Of a DNA stretch of 56,452 nt, positions 1-56,452 are shown piece by piece. Origin of the DNA: Methanosphaera stadtmanae. GTDB taxonomy: Archaea > Methanobacteriota > Methanobacteria > Methanobacteriales > Methanobacteriaceae. The notes under the pieces are model-generated. The model did not search any database, was not told where the DNA came from, and saw nothing but the letters and a program-made list of their open reading frames with translations. Numbering within the stretch: position 1 is the first letter of the stretch; each line of letters opens with the position of its first letter. The stretch is from assembly GCA_015062825.1 (NCBI GenBank), contig SUTR01000008.1, positions 4,505-60,956 of the forward strand, read 5' to 3'. Both the position numbers and the translations under genes were made by a program.

Positions 1-3000
1 TTAATTGTTATGTTGATTGTTTCAGGAATATGAACATTTCTAATAATTACCTTATTATCATTGTTTACAACTGTTGTTGTATAACCTGGAACAGGAGTTT
101 CAGTAACAGTATACTCTATTTCACTTCCATCAGCAAATCTAGGTAACTCACGGAAAATATAAGTCCAATTATTACCTTCAGACAATGAAACAGTCTCAAT
201 TACCTCATCACCCACATTCAATTGCACCTCAACAGAATCAGGTCTTAAACCATCCTGATTGAAATTAGCAATCCACTCTTTAACAACATGTAACTCAATA
301 ACCTCAGGAACATGAGTATTAGTAATAGTATAACCATCATAAGACACAGTATAACCATCAGGCATACCAACCTCATTAACAGTATAATTAATCAAACTAC
401 CATCATAATTCTTATCAAGATCAACGAAAGTATAAGTCCAATCATTTGAATCAGATAAAACTACACTATCAACTATTTCACCATTAGCTAATAAGTCGAT
501 TGTAGTTGTTTCTGGTCTTAGTCCATCTTGATTATCACCATCATTCCATACTTTATTAATTGTTATGTTTATTTTTTCTGGAATGTGTGTATTTACTATA
601 GCATATTCATTTTTTGCTAGAGTTTGGGTAGTTGAGTTATATCCTGCTGTTTCTGTTACTTCTTCAACTGTGTATTCTACTTCAACATTACTAATGTATT
701 TAAGTAGATTTTCAAAGGAGTATCTCCAATAGTTACTTTGGCTAAGAGTTACTGGTTCTCCTTGTTTTTCACCATTTGCATATAATTGTACTTGTATTGA
801 AGATGGTCTTAATCCATCACTGTTGTGATTGTCATTCCATTCTTTTATTACTTTAACGTGTGCATGTTCTGGATCGAAAATGTTAGTTATTGTAATTTCA
901 TTTTCTGCAGTAAATTCTATAGTATTGTAATATTCTTCTGGTAAGATTACTTCTTTTACTACATAGAATATTTCTTTACCATCAAAGTTTACTGGTAAAT
1001 TGGTGAATGTGTATTTCCAATCTGTTTCTGCATCTAAATTAATAGAATCTCCATATTTTTCTCCATTAGCAAATAGTTGTACTTGTACTGAGTCTGGTCT
1101 TGTTTCATGTTCATTTTCGTGGTCGTTCCATACTTTTATTACATTTAATTCTTTTACAAGTGGTGTGTGACTATTTATGATTATGAAATTTCCATTATCG
1201 TTTGTTATTGTAGTTGTATAATTTGCTATTGAATTTTCTTTTACTGTGTATGTTATTTTTTTACCATCTTTGTATACGTTTAGACCTTCAAAGTTATGTC
1301 TCCATTGATTATCAGAATTTAATGAAATTTCATCTATTACTTCATCATCTGCTAATAGGTTGACTGTAACTGATCCAGGTCTTATTCCATCACGGTTATA
1401 ATCATCTTTCCATTCTTTAAAGACTTCTATTTGAGTTTTTTCAGGAATATGAGTATTAGTAATGGTTAAACCGTCATTAACAGCAGTATAACCTGCCGGA
1501 ATTCCATTTTCAATTGCCGTGTATCTTATAGCTTTACCATTTTGATTAACCGGTAAATTATTGAAAGTATAAGTCCAATTATTATTACTATTTAATGTAA
1601 CAGCATCAAGATATGGAGTCTCATCCTTCAATAACTGAACAGAAATACTATTCGGCCTAATTCCATCTTGATTATTACTATCATTCCATACTTTTCTAAC
1701 AGACACATTCCTCACACTAGGGATACGAGTGTTAGTAATTGTAAATTCTCTGTTATTGTTACTTACTGTTGAATTATAACCAGATATACTTCTCTCATTA
1801 ACAGTATAATTTATCTTATTACCATTACTGTATACTGGTAAATTATTAAATGTGTACCTCCAGTTACTTGCATTTATTACAACTGTATCTTTTAACACAT
1901 TATTTGCATATAAATCCACAGTAACACTACCAGGTCTTAAACCATCACGATTATGATCATCATTCCAAACTTTTAACACATTTAACTGAGTTACTTCAGG
2001 AATATGAGTATTAGTAATGGTTAAACCGTCATTAACAGTAGTATAACCTGCTGGAATTCCATTTTCAATTGCCGTGTATCTTATAGCTTTACCATTTTGA
2101 TTAACCGGTAAATTATTGAAAGTATAAGTCCAATTATTATTACTATTTAATGTAACAGCATCAAGATATGGAGTCTCATCCTTCAATAACTGAACAGAAA
2201 TACTATTCGGCCTAATTCCATCTTGATTATTACTATCATTCCATACTTTTCTAACAGACACATTCCTCACACTAGGGATACGAGTGTTAGTAATTGTAAA
2301 TTCTCTGTTATTGTTACTTACTGTTGAATTATAACCAGATATACTTCTCTCATTAACAGTATAATTTATCTTATTACCATTACTGTATACTGGTAAATTA
2401 TTAAATGTGTACCTCCAGTTACTTGCATTTATTACAACTGTATCTTTTAACACATTATTTGCATATAAATCCACAGTAACACCACTAGGTCTTAAACCAT
2501 CACGATTGGAATCATCATTCCAAACTTTTAACACATTTAACTGAGTTACTTCAGGAATATGAGTATTAGTAATAGTTAAACCATTATTAGTAGCATTATA
2601 TCCACTTGGGATGTTTGTTTCAATTGCTGTGTATGTAATTGCTTTACCGTTTTGATTTACTGGAATATTATTAAATGTGTATGTCCAATTATTATTACTA
2701 TTTAATGTAACTGCATCAAGATATGGAGTTTCATCCTTCAATAACTGGACAGTAATACTATTAGGTCTAATTCCATCCTGATTATTACTATCATTCCATA
2801 CTTTTTTAACAGTCACATTTCTTACACGAGGTGTGTATGAGTTAGTTATTATAAAGTCATTTGATACATTACGTATAGTTGTAGTGTATCCGTTTACACT
2901 TCTTTCTTGTATTGTATAGTTTATTTTATTACCATTACTGTATACTGGTAAATTATTAAATGTGTACCTCCAGTTACTTGCATTTATTACAACTGTATCT

Positions 3001-4604
3001 TTTAACACGTTATTTGCATATAAATCCACAGTAACACTACCAGGCCTTAAACCATCACGGTTATAATCATCATTCCATTCTTTTAAGACTTCTATGTTCT
3101 TAGTTTCAGGAATATGAGTGTTAGTTATTGTATAATTGTCATAAGATACTCTGTATCCTGTAGGTATACTTAATTCGTGGATTGTGTACACTATTTCTTC
3201 ACGATTAGCGTTGTATCTAGGTAAATTCACATAAGCATATGTCCAATTATTATTTTTATGTAAAACTATATGATTACCGTATTTTTCTCCATCAGCTAAT
3301 AATTCTACAGTTATTGTATTTGATCTTAGACCATCCTGATTATTTGAATCATTCCATACTTTTTTAACAGTGAAGTTTACATCATGAGTATCTTCAGGAA
3401 CACGATATTCTACAATTACCCCATCAATGTGAATTCCACCAGTTTCACTTTTAATTACATATCCTACGAAGTAAATACCATTATCATCCCCGTTTTCTGC
3501 TGGCATATTGTATGGTGGATGACCATCACTATCAGGATAGTATCTTTCTTCAGTTAAAACATATTTCATATTAGAATTATTTGTTTTTATCATTTTCCAG
3601 AAAGCTATACCCGAATTACCTTCAACCATTTCACCAAGCGTATAATTGAAATATGTTGATTTAGTTAATGTTGATCCATATACATGATACCATCCATCAG
3701 AAGCATTTGCACAACTAGCAAATGTTTGTGTATATGGGAAACCTCTTTTATAAGAGTCTTCTAAGTATATTCTTGCAAATGGAAATGGTATTAATTCAAT
3801 TTGTGTTGGATCGGGTACAATACTTATAAAGTTTGTTTTATTAACCAATTGAACATTCCCATACTTATCAAATTCTCCAGGATGATGTATTTCACCAACA
3901 TCATTGTATAAGTTTTGGAATTCATCACTTGTTAAGTTAATATACACAGAGTCTTGAGTACCATTAAGTCTCTGAGCAACTATAGTGAATAAGTTATATT
4001 TATCCCCTATTTTATCTAATGGACGTGTCCTATAACGAGAAGCCCATTCAGGATCTGTTAATTTTTCAGGGTGTATGAGTAAATCAGCATACCCTGCATA
4101 ATTTCTAATCTTATTTAATGTATCAATTAAGCTTTGATCCCCACTTTCTGCATATATTCTTTCTGCCCTTTCTGCTTCTGTAGCTATTTGATTAGCTATT
4201 TCTTTAACAGAATCAGGTATTTGTTCTTTTTCATAAGTTGATTGAGCATTATCTATTTCTATTTTTGCTTGACTGAATGCATTTTCTAATTTTGTTTTTG
4301 TGCTTGATTCAATTGCACTTAAATCTTGACTTGCATCAGCCTTCAAATTATTAGTTTTTTCTTTATGAATTACATTTGTTTCCTGTTTCTGAGTACTATT
4401 CGAAGATTTGTTCGATATCTTTATATTTTCTTTTTGATTATTATTATCAGATACTGCTTGTACCTGATGACTTGTTGAAGATGTTTGTTGAATTGTATCT
4501 GTTGTTTGGATATCTACAGTATCTTGCGATACTTCTTCTGCTGAAACTATGGTTAAACTAATGAATAGTACTGTCATGAACAGAAATATTGCACATTTAT
4601 CCAT
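1..4604 (-). CDS. Giant adhesin-like surface protein with Cna-B-type modules (3' end beyond window)
   Basis: The reading frame is open from the ATG at 4602-4604 to the left edge, at least 1534 residues, so the C-terminus and any anchor are not visible. A signal peptide is clear: MDK, then a hydrophobic stretch ending VSA at about residue 22. A Thr/Ser/Asn/Gln-rich linker and an Ala/Glu-rich helical stretch follow (about residues 100-170). A unique domain of about 230 residues comes next, containing motifs such as FPFARIYLEDSY and YFVGYVIKSETGG. From about residue 410 there are twelve tandem modules of 90-93 residues, each starting V-W-N-D..N.DG.R and ending near GY....ITN.H, which is the Cna protein B-type (prealbumin-like) pattern. 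These are known as stalks of surface adhesins, and such adhesin-like proteins are abundant in gut Methanobacteriales. A GTGATT sequence lies just upstream of the ATG. Role in attachment is inferred. Confidence 0.88.
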   Translation of the reverse strand, partial: MDKCAIFLFMTVLFISLTIVSAEEVSQDTVDIQTTDTIQQTSSTSHQVQAVSDNNNQKENIKISNKSSNSTQKQETNVIHKEKTNNLKADASQDLSAIESSTKTKLENAFSQAKIEIDNAQSTYEKEQIPDSVKEIANQIATEAERAERIYAESGDQSLIDTLNKIRNYAGYADLLIHPEKLTDPEWASRYRTRPLDKIGDKYNLFTIVAQRLNGTQDSVYINLTSDEFQNLYNDVGEIHHPGEFDKYGNVQLVNKTNFISIVPDPTQIELIPFPFARIYLEDSYKRGFPYTQTFASCANASDGWYHVYGSTLTKSTYFNYTLGEMVEGNSGIAFWKMIKTNNSNMKYVLTEERYYPDSDGHPPYNMPAENGDDNGIYFVGYVIKSETGGIHIDGVIVEYRVPEDTHDVNFTVKKVWNDSNNQDGLRSNTITVELLADGEKYGNHIVLHKNNNWTYAYVNLPRYNANREEIVYTIHELSIPTGYRVSYDNYTITNTHIPETKNIEVLKEWNDDYNRDGLRPGSVTVDLYANNVLKDTVVINASNWRYTFNNLPVYSNGNKINYTIQERSVNGYTTTIRNVSNDFIITNSYTPRVRNVTVKKVWNDSNNQDGIRPNSITVQLLKDETPYLDAVTLNSNNNWTYTFNNIPVNQNGKAITYTAIETNIPSGYNATNNGLTITNTHIPEVTQLNVLKVWNDDSNRDGLRPSGVTVDLYANNVLKDTVVINASNWRYTFNNLPVYSNGNKINYTVNERSISGYNSTVSNNNREFTITNTRIPSVRNVSVRKVWNDSNNQDGIRPNSISVQLLKDETPYLDAVTLNSNNNWTYTFNNLPVNQNGKAIRYTAIENGIPAGYTTVNDGLTITNTHIPEVTQLNVLKVWNDDHNRDGLRPGSVTVDLYANNVLKDTVVINASNWRYTFNNLPVYSNGNKINYTVNERSISGYNSTVSNNNREFTITNTRIPSVRNVSVRKVWNDSNNQDGIRPNSISVQLLKDETPYLDAVTLNSNNNWTYTFNNLPVNQNGKAIRYTAIENGIPAGYTAVNDGLTITNTHIPEKTQIEVFKEWKDDYNRDGIRPGSVTVNLLADDEVIDEISLNSDNQWRHNFEGLNVYKDGKKITYTVKENSIANYTTTITNDNGNFIIINSHTPLVKELNVIKVWNDHENEHETRPDSVQVQLFANGEKYGDSINLDAETDWKYTFTNLPVNFDGKEIFYVVKEVILPEEYYNTIEFTAENEITITNIFDPEHAHVKVIKEWNDNHNSDGLRPSSIQVQLYANGEKQGEPVTLSQSNYWRYSFENLLKYISNVEVEYTVEEVTETAGYNSTTQTLAKNEYAIVNTHIPEKINITINKVWNDGDNQDGLRPETTTIDLLANGEIVDSVVLSDSNDWTYTFVDLDKNYDGSLINYTVNEVGMPDGYTVSYDGYTITNTHVPEVIELHVVKEWIANFNQDGLRPDSVEVQLNVGDEVIETVSLSEGNNWTYIFRELPRFADGSEIEYTVTETPVPGYTTTVVNNDNKVIIRNVHIPETINITI
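1441..1995 (-). repeat. Tandem 555-bp duplication inside adhesin, copy A
   Basis: This block of two Cna-B modules (185 codons) is followed directly by a near-identical copy at 1996-2550. I see only scattered differences, for example cagcagtata against cagtagtata near the start of each copy and a few bases near the end. Neighbouring modules are clearly more diverged, so the duplication looks recent. Confidence 0.85.
1996..2550 (-). repeat. Tandem 555-bp duplication inside adhesin, copy B
   Basis: This is the second copy of the two-module block at 1441-1995, in register at exactly 555 bp and so frame-preserving. It differs at only a few positions. Confidence 0.85.
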
Positions 4605-5574
4605 ATCAATCACATCTTATCTATAAATTTAAATATATAATTAAATAGGTTATGAAATTTTTCAGCACAATTTAATAATCTATTTAATTAATAAGTTTTT
4701 TGTATATTTTTATTTATATAATTATCTATTATTTTTCTAATAAGCTTAGCACTAATGAATAATGAATATCCTGTATTTTTTTGATTTTATTGGAAAAAAT
4801 CCATTGTTATTTCAATTAAATAGAAATTTTTCAAAAAAAAATATTTTATGAATGAAAAAAATAAATCATGAATAATAGATATTTGAGGAATCTGCTAAAT
4901 ATTTATATTTTAAATTTAAAAAAAGTAGTATATAACACTATTTTTATAATTTAAAGAGAATATATGAATTAATAATTGAAATATCCAATATAATAATTTT
5001 AATTTTTTTAAATAAACAAATCAATCTCTACTTTGAAAAAATGAAAAACTAAAAAAAGGTTATTGCGACAATATATAATAGAAATTAATAAAAAAAGTAT
5101 AATCAATAAGTATTTATTACCATAGCCCATAATAATATAGATAAATGGTAGTTATAATATTTAATCTCCATAATTAGTTACAATACATTATTAAATCCAT
5201 CAAAATCGATATCATAGATTCAATACTCCCTTTTGCCATACACTTAACTTAGATACTATAACATGACCTATTGTTGAAGCTCAAATATTTCAAATACAAA
5301 CTATGAAAAAAATAGGATAAATATAACATTACATGTATATGGAACAGTTGCTTTTTAATAATCTTTAACAATTAACATTTTATTAAAAAAATGAAGTAGT
5401 ATGTATATAAAACTTTATAAAACATTGACTTCCAAAAAAAATAGACTAACTAAATTTGCAAATACGATTATTAAATACATATATCCCTATTCATTAAAGT
5501 TACATCTCTTTTTACATAATAGTTTTATAATTTAAAGTACAAATAGATTAATATATAATACAGGGACCAATAAA
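4605..5574. other. Long AT-rich intergenic region
   Basis: This stretch of about 970 bp lies between the divergent adhesin and CAT-like genes. I found no convincing ORF, RNA gene or repeat. Runs such as ttataatttaaag at 5525-5537 could be TATA elements for the downstream gene, but the base composition makes such matches cheap. Confidence 0.5.
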
Positions 5575-6222
5575 ATGATAGAATATGATAAAACAAGATT
5601 AGATATTGAAGTTGACGAATTACCTTTTCAAGATTTTTTAACATCACGTTATTCAATGACTGTACGAGTAAATGCTCAAAAAACATATGATTTTGCTAAA
5701 GAAAATAATATTCCCTTTTTTAATATGACAGTAGCATGTATTCTTGAAGCTATCAATGAAATTCCTGAATTTAAACGTAGAATTATAGATGGAAAAATAT
5801 ATGAGTATGATAAGATAAATGCTGTAAGTCCTATAATGCAAGAAGATCATTCCATAAGAGAAATAGAAATAAAACCCTTATCAGAGGAAAAATCTTTAGA
5901 AAAATGGAATAACATTATTGAAAATAAAAAAGATAATATTGAAGACAGCCAGTTTCTTGTAGAGCCAACATTAAGAGACATGTTACCTATTTGTAATTTA
6001 TCGTGTATTCCTTGGATAAATTTTGATTCAATGACCAATATAATTGCATCCTCTAATCAGATAATGCCAGTTATAAGTTGGGGTAAATTAGTAGATGGAA
6101 AAATACCTGTTTCGTTAACAGCAAGCCATGTATTTATATTTGGATATCATTTTAAATTGTTTTATGAAAAAATAGAAAACTATTTGGAAAATCCTGAAAG
6201 TTTAATGAAGAAGAATAAATAG
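5575..6222 (+). CDS. Chloramphenicol acetyltransferase-like protein (CAT fold)
   Basis: The protein has 215 residues, the usual length for type A chloramphenicol acetyltransferases. Its layout matches the family: an N-terminal R-Y-S-M-T-V strand, the central NLSCIPWINFDSMTN region where CATs have their conserved P-W..F-T segment, and a C-terminal IPVSLTASHVFIFGYH segment. The catalytic His of the HHAVCDG motif aligns with His185. The following Asp (Asp199 in CAT numbering), which is structurally important, is Phe189 here, and the first His of the pair is Ser. It may therefore be a CoA-dependent acyltransferase with another substrate or a non-catalytic relative, so chloramphenicol resistance should not be assumed. 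It stands alone, with a weak upstream Shine-Dalgarno match (aggga). Confidence 0.8.
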   Translation: MIEYDKTRLDIEVDELPFQDFLTSRYSMTVRVNAQKTYDFAKENNIPFFNMTVACILEAINEIPEFKRRIIDGKIYEYDKINAVSPIMQEDHSIREIEIKPLSEEKSLEKWNNIIENKKDNIEDSQFLVEPTLRDMLPICNLSCIPWINFDSMTNIIASSNQIMPVISWGKLVDGKIPVSLTASHVFIFGYHFKLFYEKIENYLENPESLMKKNK

Positions 6223-6395
6223 AAAATACCTTAAAAGTGTAAATCATTTTAATTTTCCATAATTACCCCCTTTTTTCATATTTTACTTTATCTTACTTAA
6301 TAAGTTTTTAGAACCATTATAATGAGAATAATCCAATTATATTAACTTTAAATTAAAATATTAAAATTACATATAGTTAAAATAAAAAAAAGAAG

Positions 6396-7217
6396 TTATT
6401 GAGGATTGATTGTTTCTTTATACAAATCAAATAATTCATTTACTTTTTTAACGTTAGATTCTTCATCATTTAGTAACATCTTAGAATCATCATATACCCC
6501 GTTGTCATGTATTAAATATAATGAGGAGAAGTTCTCTGTACATGTTAAAAATTTATTTACATTTTTACTTTGTTTTGTAGACCAGACCCTTATTTTTCCC
6601 TGTGATTTTAATTTGAAAAATCGTTCATGAAATTCAGAAGTATATAGATTTTTTAATAATAAATTAGATGTTATCAAATCTAATTTTCCATTGTTGTTTT
6701 CTACAGAGCTTAATATAGCATCCAAATGATAAGCAGATAATACTGGCAGTATGACTTTAATATATTTTGAATGAGATATTAAATCTGAATATATGTGAGA
6801 TGGTTTATTATAATCCAAGTTATCATTTGCTATTATTTTAGAATTATCCCATAAGTCCATATTTAAAACAAATGGCAATGGTAAATTATCATAAAGGTGA
6901 TTATCCCAAAAATCTAGGTTTGCGTTAATTGAACCCCAATTGCTAATTAATTTAACAATATGCCTAATTATAAAATATCCTTTAGATGATAGCGTATATT
7001 CTTCTTTATTTCTTTCAATTAATTCTTTTTCCTCAAAATCTTTTAAATAGTGCAAAATATTACTTTCAGATTTATTTAATATTTCTTTAAGGTCTTTTAC
7101 TGTTTTATCAGATTCATACAACTCTAACAATATTTCAACCCTAAAAGAACCTGTTAAAAAGTACTGAATATCCTCAAATGATTTTTGATTAAATAATATA
7201 TTTTCATCAGAACCCAA
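6396..7217 (-). CDS. Winged-helix regulator, FilR1/Msr-like (DUF1724)
   Basis: The protein has about 273 residues. The first 85 form a winged helix-turn-helix (SFRVEILLELYES, then SESNILHYLKDFEEKELIER). Residues 100 to the end match the DUF1724 (FilR1 middle/C-terminal) domain found in many methanogen regulators. Members of this family, the Msr proteins of Methanosarcina, control methanol and methylsulfide methyltransferase genes. The start is taken as TTG at 7217, because the GTG at 7232 lies directly before and within the GGAGGGTGAT ribosome binding site. It is divergent from a second family member at 7417, with 199 bp between the starts. Ligand and targets are unknown; control of the nearby mtaA genes is inference. 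Confidence 0.8.
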   Translation of the reverse strand: MGSDENILFNQKSFEDIQYFLTGSFRVEILLELYESDKTVKDLKEILNKSESNILHYLKDFEEKELIERNKEEYTLSSKGYFIIRHIVKLISNWGSINANLDFWDNHLYDNLPLPFVLNMDLWDNSKIIANDNLDYNKPSHIYSDLISHSKYIKVILPVLSAYHLDAILSSVENNNGKLDLITSNLLLKNLYTSEFHERFFKLKSQGKIRVWSTKQSKNVNKFLTCTENFSSLYLIHDNGVYDDSKMLLNDEESNVKKVNELFDLYKETINPQ

Positions 7218-7416
7218 CTTATCACCCTCCACTATTTATTAAATATACATATATATATATTATTATATTTTTTAAAGATTAAATACTATATGTAACCATT
7301 ATGATTAATAATAAGGATATTTTTATCAATATTCAAGCAAAATTAAAGGATATCTGCTTAGATAATATTATTGAAAAAAAATATATATTTAACTATAACG
7401 ATAATGTGGGAAAATA

Positions 7417-8238
7417 ATGTTAAGTGATACAACTGAGTATGATGCCATACAAAAAGAGATTAAATTTATGGTTCGTTCTGAAATAAAATTAAAAATACTC
7501 GCAAATTTGTGCAAATGTGATCTTAATGCCAGAGAATTAAGTGACAAAGGAATAAATTATGGTTCTATCTCAAGTAACATTAAACAATTAGAAAAAAATG
7601 GATTGATAACTAAATTTAATGACAAATACCATATTAAAAATTCAGTGAAGAAAAAGATGATTAACATATTATATCTTAATAAAATTATAGAAATTGTTAA
7701 TGCATCTGAAGAATACATTAACATGCATTTTGTTAAAAATAACAAATTGAATATCCTTGAGGAATTACCTTTGAGTGATAATTATGAAATAATACATAAC
7801 ACGCCATTAAATCCATATAAAGTAGTAAATAATTTTACTAAAAATATGACTAGTGATGGTACTGTAAAAGTAATTTTTACACATGTTCATCCTGAATTTA
7901 GAAAAACCACACAGATTGATGCAACAACCAAAACAAACCTTAAAATCATTGTTCCTTCAAACATTAAAGAGTACCTTATCAAAAATAAAAATGAAAAAGA
8001 TAATAACCCACTTAGAAATAGAACAATCATGATTAAATCCATTGAAAATATGCATTTATCTCTGGCCATTAGCGAAACTGAAGCTATGTTTGTATTATAT
8101 AACAGTGATATTACCTATGATACAAATGCAGGGATTATTTCACACGATCCAAAAATTATTAAATGGGGTAATGAATTATTTGATGAAATAGAATCTTTAA
8201 GTGAAGATAAATATACTACTTTAAACAATGATTCTTAA
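7417..8238 (+). CDS. Winged-helix regulator, FilR1/Msr-like (DUF1724)
   Basis: The protein has 273 residues with the same architecture as the divergent gene at 6396-7217. An N-terminal winged helix (EIKLKILANLCKCDLNARELS, then SISSNIKQLEKNGLITK) precedes a C-terminal DUF1724-like sensor region ending FVLYNSDITYD and KWGNELFDEIE. The matching end of its neighbour reads LYLIHDNGVYDDSK and KVNELFDLYKE, so the two are distant paralogues. The family includes the Msr activators/repressors of methylotrophic genes in Methanosarcina. The next gene downstream is a transposase, so any link to mtaA is now interrupted by the insertion. Confidence 0.8.
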   Translation: MLSDTTEYDAIQKEIKFMVRSEIKLKILANLCKCDLNARELSDKGINYGSISSNIKQLEKNGLITKFNDKYHIKNSVKKKMINILYLNKIIEIVNASEEYINMHFVKNNKLNILEELPLSDNYEIIHNTPLNPYKVVNNFTKNMTSDGTVKVIFTHVHPEFRKTTQIDATTKTNLKIIVPSNIKEYLIKNKNEKDNNPLRNRTIMIKSIENMHLSLAISETEAMFVLYNSDITYDTNAGIISHDPKIIKWGNELFDEIESLSEDKYTTLNNDS

Positions 8239-8315
8239 ATTACTACTTTTTTTTATAATTTTCATACCATTATCTTTTTATTATTATTAATTATTTATTA
8301 ATTCTATATTTTTTT

Positions 8316-8334
8316 TCAATGCTGTCAAGTTAAG
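8316..8334 (+). repeat. Left terminal inverted repeat of the IS
   Basis: The sequence is TCAATGCTGTCAAGTTAAG. The reverse complement of 9969-9987 reads TCAATGATGTCAAGTTAAG, a single mismatch. It lies 50 bp from the transposase stop codon. Confidence 0.8.
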
Positions 8335-8383
8335 GGAATATTTGTGTGAATACTATTTTTTTAAAGTTTTGTTGTTTTTATTT

Positions 8384-9745
8384 TTAGAATGATCTTTTGT
8401 TGTTGTCTGTGAATTTATGTCCGTAGTCTACTGGTTCTCTGTTGGTTGATTTAATTTCTTCTTTTATGGGTATTAGGTGTTTTTGTAGTATTTTGATTAT
8501 TTTTGTTATTGTTTGTTGTTGTTTTTCTTTATCAGTGTTTATTAGGTTTAGTAATTCTTTTTTTACCAATCCTACTGCTATGTTGAAGTTTGCTTGGTAG
8601 TCCTTGTATTTGTATTTTTTATTGTTTCTTCGTTTTTGTTCTATTTCTTGGTTTACATCATGTTTTACTATTGTTGCTATGTTGAATACGTATATGTCTG
8701 AGTAAAAATCTTGTTCGATTATGATTTTTCTTCTTCCGCTGAAGTTTTCGGTTTGTAGTTTATTTTTTAATTTATCATAGTTGGTTTCAATTCCCCACCT
8801 TTTGTTGTATATCAGTTTAAAGTCATCTATTGTAAATGTTTTATCAAAAACATTTGTTGCGAGGGTTTCTATTTCTCCAGATGATAATGGGATGGTTATT
8901 ATTCGTAATTTTATTTTATCTTGCTTTTTTGCTAATTTTTTTATTTCATTATCTGATATTCTTCTCAGATAATCTTTATCAATGGCTACTTCGATTATTT
9001 CATCATCTGTAGTTAATTTTTCTCTTTGTTCTTTGAATGTGTCTTTTTTAAGACGTATAACAAAAAATGAGTTTAAGTCCATTGTTTTTAAAATTAAATC
9101 TTTGGAAGGATACCCTCTATCATATATTGTTATTGTCTTTTTAAGATCTATTTTATCTTTAGCATCTTCTAAATGATTAATAGCATGTTTAACTTCCCCG
9201 TATTTTCTGTTACTAATAGCAGAACTAATGATAAATTCATTAAGTACATCAACCATTGTAGATACTCTGGCAGTAGCCGTATGTTTGGAATGATCAATAT
9301 TATCTTCAATACCAAAATCTTCACGAACCGTAGGATAATTCGGTAAATCAAATATAGAACCATCAGCAGCAGTTAAATAAAAACCTTTGAATGTTTTCAA
9401 CTCTTCAGGTTTCTTATAAATTTCCCGTATCAAGTCATCATTAATATCAATATAAGCTTGAGGATCAATAATCATCCTCCTTTGAGAAATAGCTTGTTTA
9501 GTAACATCCATATCCATTTCACCCCAATATTCCTCCATAAAATACAAAGCCTCCAAAGCAGTCGTACGTCCACGATTCCAAAGAATATACTTCATAATAC
9601 ATTCTGGAGGCAACTTACGATTACGAATTTTATTATCAACTAAAATATATTTATCACAAACATAACTATTAAAATTTCCCATACTAACTGATAAAACATC
9701 ACATAAAGACATAAACAACACCAAAATTAAATCAATCAAATTCAC
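8384..9745 (-). CDS. IS4-family DDE transposase, intact
   Basis: The protein has 453 residues. The DDE catalytic triad is visible: Asp128 in LTAADGSIFDLP, Asp209 in TIYDRGYPS, and Glu320 in the diagnostic IS4-family Y-x2-R-x3-E-x6-K signature (Tyr313, Arg316, Glu320, Lys327 in YNKRWGIETNYDKLK). There is no frameshift or internal stop. The start is GTG at 9745, which sits inside the inner 11-bp inverted repeat, and no good Shine-Dalgarno sequence is seen. The enzyme would cut and paste the element bounded by the repeats at 8316 and 9987. Confidence 0.9.
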   Translation of the reverse strand: MNLIDLILVLFMSLCDVLSVSMGNFNSYVCDKYILVDNKIRNRKLPPECIMKYILWNRGRTTALEALYFMEEYWGEMDMDVTKQAISQRRMIIDPQAYIDINDDLIREIYKKPEELKTFKGFYLTAADGSIFDLPNYPTVREDFGIEDNIDHSKHTATARVSTMVDVLNEFIISSAISNRKYGEVKHAINHLEDAKDKIDLKKTITIYDRGYPSKDLILKTMDLNSFFVIRLKKDTFKEQREKLTTDDEIIEVAIDKDYLRRISDNEIKKLAKKQDKIKLRIITIPLSSGEIETLATNVFDKTFTIDDFKLIYNKRWGIETNYDKLKNKLQTENFSGRRKIIIEQDFYSDIYVFNIATIVKHDVNQEIEQKRRNNKKYKYKDYQANFNIAVGLVKKELLNLINTDKEKQQQTITKIIKILQKHLIPIKEEIKSTNREPVDYGHKFTDNNKRSF

Positions 9746-9968
9746 ACAAAATAATAATAAAAAATAAATACAAACAATACATCAATTCACCATATAATAT
9801 TATATAACTAATAATATATAAAATTAACTATGAATAATACTTAAAAATAACTATTATAAAATATATACTTATTATATTTAATAAAATTAAATAATAGGAA
9901 GAATTAAATAAAATTAAAGTAAAAATAAGTTATAAAAACAAAAATAAGTGCAAATATGAGAGAAAAAT

Positions 9969-9987
9969 CTTAACTTGACATCATTGA
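9969..9987 (-). repeat. Right terminal inverted repeat of the IS
   Basis: This is the inverted partner of 8316-8334 (18/19). It lies about 220 bp upstream of the transposase start, leaving a long AT-rich leader inside the element. A second, inner perfect 11-bp inverted repeat (TTTGTGTGAAT at 8341-8351 against 9740-9750) hugs the coding region and overlaps its GTG start. Confidence 0.78.
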
Positions 9988-10417
9988 TTTTTTTTATTAT
10001 TGTATTGAACATCATTAATTTATCTAATGATATATTTTTTTAAAACTATTGAATAATGCAAATTAATCATCACTTTGAAAGTTAACAATATATTTATTAG
10101 AACATAATATTCTATTAAATTTAGTACTTATTTTAAAATTAACTTGTGATTTTAAAATTTATATCATAAAAAAATAATAAAGTAAAAAAATATGAATGAA
10201 AAATATAAAATTGATTAAAATAGATTATTTTGATAATTAAAGTTTAATTTGTCTTAATATTTTATAAAAACTATAAATAATAGCTTAATCATAATAATAA
10301 TTAGAAATTCATGTGGTTATTGAAATTAAAGAATTTTAGTTAAGTTTTAAAATATGGTTGATTTAACCTGATTTATCAGATGACCATATGGACTTTCAAA
10401 AATATTATGTGATTAAA
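9988..10417. other. Upstream region of the mtaA pair
   Basis: This is about 430 bp of AT-rich DNA between the IS right end and mtaA. Sequences such as tttataaaaactataaataa around 10260-10280 could hold the mtaA TATA box, which would give a leader of more than 100 nt. There is no ORF or clear operator repeat. Because the IS lies immediately upstream, more distal control sites may have been displaced. Confidence 0.4.
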
Positions 10418-11434
10418 ATGGATTTAAATTTAAAAGATAATTTAATAGCAGCATTAACTACAGAAGATAATGAAATTACCCCTGTTGGATCTTTCCCTGC
10501 AACATGTATGATTGAACTTATGGAAAAAGAAGGCGTATCCTGGCCTAAAGGACATACTGATGCTGAAGACATGGCAAAAATTGCGGCAAGTGCATATGAA
10601 CATGTTGGATTAGAAAGTATGGTATTACCATTCGATTTATGTTTTGAAGCAGAAGCATTAGGATGTGAAGTATTATTAACAGACCATGATAACTCATCAC
10701 AAACCACAAACTGCCCATTCACTATAGACGACTTTGAAGCAGACCCTGATTTTATACACAACGCAAGATTCCCTGCAATGATTGAAGCAACAAAAATATT
10801 ACAAGACAAATATGATGATGTACCTATCGTAGGTGCAATGAGTGGACCTATAACTGTATTAGGACAATGTCTTGGTATTGAAGGTGTACTAAAAGATGTT
10901 AACACCAAAGTAAATACAGTTGAAGATGCATTAGATGAAATGACTATGGCATTAACCGAACAAGTTGAATTATACAACGAACTAGGTATGGATGCAATTG
11001 TACTGTATGAACCAAATGGAGCACCAGAACTACTTGCACCACCATTATTCGAACGTTTATTAAACCCATTACACGAAGAATTAACCGATGCATCAGACAT
11101 ACCAATGGTATTACACGTATGTGGAAATTCACTTCCACAACTTGAAAACATGATGAGCTGTGGTTACCAAGGTGTAAGTATAGCAGATGATGTAAACCTA
11201 GATGATGCTCAGGCTACACGTGAAAAACTTGGTTCCGACACAGTTGTATGTGGAAACATATCTGTAACCGATACATTATTCATGAAATCACCAGCAGATG
11301 TTAAAGCAGAAGTTACAACTGCATTAGAGAAAAATGTAAATGTAGTCTTACCAGCATGTATGATTGCACCATTATCTCCAGCACAAAATGTTAGAGCAAT
11401 GATAGAAGCTAGAAATGAATACTTCGGTATATAA
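10418..11434 (+). CDS. mtaA: Methylcobamide:CoM methyltransferase MtaA
   Basis: The protein has 338 residues of the uroporphyrinogen decarboxylase/MtaA family. It transfers the methyl group from the methyl-corrinoid protein MtaC to coenzyme M in methanol-dependent methanogenesis. The zinc/thiol-activating ligands are present as His-X-Cys (His233, Cys235 in LHVCGNS) and Cys314 (LPACMIAP), close to the positions in Methanosarcina MtaA. The ATG at 10418 is chosen over the one at 10388 because it follows a GTGATT ribosome binding site and gives the family-typical N-terminus MDLNLKDNL. A second mtaA-like gene follows in tandem 44 bp later. No mtaB or mtaC gene lies in the window. Confidence 0.9.
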   Translation: MDLNLKDNLIAALTTEDNEITPVGSFPATCMIELMEKEGVSWPKGHTDAEDMAKIAASAYEHVGLESMVLPFDLCFEAEALGCEVLLTDHDNSSQTTNCPFTIDDFEADPDFIHNARFPAMIEATKILQDKYDDVPIVGAMSGPITVLGQCLGIEGVLKDVNTKVNTVEDALDEMTMALTEQVELYNELGMDAIVLYEPNGAPELLAPPLFERLLNPLHEELTDASDIPMVLHVCGNSLPQLENMMSCGYQGVSIADDVNLDDAQATREKLGSDTVVCGNISVTDTLFMKSPADVKAEVTTALEKNVNVVLPACMIAPLSPAQNVRAMIEARNEYFGI

Positions 11435-11478
11435 TTTCCTAACTTTATATTTTTTTAGAAAATCAAATCTCCCCAGTG

Positions 11479-12513
11479 ATGAAAATTAATATTAAAGATA
11501 ATCTACATAATGCATTAACCTTAAAAGAAATTAGTTATTTACCATGCATTACCTTCTCAACAGTAATTCTTACAAAAATCATCAATCAAATGAAAATAGA
11601 ATTTCCTAGAGGACATTATGAAGCTGAAGAAATAGCTAATATAGCATCAATTGGATATGAATATGTAGGATTTGAAGCATTAACGCTTCCATTCGATTTG
11701 AACTTTGAAGCAGAAGCGTTGGGTTGTGATTTAAAAATTAAAAATGATATTTCATCCAAAATTATTAAAACACCATTTGATAGTTTAGAGGATGTTGAAA
11801 TACCCTCTGATTTTATAAACAATGCAAGATTCCCTATAATAGAAAAAGCAACTAATATCCTACATGAAAAATATGATGATAAAGATATTCCAATAATGGC
11901 TTCAATAACTGGCCCATTTTCATTACTTTCACTAATATTTTCAACAAAATCAGATGAAATACTAAAACATTTAAATAATAATATTGTGGGAATAGAAGAT
12001 TCACTTTATACCATAACAACCGCAATACTTGAAGAGATTAATTTCTTTAATGACTTAAATGTTGATGTTATTACCATAAATGAACCTTATGCAACTCCCA
12101 ATATTTTAGATCCTAAATTATTTAAACGTATAATCAAACCATCTTTAGAAGAATTATCAAATAATAGTAATTGTCCATCCATATTACACATCTGTGGAGA
12201 TACAAATTCCATTCTAAAAGATATGCTTACATGTGACTTTGAGGGAATCAGTATTTCAGAGGAAATTAATATTTCTACAGCAAAACAATTACAAGCGGAA
12301 TTAAATACTCCTACCCGTATATGTGGAAACATTTCAACAGATAACACATTGTTTAGAAAAAAAGAAAATGAGATATATCAGGACACTATTAAAGTATTAT
12401 CAAATGGAGTAGATATTTTAAGCCCCGGATGTATGCTCTCACCAAACACTCCTATAAATAATCTTAAAACAATGATCAAAGCTAGAAATGATTTCTGCAA
12501 TTTAAAATACTAA
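11479..12513 (+). CDS. Second, divergent MtaA-type methyltransferase
   Basis: The protein has 344 residues and aligns end to end with the upstream MtaA (shared segments include LPFDLNFEAEALGC, NNARFP and CGNIS). It is clearly more diverged and more Asn/Ile/Lys rich. The metal ligands survive as His237-X-Cys239 (LHICGDT) and Cys318 (SPGCMLSP), so it is probably an active methylcobamide:CoM methyltransferase. It may serve another corrinoid protein (methanol isozyme or methylamine) or be a fast-evolving duplicate. The ATG at 11479 is preferred over the GTG at 11476, which is part of a GTGAT ribosome-binding-like sequence. It is likely co-transcribed with mtaA. Confidence 0.82.
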   Translation: MKINIKDNLHNALTLKEISYLPCITFSTVILTKIINQMKIEFPRGHYEAEEIANIASIGYEYVGFEALTLPFDLNFEAEALGCDLKIKNDISSKIIKTPFDSLEDVEIPSDFINNARFPIIEKATNILHEKYDDKDIPIMASITGPFSLLSLIFSTKSDEILKHLNNNIVGIEDSLYTITTAILEEINFFNDLNVDVITINEPYATPNILDPKLFKRIIKPSLEELSNNSNCPSILHICGDTNSILKDMLTCDFEGISISEEINISTAKQLQAELNTPTRICGNISTDNTLFRKKENEIYQDTIKVLSNGVDILSPGCMLSPNTPINNLKTMIKARNDFCNLKY

Positions 12514-13123
12514 AAAAAATATTATGATAAATCATAACCCCGCCTTAACCTCCCACCATACTAATTATTTTAACTAAAATTATAAATGAGCTCAGAATAA
12601 CCAATAAAAACTTCTAACGGATATAAACTTAATATCCCTTTTTAGAAAAAATAATATGTTAAAAAGAAAATTAATAGATTAAATGTTATACTAAAAAAAA
12701 GAGCAAACCTATTGAATGAAAAATAATATGTTAATTTTAGAAAAATAAATAAAATTGTAAGAAAGAAAATAATGCTCTTAATGAGCTTTTATTTAGGGAG
12801 TTTTTTATTTTCTTTATGTTTTTACAAGTTATATTATGTTTTATTTAATAAGGAGTGGTGAGTTCTATCAGACTTTCTATGAATTTTGTATAATAGGTGA
12901 TTTAATATTTTTAACTATTTATTCACATTTTTTGTAGGAGTAATAGTCTTTTTTTAATTCTTAGATTAGTCTTTATTTTTAACTCTTATGACTAGAAGTG
13001 TTAGAGTGGATAAATTTTTTAGGATTACCTAAACTTCTTAGTCAATTAAATGTTGTACTCCATAGTATATAAAGGTTTTGGTATACCTAAAAATTTTTAT
13101 CTCTAAAAAAATAAATGATAATA
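12514..13123. other. Intergenic region without a recognised gene
   Basis: This stretch of about 610 bp lies downstream of the mtaA pair. It contains two copies of an AAAATAATATGTTAA-like sequence (near 12650 and 12722), a small palindrome tttaggattacctaaa near 13017, and a TATA-like tatataaagg near 13060 facing plus. An SD-like aaggagtggtgag at 12850 opens only a very short frame. I see no convincing gene. Confidence 0.4.
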
Positions 13124-13426
13124 TCAAACTTTTCCAACAGAAACCCAATCATAATTAATAATATTCTCCTTTAAACACCATGTATCATCAAAATCAACAA
13201 ATAACTTACCATTATCTAAATAAACTTCAACAGCACTAGATCCAAAGTATATCCTATAATAATTTTCATCATCAATATCTTGATAAATAACTCCTTCAAA
13301 ACCACTGCTTTGCTCTAAAATAAATGTTAATTCATCCACCAATGAATCAACCAATTCATGATTTAATTCTTTCCCATCCAAATATTTATTTAGAAAATCA
13401 AGTTCTTTCTGTTCAATAAATATCAT
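13124..13426 (-). CDS. Small acidic protein, unknown
   Basis: The protein has 100 residues, is rich in Asp/Glu/Tyr, and has no membrane segment or cysteine motif (one Cys). The predicted pattern is an N-terminal helix followed by strands (EGVIYQDIDDENYYRIYFGSSAVEVYLD...LFVDFDDTWC), as in small alpha/beta proteins. I do not recognise the family. It heads a group of five small orphans (13124-15366) that share Tyr/Asp-rich composition and may be lineage specific. The ATG start lacks a strong ribosome binding site (only a weak gggtgttttaaaATG). Confidence 0.6.
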   Translation of the reverse strand: MIFIEQKELDFLNKYLDGKELNHELVDSLVDELTFILEQSSGFEGVIYQDIDDENYYRIYFGSSAVEVYLDNGKLFVDFDDTWCLKENIINYDWVSVGKV

Positions 13427-13751
13427 TTTAAAACACCCAATATAACAATAAATTCATCCTATAATAATGTGTTTAATGAAAATACTATATAAACATTATT
13501 TAATTTAGTTTAAACTAATAATAAATTATTAAAATGAAAAAATAAAAATAAGAATTTAGGTAAATCAAAAAATAAGATATAAATTAGGCTAATAAAAATT
13601 TGATATGAAATCATTGCATCCATATGAGGATAATTATAATGTTGAAACAATAATATTATAAAATAATGTTTAATGAGATTAGATTCTAAATAAAGTAAGT
13701 ATTAAAAAAATAGTAAAATATAAGTAAATTAAAAACTTAATTTCTTTCCGT
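13427..13751. other. AT-rich gap between orphan genes
   Basis: This gap of about 325 bp consists almost entirely of A/T runs. No ORF, hairpin or repeat stands out. Confidence 0.4.
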
Positions 13752-14054
13752 TTATATATCTAATTTTTGCAAAGTAGGTTCTGTTATTTCCTTGGCAATT
13801 TGATATAAATCTTCAGCTTCTTCTTCTTTTGAATAATAAATTGTATCATTCTGAGGGTTATAATAAGGATAATTTTCCCTTACATATACTGTTATACCTT
13901 TATATGTTTCTTCTATATAATCTCCAGCCTCATCAACTTGATATACCTTATGAGTTTGTCCATCACTATCATCTACGGACATATTATGAACTGAAGATGT
14001 AGTATTAATCGAATTATTTAAATTCTTTATAATACCGTTTAGTCTTGTCTTCAT
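13752..14054 (-). CDS. Small soluble protein, unknown
   Basis: The protein has 100 residues with an Asn/Ser-rich N-terminal third, a central beta-like region with DEAGDYIEETYKGITVYVRENYPYY, and a Glu-rich helix at the C-terminus. It has no cysteines, signal peptide or membrane segment. A ribosome binding site (aggagaatcactcaATG) supports the start. I do not recognise the family. Confidence 0.6.
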   Translation of the reverse strand: MKTRLNGIIKNLNNSINTTSSVHNMSVDDSDGQTHKVYQVDEAGDYIEETYKGITVYVRENYPYYNPQNDTIYYSKEEEAEDLYQIAKEITEPTLQKLDI

Positions 14055-14182
14055 TGAGTGATTCTCCTTAAAATTTAATAATTTATTTATGAGAAGATTT
14101 TTATATGAATATAATATTATTTTTATCTTGATTAATATATAAAATATTGCTTAGTTAATACAAAATAATTTAAAGATAATAC

Positions 14183-14602
14183 TTATTCTTCATTTTCCAG
14201 AAAGTCAATGATAACAGTAGGATATTTTCCAGAAGATTTAACCTTTTTAGAATGATTAACTGACTTACTACTATTTAAAAAAGTCTCAATATTTTTAGTT
14301 TCTTTAATACTGTGTTTATTTTTAGAATCTATTTTTTTATCATCATGATGATAAATAATTTTCAATGAATGACTTTTGTATAAATAACAGTAAAATAAAT
14401 AAATTACATTAATCAATCCAAAACTAAACCATCCACTTACTAATAATATAAGTAGGTGTGTTGTGTACTTTCCATAGGATTTCTTCTCAACTAATACTTC
14501 ATCATCATTAAAAAATGAAATATCATATTTTTTTTGATTATAATACGTTATCAAATAATTAAAATCATCATGAGAATAAACATCAACATCTTTAAATTCC
14601 AC
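14183..14602 (-). CDS. Small membrane protein, unknown
   Basis: The protein has 139 residues. An N-terminal soluble stretch (about 45 residues, Tyr/Asp rich) is followed by one long or two short hydrophobic segments at residues 48-73 (HLLILLVSGWFSFGLINVIY) and a Lys/Ser-rich C-terminal tail. An aaggtgttcaagtgg sequence precedes the ATG. The family is not recognised, and it is divergent from the orphan pair starting at 14698. Confidence 0.6.
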   Translation of the reverse strand: MEFKDVDVYSHDDFNYLITYYNQKKYDISFFNDDEVLVEKKSYGKYTTHLLILLVSGWFSFGLINVIYLFYCYLYKSHSLKIIYHHDDKKIDSKNKHSIKETKNIETFLNSSKSVNHSKKVKSSGKYPTVIIDFLENEE

Positions 14603-14697
14603 TTGAACACCTTACAAATATACTATTATTATATCAATAATCTTATTTAAATATTTGATTAAACAAATATTAGTATAGTTAATGATGAGGAAAAACT

Positions 14698-15021
14698 ATG
14701 AAAGTTACATATGAATATAAATTAAGCAGCCTAGAGTATGAAGAATATGATATTAATCTAAGAGTTGACTATAATACTGAAAATGATTATGATACCACAT
14801 ACTACTTCTTTGATGGTTCCAATTGGCAAAAGGATTTTATAGATTTAGGTAAGTTATCCCCTAAAAAAGAAGAAGACAAAAATCAATTTGATGATTTTAT
14901 TACAAAAGTACATGATTTCATGGTACATGGAAATCTTTGGGAACAACTAAAGGTTATGGAAGATAATGAAGAAATTACTAAAGAACAATATGCACTTAGA
15001 ATCGTTGCAAAAAAATTATAA
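14698..15021 (+). CDS. Orphan protein, paralogue of the next gene
   Basis: The protein has 107 residues, is acidic, and has no membrane segment. It shares a layout with the downstream product: an N-terminal beta stretch with Y-D/V-N-(L/I)-R, an aromatic strand ending F-D-G..W, then Q-(F/Y)-D-D-F-I and a helical C-terminus. The two genes look like an old tandem duplication. Function is unknown. The ATG at 14698 follows gatgaggaaaact, which contains a GAGG ribosome binding site. Confidence 0.65.
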   Translation: MKVTYEYKLSSLEYEEYDINLRVDYNTENDYDTTYYFFDGSNWQKDFIDLGKLSPKKEEDKNQFDDFITKVHDFMVHGNLWEQLKVMEDNEEITKEQYALRIVAKKL

Positions 15022-15030
15022 GGAGAATTT

Positions 15031-15366
15031 TTGTTATTTATGACAATGAAAATAGATTGTATTGCATTAGACGGAAAATATGAAACTGACGATTACCAGG
15101 TTAACATTAGATTAGTTATTGAAAAAATGAATCACCATAAATTATATTCATGGGACGGCCTGGAATGGAGTGATGAAAAAGGTTTAAATAGAGTATATAC
15201 TGATGAAACCAGCCAACTTCAATATGACGATTTTATTAATAGATTATTAAATTTAGAAAAGAAAAAAATGTTATATGAAGTTGCAACATCATTACAAGAA
15301 GATCAAAGTTTCTATTTTGAAAAAGAACGTTTATATTTGTATGTTGAGAAAAAAATTAATGAATGA
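15031..15366 (+). CDS. Orphan protein, paralogue of the previous gene
   Basis: The protein has up to 111 residues. It resembles the upstream product in the positions of its Y-x-V-N-I-R, S-W-D-G..W and Q-Y-D-D-F-I-N segments. Only 9 bp separate the two genes, so they are co-transcribed. An AGGAG site at 15021-15025 lies 5 nt before a TTG (15031) and 14 nt before an ATG (15040). Comparison with the paralogue would favour an even later ATG (15046), so the start is uncertain. The stop codon sits in the loop of a 9-bp hairpin. Function is unknown. Confidence 0.62.
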   Translation: MLFMTMKIDCIALDGKYETDDYQVNIRLVIEKMNHHKLYSWDGLEWSDEKGLNRVYTDETSQLQYDDFINRLLNLEKKKMLYEVATSLQEDQSFYFEKERLYLYVEKKINE

Positions 15367-15391
15367 TTTCTTCATTAATACTATTTTTTAA
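15355..15391 (+). terminator. Hairpin spanning stop codon plus T tract
   Basis: ATTAATGAA (15355-15363) pairs perfectly with TTCATTAAT (15371-15379). The TGA stop (15364-15366) starts the loop. Tctattttttaaa follows. Confidence 0.7.
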
Positions 15392-15427
15392 AAAAAAAGA
15401 AATAAAGATTAACTTAAGGAGTTAATC
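15383..15427 (-). terminator. Hairpin at the aspS stop codon plus T tract
   Basis: GATTAACT (15407-15414) pairs with AGTTAATC (15420-15427), a perfect 8-bp stem touching the aspS stop codon. On the minus strand it is followed by TTTATTTC and a T run. It faces the terminator at 15355. Confidence 0.7.
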
Positions 15428-16730
15428 GTCTTCTATCCCTTGGGAATAATACTGTTTCTCTAATGTTTTTAGCACCTGTGATTACCATTGTTAATCTGTC
15501 AGCACCTAATCCCCAACCAGAATGTGGTGGCATACCATATTGGAATGCATCTAAATATTTACCAAATGAATCTGGATTTAAGTCTTTAGCTTCTATTTGT
15601 TTATATAATAATTCATAGTCATGTATACGTTGTGCACCACTGGATAATTCCAGATCACGATACATTAAATCGAATGCTGTACTTTTTTCAGGATTATCTT
15701 CAAGTGGCATTACATAAAATGGTTTGATTGCTGTTGGCCATTCTGTTATGAAATAATAGCTGCCCATTGTTTCTCCTAATGCTTTTTCAGCTGCACGGTT
15801 TAAATCTTCCCCATAATTCATTTCTACATCTTGACTGTTTACTATGTCTATAACTTCATCATAGGTTACTTTTGGGAAAGCTTCTGATGGAACATCCAAT
15901 TCATGATTAAGATCTTCTAATTCTTTGGTACAATTATTTTGTATATCAGATAAGATATGTTGTATTAAATCTTCTAATAAATCCATAGCATCTTCATGAC
16001 TCTTAAATGACATTTCTGCATCTATGGATAATGCTTCGTTTAAGTGTCTTAATGTATCATGCTCTTCAGCTCTGAAAATTTGACCTATTTCAAATACATT
16101 GTCAAGACCTGTTGCCATCATCATCTGTTTATACAGTTGTGGACTTTGACCTAGGAATGCTTCCTTTTCAAAGTATGTAATTGGGAATAATTCTGTTCCA
16201 CCTTCTGTTGCTGATGCAACTAATTTTGGTGTGGTTATTTCTGTAAAGTCATTATCATAGAAGTAATTACGTGTAGTATGTAACATTTCATTTTTAATTT
16301 TGAAGATAGCACTTACATCATGTTTTCTTAAATCCATAAAACGTGAATCTAATCTTGTATCCATTTCTGCATCTACTTTTTCTGTAGTGTCTAATGGTAA
16401 TGGTAATTTGGATACATTAATTATGTCGATGTTAGATGGTATAATTTCAACACCATTTGGTGCTTTTGCTGATTCTTGTACAGTTCCAGTTAGTGTAATA
16501 ATAGTTTCTTTTCTAGCTGCACGTACATCAGCCATCATTTCTTCAGATAGTTTTTTACTTGGTGCTGTTAATTGAGTTATTCCATTTTTATCTCTGATTA
16601 ATACAAATACTATTCCACCAAGATCTCTTATTTCATGTACCCATCCAGTTATTTTAACTGTTTCTCCTGCTAATTCTGGACCTATTTCGTTAGAATAATG
16701 TGTTCTTTTACATTTATCAAATATTGTCAC
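15414..16730 (-). CDS. aspS: Aspartyl-tRNA(Asp/Asn) synthetase, archaeal type
   Basis: The protein has 438 residues, the archaeal AspRS length. An N-terminal OB-fold anticodon domain (residues 10-110) precedes the class II catalytic core, with motif 2 [14 protein letters not shown] and motif 3 [11 protein letters not shown] followed by a C-terminal [10 protein letters not shown]. In the anticodon pocket, His32 (GWVHEIRD) and Pro91 replace the Trp and Lys reported for discriminating archaeal AspRS. That is the pattern of the non-discriminating enzyme, which also makes Asp-tRNA(Asn) for amidation by GatCAB. The start is GTG at 16730, with AGGTG 5 nt upstream. Confidence 0.93.
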
Positions 16731-16836
16731 TGTTTCACCTGTTATATTTTTAAATTAAAATGAATTAAAATAATCATAAATAAATATTATTATCTATATA
16801 TGTTTTTCTTAAATGTTAAATATTACCATTAGTAAA

Positions 16837-16872
16837 AAAAAAGAAAAAAAATATGGTGATGATTATTCATCA
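16837..16872 (-). terminator. Short hairpin at the hisD stop codon plus T tract
   Basis: TGATGA (16857-16862) pairs with TCATCA (16867-16872) around the hisD stop codon. On the minus strand it is followed after a few bases by a run of eight T and further T-rich sequence. The stem is short. Confidence 0.45.
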
Positions 16873-18149
16873 ATATCTTCAATACGTTTTTTAACACTGA
16901 ATGCGTGAGCATATAATCCTTCAGCTTCAGCTAAATTAATAACCATATCTTTAATATTCATTATACCTTCTGGAGTTAATTCTTGAATTGTTGGTTTTTT
17001 AAGGAATGATTCTGAAGATAAACCAGAGTACATTCTTGAACCACCACTTGTTGGTAATACATGATTTGTTCCTGTTCCATAATCTCCACCAGCAACAGGA
17101 GTAAGATTACCAAGGAATATTGAACCTGCATTATTAATTGATTCTAATGTTTTGAAATGATCTTTAGTTACAATTACTAAGTGTTCAGGAGCATATTCAT
17201 TAGTAAAATCAATAGCATCATCAATATTATCTGCTACAAGTATATGACAATACTTAGATAATGATTCTTCTATAATCTCTTTTCTTTTCTGAGTTTCAAG
17301 ATATTTTAAAAGATAGGATATAGTATCTTCTGCAGTTTTCCTTGAAGTAGAAACAAGAATTGTTGCAGCATTAGGATCATGTTCTGATTGTGATAATAAT
17401 TCAGTAGCAATATATTTAGGATTTGCAGTTTCATCAATTAATGCCAACATTTCAGAAGGACCTGCTGGAAACTCAATATCCACATCACCATAGACCAATT
17501 TTTTAGCCGTAGCAACAAATATATTTCCAGGACCTACAATTTTATCTACTTTAGGAATAGATTCAGTTGAATATGCCATAGCAGCTATTGCTTGTGCTCC
17601 ACCAACTTTGTAAATATCAGTTGCACCTGCAATGTATGCTGCTGCCAATATTTCATCACTAATATTTCCATCTTTATCAGGAGGTGTACAACATATAATT
17701 TCTTTAACTCCTGCAATTTTTGCAGGAATAACTGTCATTAAAATAGAAGAAGGATATGCAGCCCTACCACCAGGAATATAACAACCCACCTTATTTAATG
17801 GTCGGATAATTTGTCCGGCCATAACGCCTTCTTTGACATCCATCGTCCAATCTTCTGGAACTTGAGCCTTATGGAATTTACTAATATTATCACGTGCATC
17901 CATCAATGCCTGTTTTAATTTAGGATTAATATTTTCAATACTTTTTTCAATAACTTCGGTTGGTACTTTAAACTCTTGAATGTCTGCTTTATCAAATTTT
18001 AAAGTATAATCATGCAATGCTTTATCTTTATTTAATTTTACGTTATCTATGATTTCTTGTACAGGTTGTAAAACTTCTGTTGAATTCATTTCAATTCTTT
18101 TAGTATATTTTGAAAAATCTTCCCTTTTCAAATCAATAATTTCTAACAA
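16863..18149 (-). CDS. hisD: Histidinol dehydrogenase
   Basis: The protein has about 428 residues, the family's normal length. It catalyses the last two oxidations of histidine synthesis (L-histidinol to L-histidine, NAD+ dependent, zinc enzyme). Conserved segments include GGRAAYPSS, KVGGAQAIAAMAYST, VGPGNIFVATAK, EFPAGPSEMLAL, LLSQSEHDPNA and EYAPEHL, which hold the zinc ligands and catalytic residues. The TTG at 18149 is chosen because a strong GGAGGG site ends 5 nt before it; the TTG at 18164 would lie upstream of that site. It is a lone his gene here, with no other histidine genes nearby. Confidence 0.94.
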   Translation of the reverse strand: MLEIIDLKREDFSKYTKRIEMNSTEVLQPVQEIIDNVKLNKDKALHDYTLKFDKADIQEFKVPTEVIEKSIENINPKLKQALMDARDNISKFHKAQVPEDWTMDVKEGVMAGQIIRPLNKVGCYIPGGRAAYPSSILMTVIPAKIAGVKEIICCTPPDKDGNISDEILAAAYIAGATDIYKVGGAQAIAAMAYSTESIPKVDKIVGPGNIFVATAKKLVYGDVDIEFPAGPSEMLALIDETANPKYIATELLSQSEHDPNAATILVSTSRKTAEDTISYLLKYLETQKRKEIIEESLSKYCHILVADNIDDAIDFTNEYAPEHLVIVTKDHFKTLESINNAGSIFLGNLTPVAGGDYGTGTNHVLPTSGGSRMYSGLSSESFLKKPTIQELTPEGIMNIKDMVINLAEAEGLYAHAFSVKKRIEDIDE

Positions 18150-18261
18150 GTTAACCCTCCACAATTACTAGTTTGAATATTTCTTATTAATTATAATTAT
18201 GTTAAAATAAATTATAAAAATATAATGTATTTGATTAAAAATAGTTTAATGAAAAGAAGAT

Positions 18262-18292
18262 TATAAAAAAATAAGATAAAAAAATATCTTAT
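18262..18292 (-). terminator. Hairpin after the thermosome 1 stop plus T tract
   Basis: ATAAGATA (18271-18278) and TATCTTAT (18285-18292) form an 8-bp stem with a six-base loop directly after the stop codon. On the minus strand a run of T follows. Confidence 0.7.
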
Positions 18293-19900
18293 TTATAAGT
18301 ATGGATTTGGTGTTCCAGGCATGTCTCCTCCAACTGGAGTTTCTGGTTTAGATGCTAGAACATCATCAATACGTAATACTTCTATTGCAATTTCTGTAGC
18401 AGATTTGACAATTAGTGCTTTAGTAGATTCAGAATCTAATATTCCTTCTTCTACCATGTCTGTTACTTCACCTTTAAGTACATTTATACCCATATTTGTT
18501 GAATCTTTTTGAGCTGCAATAAGATCTGTTAAAGTATCTATTGTATCAAGACCAGCATTTTGAGCTAGTGCTAAAGGTAATTGTTCTAATGCTTTAGCAT
18601 AAGCATTTACAGCTAATTGTTTTTTATCTTTAAATGTATTTGCATAGTCTTTTAATTCTTTGGAAGCTGCTATATCAGAAGCTCCTCCTCCTGGGAGAAC
18701 TTTTGAATTTTTTCTAGTTGCAATTACTGCACCTATAGCATCATTAACTGCTTGTTCTAATTCATCAGTTATATGTTTAGTAGAACCTCTAATGATAATA
18801 TTTAAGACGTTAGGATTTTTACAATCTTCAATGAAAATGTATTCCCTGTCTTCATATACTTCACGTTCGTATACATGACCTGCTTCACCAAGGTCATCAC
18901 TGGTTAATTCACGTATATTGTTAACAATTGTTCCACCAGTAGCTTTAGCTAATCTTTCTAAATCTCCAATTTTAACCCTTTTTGCAGAAAGTATTCCTGC
19001 TTTGGTTAAATAATGTTGACCAAGATCACTGATTTTTTTATTGTTGAATAATACGTTTACTCCAGCATCAACTAATGTTTGTACTTCTTCTTGAAGCATT
19101 TGTGCTTCTTTATCAAGATATCCTTGATATTCTCCAGGAGTTGTTAATTTGATTTTAGCACTGTTTTGTAATTCTCTTGCATCAATTGGATATTGTAATA
19201 ATGCTATTTTTGCATTTTTAACATCCCTTGGCATTTCAGATTCTAAAACATTTTTATCAACTGTTACTCCTTGAGTAATTTCAGTATCTTCTGTAGCTTC
19301 ACCATGGATTTTACGTATTTTTATCATGTCACGGTCAATTTCACCATTGTCTTCAATGTCAAGTAACGCGTCAACTATTTTTGTTGCCATTGATCTTATG
19401 TTACCAAATGATCCTTTTCCAGACATTGAAGTTTCCGCAACATCAATTAATTCTTCTTTATTAGCGTCGATTGCAATTTCATCTAATACTTCTATTGTTT
19501 TGTCTTTTGCTGCTTCAAAACCTTTTACTATTATATTAGTTGCAATTCCTTGCTCAATTAACACTTCAGCTTGTTTTAATAATTCTCCAACTAATACTAC
19601 TGCTGTTGTTGTTCCATCCCCACATTCATCTTCTTGTACTTTAGCTAAATCCACTACCATTTTAGCTGCAGGATGATCTGGTTCGGTTTCTTTTAATACA
19701 GTATATCCATCATTGGTTATTTTAACATCACCAATGGTATTTACTAACATTTTGTCCATTCCTCTTGGACCTAATGTAGTTTTTAATAAGTTGGATAATA
19801 ATTTAGCTGCCATTATGTTATTTCTTGTTGCTTGGCTACCATTTGTTCTGGTTGATCCATCACCAAGAATTATTAATGGTTGTTGGTTTTGTTGTACCAT
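18293..19900 (-). CDS. Thermosome (group II chaperonin) subunit, copy 1
   Basis: The protein has 535 residues. It forms the ATP-driven double-ring chaperonin of archaea, which folds cytosolic proteins. The signatures are a start at NQQPLIILGDGSTRTNG, LLKTTLGPRGMDKMLV, the ATP-site [21 protein letters not shown] in the apical domain, and VLPGGGASDIAASKELKDYA near the C-terminus. The tail ends PGTPNPYL and lacks the Gly-Gly-Met repeats seen in the other subunit (35382-36998). It has a clear GGAGG site before ATG 19900. It shares promoter and 25-bp leader elements with the other thermosome gene. Confidence 0.95.
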   Translation of the reverse strand: MVQQNQQPLIILGDGSTRTNGSQATRNNIMAAKLLSNLLKTTLGPRGMDKMLVNTIGDVKITNDGYTVLKETEPDHPAAKMVVDLAKVQEDECGDGTTTAVVLVGELLKQAEVLIEQGIATNIIVKGFEAAKDKTIEVLDEIAIDANKEELIDVAETSMSGKGSFGNIRSMATKIVDALLDIEDNGEIDRDMIKIRKIHGEATEDTEITQGVTVDKNVLESEMPRDVKNAKIALLQYPIDARELQNSAKIKLTTPGEYQGYLDKEAQMLQEEVQTLVDAGVNVLFNNKKISDLGQHYLTKAGILSAKRVKIGDLERLAKATGGTIVNNIRELTSDDLGEAGHVYEREVYEDREYIFIEDCKNPNVLNIIIRGSTKHITDELEQAVNDAIGAVIATRKNSKVLPGGGASDIAASKELKDYANTFKDKKQLAVNAYAKALEQLPLALAQNAGLDTIDTLTDLIAAQKDSTNMGINVLKGEVTDMVEEGILDSESTKALIVKSATEIAIEVLRIDDVLASKPETPVGGDMPGTPNPYL

Positions 19901-19938
19901 ATTAATTATCCTCCAATTTAGATTATATATTTTTTCTT

Positions 19939-19949
19939 TAGACTGATTT
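19939..19949 (+). promoter_or_regulatory. Partial copy of the thermosome leader motif
   Basis: TAGACTGATTT, the core of the 25-bp element at 19991-20015, occurs a second time 52 bp closer to the thermosome 1 start. It is followed by a T run rather than the A-rich half. Confidence 0.5.
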
Positions 19950-19990
19950 TTTTTAATAATTAATGAATAATAATCTAAAACCGTGTTTCA

Positions 19991-20015
19991 TAGACTGATT
20001 TAATAAAAAATGATA
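19991..20015 (+). promoter_or_regulatory. 25-bp element shared by the two thermosome leaders, copy 1
   Basis: The element reads TAGACTGATTTA, two bases, then AAAAAATGATA. It matches the reverse strand of 37081-37105 at 23 of 25 positions. It lies between the TATA box and the start codon of thermosome 1, on the strand opposite the gene. It is a candidate operator or leader element. Confidence 0.6.
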
Positions 20016-20124
20016 ATCAATAAAGTTCAATTAAAATAATAATAATTTTTATAATTATTTTTCCAACTGATATAATATATATTATTAATATATAATATAC
20101 TTATGCTTTCAAAGGGTGTTAGAA

Positions 20125-20140
20125 CTTATATAAATACTTT
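20125..20140 (-). promoter_or_regulatory. BRE/TATA promoter core of thermosome 1
   Basis: On the minus strand it reads AAAGTATTTATATAAG, a strong archaeal BRE plus TATA box, identical over 16 bases to the one before thermosome 2 (37126-37141). Transcription would begin about 25 nt downstream, giving an unusually long leader of about 200 nt. Confidence 0.7.
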
Positions 20141-20151
20141 ACGGTAATGAT

Positions 20152-20186
20152 GAAAAAAATAAAGAAGATTATTTATTAAAATCTTC
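20152..20186 (-). terminator. Hairpin spanning the cpgS stop codon plus T tract
   Basis: GAAGATT (20164-20170) pairs with AATCTTC (20180-20186) around the stop codon at 20169-20171. On the minus strand it is followed by TTTATTTTTTTC. Confidence 0.65.
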
Positions 20187-21542
20187 AACAGCAGAATGTA
20201 CCAAGTTCATTATAGCATTATCCAAATCATAAGAATCATTAATTGGTATAGGAATATTATCACAGAAAACAACATCCAAACCTTTACTTAAAGCATCTTT
20301 TGTAGCAACATCTATTGCAGCCGCTTTAATTTCTGTCAACATAATATCCACATCGTCAATATATTTATCAATATCCTCTTGTAATAAAGGCCTATTTGAT
20401 AAATGGGAAGAAATATAAACAACTTCACATTTAAAATTCTCTTCCAAATAACTTTTAAGTAATGGTTGAACTGTTTCAGGAGCGGTTGTAGCAAATAATA
20501 CTTTTTTATTCTCAATAGATTCAACCGGAGCAGGTCTAAATATTGTAGGAATGACTTCTGCCTTAGGATTAATTTCATGTATGTTACTAATTAAAGTATC
20601 CAATTTTTCCTTAGAACAGATTACTTCATCACACATAGTAATAATAATTAAATCAGCTAATTTTATTCTATAGGGACCAAAATAATCAGTTAATGTTTCA
20701 ATAGGTTGATTGGCACCTACTAATACTATTTGTTTATTCGTTTTAATAGGCGGAATTGCTGAACCACTACCCTCAATTGCAATTAAATTGCAATCCAATT
20801 CATTAGTTTTCCTAGCTCCATCAAGCATATTTGTAATGTATACTTGTCCTGCCATTCCACCAGCACATCTTCTACAACCAACTGTAAGAACACGACTAAG
20901 CAATGCATCCTCCCAATGATCTGATGCAGCATGTTTACCCTTATCTGACTGTTCCATAAGATATTGTGGAGTTAATTTTATTTTATCACCACGTACAATT
21001 TCTGGTACTTCAGGACCACCACGTCCCATAGCAACTATACATGGATCATATTTATCCTCTGAATTTATTAAACGAGCAGTATATGCGGATACGGCTGTTT
21101 TACCAATTCGCTTACCGGTTCCCAATATTTTATAAGAAGGGTTTTCCAAGACATCATACTCCTCCAATGGTTTAAATTCAAAATCAGGTCCCTGGTAAAT
21201 TACCCCCTGCTGTAACACTACTGTCGCAATTTTAAATCTTTTTTCATAATTAACTACCGGTTCATCAGATAAATCCATTACTGAATCCACATCATATTCT
21301 TCAATTAAAGATGAAATTAAGTCATATGGAATTTTTGAATGATCTTCACCAAATCTAACTGGTTTACCAAACATTTTTTCTATTTCATCCACATTAGTAT
21401 TTCTTAACTTTTCTGTACCCCCAATAAATAATAAGGATTGTACATCATAGCCATTATCCTCCAATTTATCTATTGCGGATTTCGTTACTGGAAAATAATG
21501 TTCTCCATCAACTAAACATAAAACTTTATTTAAATCTTTCAT
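20169..21542 (-). CDS. cpgS: Cyclic 2,3-diphosphoglycerate synthetase
   Basis: The protein has 457 residues, the length of the Methanothermus cDPG synthetase. It uses ATP to cyclise 2,3-diphosphoglycerate into cDPG, a phosphate-rich cytosolic solute of Methanobacteriales and a few other methanogens. Recognisable parts are an N-terminal CLVDGEHY segment, a P-loop-like [15 protein letters not shown] near residue 145, [12 protein letters not shown], and [13 protein letters not shown] with paired cysteines. The C-terminal half is a dinucleotide/nucleoside-kinase-like fold ([13 protein letters not shown]). It lies directly upstream of thermosome 1 in the same direction but ends in its own hairpin, so the two are probably separate units. 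The ribosome binding site is weak (GGTTTAATTGTTATG). Confidence 0.9.
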
Positions 21543-21860
21543 AACAATTAAACCTTGAAATGTTTATTAGATAATATTATGTATGGTGTATCTAATATTA
21601 AAAAGAATTTAATTAATCAAATATAACAAAACACGAAAAAAAATACACTTGCAATCTATGTCTTAAATTTAATTCTTTTAAAATAAAAATGAAAAAATCA
21701 TGAAAAAATAGTTAAATATATATTACTGTTTTAAGATATAGATATATATAATATCTTATCGAGAACTTACTTAATGTTAAGTGAAGGATTGCAAAAAAAA
21801 GAAGTTTGATGTTTAATTGAGTCATAACTTTAAGAAAATATAAAATAAGGAGGTTAAATA
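21543..21860. other. Divergent upstream region of cpgS and the microprotein
   Basis: This AT-rich stretch of 318 bp has a strong TATA-like agatatagatatatataatatc around 21735-21755, suited to the plus-strand microprotein. That would give a leader of about 80 nt ending in aaggagg. No other feature is seen. Confidence 0.45.
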
Positions 21861-21968
21861 ATGGCAAAAGTAAAAGGAACTAACAGAAGAACCAGACCAA
21901 AATCTGGATACAAAAAACAAGGAAATAAAAAAGGAAGAGGAGTAAGAGAAAAAAGATACCGAGGATAA
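21861..21968 (+). CDS. 35-residue, highly basic microprotein (possibly ribosome- or RNA-associated)
   Basis: The product starts MAKVKGTNRRTRPKSGY and ends GVREKRYRG: 35 residues with about 16 Lys/Arg, no acidic cluster and no hydrophobic core. An ideal AAGGAGG site precedes the ATG by 8 bases, and a TATA-rich promoter region lies about 110 bp upstream. The stop codon sits in the loop of a CCGAG/CTCGG hairpin followed by a T run. Those signals make it a real, self-standing gene. The composition resembles tiny ribosomal proteins such as L41e or bacterial Thx, but I do not recognise the sequence, so a nucleic-acid-binding role is inference. Confidence 0.82.
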   Translation: MAKVKGTNRRTRPKSGYKKQGNKKGRGVREKRYRG

Positions 21969-22006
21969 ACTCGGATAAACTCTTAAAAAACCCTTTTTTT
22001 AAAAAT
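21959..22006 (+). terminator. Hairpin on the microprotein stop codon, then T tract
   Basis: CCGAG (21959-21963) pairs with CTCGG (21970-21974), with the TAA in the loop. A second small palindrome, TTAAAAAACCCTTTTTTTAA, follows at about 21983 and supplies the T tract. Confidence 0.55.
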
Positions 22007-22032
22007 AATAAACCCCACTATTTTAAAAAACA

Positions 22033-24237
22033 TTAAATATGAATTATATTTTCCAAATTCATCCAATGCCATACTTTATCCCGAGACCAACCCGTTGCAA
22101 TATTCTGAATAAAAATATTATTCTGGAAATCACCCTTGTATCCATCTTTCATACTTGTCAATCCAGTGAGAACCAAAATTGTTTTTGATCTACTATATGC
22201 AACAAAATATCTCCTAATTAAATCATTGAATGCTTCATCAACACCACTTATACTACCTAAAATATTATTTAATGGAGAATATACCTTTAAATATTTTTCT
22301 ATATTATACGAAGAACCCCCATTTTTTGGAAATCTCTTAAAAGCTGTAGTTGATTGATTATTATAAATATCAGAGCCCACATCAACAATTACAACATCAA
22401 ATTCTAGTCCTTTAGATTGATGTATTGACATGACATTCACATTTTCATAAATATCAAAGTCAAACATGTCATCATCAATATTAACCGCACCCGTTGCAAT
22501 TGGAATTAAGATATGAGACAGTATTTGATTGTTTGTTAAAATGCCATCCTCACTAATTGCATTAGAAGTTTGTTCAATGGTATCATGTATAATCTCATTA
22601 TAAATCATATTTTCAGAGTTTTCTTTAATTTTATCCTCTAATTGATTGGATATGTCATTTAATAAATTCATCATATTAATACTTGTCTGTTCTTGATTTA
22701 TGATAAAATCATTATCTGAGATATATTCTAATGCATTTTTTCTCCATAATCGTAATGTTTTATTTGTATGAGGTGGAATATTCTCAAGTTTTTCAGGATA
22801 ATCACCCTTAGAATCTACACATATCAATATTAATCCACAAATAATTGATACTAATTCTGTTGTTTCTATATTTTGTCCTCTAGGATTGAATACTGTCACT
22901 TCTTCATCCTTATATGATAAACTTTCTCTAATAAAAAATGGTAAACGTTTCTTGTTATATGCTGTAATTTCCCTTGGAGAATTATTTAACAAGACTATTG
23001 AAGGATTGTTACCTGCAGATATTTCATATTCTATTTCTCCTCTAGTGACTTTATATCCATTTTTGACTTTTAATTGATATATGAACTCTGATAAATCTGT
23101 GGATAATTCTTCAAGATTATTTCTGAAGATTCCAAATATTGGACATCCCTTAATTGTATTACCAGAAGGTGTTATTAAAGGCTTATTTGATGTTCTTGAT
23201 TTTTGGTAAATAGGATCAATATGAATAAAGTCATTTGTAAAATCAATTATATTGCTTGTAGATCTATAATTTTTTTGTAGAAAAATCTTCTTTGGTGTTA
23301 TATTTAATTGACTTTTAATTCTTGTAATGTAATTGGTAAATAATTCAATTGATGCACCACGAAATCTATATAATGCCTGATCATCATCACCAACAACTGT
23401 AATGTTTCCACCATTAGCAATTGCATATTCTGCAAGGTTAAAGTAAATCTGTTCCTGCAGATAATTAGTGTCCTGATATTCATCTATTAATAAAATTCGA
23501 ATATTTTCCAGCCTATGAATTTGATTTTTAGATAATAACTCATGAAATTTAGTCTCTAACATTACATAATCCATAATATTACGTTGTTTTAATTGATTAT
23601 CATACTCATTTATAATATCATAAATTATTTTTTCACGATTAGCATTAGCAATTAGTCTTTCATAATCAACCATGTCATAAAAGATTCGTTCTCTGAAATT
23701 ATGAATAAATTTATTCAAATCAGATGCTGAGGACCTGCCTTGATTATTATTCATCTTCTTAACAAATTGCCTTAAACGTTTATCTTTATCATGCTGATTG
23801 TTAAGTAGCACTTGCATCATTATTGCACTTGAGGCTAAATCATCAATAATTTCTACAGGTGATATATCCGATAGGTATTCTTCGGCAATACTATCTAATG
23901 TACCAATAATTATAGAATCCAAATTAATATTTTCTTCTAATGATAAATGTTTAATAATGATATTTGCCCATCTTATAGTTCTATCTTTTAATTCACGAGC
24001 TGCCTTTTTAGTAAATGTCGTAACGATAATAGTTTCAGGATTTATATCATCCACAAATATGTATTTTAAAATTTTCAAAACAAGTACTGTTGTCTTACCG
24101 CTACCTGGTCCTGCAACAAGATATTGGTTTTCATCAACAGGGGCCATTATTGAATTTTTTTGATTAAGATTATCCTTAACATTACGCTTTAATAATCCTT
24201 CTATAATATTAATAAATTCATCTTCAGAAATCATCAT
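22033..24237 (-). CDS. UvrD/Rep-type superfamily 1A DNA helicase
   Basis: The protein has about 734 residues with all main motifs: Walker A AGPGSGKTTVL (about residue 43), VTTFTKKAARELKDR (Ia), LLIDEYQDTNYLQ (II), VVGDDDQALYRFRGAS (III), KNYRSTSNIIDF (IV), VMSIHQSKGLEFDVVIVD (V) and RRYFVAYSRSKTILVLTG (VI). It would be a 3'-5' ATP-dependent DNA translocase/helicase in repair or recombination. No nuclease domain is visible at the C-terminus. Candidate starts are GTG 24249, ATG 24237 and ATG 24234; none has a strong ribosome binding site. It follows hdrA in the same direction by a few tens of bases, although a hairpin and T tract lie between them. Confidence 0.92.
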   Translation of the reverse strand: MMISEDEFINIIEGLLKRNVKDNLNQKNSIMAPVDENQYLVAGPGSGKTTVLVLKILKYIFVDDINPETIIVTTFTKKAARELKDRTIRWANIIIKHLSLEENINLDSIIIGTLDSIAEEYLSDISPVEIIDDLASSAIMMQVLLNNQHDKDKRLRQFVKKMNNNQGRSSASDLNKFIHNFRERIFYDMVDYERLIANANREKIIYDIINEYDNQLKQRNIMDYVMLETKFHELLSKNQIHRLENIRILLIDEYQDTNYLQEQIYFNLAEYAIANGGNITVVGDDDQALYRFRGASIELFTNYITRIKSQLNITPKKIFLQKNYRSTSNIIDFTNDFIHIDPIYQKSRTSNKPLITPSGNTIKGCPIFGIFRNNLEELSTDLSEFIYQLKVKNGYKVTRGEIEYEISAGNNPSIVLLNNSPREITAYNKKRLPFFIRESLSYKDEEVTVFNPRGQNIETTELVSIICGLILICVDSKGDYPEKLENIPPHTNKTLRLWRKNALEYISDNDFIINQEQTSINMMNLLNDISNQLEDKIKENSENMIYNEIIHDTIEQTSNAISEDGILTNNQILSHILIPIATGAVNIDDDMFDFDIYENVNVMSIHQSKGLEFDVVIVDVGSDIYNNQSTTAFKRFPKNGGSSYNIEKYLKVYSPLNNILGSISGVDEAFNDLIRRYFVAYSRSKTILVLTGLTSMKDGYKGDFQNNIFIQNIATGWSRDKVWHWMNLENIIHI

Positions 24238-24250
24238 ATATTCTTCCACT

Positions 24251-24287
24251 AAAAAAAATGAATTGATAAATATTAATTATCTAATAT
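24251..24287 (-). terminator. Hairpin at the hdrA stop codon plus T tract
   Basis: ATATTA (24270-24275) pairs with TAATAT (24282-24287), touching the hdrA stop codon. On the minus strand a run of eight T follows just before the helicase start. It could terminate or attenuate read-through into the helicase gene. Confidence 0.5.
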
Positions 24288-26588
24288 CTTCAATTCCTCA
24301 TCAAACTCTTTAAACTGATTTGCTAATCCTCTGAAATATGGTATAAATACGCTATGTATCAATAAACGTTCAGGGTTAATTCCATCATCTTCCAAATGTT
24401 TTTTCATTACTTTAACATTTTCTCTTATTTCATTATGCTTTGGACCATCAGGATATTCTCCTAAAAATACTCCATCTGCTCCATGAGTTAATGCATATTT
24501 TATATGTCTGTATTTTACACGATTTACAAAGGGTACATTAATTATCCTAATACTTGAAGGACATTCCACACGATTTATTCCCATATTATTTGCAGATACA
24601 TTACCAATATCATCTAAAAATGCTATTATTATCTGTTCATCATCAGATTTATCCTTCAATACTCCTTTTATGCTTGCTTCTAATTTTTCATCACTTTGTC
24701 CTAATATACTAATTGCTTCTTTTGGACATGTTATAATACAATCCCCACAACCAGTACATGCAATCGGTCCAACCCTTATGGAATTATTATTTAAGGACAA
24801 TGCTTGATAACGACAGTTTTCAATACATTTACCACATAAAATACATCGTTTTACATTGATATCTGCTATAAATGGTTCTACCTCCAATCCACCATTAACC
24901 AGTTCAGATATTTTAGTAGCTGCAGTATTTGCTTGAATAATACTATCCGTAATATCTTTAGGTCCCTGCGCTGTTCCACATACAAATATTCCTTCAATAT
25001 CCGTAGAAACAGGTTGCATCTTTGGATGTTTTTCTTTAACAAAATTATCTTCAGTCAATGGAACACCCAACGTTTTAGCAGCATCCATAGTTCCTTCTGA
25101 TGATTCTAATGCAGCAGACAAAACAACTAAATCAGTGGAAATTTCCTGTTTGGTACGTGTAAGAGTATCTTCAATCCTCACTACCATATGCCCATCTTCA
25201 CGTGCAATTTCACCAGGTCTTCCTCGTATAAGTTTTATACCATTATCCTGAACATATTTATAATATTTTTCATATACTCCAGGAGTTCTAATATCGGTAT
25301 AACATATAATTATTTCAGTATCCGGATAATGTGAGCGTATAAGATTTGCATTCTTTAAGGCCACCATACAACATACCTTTGAACAATATTTATGTCCATC
25401 AGGCATCTGATCACGTGAACCAACACATTGAATCATCACCACTCTTTTAGGTATTTTACCCGTAGATGGTACTGTTAAATGACCATGTGTCGGCCCATTA
25501 ACTCCCATTAAACGTGCAAGTTGCATTTGACTTAGCACATCCTCATAAAACGCATGTCCATATTCTGGCCTTTTAGTGGTATCAAAACGTTGATGACCTG
25601 ATGCTATTACTACAGAACCCACAGTTAATGCTATTAATTCATCTATTGCATCAAGATTTATTGCGTTTGTAGGACATACATTAAGACAAGCCCCACACTT
25701 TATACAGGAATCAGAATCTAACGTATAAGTACTTGGAACTGCTTGTGGAAAAGGTTTGTAAATGCTTTTTCTATCATTTAAACCTTCATTCCATTCATCT
25801 GGTGCATATGAAGGACATACTTGTGTACATTTCCCACAACTTGTACATTTTTCAGGATCTACAAAATCAGGTTTTTTACGTAGTATTACATCGAAATTAC
25901 CAGAATTACGAGTGGATTTTTCAAGTACTGTATTTGTTAATAGGGTAATATGTTCATTATGAACCATTTCATGAATAACAGGATTTAATAAACATGCAGC
26001 ACAATCTTCTGACATTTTATCAGGAGTAAATACTTTTCCTACCTGTATCATAGCCCCACCAACAGCAGGACGTTTTTCTATCAAGGTTACTTCCATACCC
26101 TGTTTTGCAAGAGAATTTGCAGCAGTTATACCAGATATTCCTGCACCTACTACTAGAACACTATTTTTTACTTTTGTTGGAATTTTTTTAAGTGATTCAT
26201 TATATTTGACTGATTCAATTGCAGAATTGACTAAAGATAATGCTTTTCTAGTTGCATCTTCTTTGTTGTTTGTTACCCATGAACATTGTTCCCTAACATT
26301 AGGCATTTCAAACAAATATGGATTTAATGGCTTAATATATTTTTGAAATGTTGCACCATGAGTAATCTTTGAACATGCTGAGATAACAACCCTATCTAAG
26401 TCCTTTCTTAATATTTGATCTTTTATAATGTTACGACCCTCAAGTGAACAAAGATTTTCATGATGTTTTATTGAACAGACACATTCATTATCTGCTAATT
26501 TTTCTTCTACCTTATCCAAATCAACATAATCAGATATGTTTCCGCCACAATGACATAAAAAGACACCAATTCTATTATTTTCTGACAT
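24273..26588 (-). CDS. hdrA: Heterodisulfide reductase subunit A with degenerate MvhD-like C-terminus
   Basis: The protein has 771 residues, longer than the roughly 660 usual for Methanobacteriales HdrA. In order it has an N-terminal iron-sulfur domain (VFLCHCGGN, CSLEGRN, SACSK), FAD-binding VVGAGISGITAAN, DCAACLLNP, two inserted ferredoxin clusters (CTSCGKCTQVCP, CIKCGACLNVCP), the CVGSRD/KYCSKVCCM region, and two C-terminal clusters (CILCGKC, CTGCGDC). Residues about 650-771 align with MvhD (SSIRIINV, HGADGVFLGE, DGINPERL) but lack every cluster cysteine. HdrA is the flavin subunit that bifurcates electrons in heterodisulfide reduction. ATG 26588 is chosen because GAGGAGG lies 9 nt upstream. 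It overlaps hdrB by 14 bp. Confidence 0.93.
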   Translation of the reverse strand: MSENNRIGVFLCHCGGNISDYVDLDKVEEKLADNECVCSIKHHENLCSLEGRNIIKDQILRKDLDRVVISACSKITHGATFQKYIKPLNPYLFEMPNVREQCSWVTNNKEDATRKALSLVNSAIESVKYNESLKKIPTKVKNSVLVVGAGISGITAANSLAKQGMEVTLIEKRPAVGGAMIQVGKVFTPDKMSEDCAACLLNPVIHEMVHNEHITLLTNTVLEKSTRNSGNFDVILRKKPDFVDPEKCTSCGKCTQVCPSYAPDEWNEGLNDRKSIYKPFPQAVPSTYTLDSDSCIKCGACLNVCPTNAINLDAIDELIALTVGSVVIASGHQRFDTTKRPEYGHAFYEDVLSQMQLARLMGVNGPTHGHLTVPSTGKIPKRVVMIQCVGSRDQMPDGHKYCSKVCCMVALKNANLIRSHYPDTEIIICYTDIRTPGVYEKYYKYVQDNGIKLIRGRPGEIAREDGHMVVRIEDTLTRTKQEISTDLVVLSAALESSEGTMDAAKTLGVPLTEDNFVKEKHPKMQPVSTDIEGIFVCGTAQGPKDITDSIIQANTAATKISELVNGGLEVEPFIADINVKRCILCGKCIENCRYQALSLNNNSIRVGPIACTGCGDCIITCPKEAISILGQSDEKLEASIKGVLKDKSDDEQIIIAFLDDIGNVSANNMGINRVECPSSIRIINVPFVNRVKYRHIKYALTHGADGVFLGEYPDGPKHNEIRENVKVMKKHLEDDGINPERLLIHSVFIPYFRGLANQFKEFDEELKILDN

Positions 26589-27558
26589 GCAATGTGTCCT
26601 CCTCTGGGTTATAGTCAATTCCTAATTTTTCTAGTAATGGTTCTACATTAACAGTATGTGTTTGAATACCAAGTACTTTATATGGATCTGCACCCATATA
26701 TAATGCCACAAGTTGGGCAATATTCAGTATTGCAAAATAATGTTTATCACCAGTCCTATCTTCCAATACCTGTTGATATCTGTCAAATTGTAGTTGACAA
26801 TTAGGACACATTACAAGTAATACATCAACATTTTCCTTATGCAGACTTAAAAATTTATCCTCTGTAGCATCTAATGATAATTCCCTATTTGCATATCTTT
26901 GTCTAAATCCACCACCACAATGTCTTGGTTTATGATCATACCATTTAAGAGCTGGTGCATCCATTACTTCACATATTTTATCAATTATTTCAGGATTTCT
27001 ATATCCACATAATGTATCATCATAATGAACTTTACAATAATGACATCCATGATGTGTTGCAATGATAAGATTTGATATGTCTCTCTTTTTATGTTCAGGT
27101 ATTTTATCCCTCAAGTAATATAACACATCTACAACATGAGTAATATCATTTTTAACGTCGATATCTCCCTTATCATATTGGAATTCTTCCAATCCATTTT
27201 CCCTAAAAGCCTTGTTAACTTTTTCTCTTACTTCATCCTTTTCATTCAATAATTTTGCAGAACTCTTAAGTATAGCATAACATGTTGCACACATAGGCAC
27301 ATATTGTTTATGATCATTCTTGATTGCATAATGGAAGTTTCTTGCTGCTAATGCTGCTGTAGATAATTCATCAAAAATATCATAGTAATGTCCCAATCCC
27401 GTACAACAAGATTGATTTCTATCAATTACATATTCTACACCTAACTTGTCAAAAACGTATTTTGTTGAAGATTCCACTCCAGGATATTCTGCTGAGACTA
27501 AACAACTTCTAAATAATGTAATATTTTTGGTAGGTATAAATTTATCAATTTCTGTCAC
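26575..27558 (-). CDS. hdrB: Heterodisulfide reductase subunit B, variant CCG motif
   Basis: The protein has 327 residues. HdrB carries two CCG domains that bind the non-cubane clusters where CoM-S-S-CoB is cleaved. The first domain is complete: Cys19, Cys51-Cys52, Cys90 and Cys93. In the second, Cys172, Cys214, Cys251 and Cys254 are present, but the first cysteine of the CC pair is His213 (PRHCGGGF in place of CCGAGGG). An extra Cys175 and Cys184 lie nearby in HHGCHYCK...TLCGYR. The N-terminus carries about 10 extra residues. The start is GTG 27558 with a GGGGGA site. It lies between hdrC (11 bp gap) and hdrA (overlap). Confidence 0.92.
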   Translation of the reverse strand: MTEIDKFIPTKNITLFRSCLVSAEYPGVESSTKYVFDKLGVEYVIDRNQSCCTGLGHYYDIFDELSTAALAARNFHYAIKNDHKQYVPMCATCYAILKSSAKLLNEKDEVREKVNKAFRENGLEEFQYDKGDIDVKNDITHVVDVLYYLRDKIPEHKKRDISNLIIATHHGCHYCKVHYDDTLCGYRNPEIIDKICEVMDAPALKWYDHKPRHCGGGFRQRYANRELSLDATEDKFLSLHKENVDVLLVMCPNCQLQFDRYQQVLEDRTGDKHYFAILNIAQLVALYMGADPYKVLGIQTHTVNVEPLLEKLGIDYNPEEDTLHVRK

Positions 27559-27569
27559 TATTTTTCCCC

Positions 27570-28178
27570 CTACTTCCTATTTCTTACATCTTTAACTTCT
27601 TTAACGCGTTTTTTAAAGCCTATCGCTTCAAGTGTCTTATCAACAGTTTCTTTAGCTTCAGGAAGTAAATACATACTATCCAATCCTAAATCATTACGAA
27701 CATCATCTAAATTTTCCTGAAGATTTTCCCAATGTTTTCCATAATCAGTTCTTAGTTGATTATAATGTTCTTTAGGAATAATACCTAATCCTTCTTCTAA
27801 GTAACTATCTGCAAAACTCATAAAGGATTCTATCTGTTTTTTTCCTGTATCCTTATCTATTGCCATCTGTCGTAGTATTTGATTGACTTCACATACACTA
27901 TTTCCTACAGGACAAACACTATGACATGTATAACAATAGAAACAATTCCATATAATGTCATCTTCTATGATTGTTTCATCATTGTCTAAAACTCTTTTAA
28001 TAATTTCTCGGGCATCATATTCAGAATGACGTGATGCAGGACACATTGATGTACATAATCCACATTGTACACAACGAAGTAATCCTAAATCAGCAGGAGC
28101 TTTAATATCCTTTAATACTTTATGAGCCAAATCATCTTGTGATTCATTGACCATTTCTTGTCGTTTCATTGTTGTCAA
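27570..28178 (-). CDS. hdrC: Heterodisulfide reductase subunit C
   Basis: The protein has 202 residues. HdrC is the two-cluster ferredoxin-like subunit that carries electrons from HdrA to HdrB. Both [4Fe-4S] motifs are intact: Cys36, 39, 42, 46 in CVQCGLCTSMCP and Cys79, 82, 85, 89 in CFYCYTCHSVCP. The C-terminal part (residues 110-202) is helical and slightly longer than in canonical HdrC. The start could be TTG 28178 (6 nt after GGTGT) or ATG 28169. It is the first gene of the hdrC-hdrB-hdrA operon. Confidence 0.92.
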   Translation of the reverse strand: MTTMKRQEMVNESQDDLAHKVLKDIKAPADLGLLRCVQCGLCTSMCPASRHSEYDAREIIKRVLDNDETIIEDDIIWNCFYCYTCHSVCPVGNSVCEVNQILRQMAIDKDTGKKQIESFMSFADSYLEEGLGIIPKEHYNQLRTDYGKHWENLQENLDDVRNDLGLDSMYLLPEAKETVDKTLEAIGFKKRVKEVKDVRNRK

Positions 28179-28385
28179 AACAATACACCTATTATAATTT
28201 TATTGTTTCTATTTTTTCCTAGCATATCATTCAATTAATAATATTGCTTATATATTCCGACCTAATCTAATATAGTACTATAAATTATTTATACTTAACA
28301 TTTAATAATAAAAATATAATAAAATAAAAATTTAAAGCTTAAAAAAATAAGTTTTTATAAATGAATATTTTGTTGAAGTTTAAGA

Positions 28386-28399
28386 AAAGGAGAAGACAA

Positions 28400-28411
<12 letters not shown>
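28386..28411 (-). terminator. Hairpin spanning the cysS stop codon
   Basis: GAAGACAA (28392-28399) pairs with TTGTCTTC (28404-28411), a perfect 8-bp stem with the stop codon at 28400-28402 in the loop. On the minus strand it is followed by TCCTTTTCTT, a modest T-rich tail. Confidence 0.6.
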
Positions 28412-29773
<1,362 letters not shown>

Positions 29774-29900
29774 AAAAGTTCCCCTTTTTTGGTAAAAATT
29801 ATATCATATTTTAAATTATGTAGTTTCAAATATTAATATTTATTATTAAAAAAAGTTATGTAAGTATTTAAGAATTTTAAAATAATTTTTAGATTAAAAA

Positions 29901-29971
29901 AGCCGAGGTTGGGATTTGAACCCAAGTATTATGGTCTGCAGCCACACACCTAGCCACTCGGTAACCTCGGC
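29901..29971 (-). tRNA. tRNA-Cys (GCA)
   Basis: Read on the minus strand, the acceptor stem GCCGAGG pairs with CCTCGGC and the discriminator base is U, as expected for tRNA-Cys. There is a 3-bp D stem ACC/GGT, an anticodon stem TGTGG/CCATA with loop CTGCAGA (anticodon GCA), and a T stem TTGGG/CCCAA with loop TTCAAAT. No CCA is encoded. The gene lies directly upstream of cysS. Confidence 0.95.
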
Positions 29972-30018
29972 AAATTAAAAAACAGTAATCAATTCAGTAA
30001 TATAATATCTATAAAAAA

Positions 30019-30033
30019 CAATATATAAAGTTT
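30019..30033 (-). promoter_or_regulatory. TATA box of tRNA-Cys
   Basis: On the minus strand it reads AAACTTTATATATTG, a strong archaeal TATA box about 50 bp upstream of the mature tRNA 5' end. Confidence 0.65.
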
Positions 30034-30106
30034 TTGGATGAGTAAATATAAAAAAATTTTAAAAAAAGGAAAGATATGGAAATAAAATATTTTAACAATC
30101 AAAGAT

Positions 30107-30310
30107 TTATTCTTTTGTTGCTAATTCTATATCTGATGCTTTAATTGTTTTTCTTCCAGCATGTTTTGATAATTTTACTGCACGTTCTGCAATGTCCATT
30201 CCTACTTCTTCAAGTACATTTGCAAGTTCTACTTTAGCTTCTTCACTTATTCTGTTAGCACCTGCATTTTTTAATAATCTTCCTACTGGAGCAACTGGTA
30301 ATTCTGCCAT
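30107..30310 (-). CDS. Archaeal histone (HMf family)
   Basis: The protein has 67 residues and is a single histone fold: ELPVAPVGRLLKNAGANRIS (helix 1 and loop), AKVELANVLEEVGMDIAERAVKLSKHAG (long helix 2), and RKTIKASDIELATKE (loop and helix 3). It wraps DNA as dimers and larger multimers. A textbook GGAGGTG site precedes the ATG. It stands alone between tRNA-Cys and the metal sensor gene. Confidence 0.96.
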   Translation of the reverse strand: MAELPVAPVGRLLKNAGANRISEEAKVELANVLEEVGMDIAERAVKLSKHAGRKTIKASDIELATKE

Positions 30311-30564
30311 TTTTTCACCTCCAATAATATATAAGTATTAAAGTATTATTTATAATTATTGAATTAAATTGAAATTTGGCTATTGAAAATAATAAATGAT
30401 TTAATAAACATATTAAAAAATAGAATAAAAAAAATAAATAAAATATCTCATTAAATATTAACTCTGAAAAATGAGTTAATCCATACTAACAAGAAATTAT
30501 TGATCATACTCCTATGATATAATTACATCTCAATAAAAGATATGATACTTGAATAATTTATATA

Positions 30565-30942
30565 TTATTCCAGTGTATGTTCTATACCAATTTTTAAGAT
30601 TTCGATGACGTGTTTATCAGCAAGAGAATAACGTGCTTGTTTTCCTTCTTTTTTATATTTAACTAAATTTTGTCCACGTAATGTTCTTAATTGATGAGAT
30701 ACTGCTGATTGACTCATGTCTAATATTTCACATATATCACATACACATAAGTCTTCAGCAGACAATAATGTCATAATTTTTAGTCTGGTAGGATTTCCAA
30801 ATAATCTAAATGTTTCAGATAATTGCATATAAATATCTTCATTTAACATTTCCTTTTTTGCATTATTAATCTGTTTTTCATGTATCAAATTGATGCTGCA
30901 AACATCATCCCCTACATTATATAATACTTGATCTTCTTTCAT
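30565..30942 (-). CDS. ArsR/SmtB-family metal sensor with two metal sites (CadC-like)
   Basis: The protein has 125 residues and a winged helix (LFGNPTRLKIMTLL, recognition helix SQSAVSHQLRTLRG, wing KYKKEGKQARYSL). It carries both classical metal sites: an alpha3N-type thiolate site with Cys66 and Cys68 (LCVCDIC), helped perhaps by Cys15 and Cys71, and an alpha5 zinc site in exact D-x-H-x10-H-x2-E form (Asp109, His111, His122, Glu125). This combination is typical of CadC-type Cd/Pb/Zn repressors. The start is ATG 30942; the GTG at 30951 is part of its GTGATT ribosome binding site. No metal transporter gene is adjacent, so the target is unclear. Confidence 0.88.
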   Translation of the reverse strand: MKEDQVLYNVGDDVCSINLIHEKQINNAKKEMLNEDIYMQLSETFRLFGNPTRLKIMTLLSAEDLCVCDICEILDMSQSAVSHQLRTLRGQNLVKYKKEGKQARYSLADKHVIEILKIGIEHTLE

Positions 30943-31010
30943 AACAATCACTTAAAATATCCAATAATTTATATTAGAATATAACTTTCTAAAAAAAAAA
31001 TAATTCAAAA

Positions 31011-31901
31011 TCAATCTACTTCTCTACTTACAGTAGCTTGATTTGATGTATTAGTATAATTACTACTTTGATTTGAAGTTGAATTTGATGAATTTGTGTT
31101 TGATGAAGTATCATTAGAATATATTGACATATCTCCAAAGTTAAATGAATCAATTGCTTTCATTACCAAATAAAATTCATTTGATGTTGCACTGGAATAA
31201 AATTCCCTAGTTACATAAACTATAGAAGGTTTATCACTGTTTATAATTGGTATAGAAACAAATTGAGCATATGAATATTTGTCTGGCATGTATATTCCAA
31301 TACTTGTAGTATCTGATATGTAATTTACAAGATTTTTTGATGTAACTGTATTTTCACTTGGAACAAATACATATGAATTTGAATCATTTGTATAATGCAT
31401 ATCTACTGTACAATTATACTTATTGTTAATGATGTCTGGCACAACATATTCATTAGCTAATTGTTCACTTTTATCATTTAATGTCATGTTGCTGGAAGTA
31501 TCTTGTGTACCATTGTCTTGATTGTCATTTGCAACATTAACCATGTATATATCATATGCATAATTCAAGTCATTTATACCTTCTAATGTTGGTGCAATAG
31601 AATTATTTGAAACATTACTTTCATCAACACCTACAACCAAAGCAATATGAGTTTCGGATGATTGATTTCCATAACCACTCATTTTAGTTACTGTACCCCA
31701 TGAATTATTTCCAATAACTGTAGATGTAATATTTGAAGTAACCTCAGGAGTAACATTTTCTTCACTAGTAGTGTTATTTTCTTCTACCTCTGTAGACATT
31801 CCACCATTCAAAAAGACTGTTGCTCCAATAACAACAACCAAAGCTATAATAATTAATAAAAGAAGCCTCTTAGAAGTGGAATCCCCAGAATCACCATACA
31901 T
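31011..31901 (-). CDS. Membrane-anchored extracellular protein, unknown
   Basis: The protein has 296 residues. ATG 31901 follows AGAGGTATAACT. It starts MYGDSGDSTSKR, then one membrane anchor (LLLLIIIALVVVIGATVF), an Asn/Thr/Ser/Glu-rich linker, a folded domain of about 190 residues (HIALVVGVDES to SFNFGD), and a Ser/Asn/Thr-rich tail. The domain contains LNYAYDIYMVNVAND and a TVDMHY motif that loosely recall zinc carboxypeptidase/deacylase folds (D-x-H), but other metal ligands are not evident, so a hydrolase role is only a guess. The frame continues 100 codons upstream of the ATG, but that AT-rich stretch is best read as non-coding. Confidence 0.75.
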   Translation of the reverse strand: MYGDSGDSTSKRLLLLIIIALVVVIGATVFLNGGMSTEVEENNTTSEENVTPEVTSNITSTVIGNNSWGTVTKMSGYGNQSSETHIALVVGVDESNVSNNSIAPTLEGINDLNYAYDIYMVNVANDNQDNGTQDTSSNMTLNDKSEQLANEYVVPDIINNKYNCTVDMHYTNDSNSYVFVPSENTVTSKNLVNYISDTTSIGIYMPDKYSYAQFVSIPIINSDKPSIVYVTREFYSSATSNEFYLVMKAIDSFNFGDMSIYSNDTSSNTNSSNSTSNQSSNYTNTSNQATVSREVD

Positions 31902-32276
31902 AGTTATACCTCTTTGATTATTCAATAAGAAATTAGACATCAATAATATCATAAGAAAACTATCAATATCCAAAATCTTTATTATAATTATTAAATATAT
32001 AAGTAAGAATATTTTAATGTATGCTATCAATTCTATAAAGTTTAAAATAAAATATATCATAATACGTATTAAATAATTATAAGGAACATCGGTTGAAAAA
32101 AAATTATAATAAAAATCCAAAAAAATAGCTAAATATATTAATTTAAATAAACTAAAATTAATATAATATAGACTAATTAAAAATATTCTTTTAGAAAACA
32201 CACTAAGAAAAATAGTAAATAGAATATTCTACAATGTAGATTCAAAAATTACTAAAAAAACTAGAAGGGTGATAAT
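31902..32276. other. Divergent promoter region
   Basis: This is 375 bp of very AT-rich sequence between the membrane protein and the HMG-CoA synthase gene. It is open in one frame by composition alone. TATA-like strings are abundant and no specific site can be fixed. Confidence 0.45.
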
Positions 32277-33317
32277 ATGACAGGAATTGTTGGATACGGA
32301 GCTCATGTTCCCTCTTACAGAATAAAAGTAGAAGAAATAGCAAAAGTTTGGGGAGACGATCCCGTTTCTATTTCAAAAGGATTAGTTGTAAATGAAAAAT
32401 CAGTACCAGGACCTGATGAAGATACCGTTACAATATCAGTAGAAGCAGCAAGACGTGCACTAAAAAGAGCCGAAATTGATCCACAAAAAATTGGAGCAAT
32501 ATATGTTGGTTCAGAATCACACCCATATGCTGTTAAACCTACAGCAACAATTGTAGCAGATGCTATAAGAGCATCCCCTAACCTAACCGCAGCAGACTTA
32601 GAATTTGCATGTAAAGCTGGAACAGCAGGTATACAAGCAGCAGTAGGTCTAGTTAAATCAGGCATAATAGAATATGGATTAGCTATTGGAGCAGACACAT
32701 CCCAAGGAGCACCTGGTGATGCACTAGAATATACTGCATCTGCAGGAGGTGCAGCATTTATAATAGGAGAAAAAAATACATTAGCTGATATCGAAGAAAC
32801 ATGCAGCTACACAACAGATACACCTGACTTTTATCGAAGAGAAGGACAGCCATACCCTTCACATGGTGGAAGATTTACTGGAGAACCAGCATACTTCAAA
32901 CACGTATTAGGTGCTGCAGAAAGAATGTTAGAAAAAACAGGAACAACAGCAGAAGACTATGACTATGCTGTATTCCACCAGCCAAATGGAAAATTCTACC
33001 TCAGAGCAGCAAAAAAATTAGGATTCACTGAAGAACAATACAAACAGGGATTACTTACACCTAATATTGGAAACACATATTCTGGAGCTACACCATTAGG
33101 ATTAACATCAATACTGGATATTGCAAAACCAGGAGATAAAATATTTGCAGTATCATATGGTTCTGGTGCAGGAAGTGATGCATTTACAATTAAAGTAAAT
33201 GATAGAATAACTGAAGTTCAACACAAAGCAAAAACTCTAGAAGAAATACAGCAAAACCTAAAATATGTGGATTATGCAACATATGCTAAATTCAAAGGAA
33301 AAATTAAAATGAATTAA
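32277..33317 (+). CDS. Hydroxymethylglutaryl-CoA synthase, archaeal
   Basis: The protein has 346 residues, the archaeal length. It condenses acetyl-CoA with acetoacetyl-CoA to HMG-CoA for archaeal isoprenoid lipid synthesis. The catalytic residues are visible: Glu in [10 protein letters not shown], Cys in [11 protein letters not shown] and His in VFHQPNGKF. The glycine-rich [11 protein letters not shown] lies near the C-terminus. A GGGTGAT site precedes the ATG. The thiolase gene follows 21 bp later, so the two are co-transcribed. In archaea the two enzymes form a channelling complex held by a DUF35 protein, whose gene is not next to this pair. Confidence 0.95.
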
Positions 33318-34517
<1,200 letters not shown>

Positions 34518-34547
34518 AAAGAAGATTATTCATGTAATCTCATGAAT
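34518..34547 (-). terminator. Hairpin at the orphan gene stop codon
   Basis: ATTCATG (34528-34534) pairs with CATGAAT (34541-34547), a perfect 7-bp stem at the stop codon of the convergent gene. The T tract on this strand is weak (CTTCTTTT). Confidence 0.45.
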
Positions 34548-35029
34548 TCATCTTTATATTCTTCAAATTTAATGAGAAAACTATCTAATTCTTTATCATA
34601 TTCTTCAAGTACATGTTTTGGTGCTTGAATCTCTAATTCACAACCATCAAATAATAATATTTTTACTTCAAGTAATGTACAAAATTCAGAAAATAATGTT
34701 ATTGCCAAATTCAAATATTCATCAGAATCAAATATAGGATCAGTTATCAATATTTCAATCATTTCCTTTGTCTCTACAAATATAGGAAATTCATGAGTTA
34801 TAAGATCATTGGAGTATAAATTGTTTGAAACCATGTCCAAAGAATCCATAATCAAATTCATAATATCCAAAGTAACTATTGTAGATAATCCCTTTTCAGT
34901 ATCCTCTGTTATAGCCCATAATGTAGTTGGTGATACGACTTTTAAAGATTCTAGTAAACCTACTATTAACTTTTTATATTCTTCCAAATCTCCAAAAAAC
35001 ATTTCATTAAAATCTAAAATTTTATCCAT
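34526..35029 (-). CDS. Acidic helical protein, unknown
   Basis: The protein has about 167 residues, is strongly acidic, and is rich in Leu/Ile/Glu, with a largely helical outlook (MDKILDFNEMFFGDLEEYKK at the start, LEEYDKELDSFLIKFEEYKD near the end). It has one Cys in DGCELE and no membrane segment or known motif. The ATG at 35029 follows GTGGTGGTATT, a good ribosome binding site, and is preferred over ATGs further upstream. It is convergent with the thiolase gene. I do not recognise the family. Confidence 0.62.
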   Translation of the reverse strand: MDKILDFNEMFFGDLEEYKKLIVGLLESLKVVSPTTLWAITEDTEKGLSTIVTLDIMNLIMDSLDMVSNNLYSNDLITHEFPIFVETKEMIEILITDPIFDSDEYLNLAITLFSEFCTLLEVKILLFDGCELEIQAPKHVLEEYDKELDSFLIKFEEYKDEFMRLHE

Positions 35030-35381
35030 AATACCACCACACATTATAAACAATTCTCTAATATACTATATTTTATCAAAAATATGATATATTTTTAATG
35101 TATGATACTATAATAATTCTAATTGAAATGTTTTGTATTACATTTAAATTTAAAGCTTCGTTTTATTCATTGAAAAAACACTTGGTAAAAATTAAGGATA
35201 AAAATTACTTTCTATTGCAATAATAATTAATAATCTAAAAAAAGAATTTATAAATAAAAATAAATAAAAAAAGAAGTTAAATCTATGATAAATTCATAGA
35301 TTTTTTCCGTGTTATAACAAAATAACTTTTTAATTTTCAAATCTTTGGATTGAAATGATAACTAGTAAATATTAATTATAT
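35030..35381. other. Intergenic region with the thermosome 2 terminator
   Basis: This AT-rich region of about 350 bp contains the 9-bp stem terminator at 35279-35303. I see no gene. Confidence 0.5.
35258..35303 (-). terminator. Thermosome 2 terminator
   Basis: AAATCTATG (35279-35287) pairs perfectly with CATAGATTT (35295-35303) across a 7-base loop. On the minus strand it is followed by AACTTC, seven T and more T-rich sequence. It lies about 80 bp after the stop codon. Confidence 0.72.
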
Positions 35382-36998
35382 TTACATCATTCCGCCCATT
35401 CCGCCCATATCAGGTGCGCCAGATGCAGCTGCTACATCACCTTGACTGGATGAAGAAATTACATCATCAATTCTTAAAATCATTTCAGCTGCTTCAGCTG
35501 CAGATTGAATTGCTTGTTTTTTAACTCTTTGTGGTTCGATTACGCCTGCTTCTTTCATGTCAGCTACTCCACCTTCAAATACATTTAATCCCATGTATAT
35601 TGAATCTTCATGTGCAGCTCTGAGGTCTACTAATGAATCGATACTGTCAAGACCTGCGTTTTCAGCAAGAGTTCTAGGAACTACTTCTAATGCTTCTGCA
35701 AATGCAGATACAGCTAATTGTTCTCTTCCACTGATGGTTTCAGCATAGTCTTTTAATCCTTTAGCGATTGCTATTTCAGGAGCTCCTCCACCAACAACAA
35801 CTTTACCATCTTCTACTGTAGATGCAACTACACCTATAGCATCTTCTACTGCTCTTTCAATTTCATCTACTACGTGACTTGTTGAACCTCTTAATAATAA
35901 GGTTACAGCTTTAGGATCTTTACATTCTTTTACAAAGATCATGTCGTCACCAGATACTTTTTCTTGTGATACTGATCCAGCATCTCCTAAGTCAGCAGCA
36001 GTTAAATCTTCAATGTTGGTTACGATTTTTGCATCGGTTGCTTTTGCTAATTTTTCCATGTCTGATTTTTTAACTCTTCTTGCTGCTATGATTCCAGCTT
36101 TTGATAAGTAGTGTTGTGCTAAGTCATCAATACCTTTTTGACAGAATAATACATTTGCACCAGAATCTACAAGTTTGTCAATCATTTCTTTAATCATTGT
36201 TTCTTCTTGTTCAATGAATGCTTGCATTTGTGCAGGGTCAGTGATTCTTATTTCTGCATCTACTTCTGTTTCTTTAACTTCTATTGCACTGTTAACTAAT
36301 GCGATTTTTGCATCGGTTATACTGTTAGGCATACCAGGGTGTACTTTTTCTTTGTCGATGATTACACCGGATACTAATTCAGATTCATCTATTGCAGCAC
36401 CATCTTTGGATTCGATTTTTATTTGTTCTGTATCTACTTTACCGTCTTCAACTACTTGTTGTACTGCACCTACGATAAGTTCTGCTAATGGTTCTCTTGC
36501 TTTTTCTGATCCTTTACCTGTCATAGCAGTCATTGCTACTTTTAATAAAGTGTCTTTGTCAGAAATATCGATTGATAGTTGTTCTAATATTTCTTGTGCT
36601 TTTTCAGCTGCTTGTCTGTATCCTAATGCGATGATTGTTGGGTGGATTTCTTGATCTAATAATTCTTCTGATCTTTTGAGTAATTCTCCTGCAATGATTA
36701 CTGCAGTAGTTGTTCCGTCTCCTACTTCATCTTCTTGGGTTTTTGCTACTTCTACTAACATTTTAGCTGCTGGGTGTTCAATATCCATTTCTTTTAATAT
36801 TGTTACACCGTCGTTTGTTACTACAACGTCTCCAAGACCGTCTACTAACATTTTATCCATACCTTTAGGACCTAATGTGGTTCTTACGGTTTCTGCTAAA
36901 ACTTTACCAGCTAAAATATTATTTCTTTGTGCATCTCTACCTAAAGCTCTTGTTGTTCCTTCAGGTAAGATGATTAATGGTTGTTGTTGTTGTGCCAT
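35382..36998 (-). CDS. Thermosome (group II chaperonin) subunit, copy 2
   Basis: The protein has 538 residues. It shows the chaperonin signatures [53 protein letters not shown] and [21 protein letters not shown], and ends in a GGMGGMM tail typical of group II chaperonins. It is the more canonical of the two subunits in the window; copy 1 (18293-19900) has a different tail, so mixed rings are likely. The start ATG follows agaggtatta. The promoter core and a 25-bp leader element match those of copy 1. Confidence 0.96.
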
Positions 36999-37080
36999 GT
37001 TTTAATACCTCTATTAATTTTATATTTTTAAAGAAAAGAGTTATTTATTCTTTTCATTTTAGTTAAGTTATTTCATTAAA

Positions 37081-37105
37081 TATCATTTTTTCATAAATCA
37101 GTCTA
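37081..37105 (-). promoter_or_regulatory. 25-bp element shared by the two thermosome leaders, copy 2
   Basis: Read on the minus strand it is TAGACTGATTTA, two bases, then AAAAAATGATA, matching 19991-20015 at 23 of 25 positions. Here it is on the coding strand, about 20 nt downstream of the TATA box, close to the expected transcription start. Confidence 0.6.
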
Positions 37106-37125
37106 TATTCATTAATGGGTTTAAT

Positions 37126-37141
37126 CTTATATAAATACTTT
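37126..37141 (-). promoter_or_regulatory. BRE/TATA promoter core of thermosome 2
   Basis: On the minus strand it reads AAAGTATTTATATAAG, identical to 20125-20140. The implied leader is about 100 nt. Confidence 0.7.
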
Positions 37142-37282
37142 TTGGTATTTTTCTTTCCAAAACACAGAAAAATAGTAGAACAAATCTAAATTAAAATTGA
37201 ATTAAAATTATAGCTGAAAATAACTATAAAAAAAGATTAATTAATATTAAATAAAAAAAATATGTTAAAAAAGTGTATAAAT

Positions 37283-37316
37283 AAAAATAAGAAATAAGAA
37301 TAATTAAATTATTCTT
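37283..37316 (-). terminator. Hairpin spanning the coiled-coil gene stop codon
   Basis: AAGAATAATT (37296-37305) and AATTATTCTT (37307-37316) form a 10-bp near-perfect palindrome across the stop codon at 37309-37311. On the minus strand it is followed by ATTTCTTATTTTTATTTA. Confidence 0.6.
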
Positions 37317-40300
37317 TTATTTTAACCCAGATAATCCTATCGCCATCACGTGCTCTTTGATAATATCCACGTTTTTCAAGAGCTTTCAATGTTTTTGCAA
37401 AGTTTTCTTTTTCCAGTTCTGTGAATCCTAATTCAATCAAGTAATCATACAATTCACTTGCCGTTTTTGCATCAGGCAATAATTGGAATATCTGTGATTG
37501 GAAACTGGTTAATCCAGGTTTAGGCTTATTCATCATCAAGAAGAATAAATCTTTATACTTCAAGGCACTGCTAACCTGTAAATCTTTATCTTCTATTACT
37601 TCATTTAGATGAGAGATTTGTTGAATTGACTTCTCAGAGTCTTCCTTAGCTTTTTGCACATCACCCTCTAATGATGTAATTTGTTTTTCATAGTTAGATT
37701 TAAGATCAGCTTTTTCTAGTTCTAATTGACGAATGCGTGGTTGTAAACCTTTAAGTTTTTCAAGTTCAGAATTTTTATCATCCAACAATTGTTTATGACT
37801 ATCAATATCCTGATTTTTACGTTCAACTATGCCTTTAAGTTCATCATTGTGAACTTGAGTTGCTTCAAGTAGTTTAGCTTTCTCTTCAGCTTCCTTAGTT
37901 TTTTCATCTAATTCCAATGAAACCTCATAAAGTTCTGTTTCTTTCTTAGATAACTTATCCTTATATTCCTCTAAATTAGTAATTTTTTCATTTGAAGTGG
38001 ATAATTCTGTTTTTAATGATGAGATAACATTATCTTTTTCTGTTATTGAAGCATTTAATTCTTCTATATCATCATCTTTAAGTTTAAGCTTGTTTTGATA
38101 ACGTTCAACTTGTGCATTTACATCAGATATTAAATCATCCTTCTTAGATAATGTTTCATCTTTAGATTTGACAAGTTCTTGTAATTGATCATACTGTTCA
38201 TTTTGATTATTTAACTCTGTTTTAATAATGCCCATTTCACTATTTAATGAATCAATATTTTCATTTAACTCATCAATTTTATAGTTTCTTTGATTTAATA
38301 ATGAAGTTAATCTATCAATTTCCTGTTTATCATTTTTCTTCAAATTATTAGCATTTTCTTTAAGTTTGAAGATTTCATCATCTTTTGATTTGATTTTTTC
38401 ATCAACAAGAATAGTATTCTCTGAAAGTTCATCTTCTAGTTGCTTAATTTTTACTTGTGATTCCTGAAGGTTGTTTCTTAAATCATTACTTTCTTCAGTT
38501 TTTGATATTAATTCTTCTTCACGTGACTTGAGTAATTTGTTTAGTTGGGATATTTCAATATCCTTAAGTTCAAGTTTCTGCGGTAATGATGATAACTTAT
38601 CATTTTTATCTTGAACATCTTCTCTAAGTTTGGATATTTGATTGTCACTAGAGCGTTTTATTTCAAAGTATTCTTCTTTAATCTTACCGTTCTGTATTTG
38701 TTGTTCATTTAATTCCTGTTTTAAAGAATTGTTTTCTTGTTCTAATTTAGTTACATAGGTTACTTTTTCATCTAATGATTGGTTTAGATATTCATTTTCT
38801 TTAGTGAGTTGTTCATTTTTGTTTGAGAAATCAGACAAACCATCATTTAATTCAGATATTTGTGAAGAGGTGGATTTTTTAAGTTGGTTATAGTCTATTT
38901 TAAGTTTATCATATTCTGCATCTTTATCATATAATTGTTTCTTAGTAGTGGTTAATTCTTCTTTTAAATCATCAATATCTGCATCATTACTTTCAATGTC
39001 ATAATTAATTGTATCCAATTTAACTTTTAAATCTGCTATTTCTCCATCTTTAGATGTGAGCACTTTTTCAAGTTCTCTTATTTTATCATCAGATGAATTA
39101 CTCTTAGCAGTTAATGAATTAATTGATACTAGTTGTTTATTATTTTTTTCACGTACCTTATTTAATTCAGAAATTACTTCATTGTTGGATTCAAGAAGAT
39201 TATCATATTGTTCTTGTAAGGATGTATATTTATTTTCTGTATCCAGCAATTCTGATTTGATTGAATCTATTTCTGAGGATTCTTCAGAATTTGAATCATC
39301 AGATTCTTTAGAAGTTAGTTTATACTCTTCAAATTCTTCTTTAAGAGATGCTAATTCATCTTCCTTATTAGATAAATCCTCATTAAGTGCCTTAAGTTCA
39401 TCTTTAAGAGAAGTTAATTCCTCTTCATTAGATGAAGTTTCATCTTGTGTTTTGATTTCTTCTTTAAGAGATGCTAATTCATCTTCCTTATTAGATAAAT
39501 CCTCATTAAGTGCCTTAAGTTCATCTTTAAGAGATGCTAATTCATCTTCTTTATTAGATAAGTCTTCTTTTAAAGATTCATTTTCTTCAGATAAATCTCC
39601 ATCTACAACATCACTACTAGTATCCGATGATTGAGTTACTTCTTTTAATTTGGCGTTTTCATTTTCTAACTCTCTCATTTTATATTCATTTATTTTAGCA
39701 GCATCTTGTAATGATTGATATTCAGACTTAACTTTTATTAGTTCTTCTGATTTTTGTGTAAAATCATTAAGTAATGAATCAAATGTAGCATCTCCGGATG
39801 GAGCTGCTGCAGGTTTATTTCTTAATTGTTCATTTTCTTCTTCAAGTTGTGAAATCTGGACTTTGAGTTCTTCAAGTTCATCAGTGCTACCTGCTTCACT
39901 ATATACTTGGATTAGTTTTTCATTTTCATCTTTTAACTTATTTATACTTTCTTGAAGATTGTCTTTTTCTGTTTGAAGTGTTTTGATTTCTTCTTCTTTT
40001 TCATTTAAATTAGCTTGGTATTGTTCAACATCCTGAACTTGATTAACTTGTGATTTTAAAGTATCAAGTTCATTTTCATATTTCTTAATTTGTTGATCTT
40101 TTTCACCAAGTTCTCTTGTTAATTGATTTTTTAGATCAGGAATCTGTTTTAGTTCTTCTGTTTGTCTATCAATAACAGATTTTAATTGTTGTATTTCTGT
40201 ATTAGAAGAGGACTGTTTTAACAAATCATTTTCTTCTTTTAAACTATTTAATTGAATTGTTAAATCTTTAGTACTTTGAGTCATGCTATCTTCATATGAC

Positions 40301-40749
40301 TCTTTAAGTCTTTCATTGGATGCCTTAAGATTTTTAATTTCTTCATTACTACTTTTGATTTGTTCTCTTAAGTGAATAATTTCTTTCCTGTTATCTTCCA
40401 GTACTTTTTGATTTTCATCTAGATTAACTGTTTCAGCAGATGATTGTGCTTTTATTTCTTTGATTTCAAGATCTTTTTCAATCAATGCAGTTTCTTTTTC
40501 TTGTAATTCAAGTTCCTTTTCTCGTATTGTAGTCTCTTGTTTTTCAATTTGCTCGTTAAGTTCGTTAATTTTTGCATGTAAATTGGAATTTTGATTCTCA
40601 TTTTGTATAAGAACATTCTTGACAGCTTCATTAGATACAATATCTTTATTTTCATCTTCAAGTTGTTCTTTGAGACTATTTATTTCTTTAAAACAAGATT
40701 TTACTAGTTCTCGTAATTCTTCTGATTCAACATCCTTTAAAAACGCCAT
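37309..40749 (-). CDS. 1146-residue coiled-coil protein with C-terminal winged-helix-like domain
   Basis: After a short N-terminal segment (MAFLKDVESEELRELVKSCF), residues of about 20-1060 are almost uninterrupted heptad-rich coiled coil, very rich in Glu, Lys, Leu, Asn, Ser and Gln. Prolines are nearly absent; rare breaks include a PAAAPSGDATFDSLL stretch near residue 330. The last 75 residues form a compact domain (FQSQIFQLLPDAKTASELYD, FAKTLKALEKRGYYQR, RIIWVKI) that looks like a winged helix. There is no Walker motif, so it is not an SMC/Rad50 ATPase, and no signal peptide or membrane segment. The ATG at 40749 follows GTGATCACT, and the upstream GTG (40758) belongs to that site. It is possibly a cytoskeletal, tether or chromosome-organising protein; function unknown. 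Confidence 0.8.
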   Translation of the reverse strand: MAFLKDVESEELRELVKSCFKEINSLKEQLEDENKDIVSNEAVKNVLIQNENQNSNLHAKINELNEQIEKQETTIREKELELQEKETALIEKDLEIKEIKAQSSAETVNLDENQKVLEDNRKEIIHLREQIKSSNEEIKNLKASNERLKESYEDSMTQSTKDLTIQLNSLKEENDLLKQSSSNTEIQQLKSVIDRQTEELKQIPDLKNQLTRELGEKDQQIKKYENELDTLKSQVNQVQDVEQYQANLNEKEEEIKTLQTEKDNLQESINKLKDENEKLIQVYSEAGSTDELEELKVQISQLEEENEQLRNKPAAAPSGDATFDSLLNDFTQKSEELIKVKSEYQSLQDAAKINEYKMRELENENAKLKEVTQSSDTSSDVVDGDLSEENESLKEDLSNKEDELASLKDELKALNEDLSNKEDELASLKEEIKTQDETSSNEEELTSLKDELKALNEDLSNKEDELASLKEEFEEYKLTSKESDDSNSEESSEIDSIKSELLDTENKYTSLQEQYDNLLESNNEVISELNKVREKNNKQLVSINSLTAKSNSSDDKIRELEKVLTSKDGEIADLKVKLDTINYDIESNDADIDDLKEELTTTKKQLYDKDAEYDKLKIDYNQLKKSTSSQISELNDGLSDFSNKNEQLTKENEYLNQSLDEKVTYVTKLEQENNSLKQELNEQQIQNGKIKEEYFEIKRSSDNQISKLREDVQDKNDKLSSLPQKLELKDIEISQLNKLLKSREEELISKTEESNDLRNNLQESQVKIKQLEDELSENTILVDEKIKSKDDEIFKLKENANNLKKNDKQEIDRLTSLLNQRNYKIDELNENIDSLNSEMGIIKTELNNQNEQYDQLQELVKSKDETLSKKDDLISDVNAQVERYQNKLKLKDDDIEELNASITEKDNVISSLKTELSTSNEKITNLEEYKDKLSKKETELYEVSLELDEKTKEAEEKAKLLEATQVHNDELKGIVERKNQDIDSHKQLLDDKNSELEKLKGLQPRIRQLELEKADLKSNYEKQITSLEGDVQKAKEDSEKSIQQISHLNEVIEDKDLQVSSALKYKDLFFLMMNKPKPGLTSFQSQIFQLLPDAKTASELYDYLIELGFTELEKENFAKTLKALEKRGYYQRARDGDRIIWVKIKE
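39334..39411 (-). repeat. Internal coiled-coil repeat, copy A
   Basis: A block of about 78 bp encoding LKDELKALNEDLSNKEDELA recurs nearly unchanged 123 bp (41 codons) away at 39457-39534. A third, partial copy follows. Confidence 0.7.
39457..39534 (-). repeat. Internal coiled-coil repeat, copy B
   Basis: This is the second copy of the block at 39334-39411. The spacing is a whole number of codons, so the coiled-coil frame is kept. Confidence 0.7.
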
Positions 40750-40806
40750 AGTGATCACTAATTAATATATATTAAATTTAAACTTTTAAAGTTTTTCTAC
40801 TAAATT

Positions 40807-41337
40807 TCAATTTTCACCCATAAATTTTTTATGAAATATATAATCAACAACATATGCTATTATAAATCCAACAATAAATCCAAAGAATACATCTGATGGA
40901 TAATGCACACCTACATAAATTCTAGATAAACCAACAATTATTGGTATTATCATAAGCCAATAACGTTTATATTCGCGTGAAAGTACGTAAAAAACGGCAG
41001 TTGCATTTGATGTATGTCCTGATGGAAATGATGGATCAGTAGCAGATGTCAGCAAAACATAATTTGTCAATTGTGCAAACGGTCTAGGTCTTAAAACAAC
41101 ATATTTGATTAATCCTGTTACACAATATGTTATAATTATACTTATCAATAAGATAATTGATATTTTCTTTGACCTCTTATCTCCAAATATCATTAAAAAA
41201 ATAGCTATTAATATACCTACAAAAGTTACTCCAAAATAACATATTAATAAAGCTAAATTGTTTAGGAATATATTATGATAAGATAAATTTATCAATTGAT
41301 ATATGAAAACATCTAATGAATTTAAATATGAATACAT
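40807..41337 (-). CDS. PAP2-family membrane phosphatase
   Basis: The protein has 176 residues with about five membrane segments. The three PAP2 phosphatase motifs are complete: K-x6-R-P in KYVVLRPRP, P-S-G-H in PSFPSGHTSN, and S-R-x5-H-x3-D in SRIYVGVHYPSD. It hydrolyses a lipid (pyro)phosphate at the membrane, perhaps a polyprenyl diphosphate carrier used in glycan or cell-wall precursor export; the substrate is inferred only from the family. A GGAGTAG site precedes the ATG. It follows asd in the same direction by 42 bp. Confidence 0.9.
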   Translation of the reverse strand: MYSYLNSLDVFIYQLINLSYHNIFLNNLALLICYFGVTFVGILIAIFLMIFGDKRSKKISIILLISIIITYCVTGLIKYVVLRPRPFAQLTNYVLLTSATDPSFPSGHTSNATAVFYVLSREYKRYWLMIIPIIVGLSRIYVGVHYPSDVFFGFIVGFIIAYVVDYIFHKKFMGEN

Positions 41338-41379
41338 TAGTCTACTCCAAATAATAAAAAAAAGAGATAAAAAGAAAAT

Positions 41380-42432
41380 TTATAAGTATAGTTTTGAGAT
41401 TAACTGAGCATTAAGAATTGATGCTCCAGCCGCTCCACGAATTGTATTATGACCAACTAATGAATATTTGAAACTATTGTCAAATACATCTTCCCTTATT
41501 CGGCCAACAGATACACTCATTCCATGTCCTGCATCCCTATCCATACGTGGTTGTGGTCTATCAGGTTCTTCTCTTACAATAACTGGTTGTTCAGGAGCAA
41601 ATGATAGATTTTCTTTCTGTGGAATTCCTTTAAATTCAGACATTGCTTTTTTAATATCATCTACGGTTACATCATCATCCACAAATTCTATTGAAACACT
41701 TTCAGTATGACCATCAACTACACCTACACGATTACATGAAGCACTTAAAGGGAAGTTTGCTTTTTCAACCAATCCGCCATTTGCCTTTCCAAGTAAATGT
41801 AATGTTTCAGATTGCATTTTTTCTTCTTCTCCACCAATATATGGAATTACATTGTCCATTATACCCATTGATGGAACACCATTATATCCTGCACCACTGA
41901 CAGCTTGTAAAGTAGTAACAGATACTCTTTTAAATTGATATTTGTCAAATAAAGGTTTGAGTGTTAATGTTAATGCAATGGTTGAACAATTTGGATTTGT
42001 AACAATACAACCATCCCATCCATTAATATCCTTCTGTCTTTCCATCATTTCTAAGTGTTCAGGATTAACTTCAGGTATTACTAATGGAATATTCTCTTTC
42101 ATACGATTTACACTAGCATTAGATGCTACTATAAATTTTTCTGCAAATGCAGCTTCTACAGGTTCTGCAAGTCCTGCAGGTAAAGATGCAAATACAAAGT
42201 CAACATCATCACTTACTTCTTTAGGATCAGTATTGACTATTTTCATATCCCTTATTTCTTCAGGAATAGGTGTTGTTTGATGCCAATTTACTGCATCTTC
42301 ATATCGTTTTCCTGCTGATTTTTCAGAAGCAGCCACATTTACTATATTAAAATCTGGAATTTGTGATAACAATTGTATAAAACGTTGTCCTACCATCCCA
42401 GTTGCACCGAGTACACATACATTTCTTACCAT
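41380..42432 (-). CDS. asd: Aspartate-semialdehyde dehydrogenase
   Basis: The protein has 350 residues, the archaeal/fungal-type length. It reduces aspartyl phosphate to aspartate semialdehyde, the branch point to lysine, threonine and methionine. The NADP-binding [14 protein letters not shown] is at the N-terminus, the catalytic Cys in [11 protein letters not shown], and the substrate-binding region with active-site His in [15 protein letters not shown]. It is the last gene of a lysC-dapA-dapB-asd operon, 15 bp after dapB, with AGGTG before the ATG. Confidence 0.95.
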
Positions 42433-42447
42433 AATTTCACCTAAATA

Positions 42448-43269
42448 TTATAATCCTAATACATCAAACATATCTGCAATGTTTTTATCTTGTTTATCGT
42501 TTTGATAATTTATTGCTCGAATTACACCATTTACAAATGCTTGTCTTGTAGATGCTCTGTGTATAACCTCTATTCTTTCACCGTCACCACAGAACATTAC
42601 GGTATGATCTCCAACTATGTCTCCACCACGAACAGCATGGATACCAATTTCATTTTCAGGTCTTTTTCCAACCATACCCTCTCTTCCATAACATCCTTTT
42701 TCTTTTAAGTCAAGATCAAGATTTTCTGCAACTATTTCTGCTGCACGTTTAGCTGTTCCTGATGGTGCATCCTGTTTATTGTGATGATGTGCTTCAACTA
42801 TTTCCACATCATATTCATGTCCTAATATTTTTGCAACTTGACCAACAATTTCAAAGAACACATTTACACCGGTAGCCATGTTAGGTGATATTACTGCCTT
42901 AATATCATTTTCCTTAATACTGGAATGCATTATGTCCAATTGTTCATCAGTAAGTCCAGTAGTTCCTACAACTACATTTACTCCACATTCAGCACATGTT
43001 TTTACTGTTTCAACTGCTGCTTTTGCAATTGTAAAATCAACCAATACATCAGGTTTTATTTCCAGTAATTTATCCTTTAAATCTTCAGATCCTATGATTG
43101 GAACATTCATTGTCCCCAATCCTATTTGTTCCCCTAAATCTTTTCCTGCAAGTGGTGAATTTGGCATTTCGATTCCTAAAACTACTTCCATATTTTCCTG
43201 AGATTCTACAGATTTAATAATCTTAGAACCCATATTACCAAGACAACCGGTTACTGCTACACGTATCAC
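42448..43269 (-). CDS. dapB: 4-hydroxy-tetrahydrodipicolinate reductase
   Basis: The protein has 273 residues. It reduces the DapA product with NAD(P)H in lysine synthesis. It shows the nucleotide-binding VAVTGCLGNMGSKI, VVVGTTGLTDEQL, SPNMATGVNVFFE, and the catalytic VEAHHHNKQDAPSGTAK. The start is GTG 43269, because the GTG at 43278 is part of the GAGGTG ribosome binding site. It is the third gene of the lysC-dapA-dapB-asd operon. Confidence 0.95.
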   Translation of the reverse strand: MIRVAVTGCLGNMGSKIIKSVESQENMEVVLGIEMPNSPLAGKDLGEQIGLGTMNVPIIGSEDLKDKLLEIKPDVLVDFTIAKAAVETVKTCAECGVNVVVGTTGLTDEQLDIMHSSIKENDIKAVISPNMATGVNVFFEIVGQVAKILGHEYDVEIVEAHHHNKQDAPSGTAKRAAEIVAENLDLDLKEKGCYGREGMVGKRPENEIGIHAVRGGDIVGDHTVMFCGDGERIEVIHRASTRQAFVNGVIRAINYQNDKQDKNIADMFDVLGL

Positions 43270-43279
43270 TTTTAACACC

Positions 43280-44170
43280 TCATATCAATTCATATTTTTT
43301 AAGAACTTCCTGTAGTATTGCATCATTTTCTTGACTAATTGGATTTATAGGCATTCTTAATCCACCAACATCCATACCCATTAATTTTAAAGCCCTTTTT
43401 GTTGGAGCAGGACTTGCTTCTATGAATAATACATCCATTAAATCAAATAGATAATCTGATAATTCTCTTGACTTTTCAAGATTTCCATCAAGAGCAGCAT
43501 TGACCATTTGAGACATTTCATTAGGCATTACATTAGCTGCTACACTTATAACTCCTTTAGCACCTTGAGCTATCATAGGCAATGTTAATGAATCATTACC
43601 AGATAACACTGTAAAATCTTCAACATCATTCTTTTTAAGTTGATTGAATAATGAAGCTAATTTATTCAAGTCAGGATTCGCTTCCTTAATTGCAACTACA
43701 TTGTCTAATTTTGCAACTTCAACTATTGAATCAACTGTTAAATCAACACCCGTTCTTGAAGGTACATTATAGGCAATAATTGGAATGTCATGATTGTCAT
43801 TTAATAATTTGAAATGATCACACAATCCACTTTGCTGTGGCTTATTATAATAAGGAGTTATTACTAATGCTGCATCAGCACCGGAATTTTGTGCATATTC
43901 AACTAAATTTTGTGCTTCAGCAGTGGCATTACTGCCTGCACCAGCAATAGTAGTTACACGACCATTTGCTTGATCTACCATTATATCAATTATTTCTTGT
44001 TGTTCTTCATGTGTTATTGTTGCTGATTCCCCAGTTGTTCCAGCTGCAAGAATACCATCCACATTATTTTCTATAAGAAAATCAATCAATTCTCGATATT
44101 TTTCTTCATCAATTTTACCATCTTTATCAAATGGTGTAATCATTGCTACATGTGTTCCATTCAAATTCAT
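43280..44170 (-). CDS. dapA: 4-hydroxy-tetrahydrodipicolinate synthase
   Basis: The protein has 296 residues and a TIM barrel. It condenses pyruvate with aspartate semialdehyde. Motifs are [13 protein letters not shown] (substrate-binding Thr-Thr), [13 protein letters not shown] (catalytic Tyr), [11 protein letters not shown] (Schiff-base Lys) and [14 protein letters not shown]. The ATG overlaps the lysC stop by four bases, indicating translational coupling, and an AAGGAG site lies inside lysC. The regulatory Lys allosteric site cannot be judged from sequence alone. Confidence 0.96.
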
Positions 44171-45393
44171 TGTAATGTCTCCTTAATTAATTCATATGCT
44201 TTTTCTCCATCATTCCAATCAACAAATACAACTACTGCTGTTTGACTAGATGATAGTTCGACTATATTTATATCATTATCATGTAAAGGATTTGTTATAT
44301 TGGCAATAATGCCAGGTGTGTCTATAAATTCATGACTGACTACTGAAATCATTGCAATTTCCTGACCTAAAGATAAAGAACTTAAGGTATCTCCCTGTAT
44401 TACCAAGTCATGCAAGACTTCATGTGCTTTAATAGCCTCACTCTTTTTAAAGAAAAGAGTTATTGAACTTTCGCCGGTTGATATGCCATAAACAGTCAGG
44501 TTATTTTCTGCAACTTTAGATGTAATATCTGCAATAACCCCCCGTTTACTCATTAGATTTTCTCCAACTACAGCGATTATGGATAATTTTTCAGGCAATA
44601 TGCTGATTGTTACTATATTATCATCGGGATGTGCAGGTCCTATAATATCAGTACCCTGTACTCTCAAATCACCATATTCAAAACTAATAATTTTAGCCTT
44701 TATTTGAGGATCTTTGTACCTTAATGCATTAGGATGTAAAACTTGTGCACCATAATTTGCTAAATCAATCATTTCTTCTACAGTTATCTTATCTAACTTG
44801 CGAGCTGTATTTAATTTACGTGGATCAGTAGACATTACTCCTTTAACATCAGTAACAATAACTACTTCATCTGCACCTAAACAATGGCCGATTAAAAATG
44901 CAGATACATCACTTCCACCTCTACCTAATGTTGTAACACAGCCATCAGAATCCCTTCCCAAGAAACCACAGATAACAGGAATCACACCTTGATCTAACAA
45001 TTTAACAATGTGCTCATCAACACGTCTCTTAGTTTCTTCACGATCGATTTTAGCTTCTAAATAATCACTGTCTGTTATTACAGGCCATTTTTCACTAAAT
45101 GGATCTATATATTCTGATTTTACACCTAAAGATTCTATAGTTGCAGATAGTATACGTACACTTTGCATTTCACCCATAGATAATATGCCCGCCAACTGTT
45201 TATCAGTAACACTTTCGCCAACAGATTCTTTCACTAGTTTAATTGATTCGTCAGTAGTTTTGTTAATAGCTGAAACAACCACTGCAACTTTACTTCCCTG
45301 CATATATTCATTAACAATGGATTTAGCTGCTTTATGAATTCTTTCACCTACACCTACAGAGGTACCTCCAAATTTCGCAACGACAATTCCCAT
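44167..45393 (-). CDS. lysC: Aspartate kinase
   Basis: The protein has 408 residues. It phosphorylates aspartate, the first step toward lysine, threonine and methionine. The N-terminal amino-acid-kinase domain shows [35 protein letters not shown] and [14 protein letters not shown]. The C-terminal 150 residues form two ACT domains ([32 protein letters not shown]), the usual site of feedback inhibition. A GGTGAAC site precedes the ATG. It is the first gene of the operon. Confidence 0.95.
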
Positions 45394-45704
45394 AAGTTCA
45401 CCTTTTTGATTTTATATTTATTTTATTAGTTTTTGTATAACAATGATTTTAAAAATATAGTTATTCCTAATTAAATATATGAATAAGATAGTATTAAAAT
45501 TTTAAGATTAACAAAGTTACAAATCGAAATTAACAAGAAAAAAATAAAGAATATTTAAATGTAGTATAATGAAATATTAATCCAAAATCTTTAATAAATA
45601 TGTAATTATGGAACTAACAAAAAAGCAGTATTTTAAATTATAGAAAAAAATCTATTGAAAAATAAAGTAAAAATCTAAAAAAAAAGTTTAAAAAATTATT
45701 AAAT
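45394..45704. other. AT-rich region upstream of lysC
   Basis: This region of 311 bp should contain the lysC operon promoter and the end of the S17e transcript. TATA-like strings are many and no single site can be chosen. There is no ORF. Confidence 0.4.
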
Positions 45705-45719
45705 CTATTGATCTAATAA
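45680..45719 (-). terminator. Hairpin spanning the S17e stop codon plus T tract
   Basis: TTATTAAATC (45696-45705) pairs with GATCTAATAA (45710-45719) with one G-U wobble, across the stop codon at 45705-45707. On the minus strand TTTTTTAAAC and a run of nine T follow. Confidence 0.65.
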
Positions 45720-45887
45720 ATGAGTTGCATATCCAGCAATCTGATTTCTTAAATGTTTTGTTGATACAGAAGAGTATTCAGCAACAACTTGTTTGTTGTT
45801 TTCAAAATCATTGTTGAATTTATCTCCGTGTAATTCGATTAATTCTTTTGCTGTTCTTTTTACAAATGTTGTTCTTATATTTCCCAT
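45705..45887 (-). CDS. rps17e: Ribosomal protein S17e
   Basis: The protein has 60 residues. It starts [20 protein letters not shown] and has the family-typical [16 protein letters not shown] and [15 protein letters not shown]-like C-terminus (here [17 protein letters not shown]). It is a small-subunit ribosomal protein found in archaea and eukaryotes. ATG 45887 is preferred over TTG 45893, because the latter lies between the GGAGG site and the ATG and would break the conserved N-terminus. It follows the chorismate mutase gene by 39 bp in the same direction. Confidence 0.95.
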
Positions 45888-45926
45888 AAACAATCCTCCA
45901 AATTTTCTAAAATAATGTTATAATCG

Positions 45927-46214
45927 TTATAAATATTTCTCTTGCTCTTCTTTACTTATTGTAAATAAAATCTCAAATATATTCAACACATATTCTTGAT
46001 TAATATTTTCATTTTCTATTTGTTTACAAATTTTATTTTTGATAATATGTTCTCTTTTAGCATCAAATAAATCCTTATTAAGAGCTTTTTTTGACAATGC
46101 AATATCCTTTGCAATTGACGTACGTTCAATTATTAAATTAATTAATTGCTTATCAATTTCATCCAATTTAACTCTTGATTCATTCAACAAGTTATTAGCT
46201 TCAATTTCATCCAT
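45927..46214 (-). CDS. Chorismate mutase, AroQ class
   Basis: The protein has 95 residues, all helical. It converts chorismate to prephenate for Phe/Tyr synthesis. The AroQ active-site pattern is visible: Arg in NESRVKLDEID, Arg in IIERTSIAKDIALSK with the following Lys, Asp-x2-Arg-Glu in FDAKREHII, and the C-terminal Ser-x3-Gln in TISKEEQ. It lies 11 bp after the shikimate kinase gene, forming an aromatic-pathway pair. A GTGATAAT site precedes the ATG. Confidence 0.9.
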   Translation of the reverse strand: MDEIEANNLLNESRVKLDEIDKQLINLIIERTSIAKDIALSKKALNKDLFDAKREHIIKNKICKQIENENINQEYVLNIFEILFTISKEEQEKYL

Positions 46215-46225
46215 ATTATCACATA

Positions 46226-47143
46226 TTACCTTATTACTACAGATCCCTCATCATCAGGTTTTGTTAAGACAAAACGACCAGAATACTCACTTAATTCTGA
46301 TATAATTTTTTTACTGTCCGCATCATTACTTAACAAAATAGTGAAAGCAGAACCAGTACCTGATAATCCTGCAGCTTTAGCTCCTAATTTCAATGCATCA
46401 ATAGCCAATTTGCTATCTATACCTAAAGCAGCACAATATAAGAAGCCATTTAAGGTGAGAGCTTTTTCAATATTCTTATTTACCGCATTTTCAAATGCCA
46501 TTTCCACAAGTGGTGCCAAAGTTTTCATAGCCTTGACATCAGACTGTGCAGTATATAAAGATTTGTTCGGTATATATATTAATACTTTCTCATAATCCAC
46601 AGTATAATCATGCAAAATTTTCCTTCCATAATTATCAGTTATCTTCCAACCACCATAAAAAGAAGCAGATGCATCATCATATGCCCCTGTAGCAGTAACC
46701 CCTATCTCCAACGAAGCATCAATAGCCATATTTACAATATCTGCATCAGTAAATGAAATATCATCACGAGTCATATTTGCCTTTTCAAGAAGTGTCAGTA
46801 ATGTTGCATAAACTACCGAATTTGTTGCTGCACTACTGCTTGAAAGACCAGAACCTGGAGGAATATCAGATTTAGTTTCAACATTGACAACTATATTTTT
46901 AAGATTAAAATCAGAATATTTACATAATTCCTCATAGACCTTTTTAACACACAAATCCATCAAGGAAGTATCCATTTTAGGATTATCCAAACTTTTAGAA
47001 TGACATTCAATATCTTTTGATGTAACCTCATCTAAAACAGACACATCTGCAGTTACATACAACTGTATACCAAATGCAGAACCAAAACCTGTACTTATAG
47101 CATTTATAACTGTAGCTGATGCAGGAGAACGTACTTTTACCAT
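46226..47143 (-). CDS. aroK: Shikimate kinase, archaeal GHMP type
   Basis: The protein has about 305 residues. It phosphorylates shikimate, but it belongs to the GHMP kinase family and is unrelated to the bacterial P-loop enzyme. The GHMP ATP-binding motif is DIPPGSGLSSSSAATNS. VKVRSPASATVINAISTGFGSAFGI at the N-terminus (first part) and AAGLSGTGSAFTILL (motif 3) complete the signature. ATG 47143 is preferred over 47146 for its spacing from GGTGAT. It is followed by chorismate mutase, so the operon covers two steps of aromatic amino acid synthesis. Confidence 0.93.
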   Translation of the reverse strand: MVKVRSPASATVINAISTGFGSAFGIQLYVTADVSVLDEVTSKDIECHSKSLDNPKMDTSLMDLCVKKVYEELCKYSDFNLKNIVVNVETKSDIPPGSGLSSSSAATNSVVYATLLTLLEKANMTRDDISFTDADIVNMAIDASLEIGVTATGAYDDASASFYGGWKITDNYGRKILHDYTVDYEKVLIYIPNKSLYTAQSDVKAMKTLAPLVEMAFENAVNKNIEKALTLNGFLYCAALGIDSKLAIDALKLGAKAAGLSGTGSAFTILLSNDADSKKIISELSEYSGRFVLTKPDDEGSVVIR

Positions 47144-47287
47144 CATATCACCATGTTGATTTTTAAATTAATTATATCATTTGTTAGAATAAATAAATAT
47201 ATATTATAATATATAATTAAAAGTAAATATATAATAGAAAAATTAAAATCAAAAAGATGAAATTATTAAAATTATGGAGAGATTATT

Positions 47288-47542
47288 ATGGTAGTAACAT
47301 TAGAATTATTTACATCAAAAACATGCCCACACTGTCCTGCTGCTAAAGAAGTAGCTGCAAAAGTTAAAGAAAAAATTGGAGACGACCTTGATTACCAAGA
47401 CTTAGATGTTGATGAAAACATGGAAAAAGCCATGGAATATGGTATAATGGCTGTTCCAACACTAGTTATAGATGGTGAAGTAGCATTTACTGGTGCTCCT
47501 AGAACAAAAGAATTATACCAGGCAATTATGAATAAATTATAA
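47288..47542 (+). CDS. Small thioredoxin/glutaredoxin-like protein (CPHC)
   Basis: The protein has 84 residues with a thioredoxin fold: LELFTSKTCPHCPAAKEV (active site C-P-H-C), the LDVDENMEKAMEYGIMAVPTLVIDG strand-loop with the cis-Pro, and GAPRTKELYQAI. Small archaeal thioredoxins of this type (such as the MJ0307 group) reduce disulfides in the cytosol. GGAGAG lies before the ATG. A close paralogue follows 210 bp downstream, and the stop codon lies in a hairpin loop. Confidence 0.9.
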   Translation: MVVTLELFTSKTCPHCPAAKEVAAKVKEKIGDDLDYQDLDVDENMEKAMEYGIMAVPTLVIDGEVAFTGAPRTKELYQAIMNKL

Positions 47543-47585
47543 TTATTCCTGATTTTTTTTAACCTTTAATTCTTTTCTTTTTTTT
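47530..47585 (+). terminator. Hairpin spanning a stop codon plus T tracts
   Basis: GAATAA (47530-47535) pairs with TTATTC (47543-47548), with the TAA (47540-47542) in the loop. Eight T at 47553 and further T-rich sequence to 47585 follow. Confidence 0.6.
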
Positions 47586-47752
47586 AAGACATTGATACTT
47601 GAAACTATAAACTACATTATGATTACTTATTTTCAATATTTCATCAAAATGGAAAGGGAAAATTATGATATAACCCATCGAATTTGATAAAGTAATTCGT
47701 AATGAAATATTATGAAAACAATTATGATTTATAACAAAATGGAGATTTTAAA

Positions 47753-48022
47753 ATGAGCATAAAATTAGAAGTATTCACATCAAAAACATGTCCGCACTGT
47801 CCTAGTGCAGTTACAGTAGCACAGAAAGTTAAAGAACAATTAGGTGACGAGTTAGATTTCCAACATTTAGATGTGGATGAAAATATTGATAAAGTAAGGC
47901 AATACCAACTAATGTCCGTTCCAACAATAGTCATTGATGGTAAAATAGCATTTATTGGAGCCCCATCCGAAGAAGAATTACTGCAATCTATTAAAAAAAG
48001 ACAATTATTAAACTCCCAGTAA
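47753..48022 (+). CDS. Small thioredoxin/glutaredoxin-like protein (CPHC), paralogue
   Basis: The protein has 89 residues and is a paralogue of the gene at 47288: VFTSKTCPHCPSAVTVAQKV has the same CPHC active site, followed by LDVDENIDKVRQYQLMSVPTIVIDG and GAPSEEELLQSI. It differs in the helix after the active site and has a short basic C-terminal extension (KKRQLLNSQ). It has its own ggag site, and the 210-bp gap contains T tracts, so it may be separately expressed. Confidence 0.9.
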   Translation: MSIKLEVFTSKTCPHCPSAVTVAQKVKEQLGDELDFQHLDVDENIDKVRQYQLMSVPTIVIDGKIAFIGAPSEEELLQSIKKRQLLNSQ

Positions 48023-48070
48023 CTTCTTTTTTAAAATACTATTATAAATTTCAAATATTTTTCAGTTTAA

Positions 48071-48116
48071 AAAAAAATAATTGATAGTACAACTTGTAAA
48101 TACTATTTATCAAGTT
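48071..48116 (-). terminator. Hairpin at the stop codon of the membrane microprotein
   Basis: AACTTG-TAAA (48091-48100) pairs with TTTA-T-CAAGTT (48106-48116), a long stem with one bulge that overlaps the stop codon at 48115-48117. On the minus strand a run of nine T lies further on. Confidence 0.5.
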
Positions 48117-48207
48117 ATACTTCTTTTTCTAAATTAATATCTCTTATAATTCTGATTAGAAGAATTAATGGTACTGCAACTATTATTAATGTAGGATATA
48201 TCAACAT
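48115..48207 (-). CDS. 30-residue single-span membrane microprotein
   Basis: The product starts MLIYPTLIIVAVPLILLIR and ends DINLEKEV: one hydrophobic segment of about 18 residues with a short charged C-terminus. AAGGGGAAATTGTT before the ATG gives a fair ribosome binding site. The stop codon is overlapped by a hairpin like those at other gene ends here. It sits in an otherwise empty gap between convergent genes. I do not recognise it. The short length makes chance possible, but three independent signals agree. Confidence 0.5.
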   Translation of the reverse strand: MLIYPTLIIVAVPLILLIRIIRDINLEKEV

Positions 48208-48464
48208 AACAATTTCCCCTTGTATTACAAATTAGTGTTTTTTATAGCAAAAAGTAATACTTTTTTATTTTTTAGTATTATACATATTTATGTTGATTAT
48301 GATATATAATATTATGATTATTGAAAATAAGTATTAAATTAATACAAATTTTATATCACACCTTACAAAAAACAAAGAAAACAGACAATAAACAATTATA
48401 AAACTCAATTTTAATAGTTTAAAAAGAAAAAGATAGAAATATAGATAGCATTAACTTTAATATA

Positions 48465-49082
48465 TTATTTATATGCAACCAAAGTTAATAGATAATTCTC
48501 TTTTTTATGAAATACATCTACCTTTTTAAAACCTACCTCTTTTAAAATCTGTGTAAGTTCATCTTTGGTATATACTGTAATATCATCAAATATATTGACC
48601 CATTTTTGATCATTTGGATTATTACCGTCAGTATCACAGGCTATCATAAACCTACCATCATCTTTTAATATACGATAGACTTCACCAAAAGCTTTATTTA
48701 AATCGTTCCAGAAGTAAATTGTTTCAAATGCTGATGCCAAATCATATATTCCATCATCTAATGGTATGTCCAGTACATTAGCTTTATAAACATGACAACG
48801 ACCTTCATCAACGGCAATCATATTACGTTTTATAGATTCATCCACAGACAATGAAGAATAATCTAAACCATCAACAACACCCATAGGACATCTTTTTAGG
48901 AATTTTTCAATATTAACTCCACCACCACAGCCAATATCTATAACATGAGAGTCTTCATCCAAACTTATAGACTCCATTGCAAAATTGGATATGATTTCAT
49001 GATGTTCATTCATGTCATTAATAATTTCTAAACCTGCTTCACCCTGTGGTTTCTTACATTGTTTTAATCTTTCTTTCATCAT
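48465..49082 (-). CDS. Class I SAM-dependent methyltransferase
   Basis: The protein has about 205 residues. It has the Rossmann-fold SAM site HVIDIGCGGGVNIEKFL (motif I), GLDYSSLSVDESI (motif II region), ANVLDIPLDDGIYDLASAFET, and LNKAFGEVYRILKDDGRFMIACDTDG (post motif IV), typical of UbiE/methyltransferase-11 proteins. The substrate is unknown. Start codons at 49097, 49082 or 49079 are possible; 49082 is a choice without strong ribosome-binding evidence. It is divergent from cbiD, but nothing ties it specifically to corrinoid synthesis. Confidence 0.85.
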   Translation of the reverse strand: MMKERLKQCKKPQGEAGLEIINDMNEHHEIISNFAMESISLDEDSHVIDIGCGGGVNIEKFLKRCPMGVVDGLDYSSLSVDESIKRNMIAVDEGRCHVYKANVLDIPLDDGIYDLASAFETIYFWNDLNKAFGEVYRILKDDGRFMIACDTDGNNPNDQKWVNIFDDITVYTKDELTQILKEVGFKKVDVFHKKENYLLTLVAYK

Positions 49083-49097
49083 TATAACACTTACCAT

Positions 49098-49446
49098 GAA
49101 TATTTTTCTTACATTGTTATGAAATAATTATTATTATATGATAATATATATTAGATATTCCAACTACAAATATCCTTACATTATATTTATACAAGTGATT
49201 ACTAAAGACTATACACACTCAAAAATTATTGCATGATAGTATATTTATCCATATTAACATCTTGTATTATGTTGGTGCTGTAAAGTTATGTTCTCTTTAA
49301 TTACAGCCTCTTTTTTTAAACTTTGATTGCCATTAAGTTGATATTTTTTTAATATTTATAAGAAAGTTTATTGAATTAAAAAATACATATACATAAATAT
49401 ATAAAAAAATTTTATCTAAAGATGTAATGTATTGGGGAATTAAAAC
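49098..49446. other. Divergent region with a stem-loop of unknown role
   Basis: This AT-rich stretch of about 350 bp lies between the methyltransferase gene and cbiD. Its only distinct feature is a 7-bp stem-loop followed by a T run at 49277-49317. I looked for the conserved core of a cobalamin riboswitch before cbiD and did not see it. Confidence 0.45.
49277..49317 (+). ncRNA. Stem-loop plus T run (possible small RNA 3' end or orphan terminator)
   Basis: GCTGTAA (49277-49283) pairs with TTACAGC (49301-49307) over a 17-base loop. Cctc and seven T follow. The nearest stop codon is far away on either strand, so unlike the other hairpins here it does not end a visible gene. It may terminate a short non-coding transcript, or be a leader element of cbiD. 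Confidence 0.3.
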
Positions 49447-50547
49447 ATGGAACATCATAAGAATTCTGAGGAAAAATCAGGAATCACTACAGGCAGTTGT
49501 GCTACAGCAGCCAGTGTTGCAGCACTTCTTACAATACTTGATAAACCACCAGTAATTGTTAACATAATCGCGCCAAAAAGTAAATTGACTGCAGATATCT
49601 ATGATACGAAGAAGATTTCAGACATAGAAGCTAAAGCAGTTGTTGAAAAACCAACATATAATGATCCTGATGTAACTCGTGGTATAAAAATAGTATCAGA
49701 AGTAACTTTAACTGATAATACAGGAGTTGTTGAAATAACCGCAGGCATAGGTGTAGGTGTTGTAACAAAACCGGGACTTCAAATACCTGTCGGAGAATTT
49801 GCAATTAATCCAGTTCCTAGAAAAATGATTTGTGAGAATGTTAAAAGATTTTTACCTGAAGATAAGGGAGCAATTGTTAAAATATCCATACCTGAAGGAA
49901 AGAAAATAGCGCCAAAAACCATGAATAGCAGACTAGGAATTATTGATGGAATATCTATACTTGGAACAACAGGTATTGCAAGGCCAATGTCCAATAAAGC
50001 ATACAAGGATTCACTTAGGGTACAGATTGATGTAGCCATAGCTAATGGATATGAGGATTTGTTATACGTACCAGGTAATATCGGTACAAGAATTGCACAT
50101 GAACATCTGAATATTGCTGAAGATGCAATTATAGAAATGAGTAACTTTGTAGGATATATGATAGAAGAAGCTGATAAAACCGGAAAAATCAATTCCATTA
50201 CATTATTTGGTCATGCAGGAAAATTAATTAAAGTTGCCGCTGGAATAACCAACACCAAACAAAGTGTTGCTGATGCAAGACGGGAAATTATGACTGCATA
50301 TACTGCACTTGTAGGTGCTAAAAGGGAAGTACTTCAGGAAATCTTCGAATGCATTACAACAGAGGATGTTATAAAAATACTTGATGAACATAATCTTACA
50401 ACAGAAGTATTTGAACTTATTGGCCAAAAGATAGAAGAGTTATGTGAACTTAAATATGACATGAAATTTAATGCCGTGATTGTTAAGATGAATGGAGATG
50501 TACTGAATCCTTCACGGATAGATAAAATCCCATTTGATTGGAAATAA
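49447..50547 (+). CDS. cbiD: Cobalt-precorrin-5B C1-methyltransferase
   Basis: The protein has 366 residues. CbiD methylates C1 of cobalt-precorrin-5B in the anaerobic cobamide pathway, which supplies the corrinoid cofactors for MtaC and Mtr. The family-typical N-terminus SGITTGSCATAASVAALL is clear, with DVTRGIKIVSEV, GIGVGVVTKPGLQIPVGEFAINPVPR (first part) and LFGHAGKLIKVAAGI later. A TTGGGGA site precedes the ATG. It starts a run of five plus-strand genes (to 54598) with short gaps, an unusual mixture of cofactor, glycosylation and DNA repair functions. Confidence 0.94.
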   Translation: MEHHKNSEEKSGITTGSCATAASVAALLTILDKPPVIVNIIAPKSKLTADIYDTKKISDIEAKAVVEKPTYNDPDVTRGIKIVSEVTLTDNTGVVEITAGIGVGVVTKPGLQIPVGEFAINPVPRKMICENVKRFLPEDKGAIVKISIPEGKKIAPKTMNSRLGIIDGISILGTTGIARPMSNKAYKDSLRVQIDVAIANGYEDLLYVPGNIGTRIAHEHLNIAEDAIIEMSNFVGYMIEEADKTGKINSITLFGHAGKLIKVAAGITNTKQSVADARREIMTAYTALVGAKREVLQEIFECITTEDVIKILDEHNLTTEVFELIGQKIEELCELKYDMKFNAVIVKMNGDVLNPSRIDKIPFDWK

Positions 50548-50567
50548 TTAATAGATGTGTATTTACC

Positions 50568-51635
50568 ATGAATATCTGCATTATAGGACAATATCCTCCA
50601 CAAGTTGGTGGTATTGCAACTTATACAAATTCTCTAAGAGAAGAATTAATCAAAGAAGGACACAACGTTTATGTATTAACATATCCTCAAAATTGTTCAA
50701 GAAAGGATAATGTTTTTGAGGCAAATGTTGTGAATGTCCCCGTCATTAGAGGATTAAGTTTTATACTATCATCATATAGAAAGCTAATGCGTATTATTGA
50801 TGAGTATGATATTGACATAGTACATTCAAACTACATTCTCCCACCCGGATTGGTTGCAGTATTAACCAAACGAAAGAAGGATGTTAAAATTATAGTAAGT
50901 GTTCATGGAAGTGACATAAATATCCTACCTAACAATAAAATACTTAAACCTATAATAAAGTATACTCTTAAGCATGCAGACAATATATATTTTGTAAGCA
51001 AACAACTGCAAAAAAAGGCAGATAAGCTAGACATCAAGAACCTGGAAAAAAAATCATATATAACCCCAAATACAGTTAATACAAACAAGTTCAATCCAAC
51101 AAATACAGAACACCAGTTAAAACAAAGATATGAAAAACCAATCGTAATGTTTATAGGAAATCTTGTAAAACAAAAAGGACTTACATACTTGCTAGAGGCT
51201 AAAATGAATGCCGAAAGTGACTATGTCCTATTAATATATGGAGAGGGAAATGAAAAAACAACACTCACAAAACAAATCAAAGAACACAACATAAAAGATG
51301 TATATTTAATGGGAAAAACTACAACACCAGAAAAGATAATACCTGAATCAGACATAATGGTATTGCCATCCGTATCTGAAGGAGCCAGTATCGTAGCATT
51401 AGAAAGTATGTCCTGTGCAAAAGCATTCATATCAACAGATGTAGGAAATATTAAAGACATTATAAAAAATTATGAAAACGGAGTAATAGTACCTGCAAAA
51501 GATTCACAAGAATTATCCCATGCCATAGACAAATTAGTTAATGATAAAGAATTAAGAACAAGAATTGGAGAAAATGCAAGAAAAAATATAATTGAAAAAT
51601 ATTCAAAGATGAATATCCCATACCTTAATGAATAA
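50568..51635 (+). CDS. Glycosyltransferase family 4
   Basis: The protein has 355 residues with a GT-B fold. The N-terminal domain starts MNICIIGQYPPQVGGIATYT with the glycine-rich acceptor loop, IVHSNYILPPG and VSVHGSDINI. The C-terminal nucleotide-sugar domain has MFIGNLVKQKGLTYLLEA and the E-x7-E signature in SEGASIVALESMSCAKA, with the retaining-GT4 pattern. The donor and acceptor (cell-surface glycan or lipid) are unknown. ATG 50568 is chosen by alignment to the family N-terminus; upstream in-frame codons overlap cbiD. It lies 20 bp after cbiD. Confidence 0.9.
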   Translation: MNICIIGQYPPQVGGIATYTNSLREELIKEGHNVYVLTYPQNCSRKDNVFEANVVNVPVIRGLSFILSSYRKLMRIIDEYDIDIVHSNYILPPGLVAVLTKRKKDVKIIVSVHGSDINILPNNKILKPIIKYTLKHADNIYFVSKQLQKKADKLDIKNLEKKSYITPNTVNTNKFNPTNTEHQLKQRYEKPIVMFIGNLVKQKGLTYLLEAKMNAESDYVLLIYGEGNEKTTLTKQIKEHNIKDVYLMGKTTTPEKIIPESDIMVLPSVSEGASIVALESMSCAKAFISTDVGNIKDIIKNYENGVIVPAKDSQELSHAIDKLVNDKELRTRIGENARKNIIEKYSKMNIPYLNE

Positions 51636-51674
51636 CTCACATAGACTTAATCAAAAAGAATAGGAGTGTTAATA

Positions 51675-53759
51675 GTGGTTACAATAGATCCCAATATAGA
51701 AGAAATAATGAATAAATGCTATCCTTTTATTAAAGAATACAATCCAGCACAACAGGCTGTTATTGATTCAGGATATCTTGAAACAGACAATAACATGATA
51801 ATATCCATACCTACTGCAAGTGGAAAAACTGTTTTAGGAGTTCTTGCAGCATTAAAAGTACTCCTACAGGGAGGTAAAGTAGTATATGCAGTACCATTAA
51901 TCTCACTACAAAATGAAAAATATAAGGAATTCAAAGTATTTGAAGAATTTGGATTTAAAGTTGGTAAACATCCACGAAGTTCAGATATTTCAGTAATGGT
52001 ATTTGAATCATTTGACGCACTAACCCGTTTTTCATTAAATATATTACATGAGATAGATCTTGTAGTAATTGATGAATTTCATATGATAGGTGATTATTCA
52101 CGTGGTCCAACAATTGAATGTGCAATAACACGTATAAAAGAACAGAACAAATCCATGAGAATAATTGCACTATCTGCAACTTTACAAAATATGGATGAAA
52201 TGGCTCATTGGTTAGAGGCAGATGTTGTAACTCATGATTATCGTCCAGTACCACTACACAAAGAAGTATTATGTGCAGAAGAATATTCAACAAAGGATAA
52301 AAATAACCTTGTTTATAAATTATTAAATGACAGTCTGAATGATTCATCACAAATGCTTACTTTTGTATCAACCAGACGATTTACAGAATCATTAGCATCA
52401 AATATGGCAAAAAAGATTGAAAAACATATACCTGAGGGAAAAAAGGAAATCTTCAAAAGTATTGCAGAAGAAATACTTGAAGTTCCAAAACGTAGAAATA
52501 GCCAGCCAACAGAAGTGTGTAAAAAATTAGCCGATTGTATAGAAAATGGAATAGCATTTCATCATGCAGGATTATTTGACCGTCAAAAGGAAATTATTGA
52601 AGAAGAGTTTGTAAATGGAAATTTACTCATGATTACCGCTACCCCTAGCCTAATGTATGGAGTGAACCTGCCATCAAAAAGAGTAGTTATACGAGATTAT
52701 AATCGCTGGACAGACCAAGGCCAGACCAACATACCAGTATTTGACTATGAACAGATGTCCGGACGTGCAGGACGTCCAGGATTTGATACTGAAGGATACT
52801 CATATCTACTTGCAAAAACATATGATGAAGCATTCAACCTTGATGACTATTATGTACATGGAGAAATTGAAGTAACAAATTCCAAATTAATAGACAATGA
52901 AGATGCAGTATTAAAACAGATAATTACCCAAATATCCAGTGGTTTTGCAAAGGATTTGGATGACTTAATAGATTTCTTCAATAAGACATTTTATGGATTT
53001 CAAATATCACATACTTATAATACCATGAGCTTTGGATTTTCTGATGAATCGATAAAATATGAAATATCCAATGCATTAGAATACCTAATTCAAAATGGAA
53101 TTATAAGAATATCCCCTTCAGGACTTCAAACAACCCCATTTGGAACTTTAATATCAAAAAGCAATTATGCAGTTAAAACTGCGGTCAAACTTAAAGATTA
53201 TAGTACTATGACCAGTAATGAATTTAACATAGCATCATTGATTTATGAAATATCCAAAACAAAAGATATGCCAAGAATAAATACCAAATTTAAATCCAAC
53301 AAGGAGAATATTAAAGATGTATTAAGCTCTAAGGGAGTATATGTAAGTTTTGTACAGAATGATGAAGCAACTGCTGCAAGTCTCCTAGAATGGATTAATG
53401 AAAGAAGAGAATATGAAATTGAAAACTATCTGAAAGTTTATGCAGCATCCACAAGACGTGCTAGTTATGAAGCAGCAAATCTTGTTAAATATTACTATGA
53501 AATCTGTGACATATTAGGAAACTATAAATACCTTCCAGAGATAGATAAACTTAGTTCAAGATTATATTATGGTGTGAAAGAAGAACTATTGCCATTAGTA
53601 ATTGGTATTAAACGTTTAGGACGTCAACGTGCTAGAATCTTAATCAATACTTTTGGAAAAAACATCAAATATGCAACAGCAGATGATTTAATGCATGTTG
53701 AGGGTATTGGTCCGAAGACTGCCGAGAATATTATTGAATTTTATAACAGGGAGAATTAA
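51675..53759 (+). CDS. hel308: Hel308-type (Ski2-like) DNA helicase
   Basis: The protein has about 694 residues. It is an archaeal superfamily 2 helicase acting 3'-5' at stalled forks. Motifs are Q-motif YNPAQQAVI, motif I PTASGKTVLG (about residue 47), DEFH box VVIDEFHMIGDYSRGP, motif III LSATLQNMDE, motif V region ATPSLMYGVNLPSKRV and motif VI QMSGRAGRPGFD. The C-terminal helix-hairpin-helix is RLGRQRARILINTFG and VEGIGPKTAENII. The start is placed at GTG 51675, 8 nt after AGGAG; the GTG at 51666 lies within or next to that site. It follows the glycosyltransferase by 39 bp and precedes DUF2115 by 4 bp. Confidence 0.94.
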   Translation: MVTIDPNIEEIMNKCYPFIKEYNPAQQAVIDSGYLETDNNMIISIPTASGKTVLGVLAALKVLLQGGKVVYAVPLISLQNEKYKEFKVFEEFGFKVGKHPRSSDISVMVFESFDALTRFSLNILHEIDLVVIDEFHMIGDYSRGPTIECAITRIKEQNKSMRIIALSATLQNMDEMAHWLEADVVTHDYRPVPLHKEVLCAEEYSTKDKNNLVYKLLNDSLNDSSQMLTFVSTRRFTESLASNMAKKIEKHIPEGKKEIFKSIAEEILEVPKRRNSQPTEVCKKLADCIENGIAFHHAGLFDRQKEIIEEEFVNGNLLMITATPSLMYGVNLPSKRVVIRDYNRWTDQGQTNIPVFDYEQMSGRAGRPGFDTEGYSYLLAKTYDEAFNLDDYYVHGEIEVTNSKLIDNEDAVLKQIITQISSGFAKDLDDLIDFFNKTFYGFQISHTYNTMSFGFSDESIKYEISNALEYLIQNGIIRISPSGLQTTPFGTLISKSNYAVKTAVKLKDYSTMTSNEFNIASLIYEISKTKDMPRINTKFKSNKENIKDVLSSKGVYVSFVQNDEATAASLLEWINERREYEIENYLKVYAASTRRASYEAANLVKYYYEICDILGNYKYLPEIDKLSSRLYYGVKEELLPLVIGIKRLGRQRARILINTFGKNIKYATADDLMHVEGIGPKTAENIIEFYNREN

Positions 53760-53763
53760 GAAA

Positions 53764-54252
53764 ATGATAAACTTTGATGATAATCTAAGTTATAATCATT
53801 TGAAAAAAATATTACAGGATGAGGTAAAAAAAGTAAACATTGATCAATTATATGAAATTACATATAAATTTAATGAGGATATGAAATATTTACCCAGGGA
53901 ATATAAAAAAAGTTATACAGAATCCATTTTAAAGGTTATCTTAAGTCGTTTTATCCGTTTGAAGAATGATGAAAGTTTTTATGATGGATTCTTAAATGAT
54001 GATGAGAAAAAAAATGTGCAAGAATTAATAAATAAAGACAAAGATAATATTACATATATATTAAACATTACTGTAATATATGCTAGTATATTTCTTAAAG
54101 AACCTATTCATCTTCCAGGAACTATATTTCCAGGACAAAAAAGCATATATGCAGAAGGACAAGAATATTATTGTCCAATAAAAAAATATCATCTTAACAA
54201 TAAAGATGCCCTATGTAAATATTGTATTGCTATTGCCTATGATGGTGATTAA
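53764..54252 (+). CDS. DUF2115/UPF0305 family protein
   Basis: The protein has 162 residues. The helical N-terminal two-thirds lead to a conserved C-terminal segment with IHLPGTIFPGQKSIY, YYCPIKKYHLNNKDALCKYC and three cysteines (YYCP, LCKYC) that look like a metal-binding knuckle. Such proteins are restricted to methanogenic archaea, mostly Methanobacteriales, and have no known function. ATG 53764, 4 bp after the hel308 stop and behind AGGGAG, is preferred over an upstream in-frame start inside hel308. It is co-transcribed with hel308, so a DNA-related role is possible. Confidence 0.8.
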   Translation: MINFDDNLSYNHLKKILQDEVKKVNIDQLYEITYKFNEDMKYLPREYKKSYTESILKVILSRFIRLKNDESFYDGFLNDDEKKNVQELINKDKDNITYILNITVIYASIFLKEPIHLPGTIFPGQKSIYAEGQEYYCPIKKYHLNNKDALCKYCIAIAYDGD

Positions 54253-54253
54253 A

Positions 54254-54598
54254 ATGAAAAAAGATGAAATATTATATAAAAGAATAGAAGCTAACAAAAA
54301 ACTTCATGAAAAAATAGTAAATGACAATCTAAGAAACTTAAATGATAAGTTAAAATCGGAAAAATACTCTGTCGAATCACTAGTAAAAGAAAGTTCACTT
54401 GGTGACACATATCATGACCTAATAGACAAAAAGGATCTATTAAACTCAGAATTACATAGCAATATTAACAAAACATACCATAGCATAGATGTTGAATTAT
54501 ATAAATTGGAAAAAAAAATCGACGGAAAAGCTAGACTATTAAATTATAACTTTGAAAAAAAGAAAAATAAAATTTTTGATGAAATAAAATATCATTAA
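54254..54598 (+). CDS. Small coiled-coil protein, unknown
   Basis: The protein has 114 residues, mostly charged helix (Lys, Glu, Asn, Leu), with no membrane segment or cysteine. It starts MKKDEILYKRIEANKKLHEK, with a coiled-coil-like middle and end. The ATG at 54254 follows GGTGAT, which overlaps the end of the DUF2115 gene, so translation is probably coupled. It is the last gene of the cbiD-to-54598 run, and its stop codon lies within a strong hairpin followed by a T run. Confidence 0.7.
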   Translation: MKKDEILYKRIEANKKLHEKIVNDNLRNLNDKLKSEKYSVESLVKESSLGDTYHDLIDKKDLLNSELHSNINKTYHSIDVELYKLEKKIDGKARLLNYNFEKKKNKIFDEIKYH

Positions 54599-54620
54599 TA
54601 TTTTTCATCAACTTTTTTTT
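54578..54620 (+). terminator. Hairpin spanning a stop codon plus T tract
   Basis: GATGAA (54578-54583) pairs with TTCATC (54604-54609), with an inner AAATAT/ATATTT stem. The TAA (54596-54598) is at the loop. Eight T begin at 54612. Confidence 0.68.
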
Positions 54621-54663
54621 AGATAATGAATTTGAATTGCTTGTTTATGAATTTATTATAGAA

Positions 54664-54966
54664 TTATCCTCCACCAACAGCGTTATCGCCCATTTCAGAA
54701 CCTAAACTTCTGTTAATTTTTTCATGTAAATCTTCTACAGTTAATTCTTCGCTATCATTGCTGGTAGTTTTTATGTATTTTTCATCGGTCAATTCAATAT
54801 TTTCAGTATTGTACCATAATTTAGTTAATTCATCATATGCAATTAGAACCCAAGAACCATTTTCATCAGTTTTAGTATCCAGTACTTCACCTGTAGTTCC
54901 AACTCTTGTATATATAACATATGATCCTATGTCTATTTGACGTCCATGCTTATCTTCAACTGACAT
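54664..54966 (-). CDS. DUF2098 family protein
   Basis: The protein has 100 residues. A small beta-rich N-terminal domain (GRQIDIGSYVIYTRVGTTGE, SWVLIAYDELTKLWYN) resembles SH3-like/KOW folds, and an acidic C-terminal helix follows. This is a short archaeal family of unknown function. ATG 54966 (MSVEDKHGRQ) is chosen because AGGAG lies 8 nt before it; the upstream GTG (54975) is next to that site. It ends in GDNAVGGG. It lies downstream of the Sua5 gene on the same strand in reading order (33 bp after its stop). Confidence 0.75.
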   Translation of the reverse strand: MSVEDKHGRQIDIGSYVIYTRVGTTGEVLDTKTDENGSWVLIAYDELTKLWYNTENIELTDEKYIKTTSNDSEELTVEDLHEKINRSLGSEMGDNAVGGG

Positions 54967-54999
54967 TACATACACTCCTTTAATAATATATAGAAATGA

Positions 55000-55617
55000 T
55001 TAATATAAATTAATTTCCAAAATCTCATTCAATATTTTTTCATCATATACTCCCTTTCTTATTATTGAAGGATATTCAGTAGTTAAATCTATTATTGTAG
55101 ATGATCCATTATCCAATATTCCTGCATCAATATAACAATTTATATTGTCCCCCAATTGATTTACTATATCATTAATATTATCCGATGTTGTTTTACCAGA
55201 AATATTTGCACTTGTACTTGTTATTGGATAATATTTTGTAAGATAGGAACAAATCCTATTATCAGGTATTCTTACGCCAATTTTATCTGAATTTGCTGTT
55301 AACTTATCTGATATACCTTCCTTCTTTTTTAAAAGTAAGGTGTATGGTCCGGGAAGTAATTTATTTACCATATCATCTATGACTTCATTGCTTTGTGCAA
55401 CCTGCTTTAACTGATTGATATCATGAACACATACAGATAATGGCTTATCATATGTTCGATTTTTAATATCATAAACCTTCATTATAGCATTTTGATTATG
55501 AATATCAGCACCAATGCCATATATAGTATCCGTTGGATAAACAATGACTCCACCATCAGATAAGTCATTAATTATATCATCCAATTGATTCTTTGAAGGA
55601 TTTTTAATAATTTTCAT
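55000..55617 (-). CDS. Threonylcarbamoyl-AMP synthase (Sua5/YrdC)
   Basis: The protein has 205 residues, the short YrdC-type length without the extra C-terminal Sua5 domain. It makes threonylcarbamoyl-AMP from threonine, bicarbonate and ATP for t6A at tRNA position 37. Motifs are VIYPTDTIYGIGAD, NRTYDKPLSVCVHD (the K-x-R/K-P-L pocket), PGPYTLLLKK and TSTSANISGK. There is only a weak ribosome-binding sequence before ATG 55617. It is divergent from the phosphatidyltransferase gene with a shared 79-bp promoter region, and DUF2098 follows. Confidence 0.92.
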   Translation of the reverse strand: MKIIKNPSKNQLDDIINDLSDGGVIVYPTDTIYGIGADIHNQNAIMKVYDIKNRTYDKPLSVCVHDINQLKQVAQSNEVIDDMVNKLLPGPYTLLLKKKEGISDKLTANSDKIGVRIPDNRICSYLTKYYPITSTSANISGKTTSDNINDIVNQLGDNINCYIDAGILDNGSSTIIDLTTEYPSIIRKGVYDEKILNEILEINLY

Positions 55618-55657
55618 GTTATCAATATTTGTTATTTTTTTTACTTTAGAAAAACAA

Positions 55658-55673
55658 TATATAAATATATATA
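55658..55673 (+). promoter_or_regulatory. TATA element of the phosphatidyltransferase gene
   Basis: Tatataaatatatata lies 24-39 bp before ATG 55697. At the normal TATA-to-start distance, transcription would begin at or just before the ATG, so the mRNA is probably leaderless, in keeping with the lack of a ribosome binding site. Confidence 0.5.
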
Positions 55674-55696
55674 ACTCAATTTATAAATAGAATATC

Positions 55697-56275
55697 ATGC
55701 TGAATGACAAATTACGACCACAAACAAATAAGATTACCGGTGATATGGTGGAGAATATCAATATCAATCCTAATATCGTTACAATCATAGGATTATTGAT
55801 TAGTATTTTCTCAGGAGTTCTGTATGCATCAGGTAATTTGGGTGCAGGTGCCCTATTTATAATTATTAGCGGATTTTGTGATATGATAGATGGAGCCATA
55901 GCTCGTAAACAAAATCGTAAAACAAGATTTGGTGGATTTTTAGACTCTACTTGTGACCGTTTTGCAGATGCTGCTATAATAATAGGTATAATGTATAGTG
56001 GATATGTTGATCCTATTTTAGGTGCTCTAGCAATACATGCATCTTTAACAGTGAGTTATGTTCGTTCAAAAGCAGAAAATGAAGGAATTAAATGTACCGT
56101 AGGAATTGCAGAAAGAGCTGAAAGATTATTAATAATAGTTGTAGGTTCAGTAATTGCTGCTCTCTTAGGTGGTTCACATAACATAATGTTTTTAACTATG
56201 GCAGTATTAACCATCTTAAGTTATATTACCGTAATTCAAAGAGTACATCATGTTTTGATTTCATTAGAGGAATAA
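55697..56275 (+). CDS. CDP-alcohol phosphatidyltransferase (archaetidylinositol-phosphate-synthase-like)
   Basis: The protein has 192 residues with about five membrane segments. The CDP-alcohol transferase motif D-G-x2-A-R-x8-G-x3-D-x3-D is complete in IDGAIARKQNRKTRFGGFLDSTCDRFAD. Length and N-terminus (NINPNIVTIIGLLIS) fit the archaetidylinositol phosphate synthase of Methanobacteriales, which joins CDP-archaeol to inositol-1-phosphate. Related headgroup transferases cannot be excluded. It faces away from the Sua5 gene and is preceded by a TATA element only about 25 bp from the ATG. Confidence 0.9.
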   Translation: MLNDKLRPQTNKITGDMVENININPNIVTIIGLLISIFSGVLYASGNLGAGALFIIISGFCDMIDGAIARKQNRKTRFGGFLDSTCDRFADAAIIIGIMYSGYVDPILGALAIHASLTVSYVRSKAENEGIKCTVGIAERAERLLIIVVGSVIAALLGGSHNIMFLTMAVLTILSYITVIQRVHHVLISLEE

Positions 56276-56452
56276 ACATCTATTTATTATTTTTTTATTA
56301 AATGAAACTAATTTCTAAATTAGGTACCATTATATATTAATTATAATAGAACCCATCTTTTTTATTTTTATTTTTTTTATCAATACTTATTTTTAGCAAG
56401 ATAATCAAAGAGTTGAATTAAACAATGAAAACATATAATACCATAATTATTG
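56276..56452. other. Terminal intergenic sequence
   Basis: This AT-rich sequence has a T-rich stretch just after the phosphatidyltransferase stop (around 56288-56298) and again at about 56355-56380, suited to transcription termination. No gene is seen before the window ends. Confidence 0.4.

Follow-up and report, generated by a model that had tools for sequence, protein, structure and literature searches.

The HdrA encoded in the window (the whole stretch of 56,452 nucleotides of Methanosphaera stadtmanae DNA that was analysed) belongs to a distinct and ancient class of HdrABC, HdrA1B1C1, whose HdrA ends in an MvhD-like domain that carries none of the cluster cysteines of MvhD. The domain and its missing cysteines had been noticed in a first-pass annotation of this one protein. 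It is now clear that the trait marks a whole class of HdrA, in which it occurs together with loss of Glu356 (M. thermolithotrophicus numbering) and with loss of cluster ligands in the partner subunit HdrB.

The genes and sites concerned are collected in Table 1. The reading frame of hdrA is intact, with its ATG at 26588 and a stop codon that ends at 24273, and hdrB overlaps the start of hdrA by 14 bases. The protein consists of an N-terminal cluster, an FAD domain, two ferredoxin domains and the cluster-free MvhD domain, in that order, and the C-terminal ferredoxin domain retains 8 of 8 ligand cysteines in the cysteine columns. In the HdrB of the window the first CCG motif is intact and the "CC" of the second reads HC. 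The cysteinyl-tRNA synthetase-like gene lies upstream of the hdr operon in genome G014 as well. Numbers given for Pfam and NCBIfam matches and for invariant residues such as D657 refer to a translation that starts at 26582, two codons after the ATG.

Table 1. Features of the hdr locus in the window
Feature	Position	Strand	Basis or remark
UvrD/Rep-like helicase ORF	22033..24249		Named by eye; follows hdrA, likewise in G014
hdrA1-class gene, 771 aa	24273..26588	-	ORF; NF041891 1184 bits, full length; tree
Cluster-free C-terminal domain, MvhD/FlpD fold	24276..24647	-	Residues 648-771; PF02662, AlphaFold2 model, Foldseek
C-terminal ferredoxin domain	24714..24848	-	Fer4_7 match 579-623 (numbering two below ATG-based)
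Lys412, at the Lys409 position (FAD N5); conserved	25353..25355	-	Alignment to 5odc_A, 149 rows
Ala358, at the Glu356 position of M. thermolithotrophicus HdrA	25515..25517	-	Alignment to 5odc_A, 149 rows
hdrB partner	26575..27558	-	NF041780 501 bits, above cut-off
hdrC partner, two [4Fe-4S] motifs	27570..28178	-	NF041890 hdrC_Methbact 276 bits, cut-off 270
Cysteinyl-tRNA synthetase-like gene, upstream neighbour	28400..29773	-	ORF; named by eye

The C-terminal domain matches the FlpD family (PF02662) at residues 652-767 (654-769 from the ATG) with 79.3 bits against the Pfam cut-off of 22.3, so the match is not due to chance. An AlphaFold2 model of the domain (46 sequences, pLDDT 92.8) superimposes on MvhD of M. 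thermolithotrophicus (5odc_D) with a TM score of 0.88 and a Z score of 19.0 (Foldseek/VIA match), on the MvhD-related subunit of the Elp-Hdr complex of M. marburgensis with Z 19.2 and on MvhD of M. hungatei with Z 19.0; the best unrelated fold reaches Z 9.9 and the others score below that. The model of the full-length HdrA1 has a pLDDT of 86.7 and a pTM of 0.74. None of the five cysteine columns common to MvhD and HdrA2 holds a cysteine in the window domain. Where the organism's own MvhD reads CNWCCYGGADTAG, VMCSGR and GGCHMGDCHY, the window HdrA reads FLDDIGNVSANN, VPFVNR and GEYPDGPK. The sole cysteine of the domain, C676, is at a non-ligand position and is present in 33% of class rows. Matches to MvhD at Z of about 19, together with the missing ligand cysteines, indicate a domain of MvhD fold from which the cluster is gone; it lacks the [2Fe-2S] ligands that make MvhD an electron carrier, and it is fused to HdrA.

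The first-pass annotation had named a frameshift that restores the cysteines as the result that would overturn its claim. No such frameshift was found, and in 29 of the 29 full-length relatives compared the cysteines are replaced likewise. A frameshift or pseudogene origin is ruled out by the intact reading frame and by the universality of the trait in the class. The annotation had also suggested a search for a second, canonical hdrA and a separate mvhD, and the genome contains both: a canonical HdrA of 652 residues (on C124) and an MvhD with all of its cluster cysteines. This HdrA shares the core domains and ligand cysteines of the window protein and is 40% identical to it, but like the HdrA of the Mvh-Hdr complex (5odc) it has no FlpD domain and retains Glu356. 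The canonical HdrB of the same genome has intact cysteines, unlike the HdrB of the window.

The cluster-free domain is under purifying selection. In three unsaturated pairs within the genus its dN/dS is 0.08-0.24, near the 0.04-0.17 of the core, it is retained in all 60 class rows, and the domain of the window protein is modelled with confidence as an MvhD fold. These values make it very improbable that the domain is an unconstrained vestige, a mere tail of the protein, even though between genera it diverges faster than the core (37-47% against 55-57% identity). A second alternative, that the pocket left by the cluster now binds some other ligand or partner residue (a nucleotide, F420 or CoM synthase, for instance) and gives the domain a new activity, would account for the invariance of D657, N687-R688, E709 and P711 near the old site in 18 Methanobacteriaceae rows (numbering two below ATG-based). 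It is nevertheless improbable, because the Methanosarcinaceae have N or S at the residue in the first motif and lack the NR motif.

The class was delimited in a set of 149 HdrA rows, which were sorted on two criteria, the MvhD cysteine columns and the residues at the Glu356 and Lys409 positions; the set retains near-duplicates (L038 and L097, for example, are identical in the core). In 60 rows a cysteine-free domain is combined with Ala (44), Gly (15) or Ser (1) at the Glu356 position, and the HdrA1 class is defined here by a cysteine-free FlpD domain and the absence of Glu356. The remaining rows comprise 48 with a cysteine-bearing FlpD domain and Glu356, 29 with Glu356 and no FlpD domain, and 12 in which the domain is cysteine-free but Glu356 is kept. 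With near-duplicates included, Glu356 is found in 0 of 60 class rows versus 89 of 89 other HdrAs; Lys409 is kept in all 149. The window protein has the lysine and has Ala for Glu, and so does not show the residue pair of a bifurcating HdrA. The HdrA ligand cysteines that align with those of canonical HdrA are conserved in 100% of class rows, apart from one at 88%. Two further cysteines of the window HdrA are also characteristic, C429 being present in 93% of class rows versus 2% of others and C537 in 98% versus 9%.

A tree of the HdrA core was computed from 114 rows with the FlpD domain and the 356 column removed, as a quick tree without bootstrap; the other 35 rows, mostly near-duplicates, had been dropped beforehand. 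The cysteine-free, Glu-less rows form a single branch of 38 (SH-aLRT 99) that contains Methanobacteriaceae, the Methanosarcinaceae HdrA1, Methanocella and a fourth family (f76), and the window HdrA groups there with the Methanosarcinaceae HdrA1. On this tree the loss of Glu356 requires one change and the cysteine-free state three. Two further cysteine-free groups retain Glu356, which argues that the cluster has been lost more than once while the domain was kept. These groups are found in Bathyarchaeota/Hadesarchaea/Thermoprotei-type archaea and in Cloacimonadota (rows L099, L101, L104, L105, L109, L115, L121, L124, L128 and L147; L119 and L138). A Thermoplasmata HdrA (L110) that has four of the five MvhD cysteines and Glu356 is sister to the HdrA1 class on a long branch, and is a possible intermediate.

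Of 19 genomes from the same genus, 16 have a full-length fused orthologue of the window protein, and a further two (G001 and G011) have split matches. Such orthologues also occur in 13 of 16 further genera of the family, and were seen in none of 12 genomes of the same order and one of the same class. Locus L090 encodes a protein 88% identical to that of the window. One Methanobacteriaceae genome, G035, has a second HdrA1-class operon (L058 and L175; G035:C4:216444-218798) which groups with Methanocella and whose HdrB is Methanocella-like by eye; judged from these sequences it is probably a transferred copy.

The window HdrA has the length and domain order of NF041891 (hdrA_Methbact) and matches it over residues 4-767 with 1184.1 bits, below the cut-off of 1300. 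The Methanosphaera HdrA1 sequences (the one in G014 scores 1215) fall short of that cut-off, and Methanobrevibacter-like members exceed it. Against NF041778, the ferredoxin:CoB-CoM HdrA (HdrA1) family of the Methanosarcina type, the window protein scores 772 bits (cut-off 1400), and the M. acetivorans control genome scores above the cut-off. Methanosarcina HdrA1 (the MA3126-3128 operon of M. acetivorans) is nonetheless in the same clade as the window HdrA, aligns with it over the full length, likewise has a cysteine-free FlpD domain and has lost Glu356, and is encoded in a three-gene operon with an HdrB1 whose second CCG motif is also altered. The cores are 43-45% identical, and the gene order is A-C-B rather than the C-B-A of the window. 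HdrA1 has been stated to be without an MvhD extension (PMC6019823, in the text available). Contrary to that statement, the Methanosarcinaceae HdrA1 does carry the domain, in cysteine-free form; two such proteins score as FlpD with 57.3 and 34.6 bits (cut-off 22.3). The type Ia HdrA, or HdrA2, of M. acetivorans (NF040770) also ends in a fused MvhD, but HdrA2-type rows have five cluster cysteines and Glu356 and are found elsewhere in the tree. The window protein, with none of the five cysteines and 735.3 bits against a cut-off of 1100, is ruled out as a plain HdrA2 by its cysteines, Glu356 position and place in the tree. Fused type Ia HdrA is described as bearing a [2Fe-2S] cluster in the accessible portion of PMC12054007, where Glu356 is also said to be missing in 87 of 401 HdrA sequences and to keep Lys409 positioned; that portion draws no connection between the loss of Glu356 and cluster-free MvhD domains. 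No earlier report of a cysteine-free MvhD domain was found in the open-access literature.

The HdrB partners of the class are also altered. By their sequences they have lost ligand cysteines in one of the two CCG motifs, 29 of 90 distinct sequences being intact with all ten cysteines. In the second CC pair, T or H replaces the leading cysteine in 53 of the 90 (T in 43, H in 9 and T in one partial sequence), the first motif reads C-S-C-C-S in 7 (Methanocella-like and f76), and there are other changes in one.

Alignments and predicted structure show that the class has kept the MvhD fold, the lysine at the FAD and the remaining cluster ligands, and has lost the MvhD cluster site, Glu356 and one HdrB motif. 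The model put forward here, whose chances seem to us about even, is a ferredoxin-fed and probably non-bifurcating HdrA1B1C1 without an MvhD inlet, which would serve CoM/CoB thiol synthesis and in which the dead domain would be a scaffold. With these three sites lost, electrons presumably cannot enter by the MvhD route. Reduced ferredoxin would most likely supply them instead, through the intact ferredoxin domains, and they would pass the FAD and HdrC to the remaining intact cluster of HdrB, which may act on a different or a single-site substrate. Bifurcation would probably be weakened or absent, because Glu356 reportedly holds Lys409 in place. The dead MvhD domain might be retained as a scaffold or docking surface. 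The first-pass annotation had offered a purely structural docking domain or a different electron donor, and that interpretation is partly supported: a domain that does not transfer electrons and a different donor both agree with the present evidence, and docking is put forward as a candidate function. Gene linkage, co-loss and published results on mutants further suggest that the role of the class lies in producing the CoM and CoB thiols, and not in the principal catabolic recycling of CoM-S-S-CoB. The reduction might be tied to the aldehyde-to-thiol step of the CoM synthase MMP16, or to a disulfide or persulfide that arises there.

Linkage was determined by whole-genome family searches for MMP16 (TIGR03287) and ComD (TIGR03845) in 143 genomes, 117 of which have hdrA1. 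MMP16 lies within 10 kb of hdrA1 in 63 of these 117, ComD in 52 and either one in 70, counts that are not independent because most of the linked genomes share one inherited operon. At control loci, canonical or HdrA2, MMP16 or ComD was found within 10 kb in 0 of 59 (58 genomes), and among 50 genomes with both kinds of locus listed, linkage is seen at 11 hdrA1 loci versus 0 controls. By group the linkage is 50/50 in g4 (one inherited arrangement), 3/3 in g5, 2/2 in g6, 5/6 in g10, 1/1 in g2, 1/1 in g15, 1/2 in g7, 3/3 in Methanocella and 4/4 in f76. Within the same 10 kb it is absent from groups g3, g8, g9, g11, g16 and g17 and also, which counts against a role in CoM synthesis, from Methanosphaera (0/18) and the Methanosarcinaceae (0/12). 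For Methanosphaera, CoM/CoB service is suggested by class membership. The genome of the window has two over-threshold MMP16 copies (G000:C10:7322-8512 and G000:C59:87088-88278).

In representatives with genes named by NCBIfam, the Methanobrevibacter-like order is comA, MMP16, hdrC, hdrB, hdrA, with comD-comE adjoining hdrA. The Methanocella arrangement has cysteate synthase and comDE divergent from hdrC, and in f76 MMP16 follows hdrA and cysteate synthase-comDE is divergent. The placement of MMP16 and comDE on opposite sides of the operon argues for at least two distinct arrangements. A separate comparison of 41 HdrA1 neighbourhoods used com seeds chosen after the neighbourhoods had been seen, and the whole-genome searches are the fairer test. 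Two other linkages from that comparison were set aside: CysK/CysE (1/41 loci), and homoaconitase of CoB synthesis (7/41, all Methanosarcinaceae, 7/12), which is not leaned on because homoaconitase, in the form of more distant homologues, is also near 5 of 37 control loci. In the open-access literature, no publication was found that connects hdr genes with com clusters.

The presence of hdrA1 and MMP16 is also correlated. In the three genera g4, g5 and g10 (75 genomes), 58 genomes have both, 16 have neither (8 of them at least 90% complete), one has hdrA1 alone (G104, 64% complete) and none has MMP16 alone. Genome G066 (2,937,203 bp), one of the 16, is without hdrA1, MMP16 and ComD. The co-loss may reflect physical deletion of linked genes. 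Outside these groups nine genomes have MMP16 and no hdrA1, which argues that CoM synthesis does not require hdrA1. M. ruminantium M1 is a CoM auxotroph. It is reported to be without key CoM genes, and M. millerae SM9 to have CoM genes and an extra hdrABC, with no link drawn between the two in the available part of that report (PMC4987999).

A catabolic role is a possible though somewhat doubtful alternative. HdrA1B1C1 would then be a ferredoxin:CoM-S-S-CoB reductase (or a Fd/F420 confurcating enzyme) without a hydrogenase inlet, and its association with CoM genes would reflect recycling of scarce CoM. This is how NCBIfam names the class (ferredoxin:CoB-CoM heterodisulfide reductase); ferredoxin has been proposed as the electron donor of the M. 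acetivorans enzyme, with F420 and heterodisulfide as acceptors (PMC6019823), and decreased ferredoxin cycling is reported for the mutant (PMC9963511). Deletion of MMP16 in M. acetivorans reportedly induces cysteate synthase, comDE and hdrABC, reversibly by addition of CoM (PMC12068725). This induction is taken here to favour a role in CoM synthesis; the authors of that study interpret the induction of hdrABC as recycling. However, hdrA1 loss tracks loss of the CoM synthase gene where canonical hdrA stays, and the altered HdrB CCG site and the lost Glu356 also count against a catabolic enzyme. In the hdrA1B1C1 mutant, moreover, total CoM is reported as 16.66 versus 28.16 nmol/mg and CoB as undetectable, yet the reduced fraction rises from 82 to 93% (PMC12713407); a smaller pool with a higher reduced fraction fits impaired synthesis better than impaired recycling.

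In its most specific form, held only tentatively, the proposal of a role in thiol synthesis makes HdrA1B1C1 a dedicated, non-bifurcating CoM (and CoB) thiol reductase, in which the cluster-free MvhD would be a docking module that replaces the hydrogenase inlet. Ferredoxin electrons would then go to MMP16, or a disulfide or persulfide intermediate would be resolved. MMP16 is stated to need two or four electrons, depending on an unclear sulfur source (PMC12068725). Several reported observations count against a CoM role: MMP16 itself contains a ferredoxin domain and could take up electrons directly (PMC12068725), and the M. acetivorans hdrA1B1C1 mutant survives, its growth being mildly impaired, and is rescued by CoM plus acetate, CoM alone being insufficient (PMC9963511).

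Two views are corrected by these results, namely the absence of an MvhD domain from HdrA1 and the equation of every fused MvhD with a [2Fe-2S] inlet. No role has so far been agreed on for the HdrA1B1C1 of Methanosarcina, and the three altered redox sites together with the com-gene neighbourhood allow a direct and testable assignment. Most of the Methanobacteriaceae that were searched have the class, Methanosphaera and Methanobrevibacter-like gut methanogens among them. If the reading as a dedicated thiol reductase is true, it would supply the reductant so far missing from the final step of CoM synthesis, for those lineages that bear the class.
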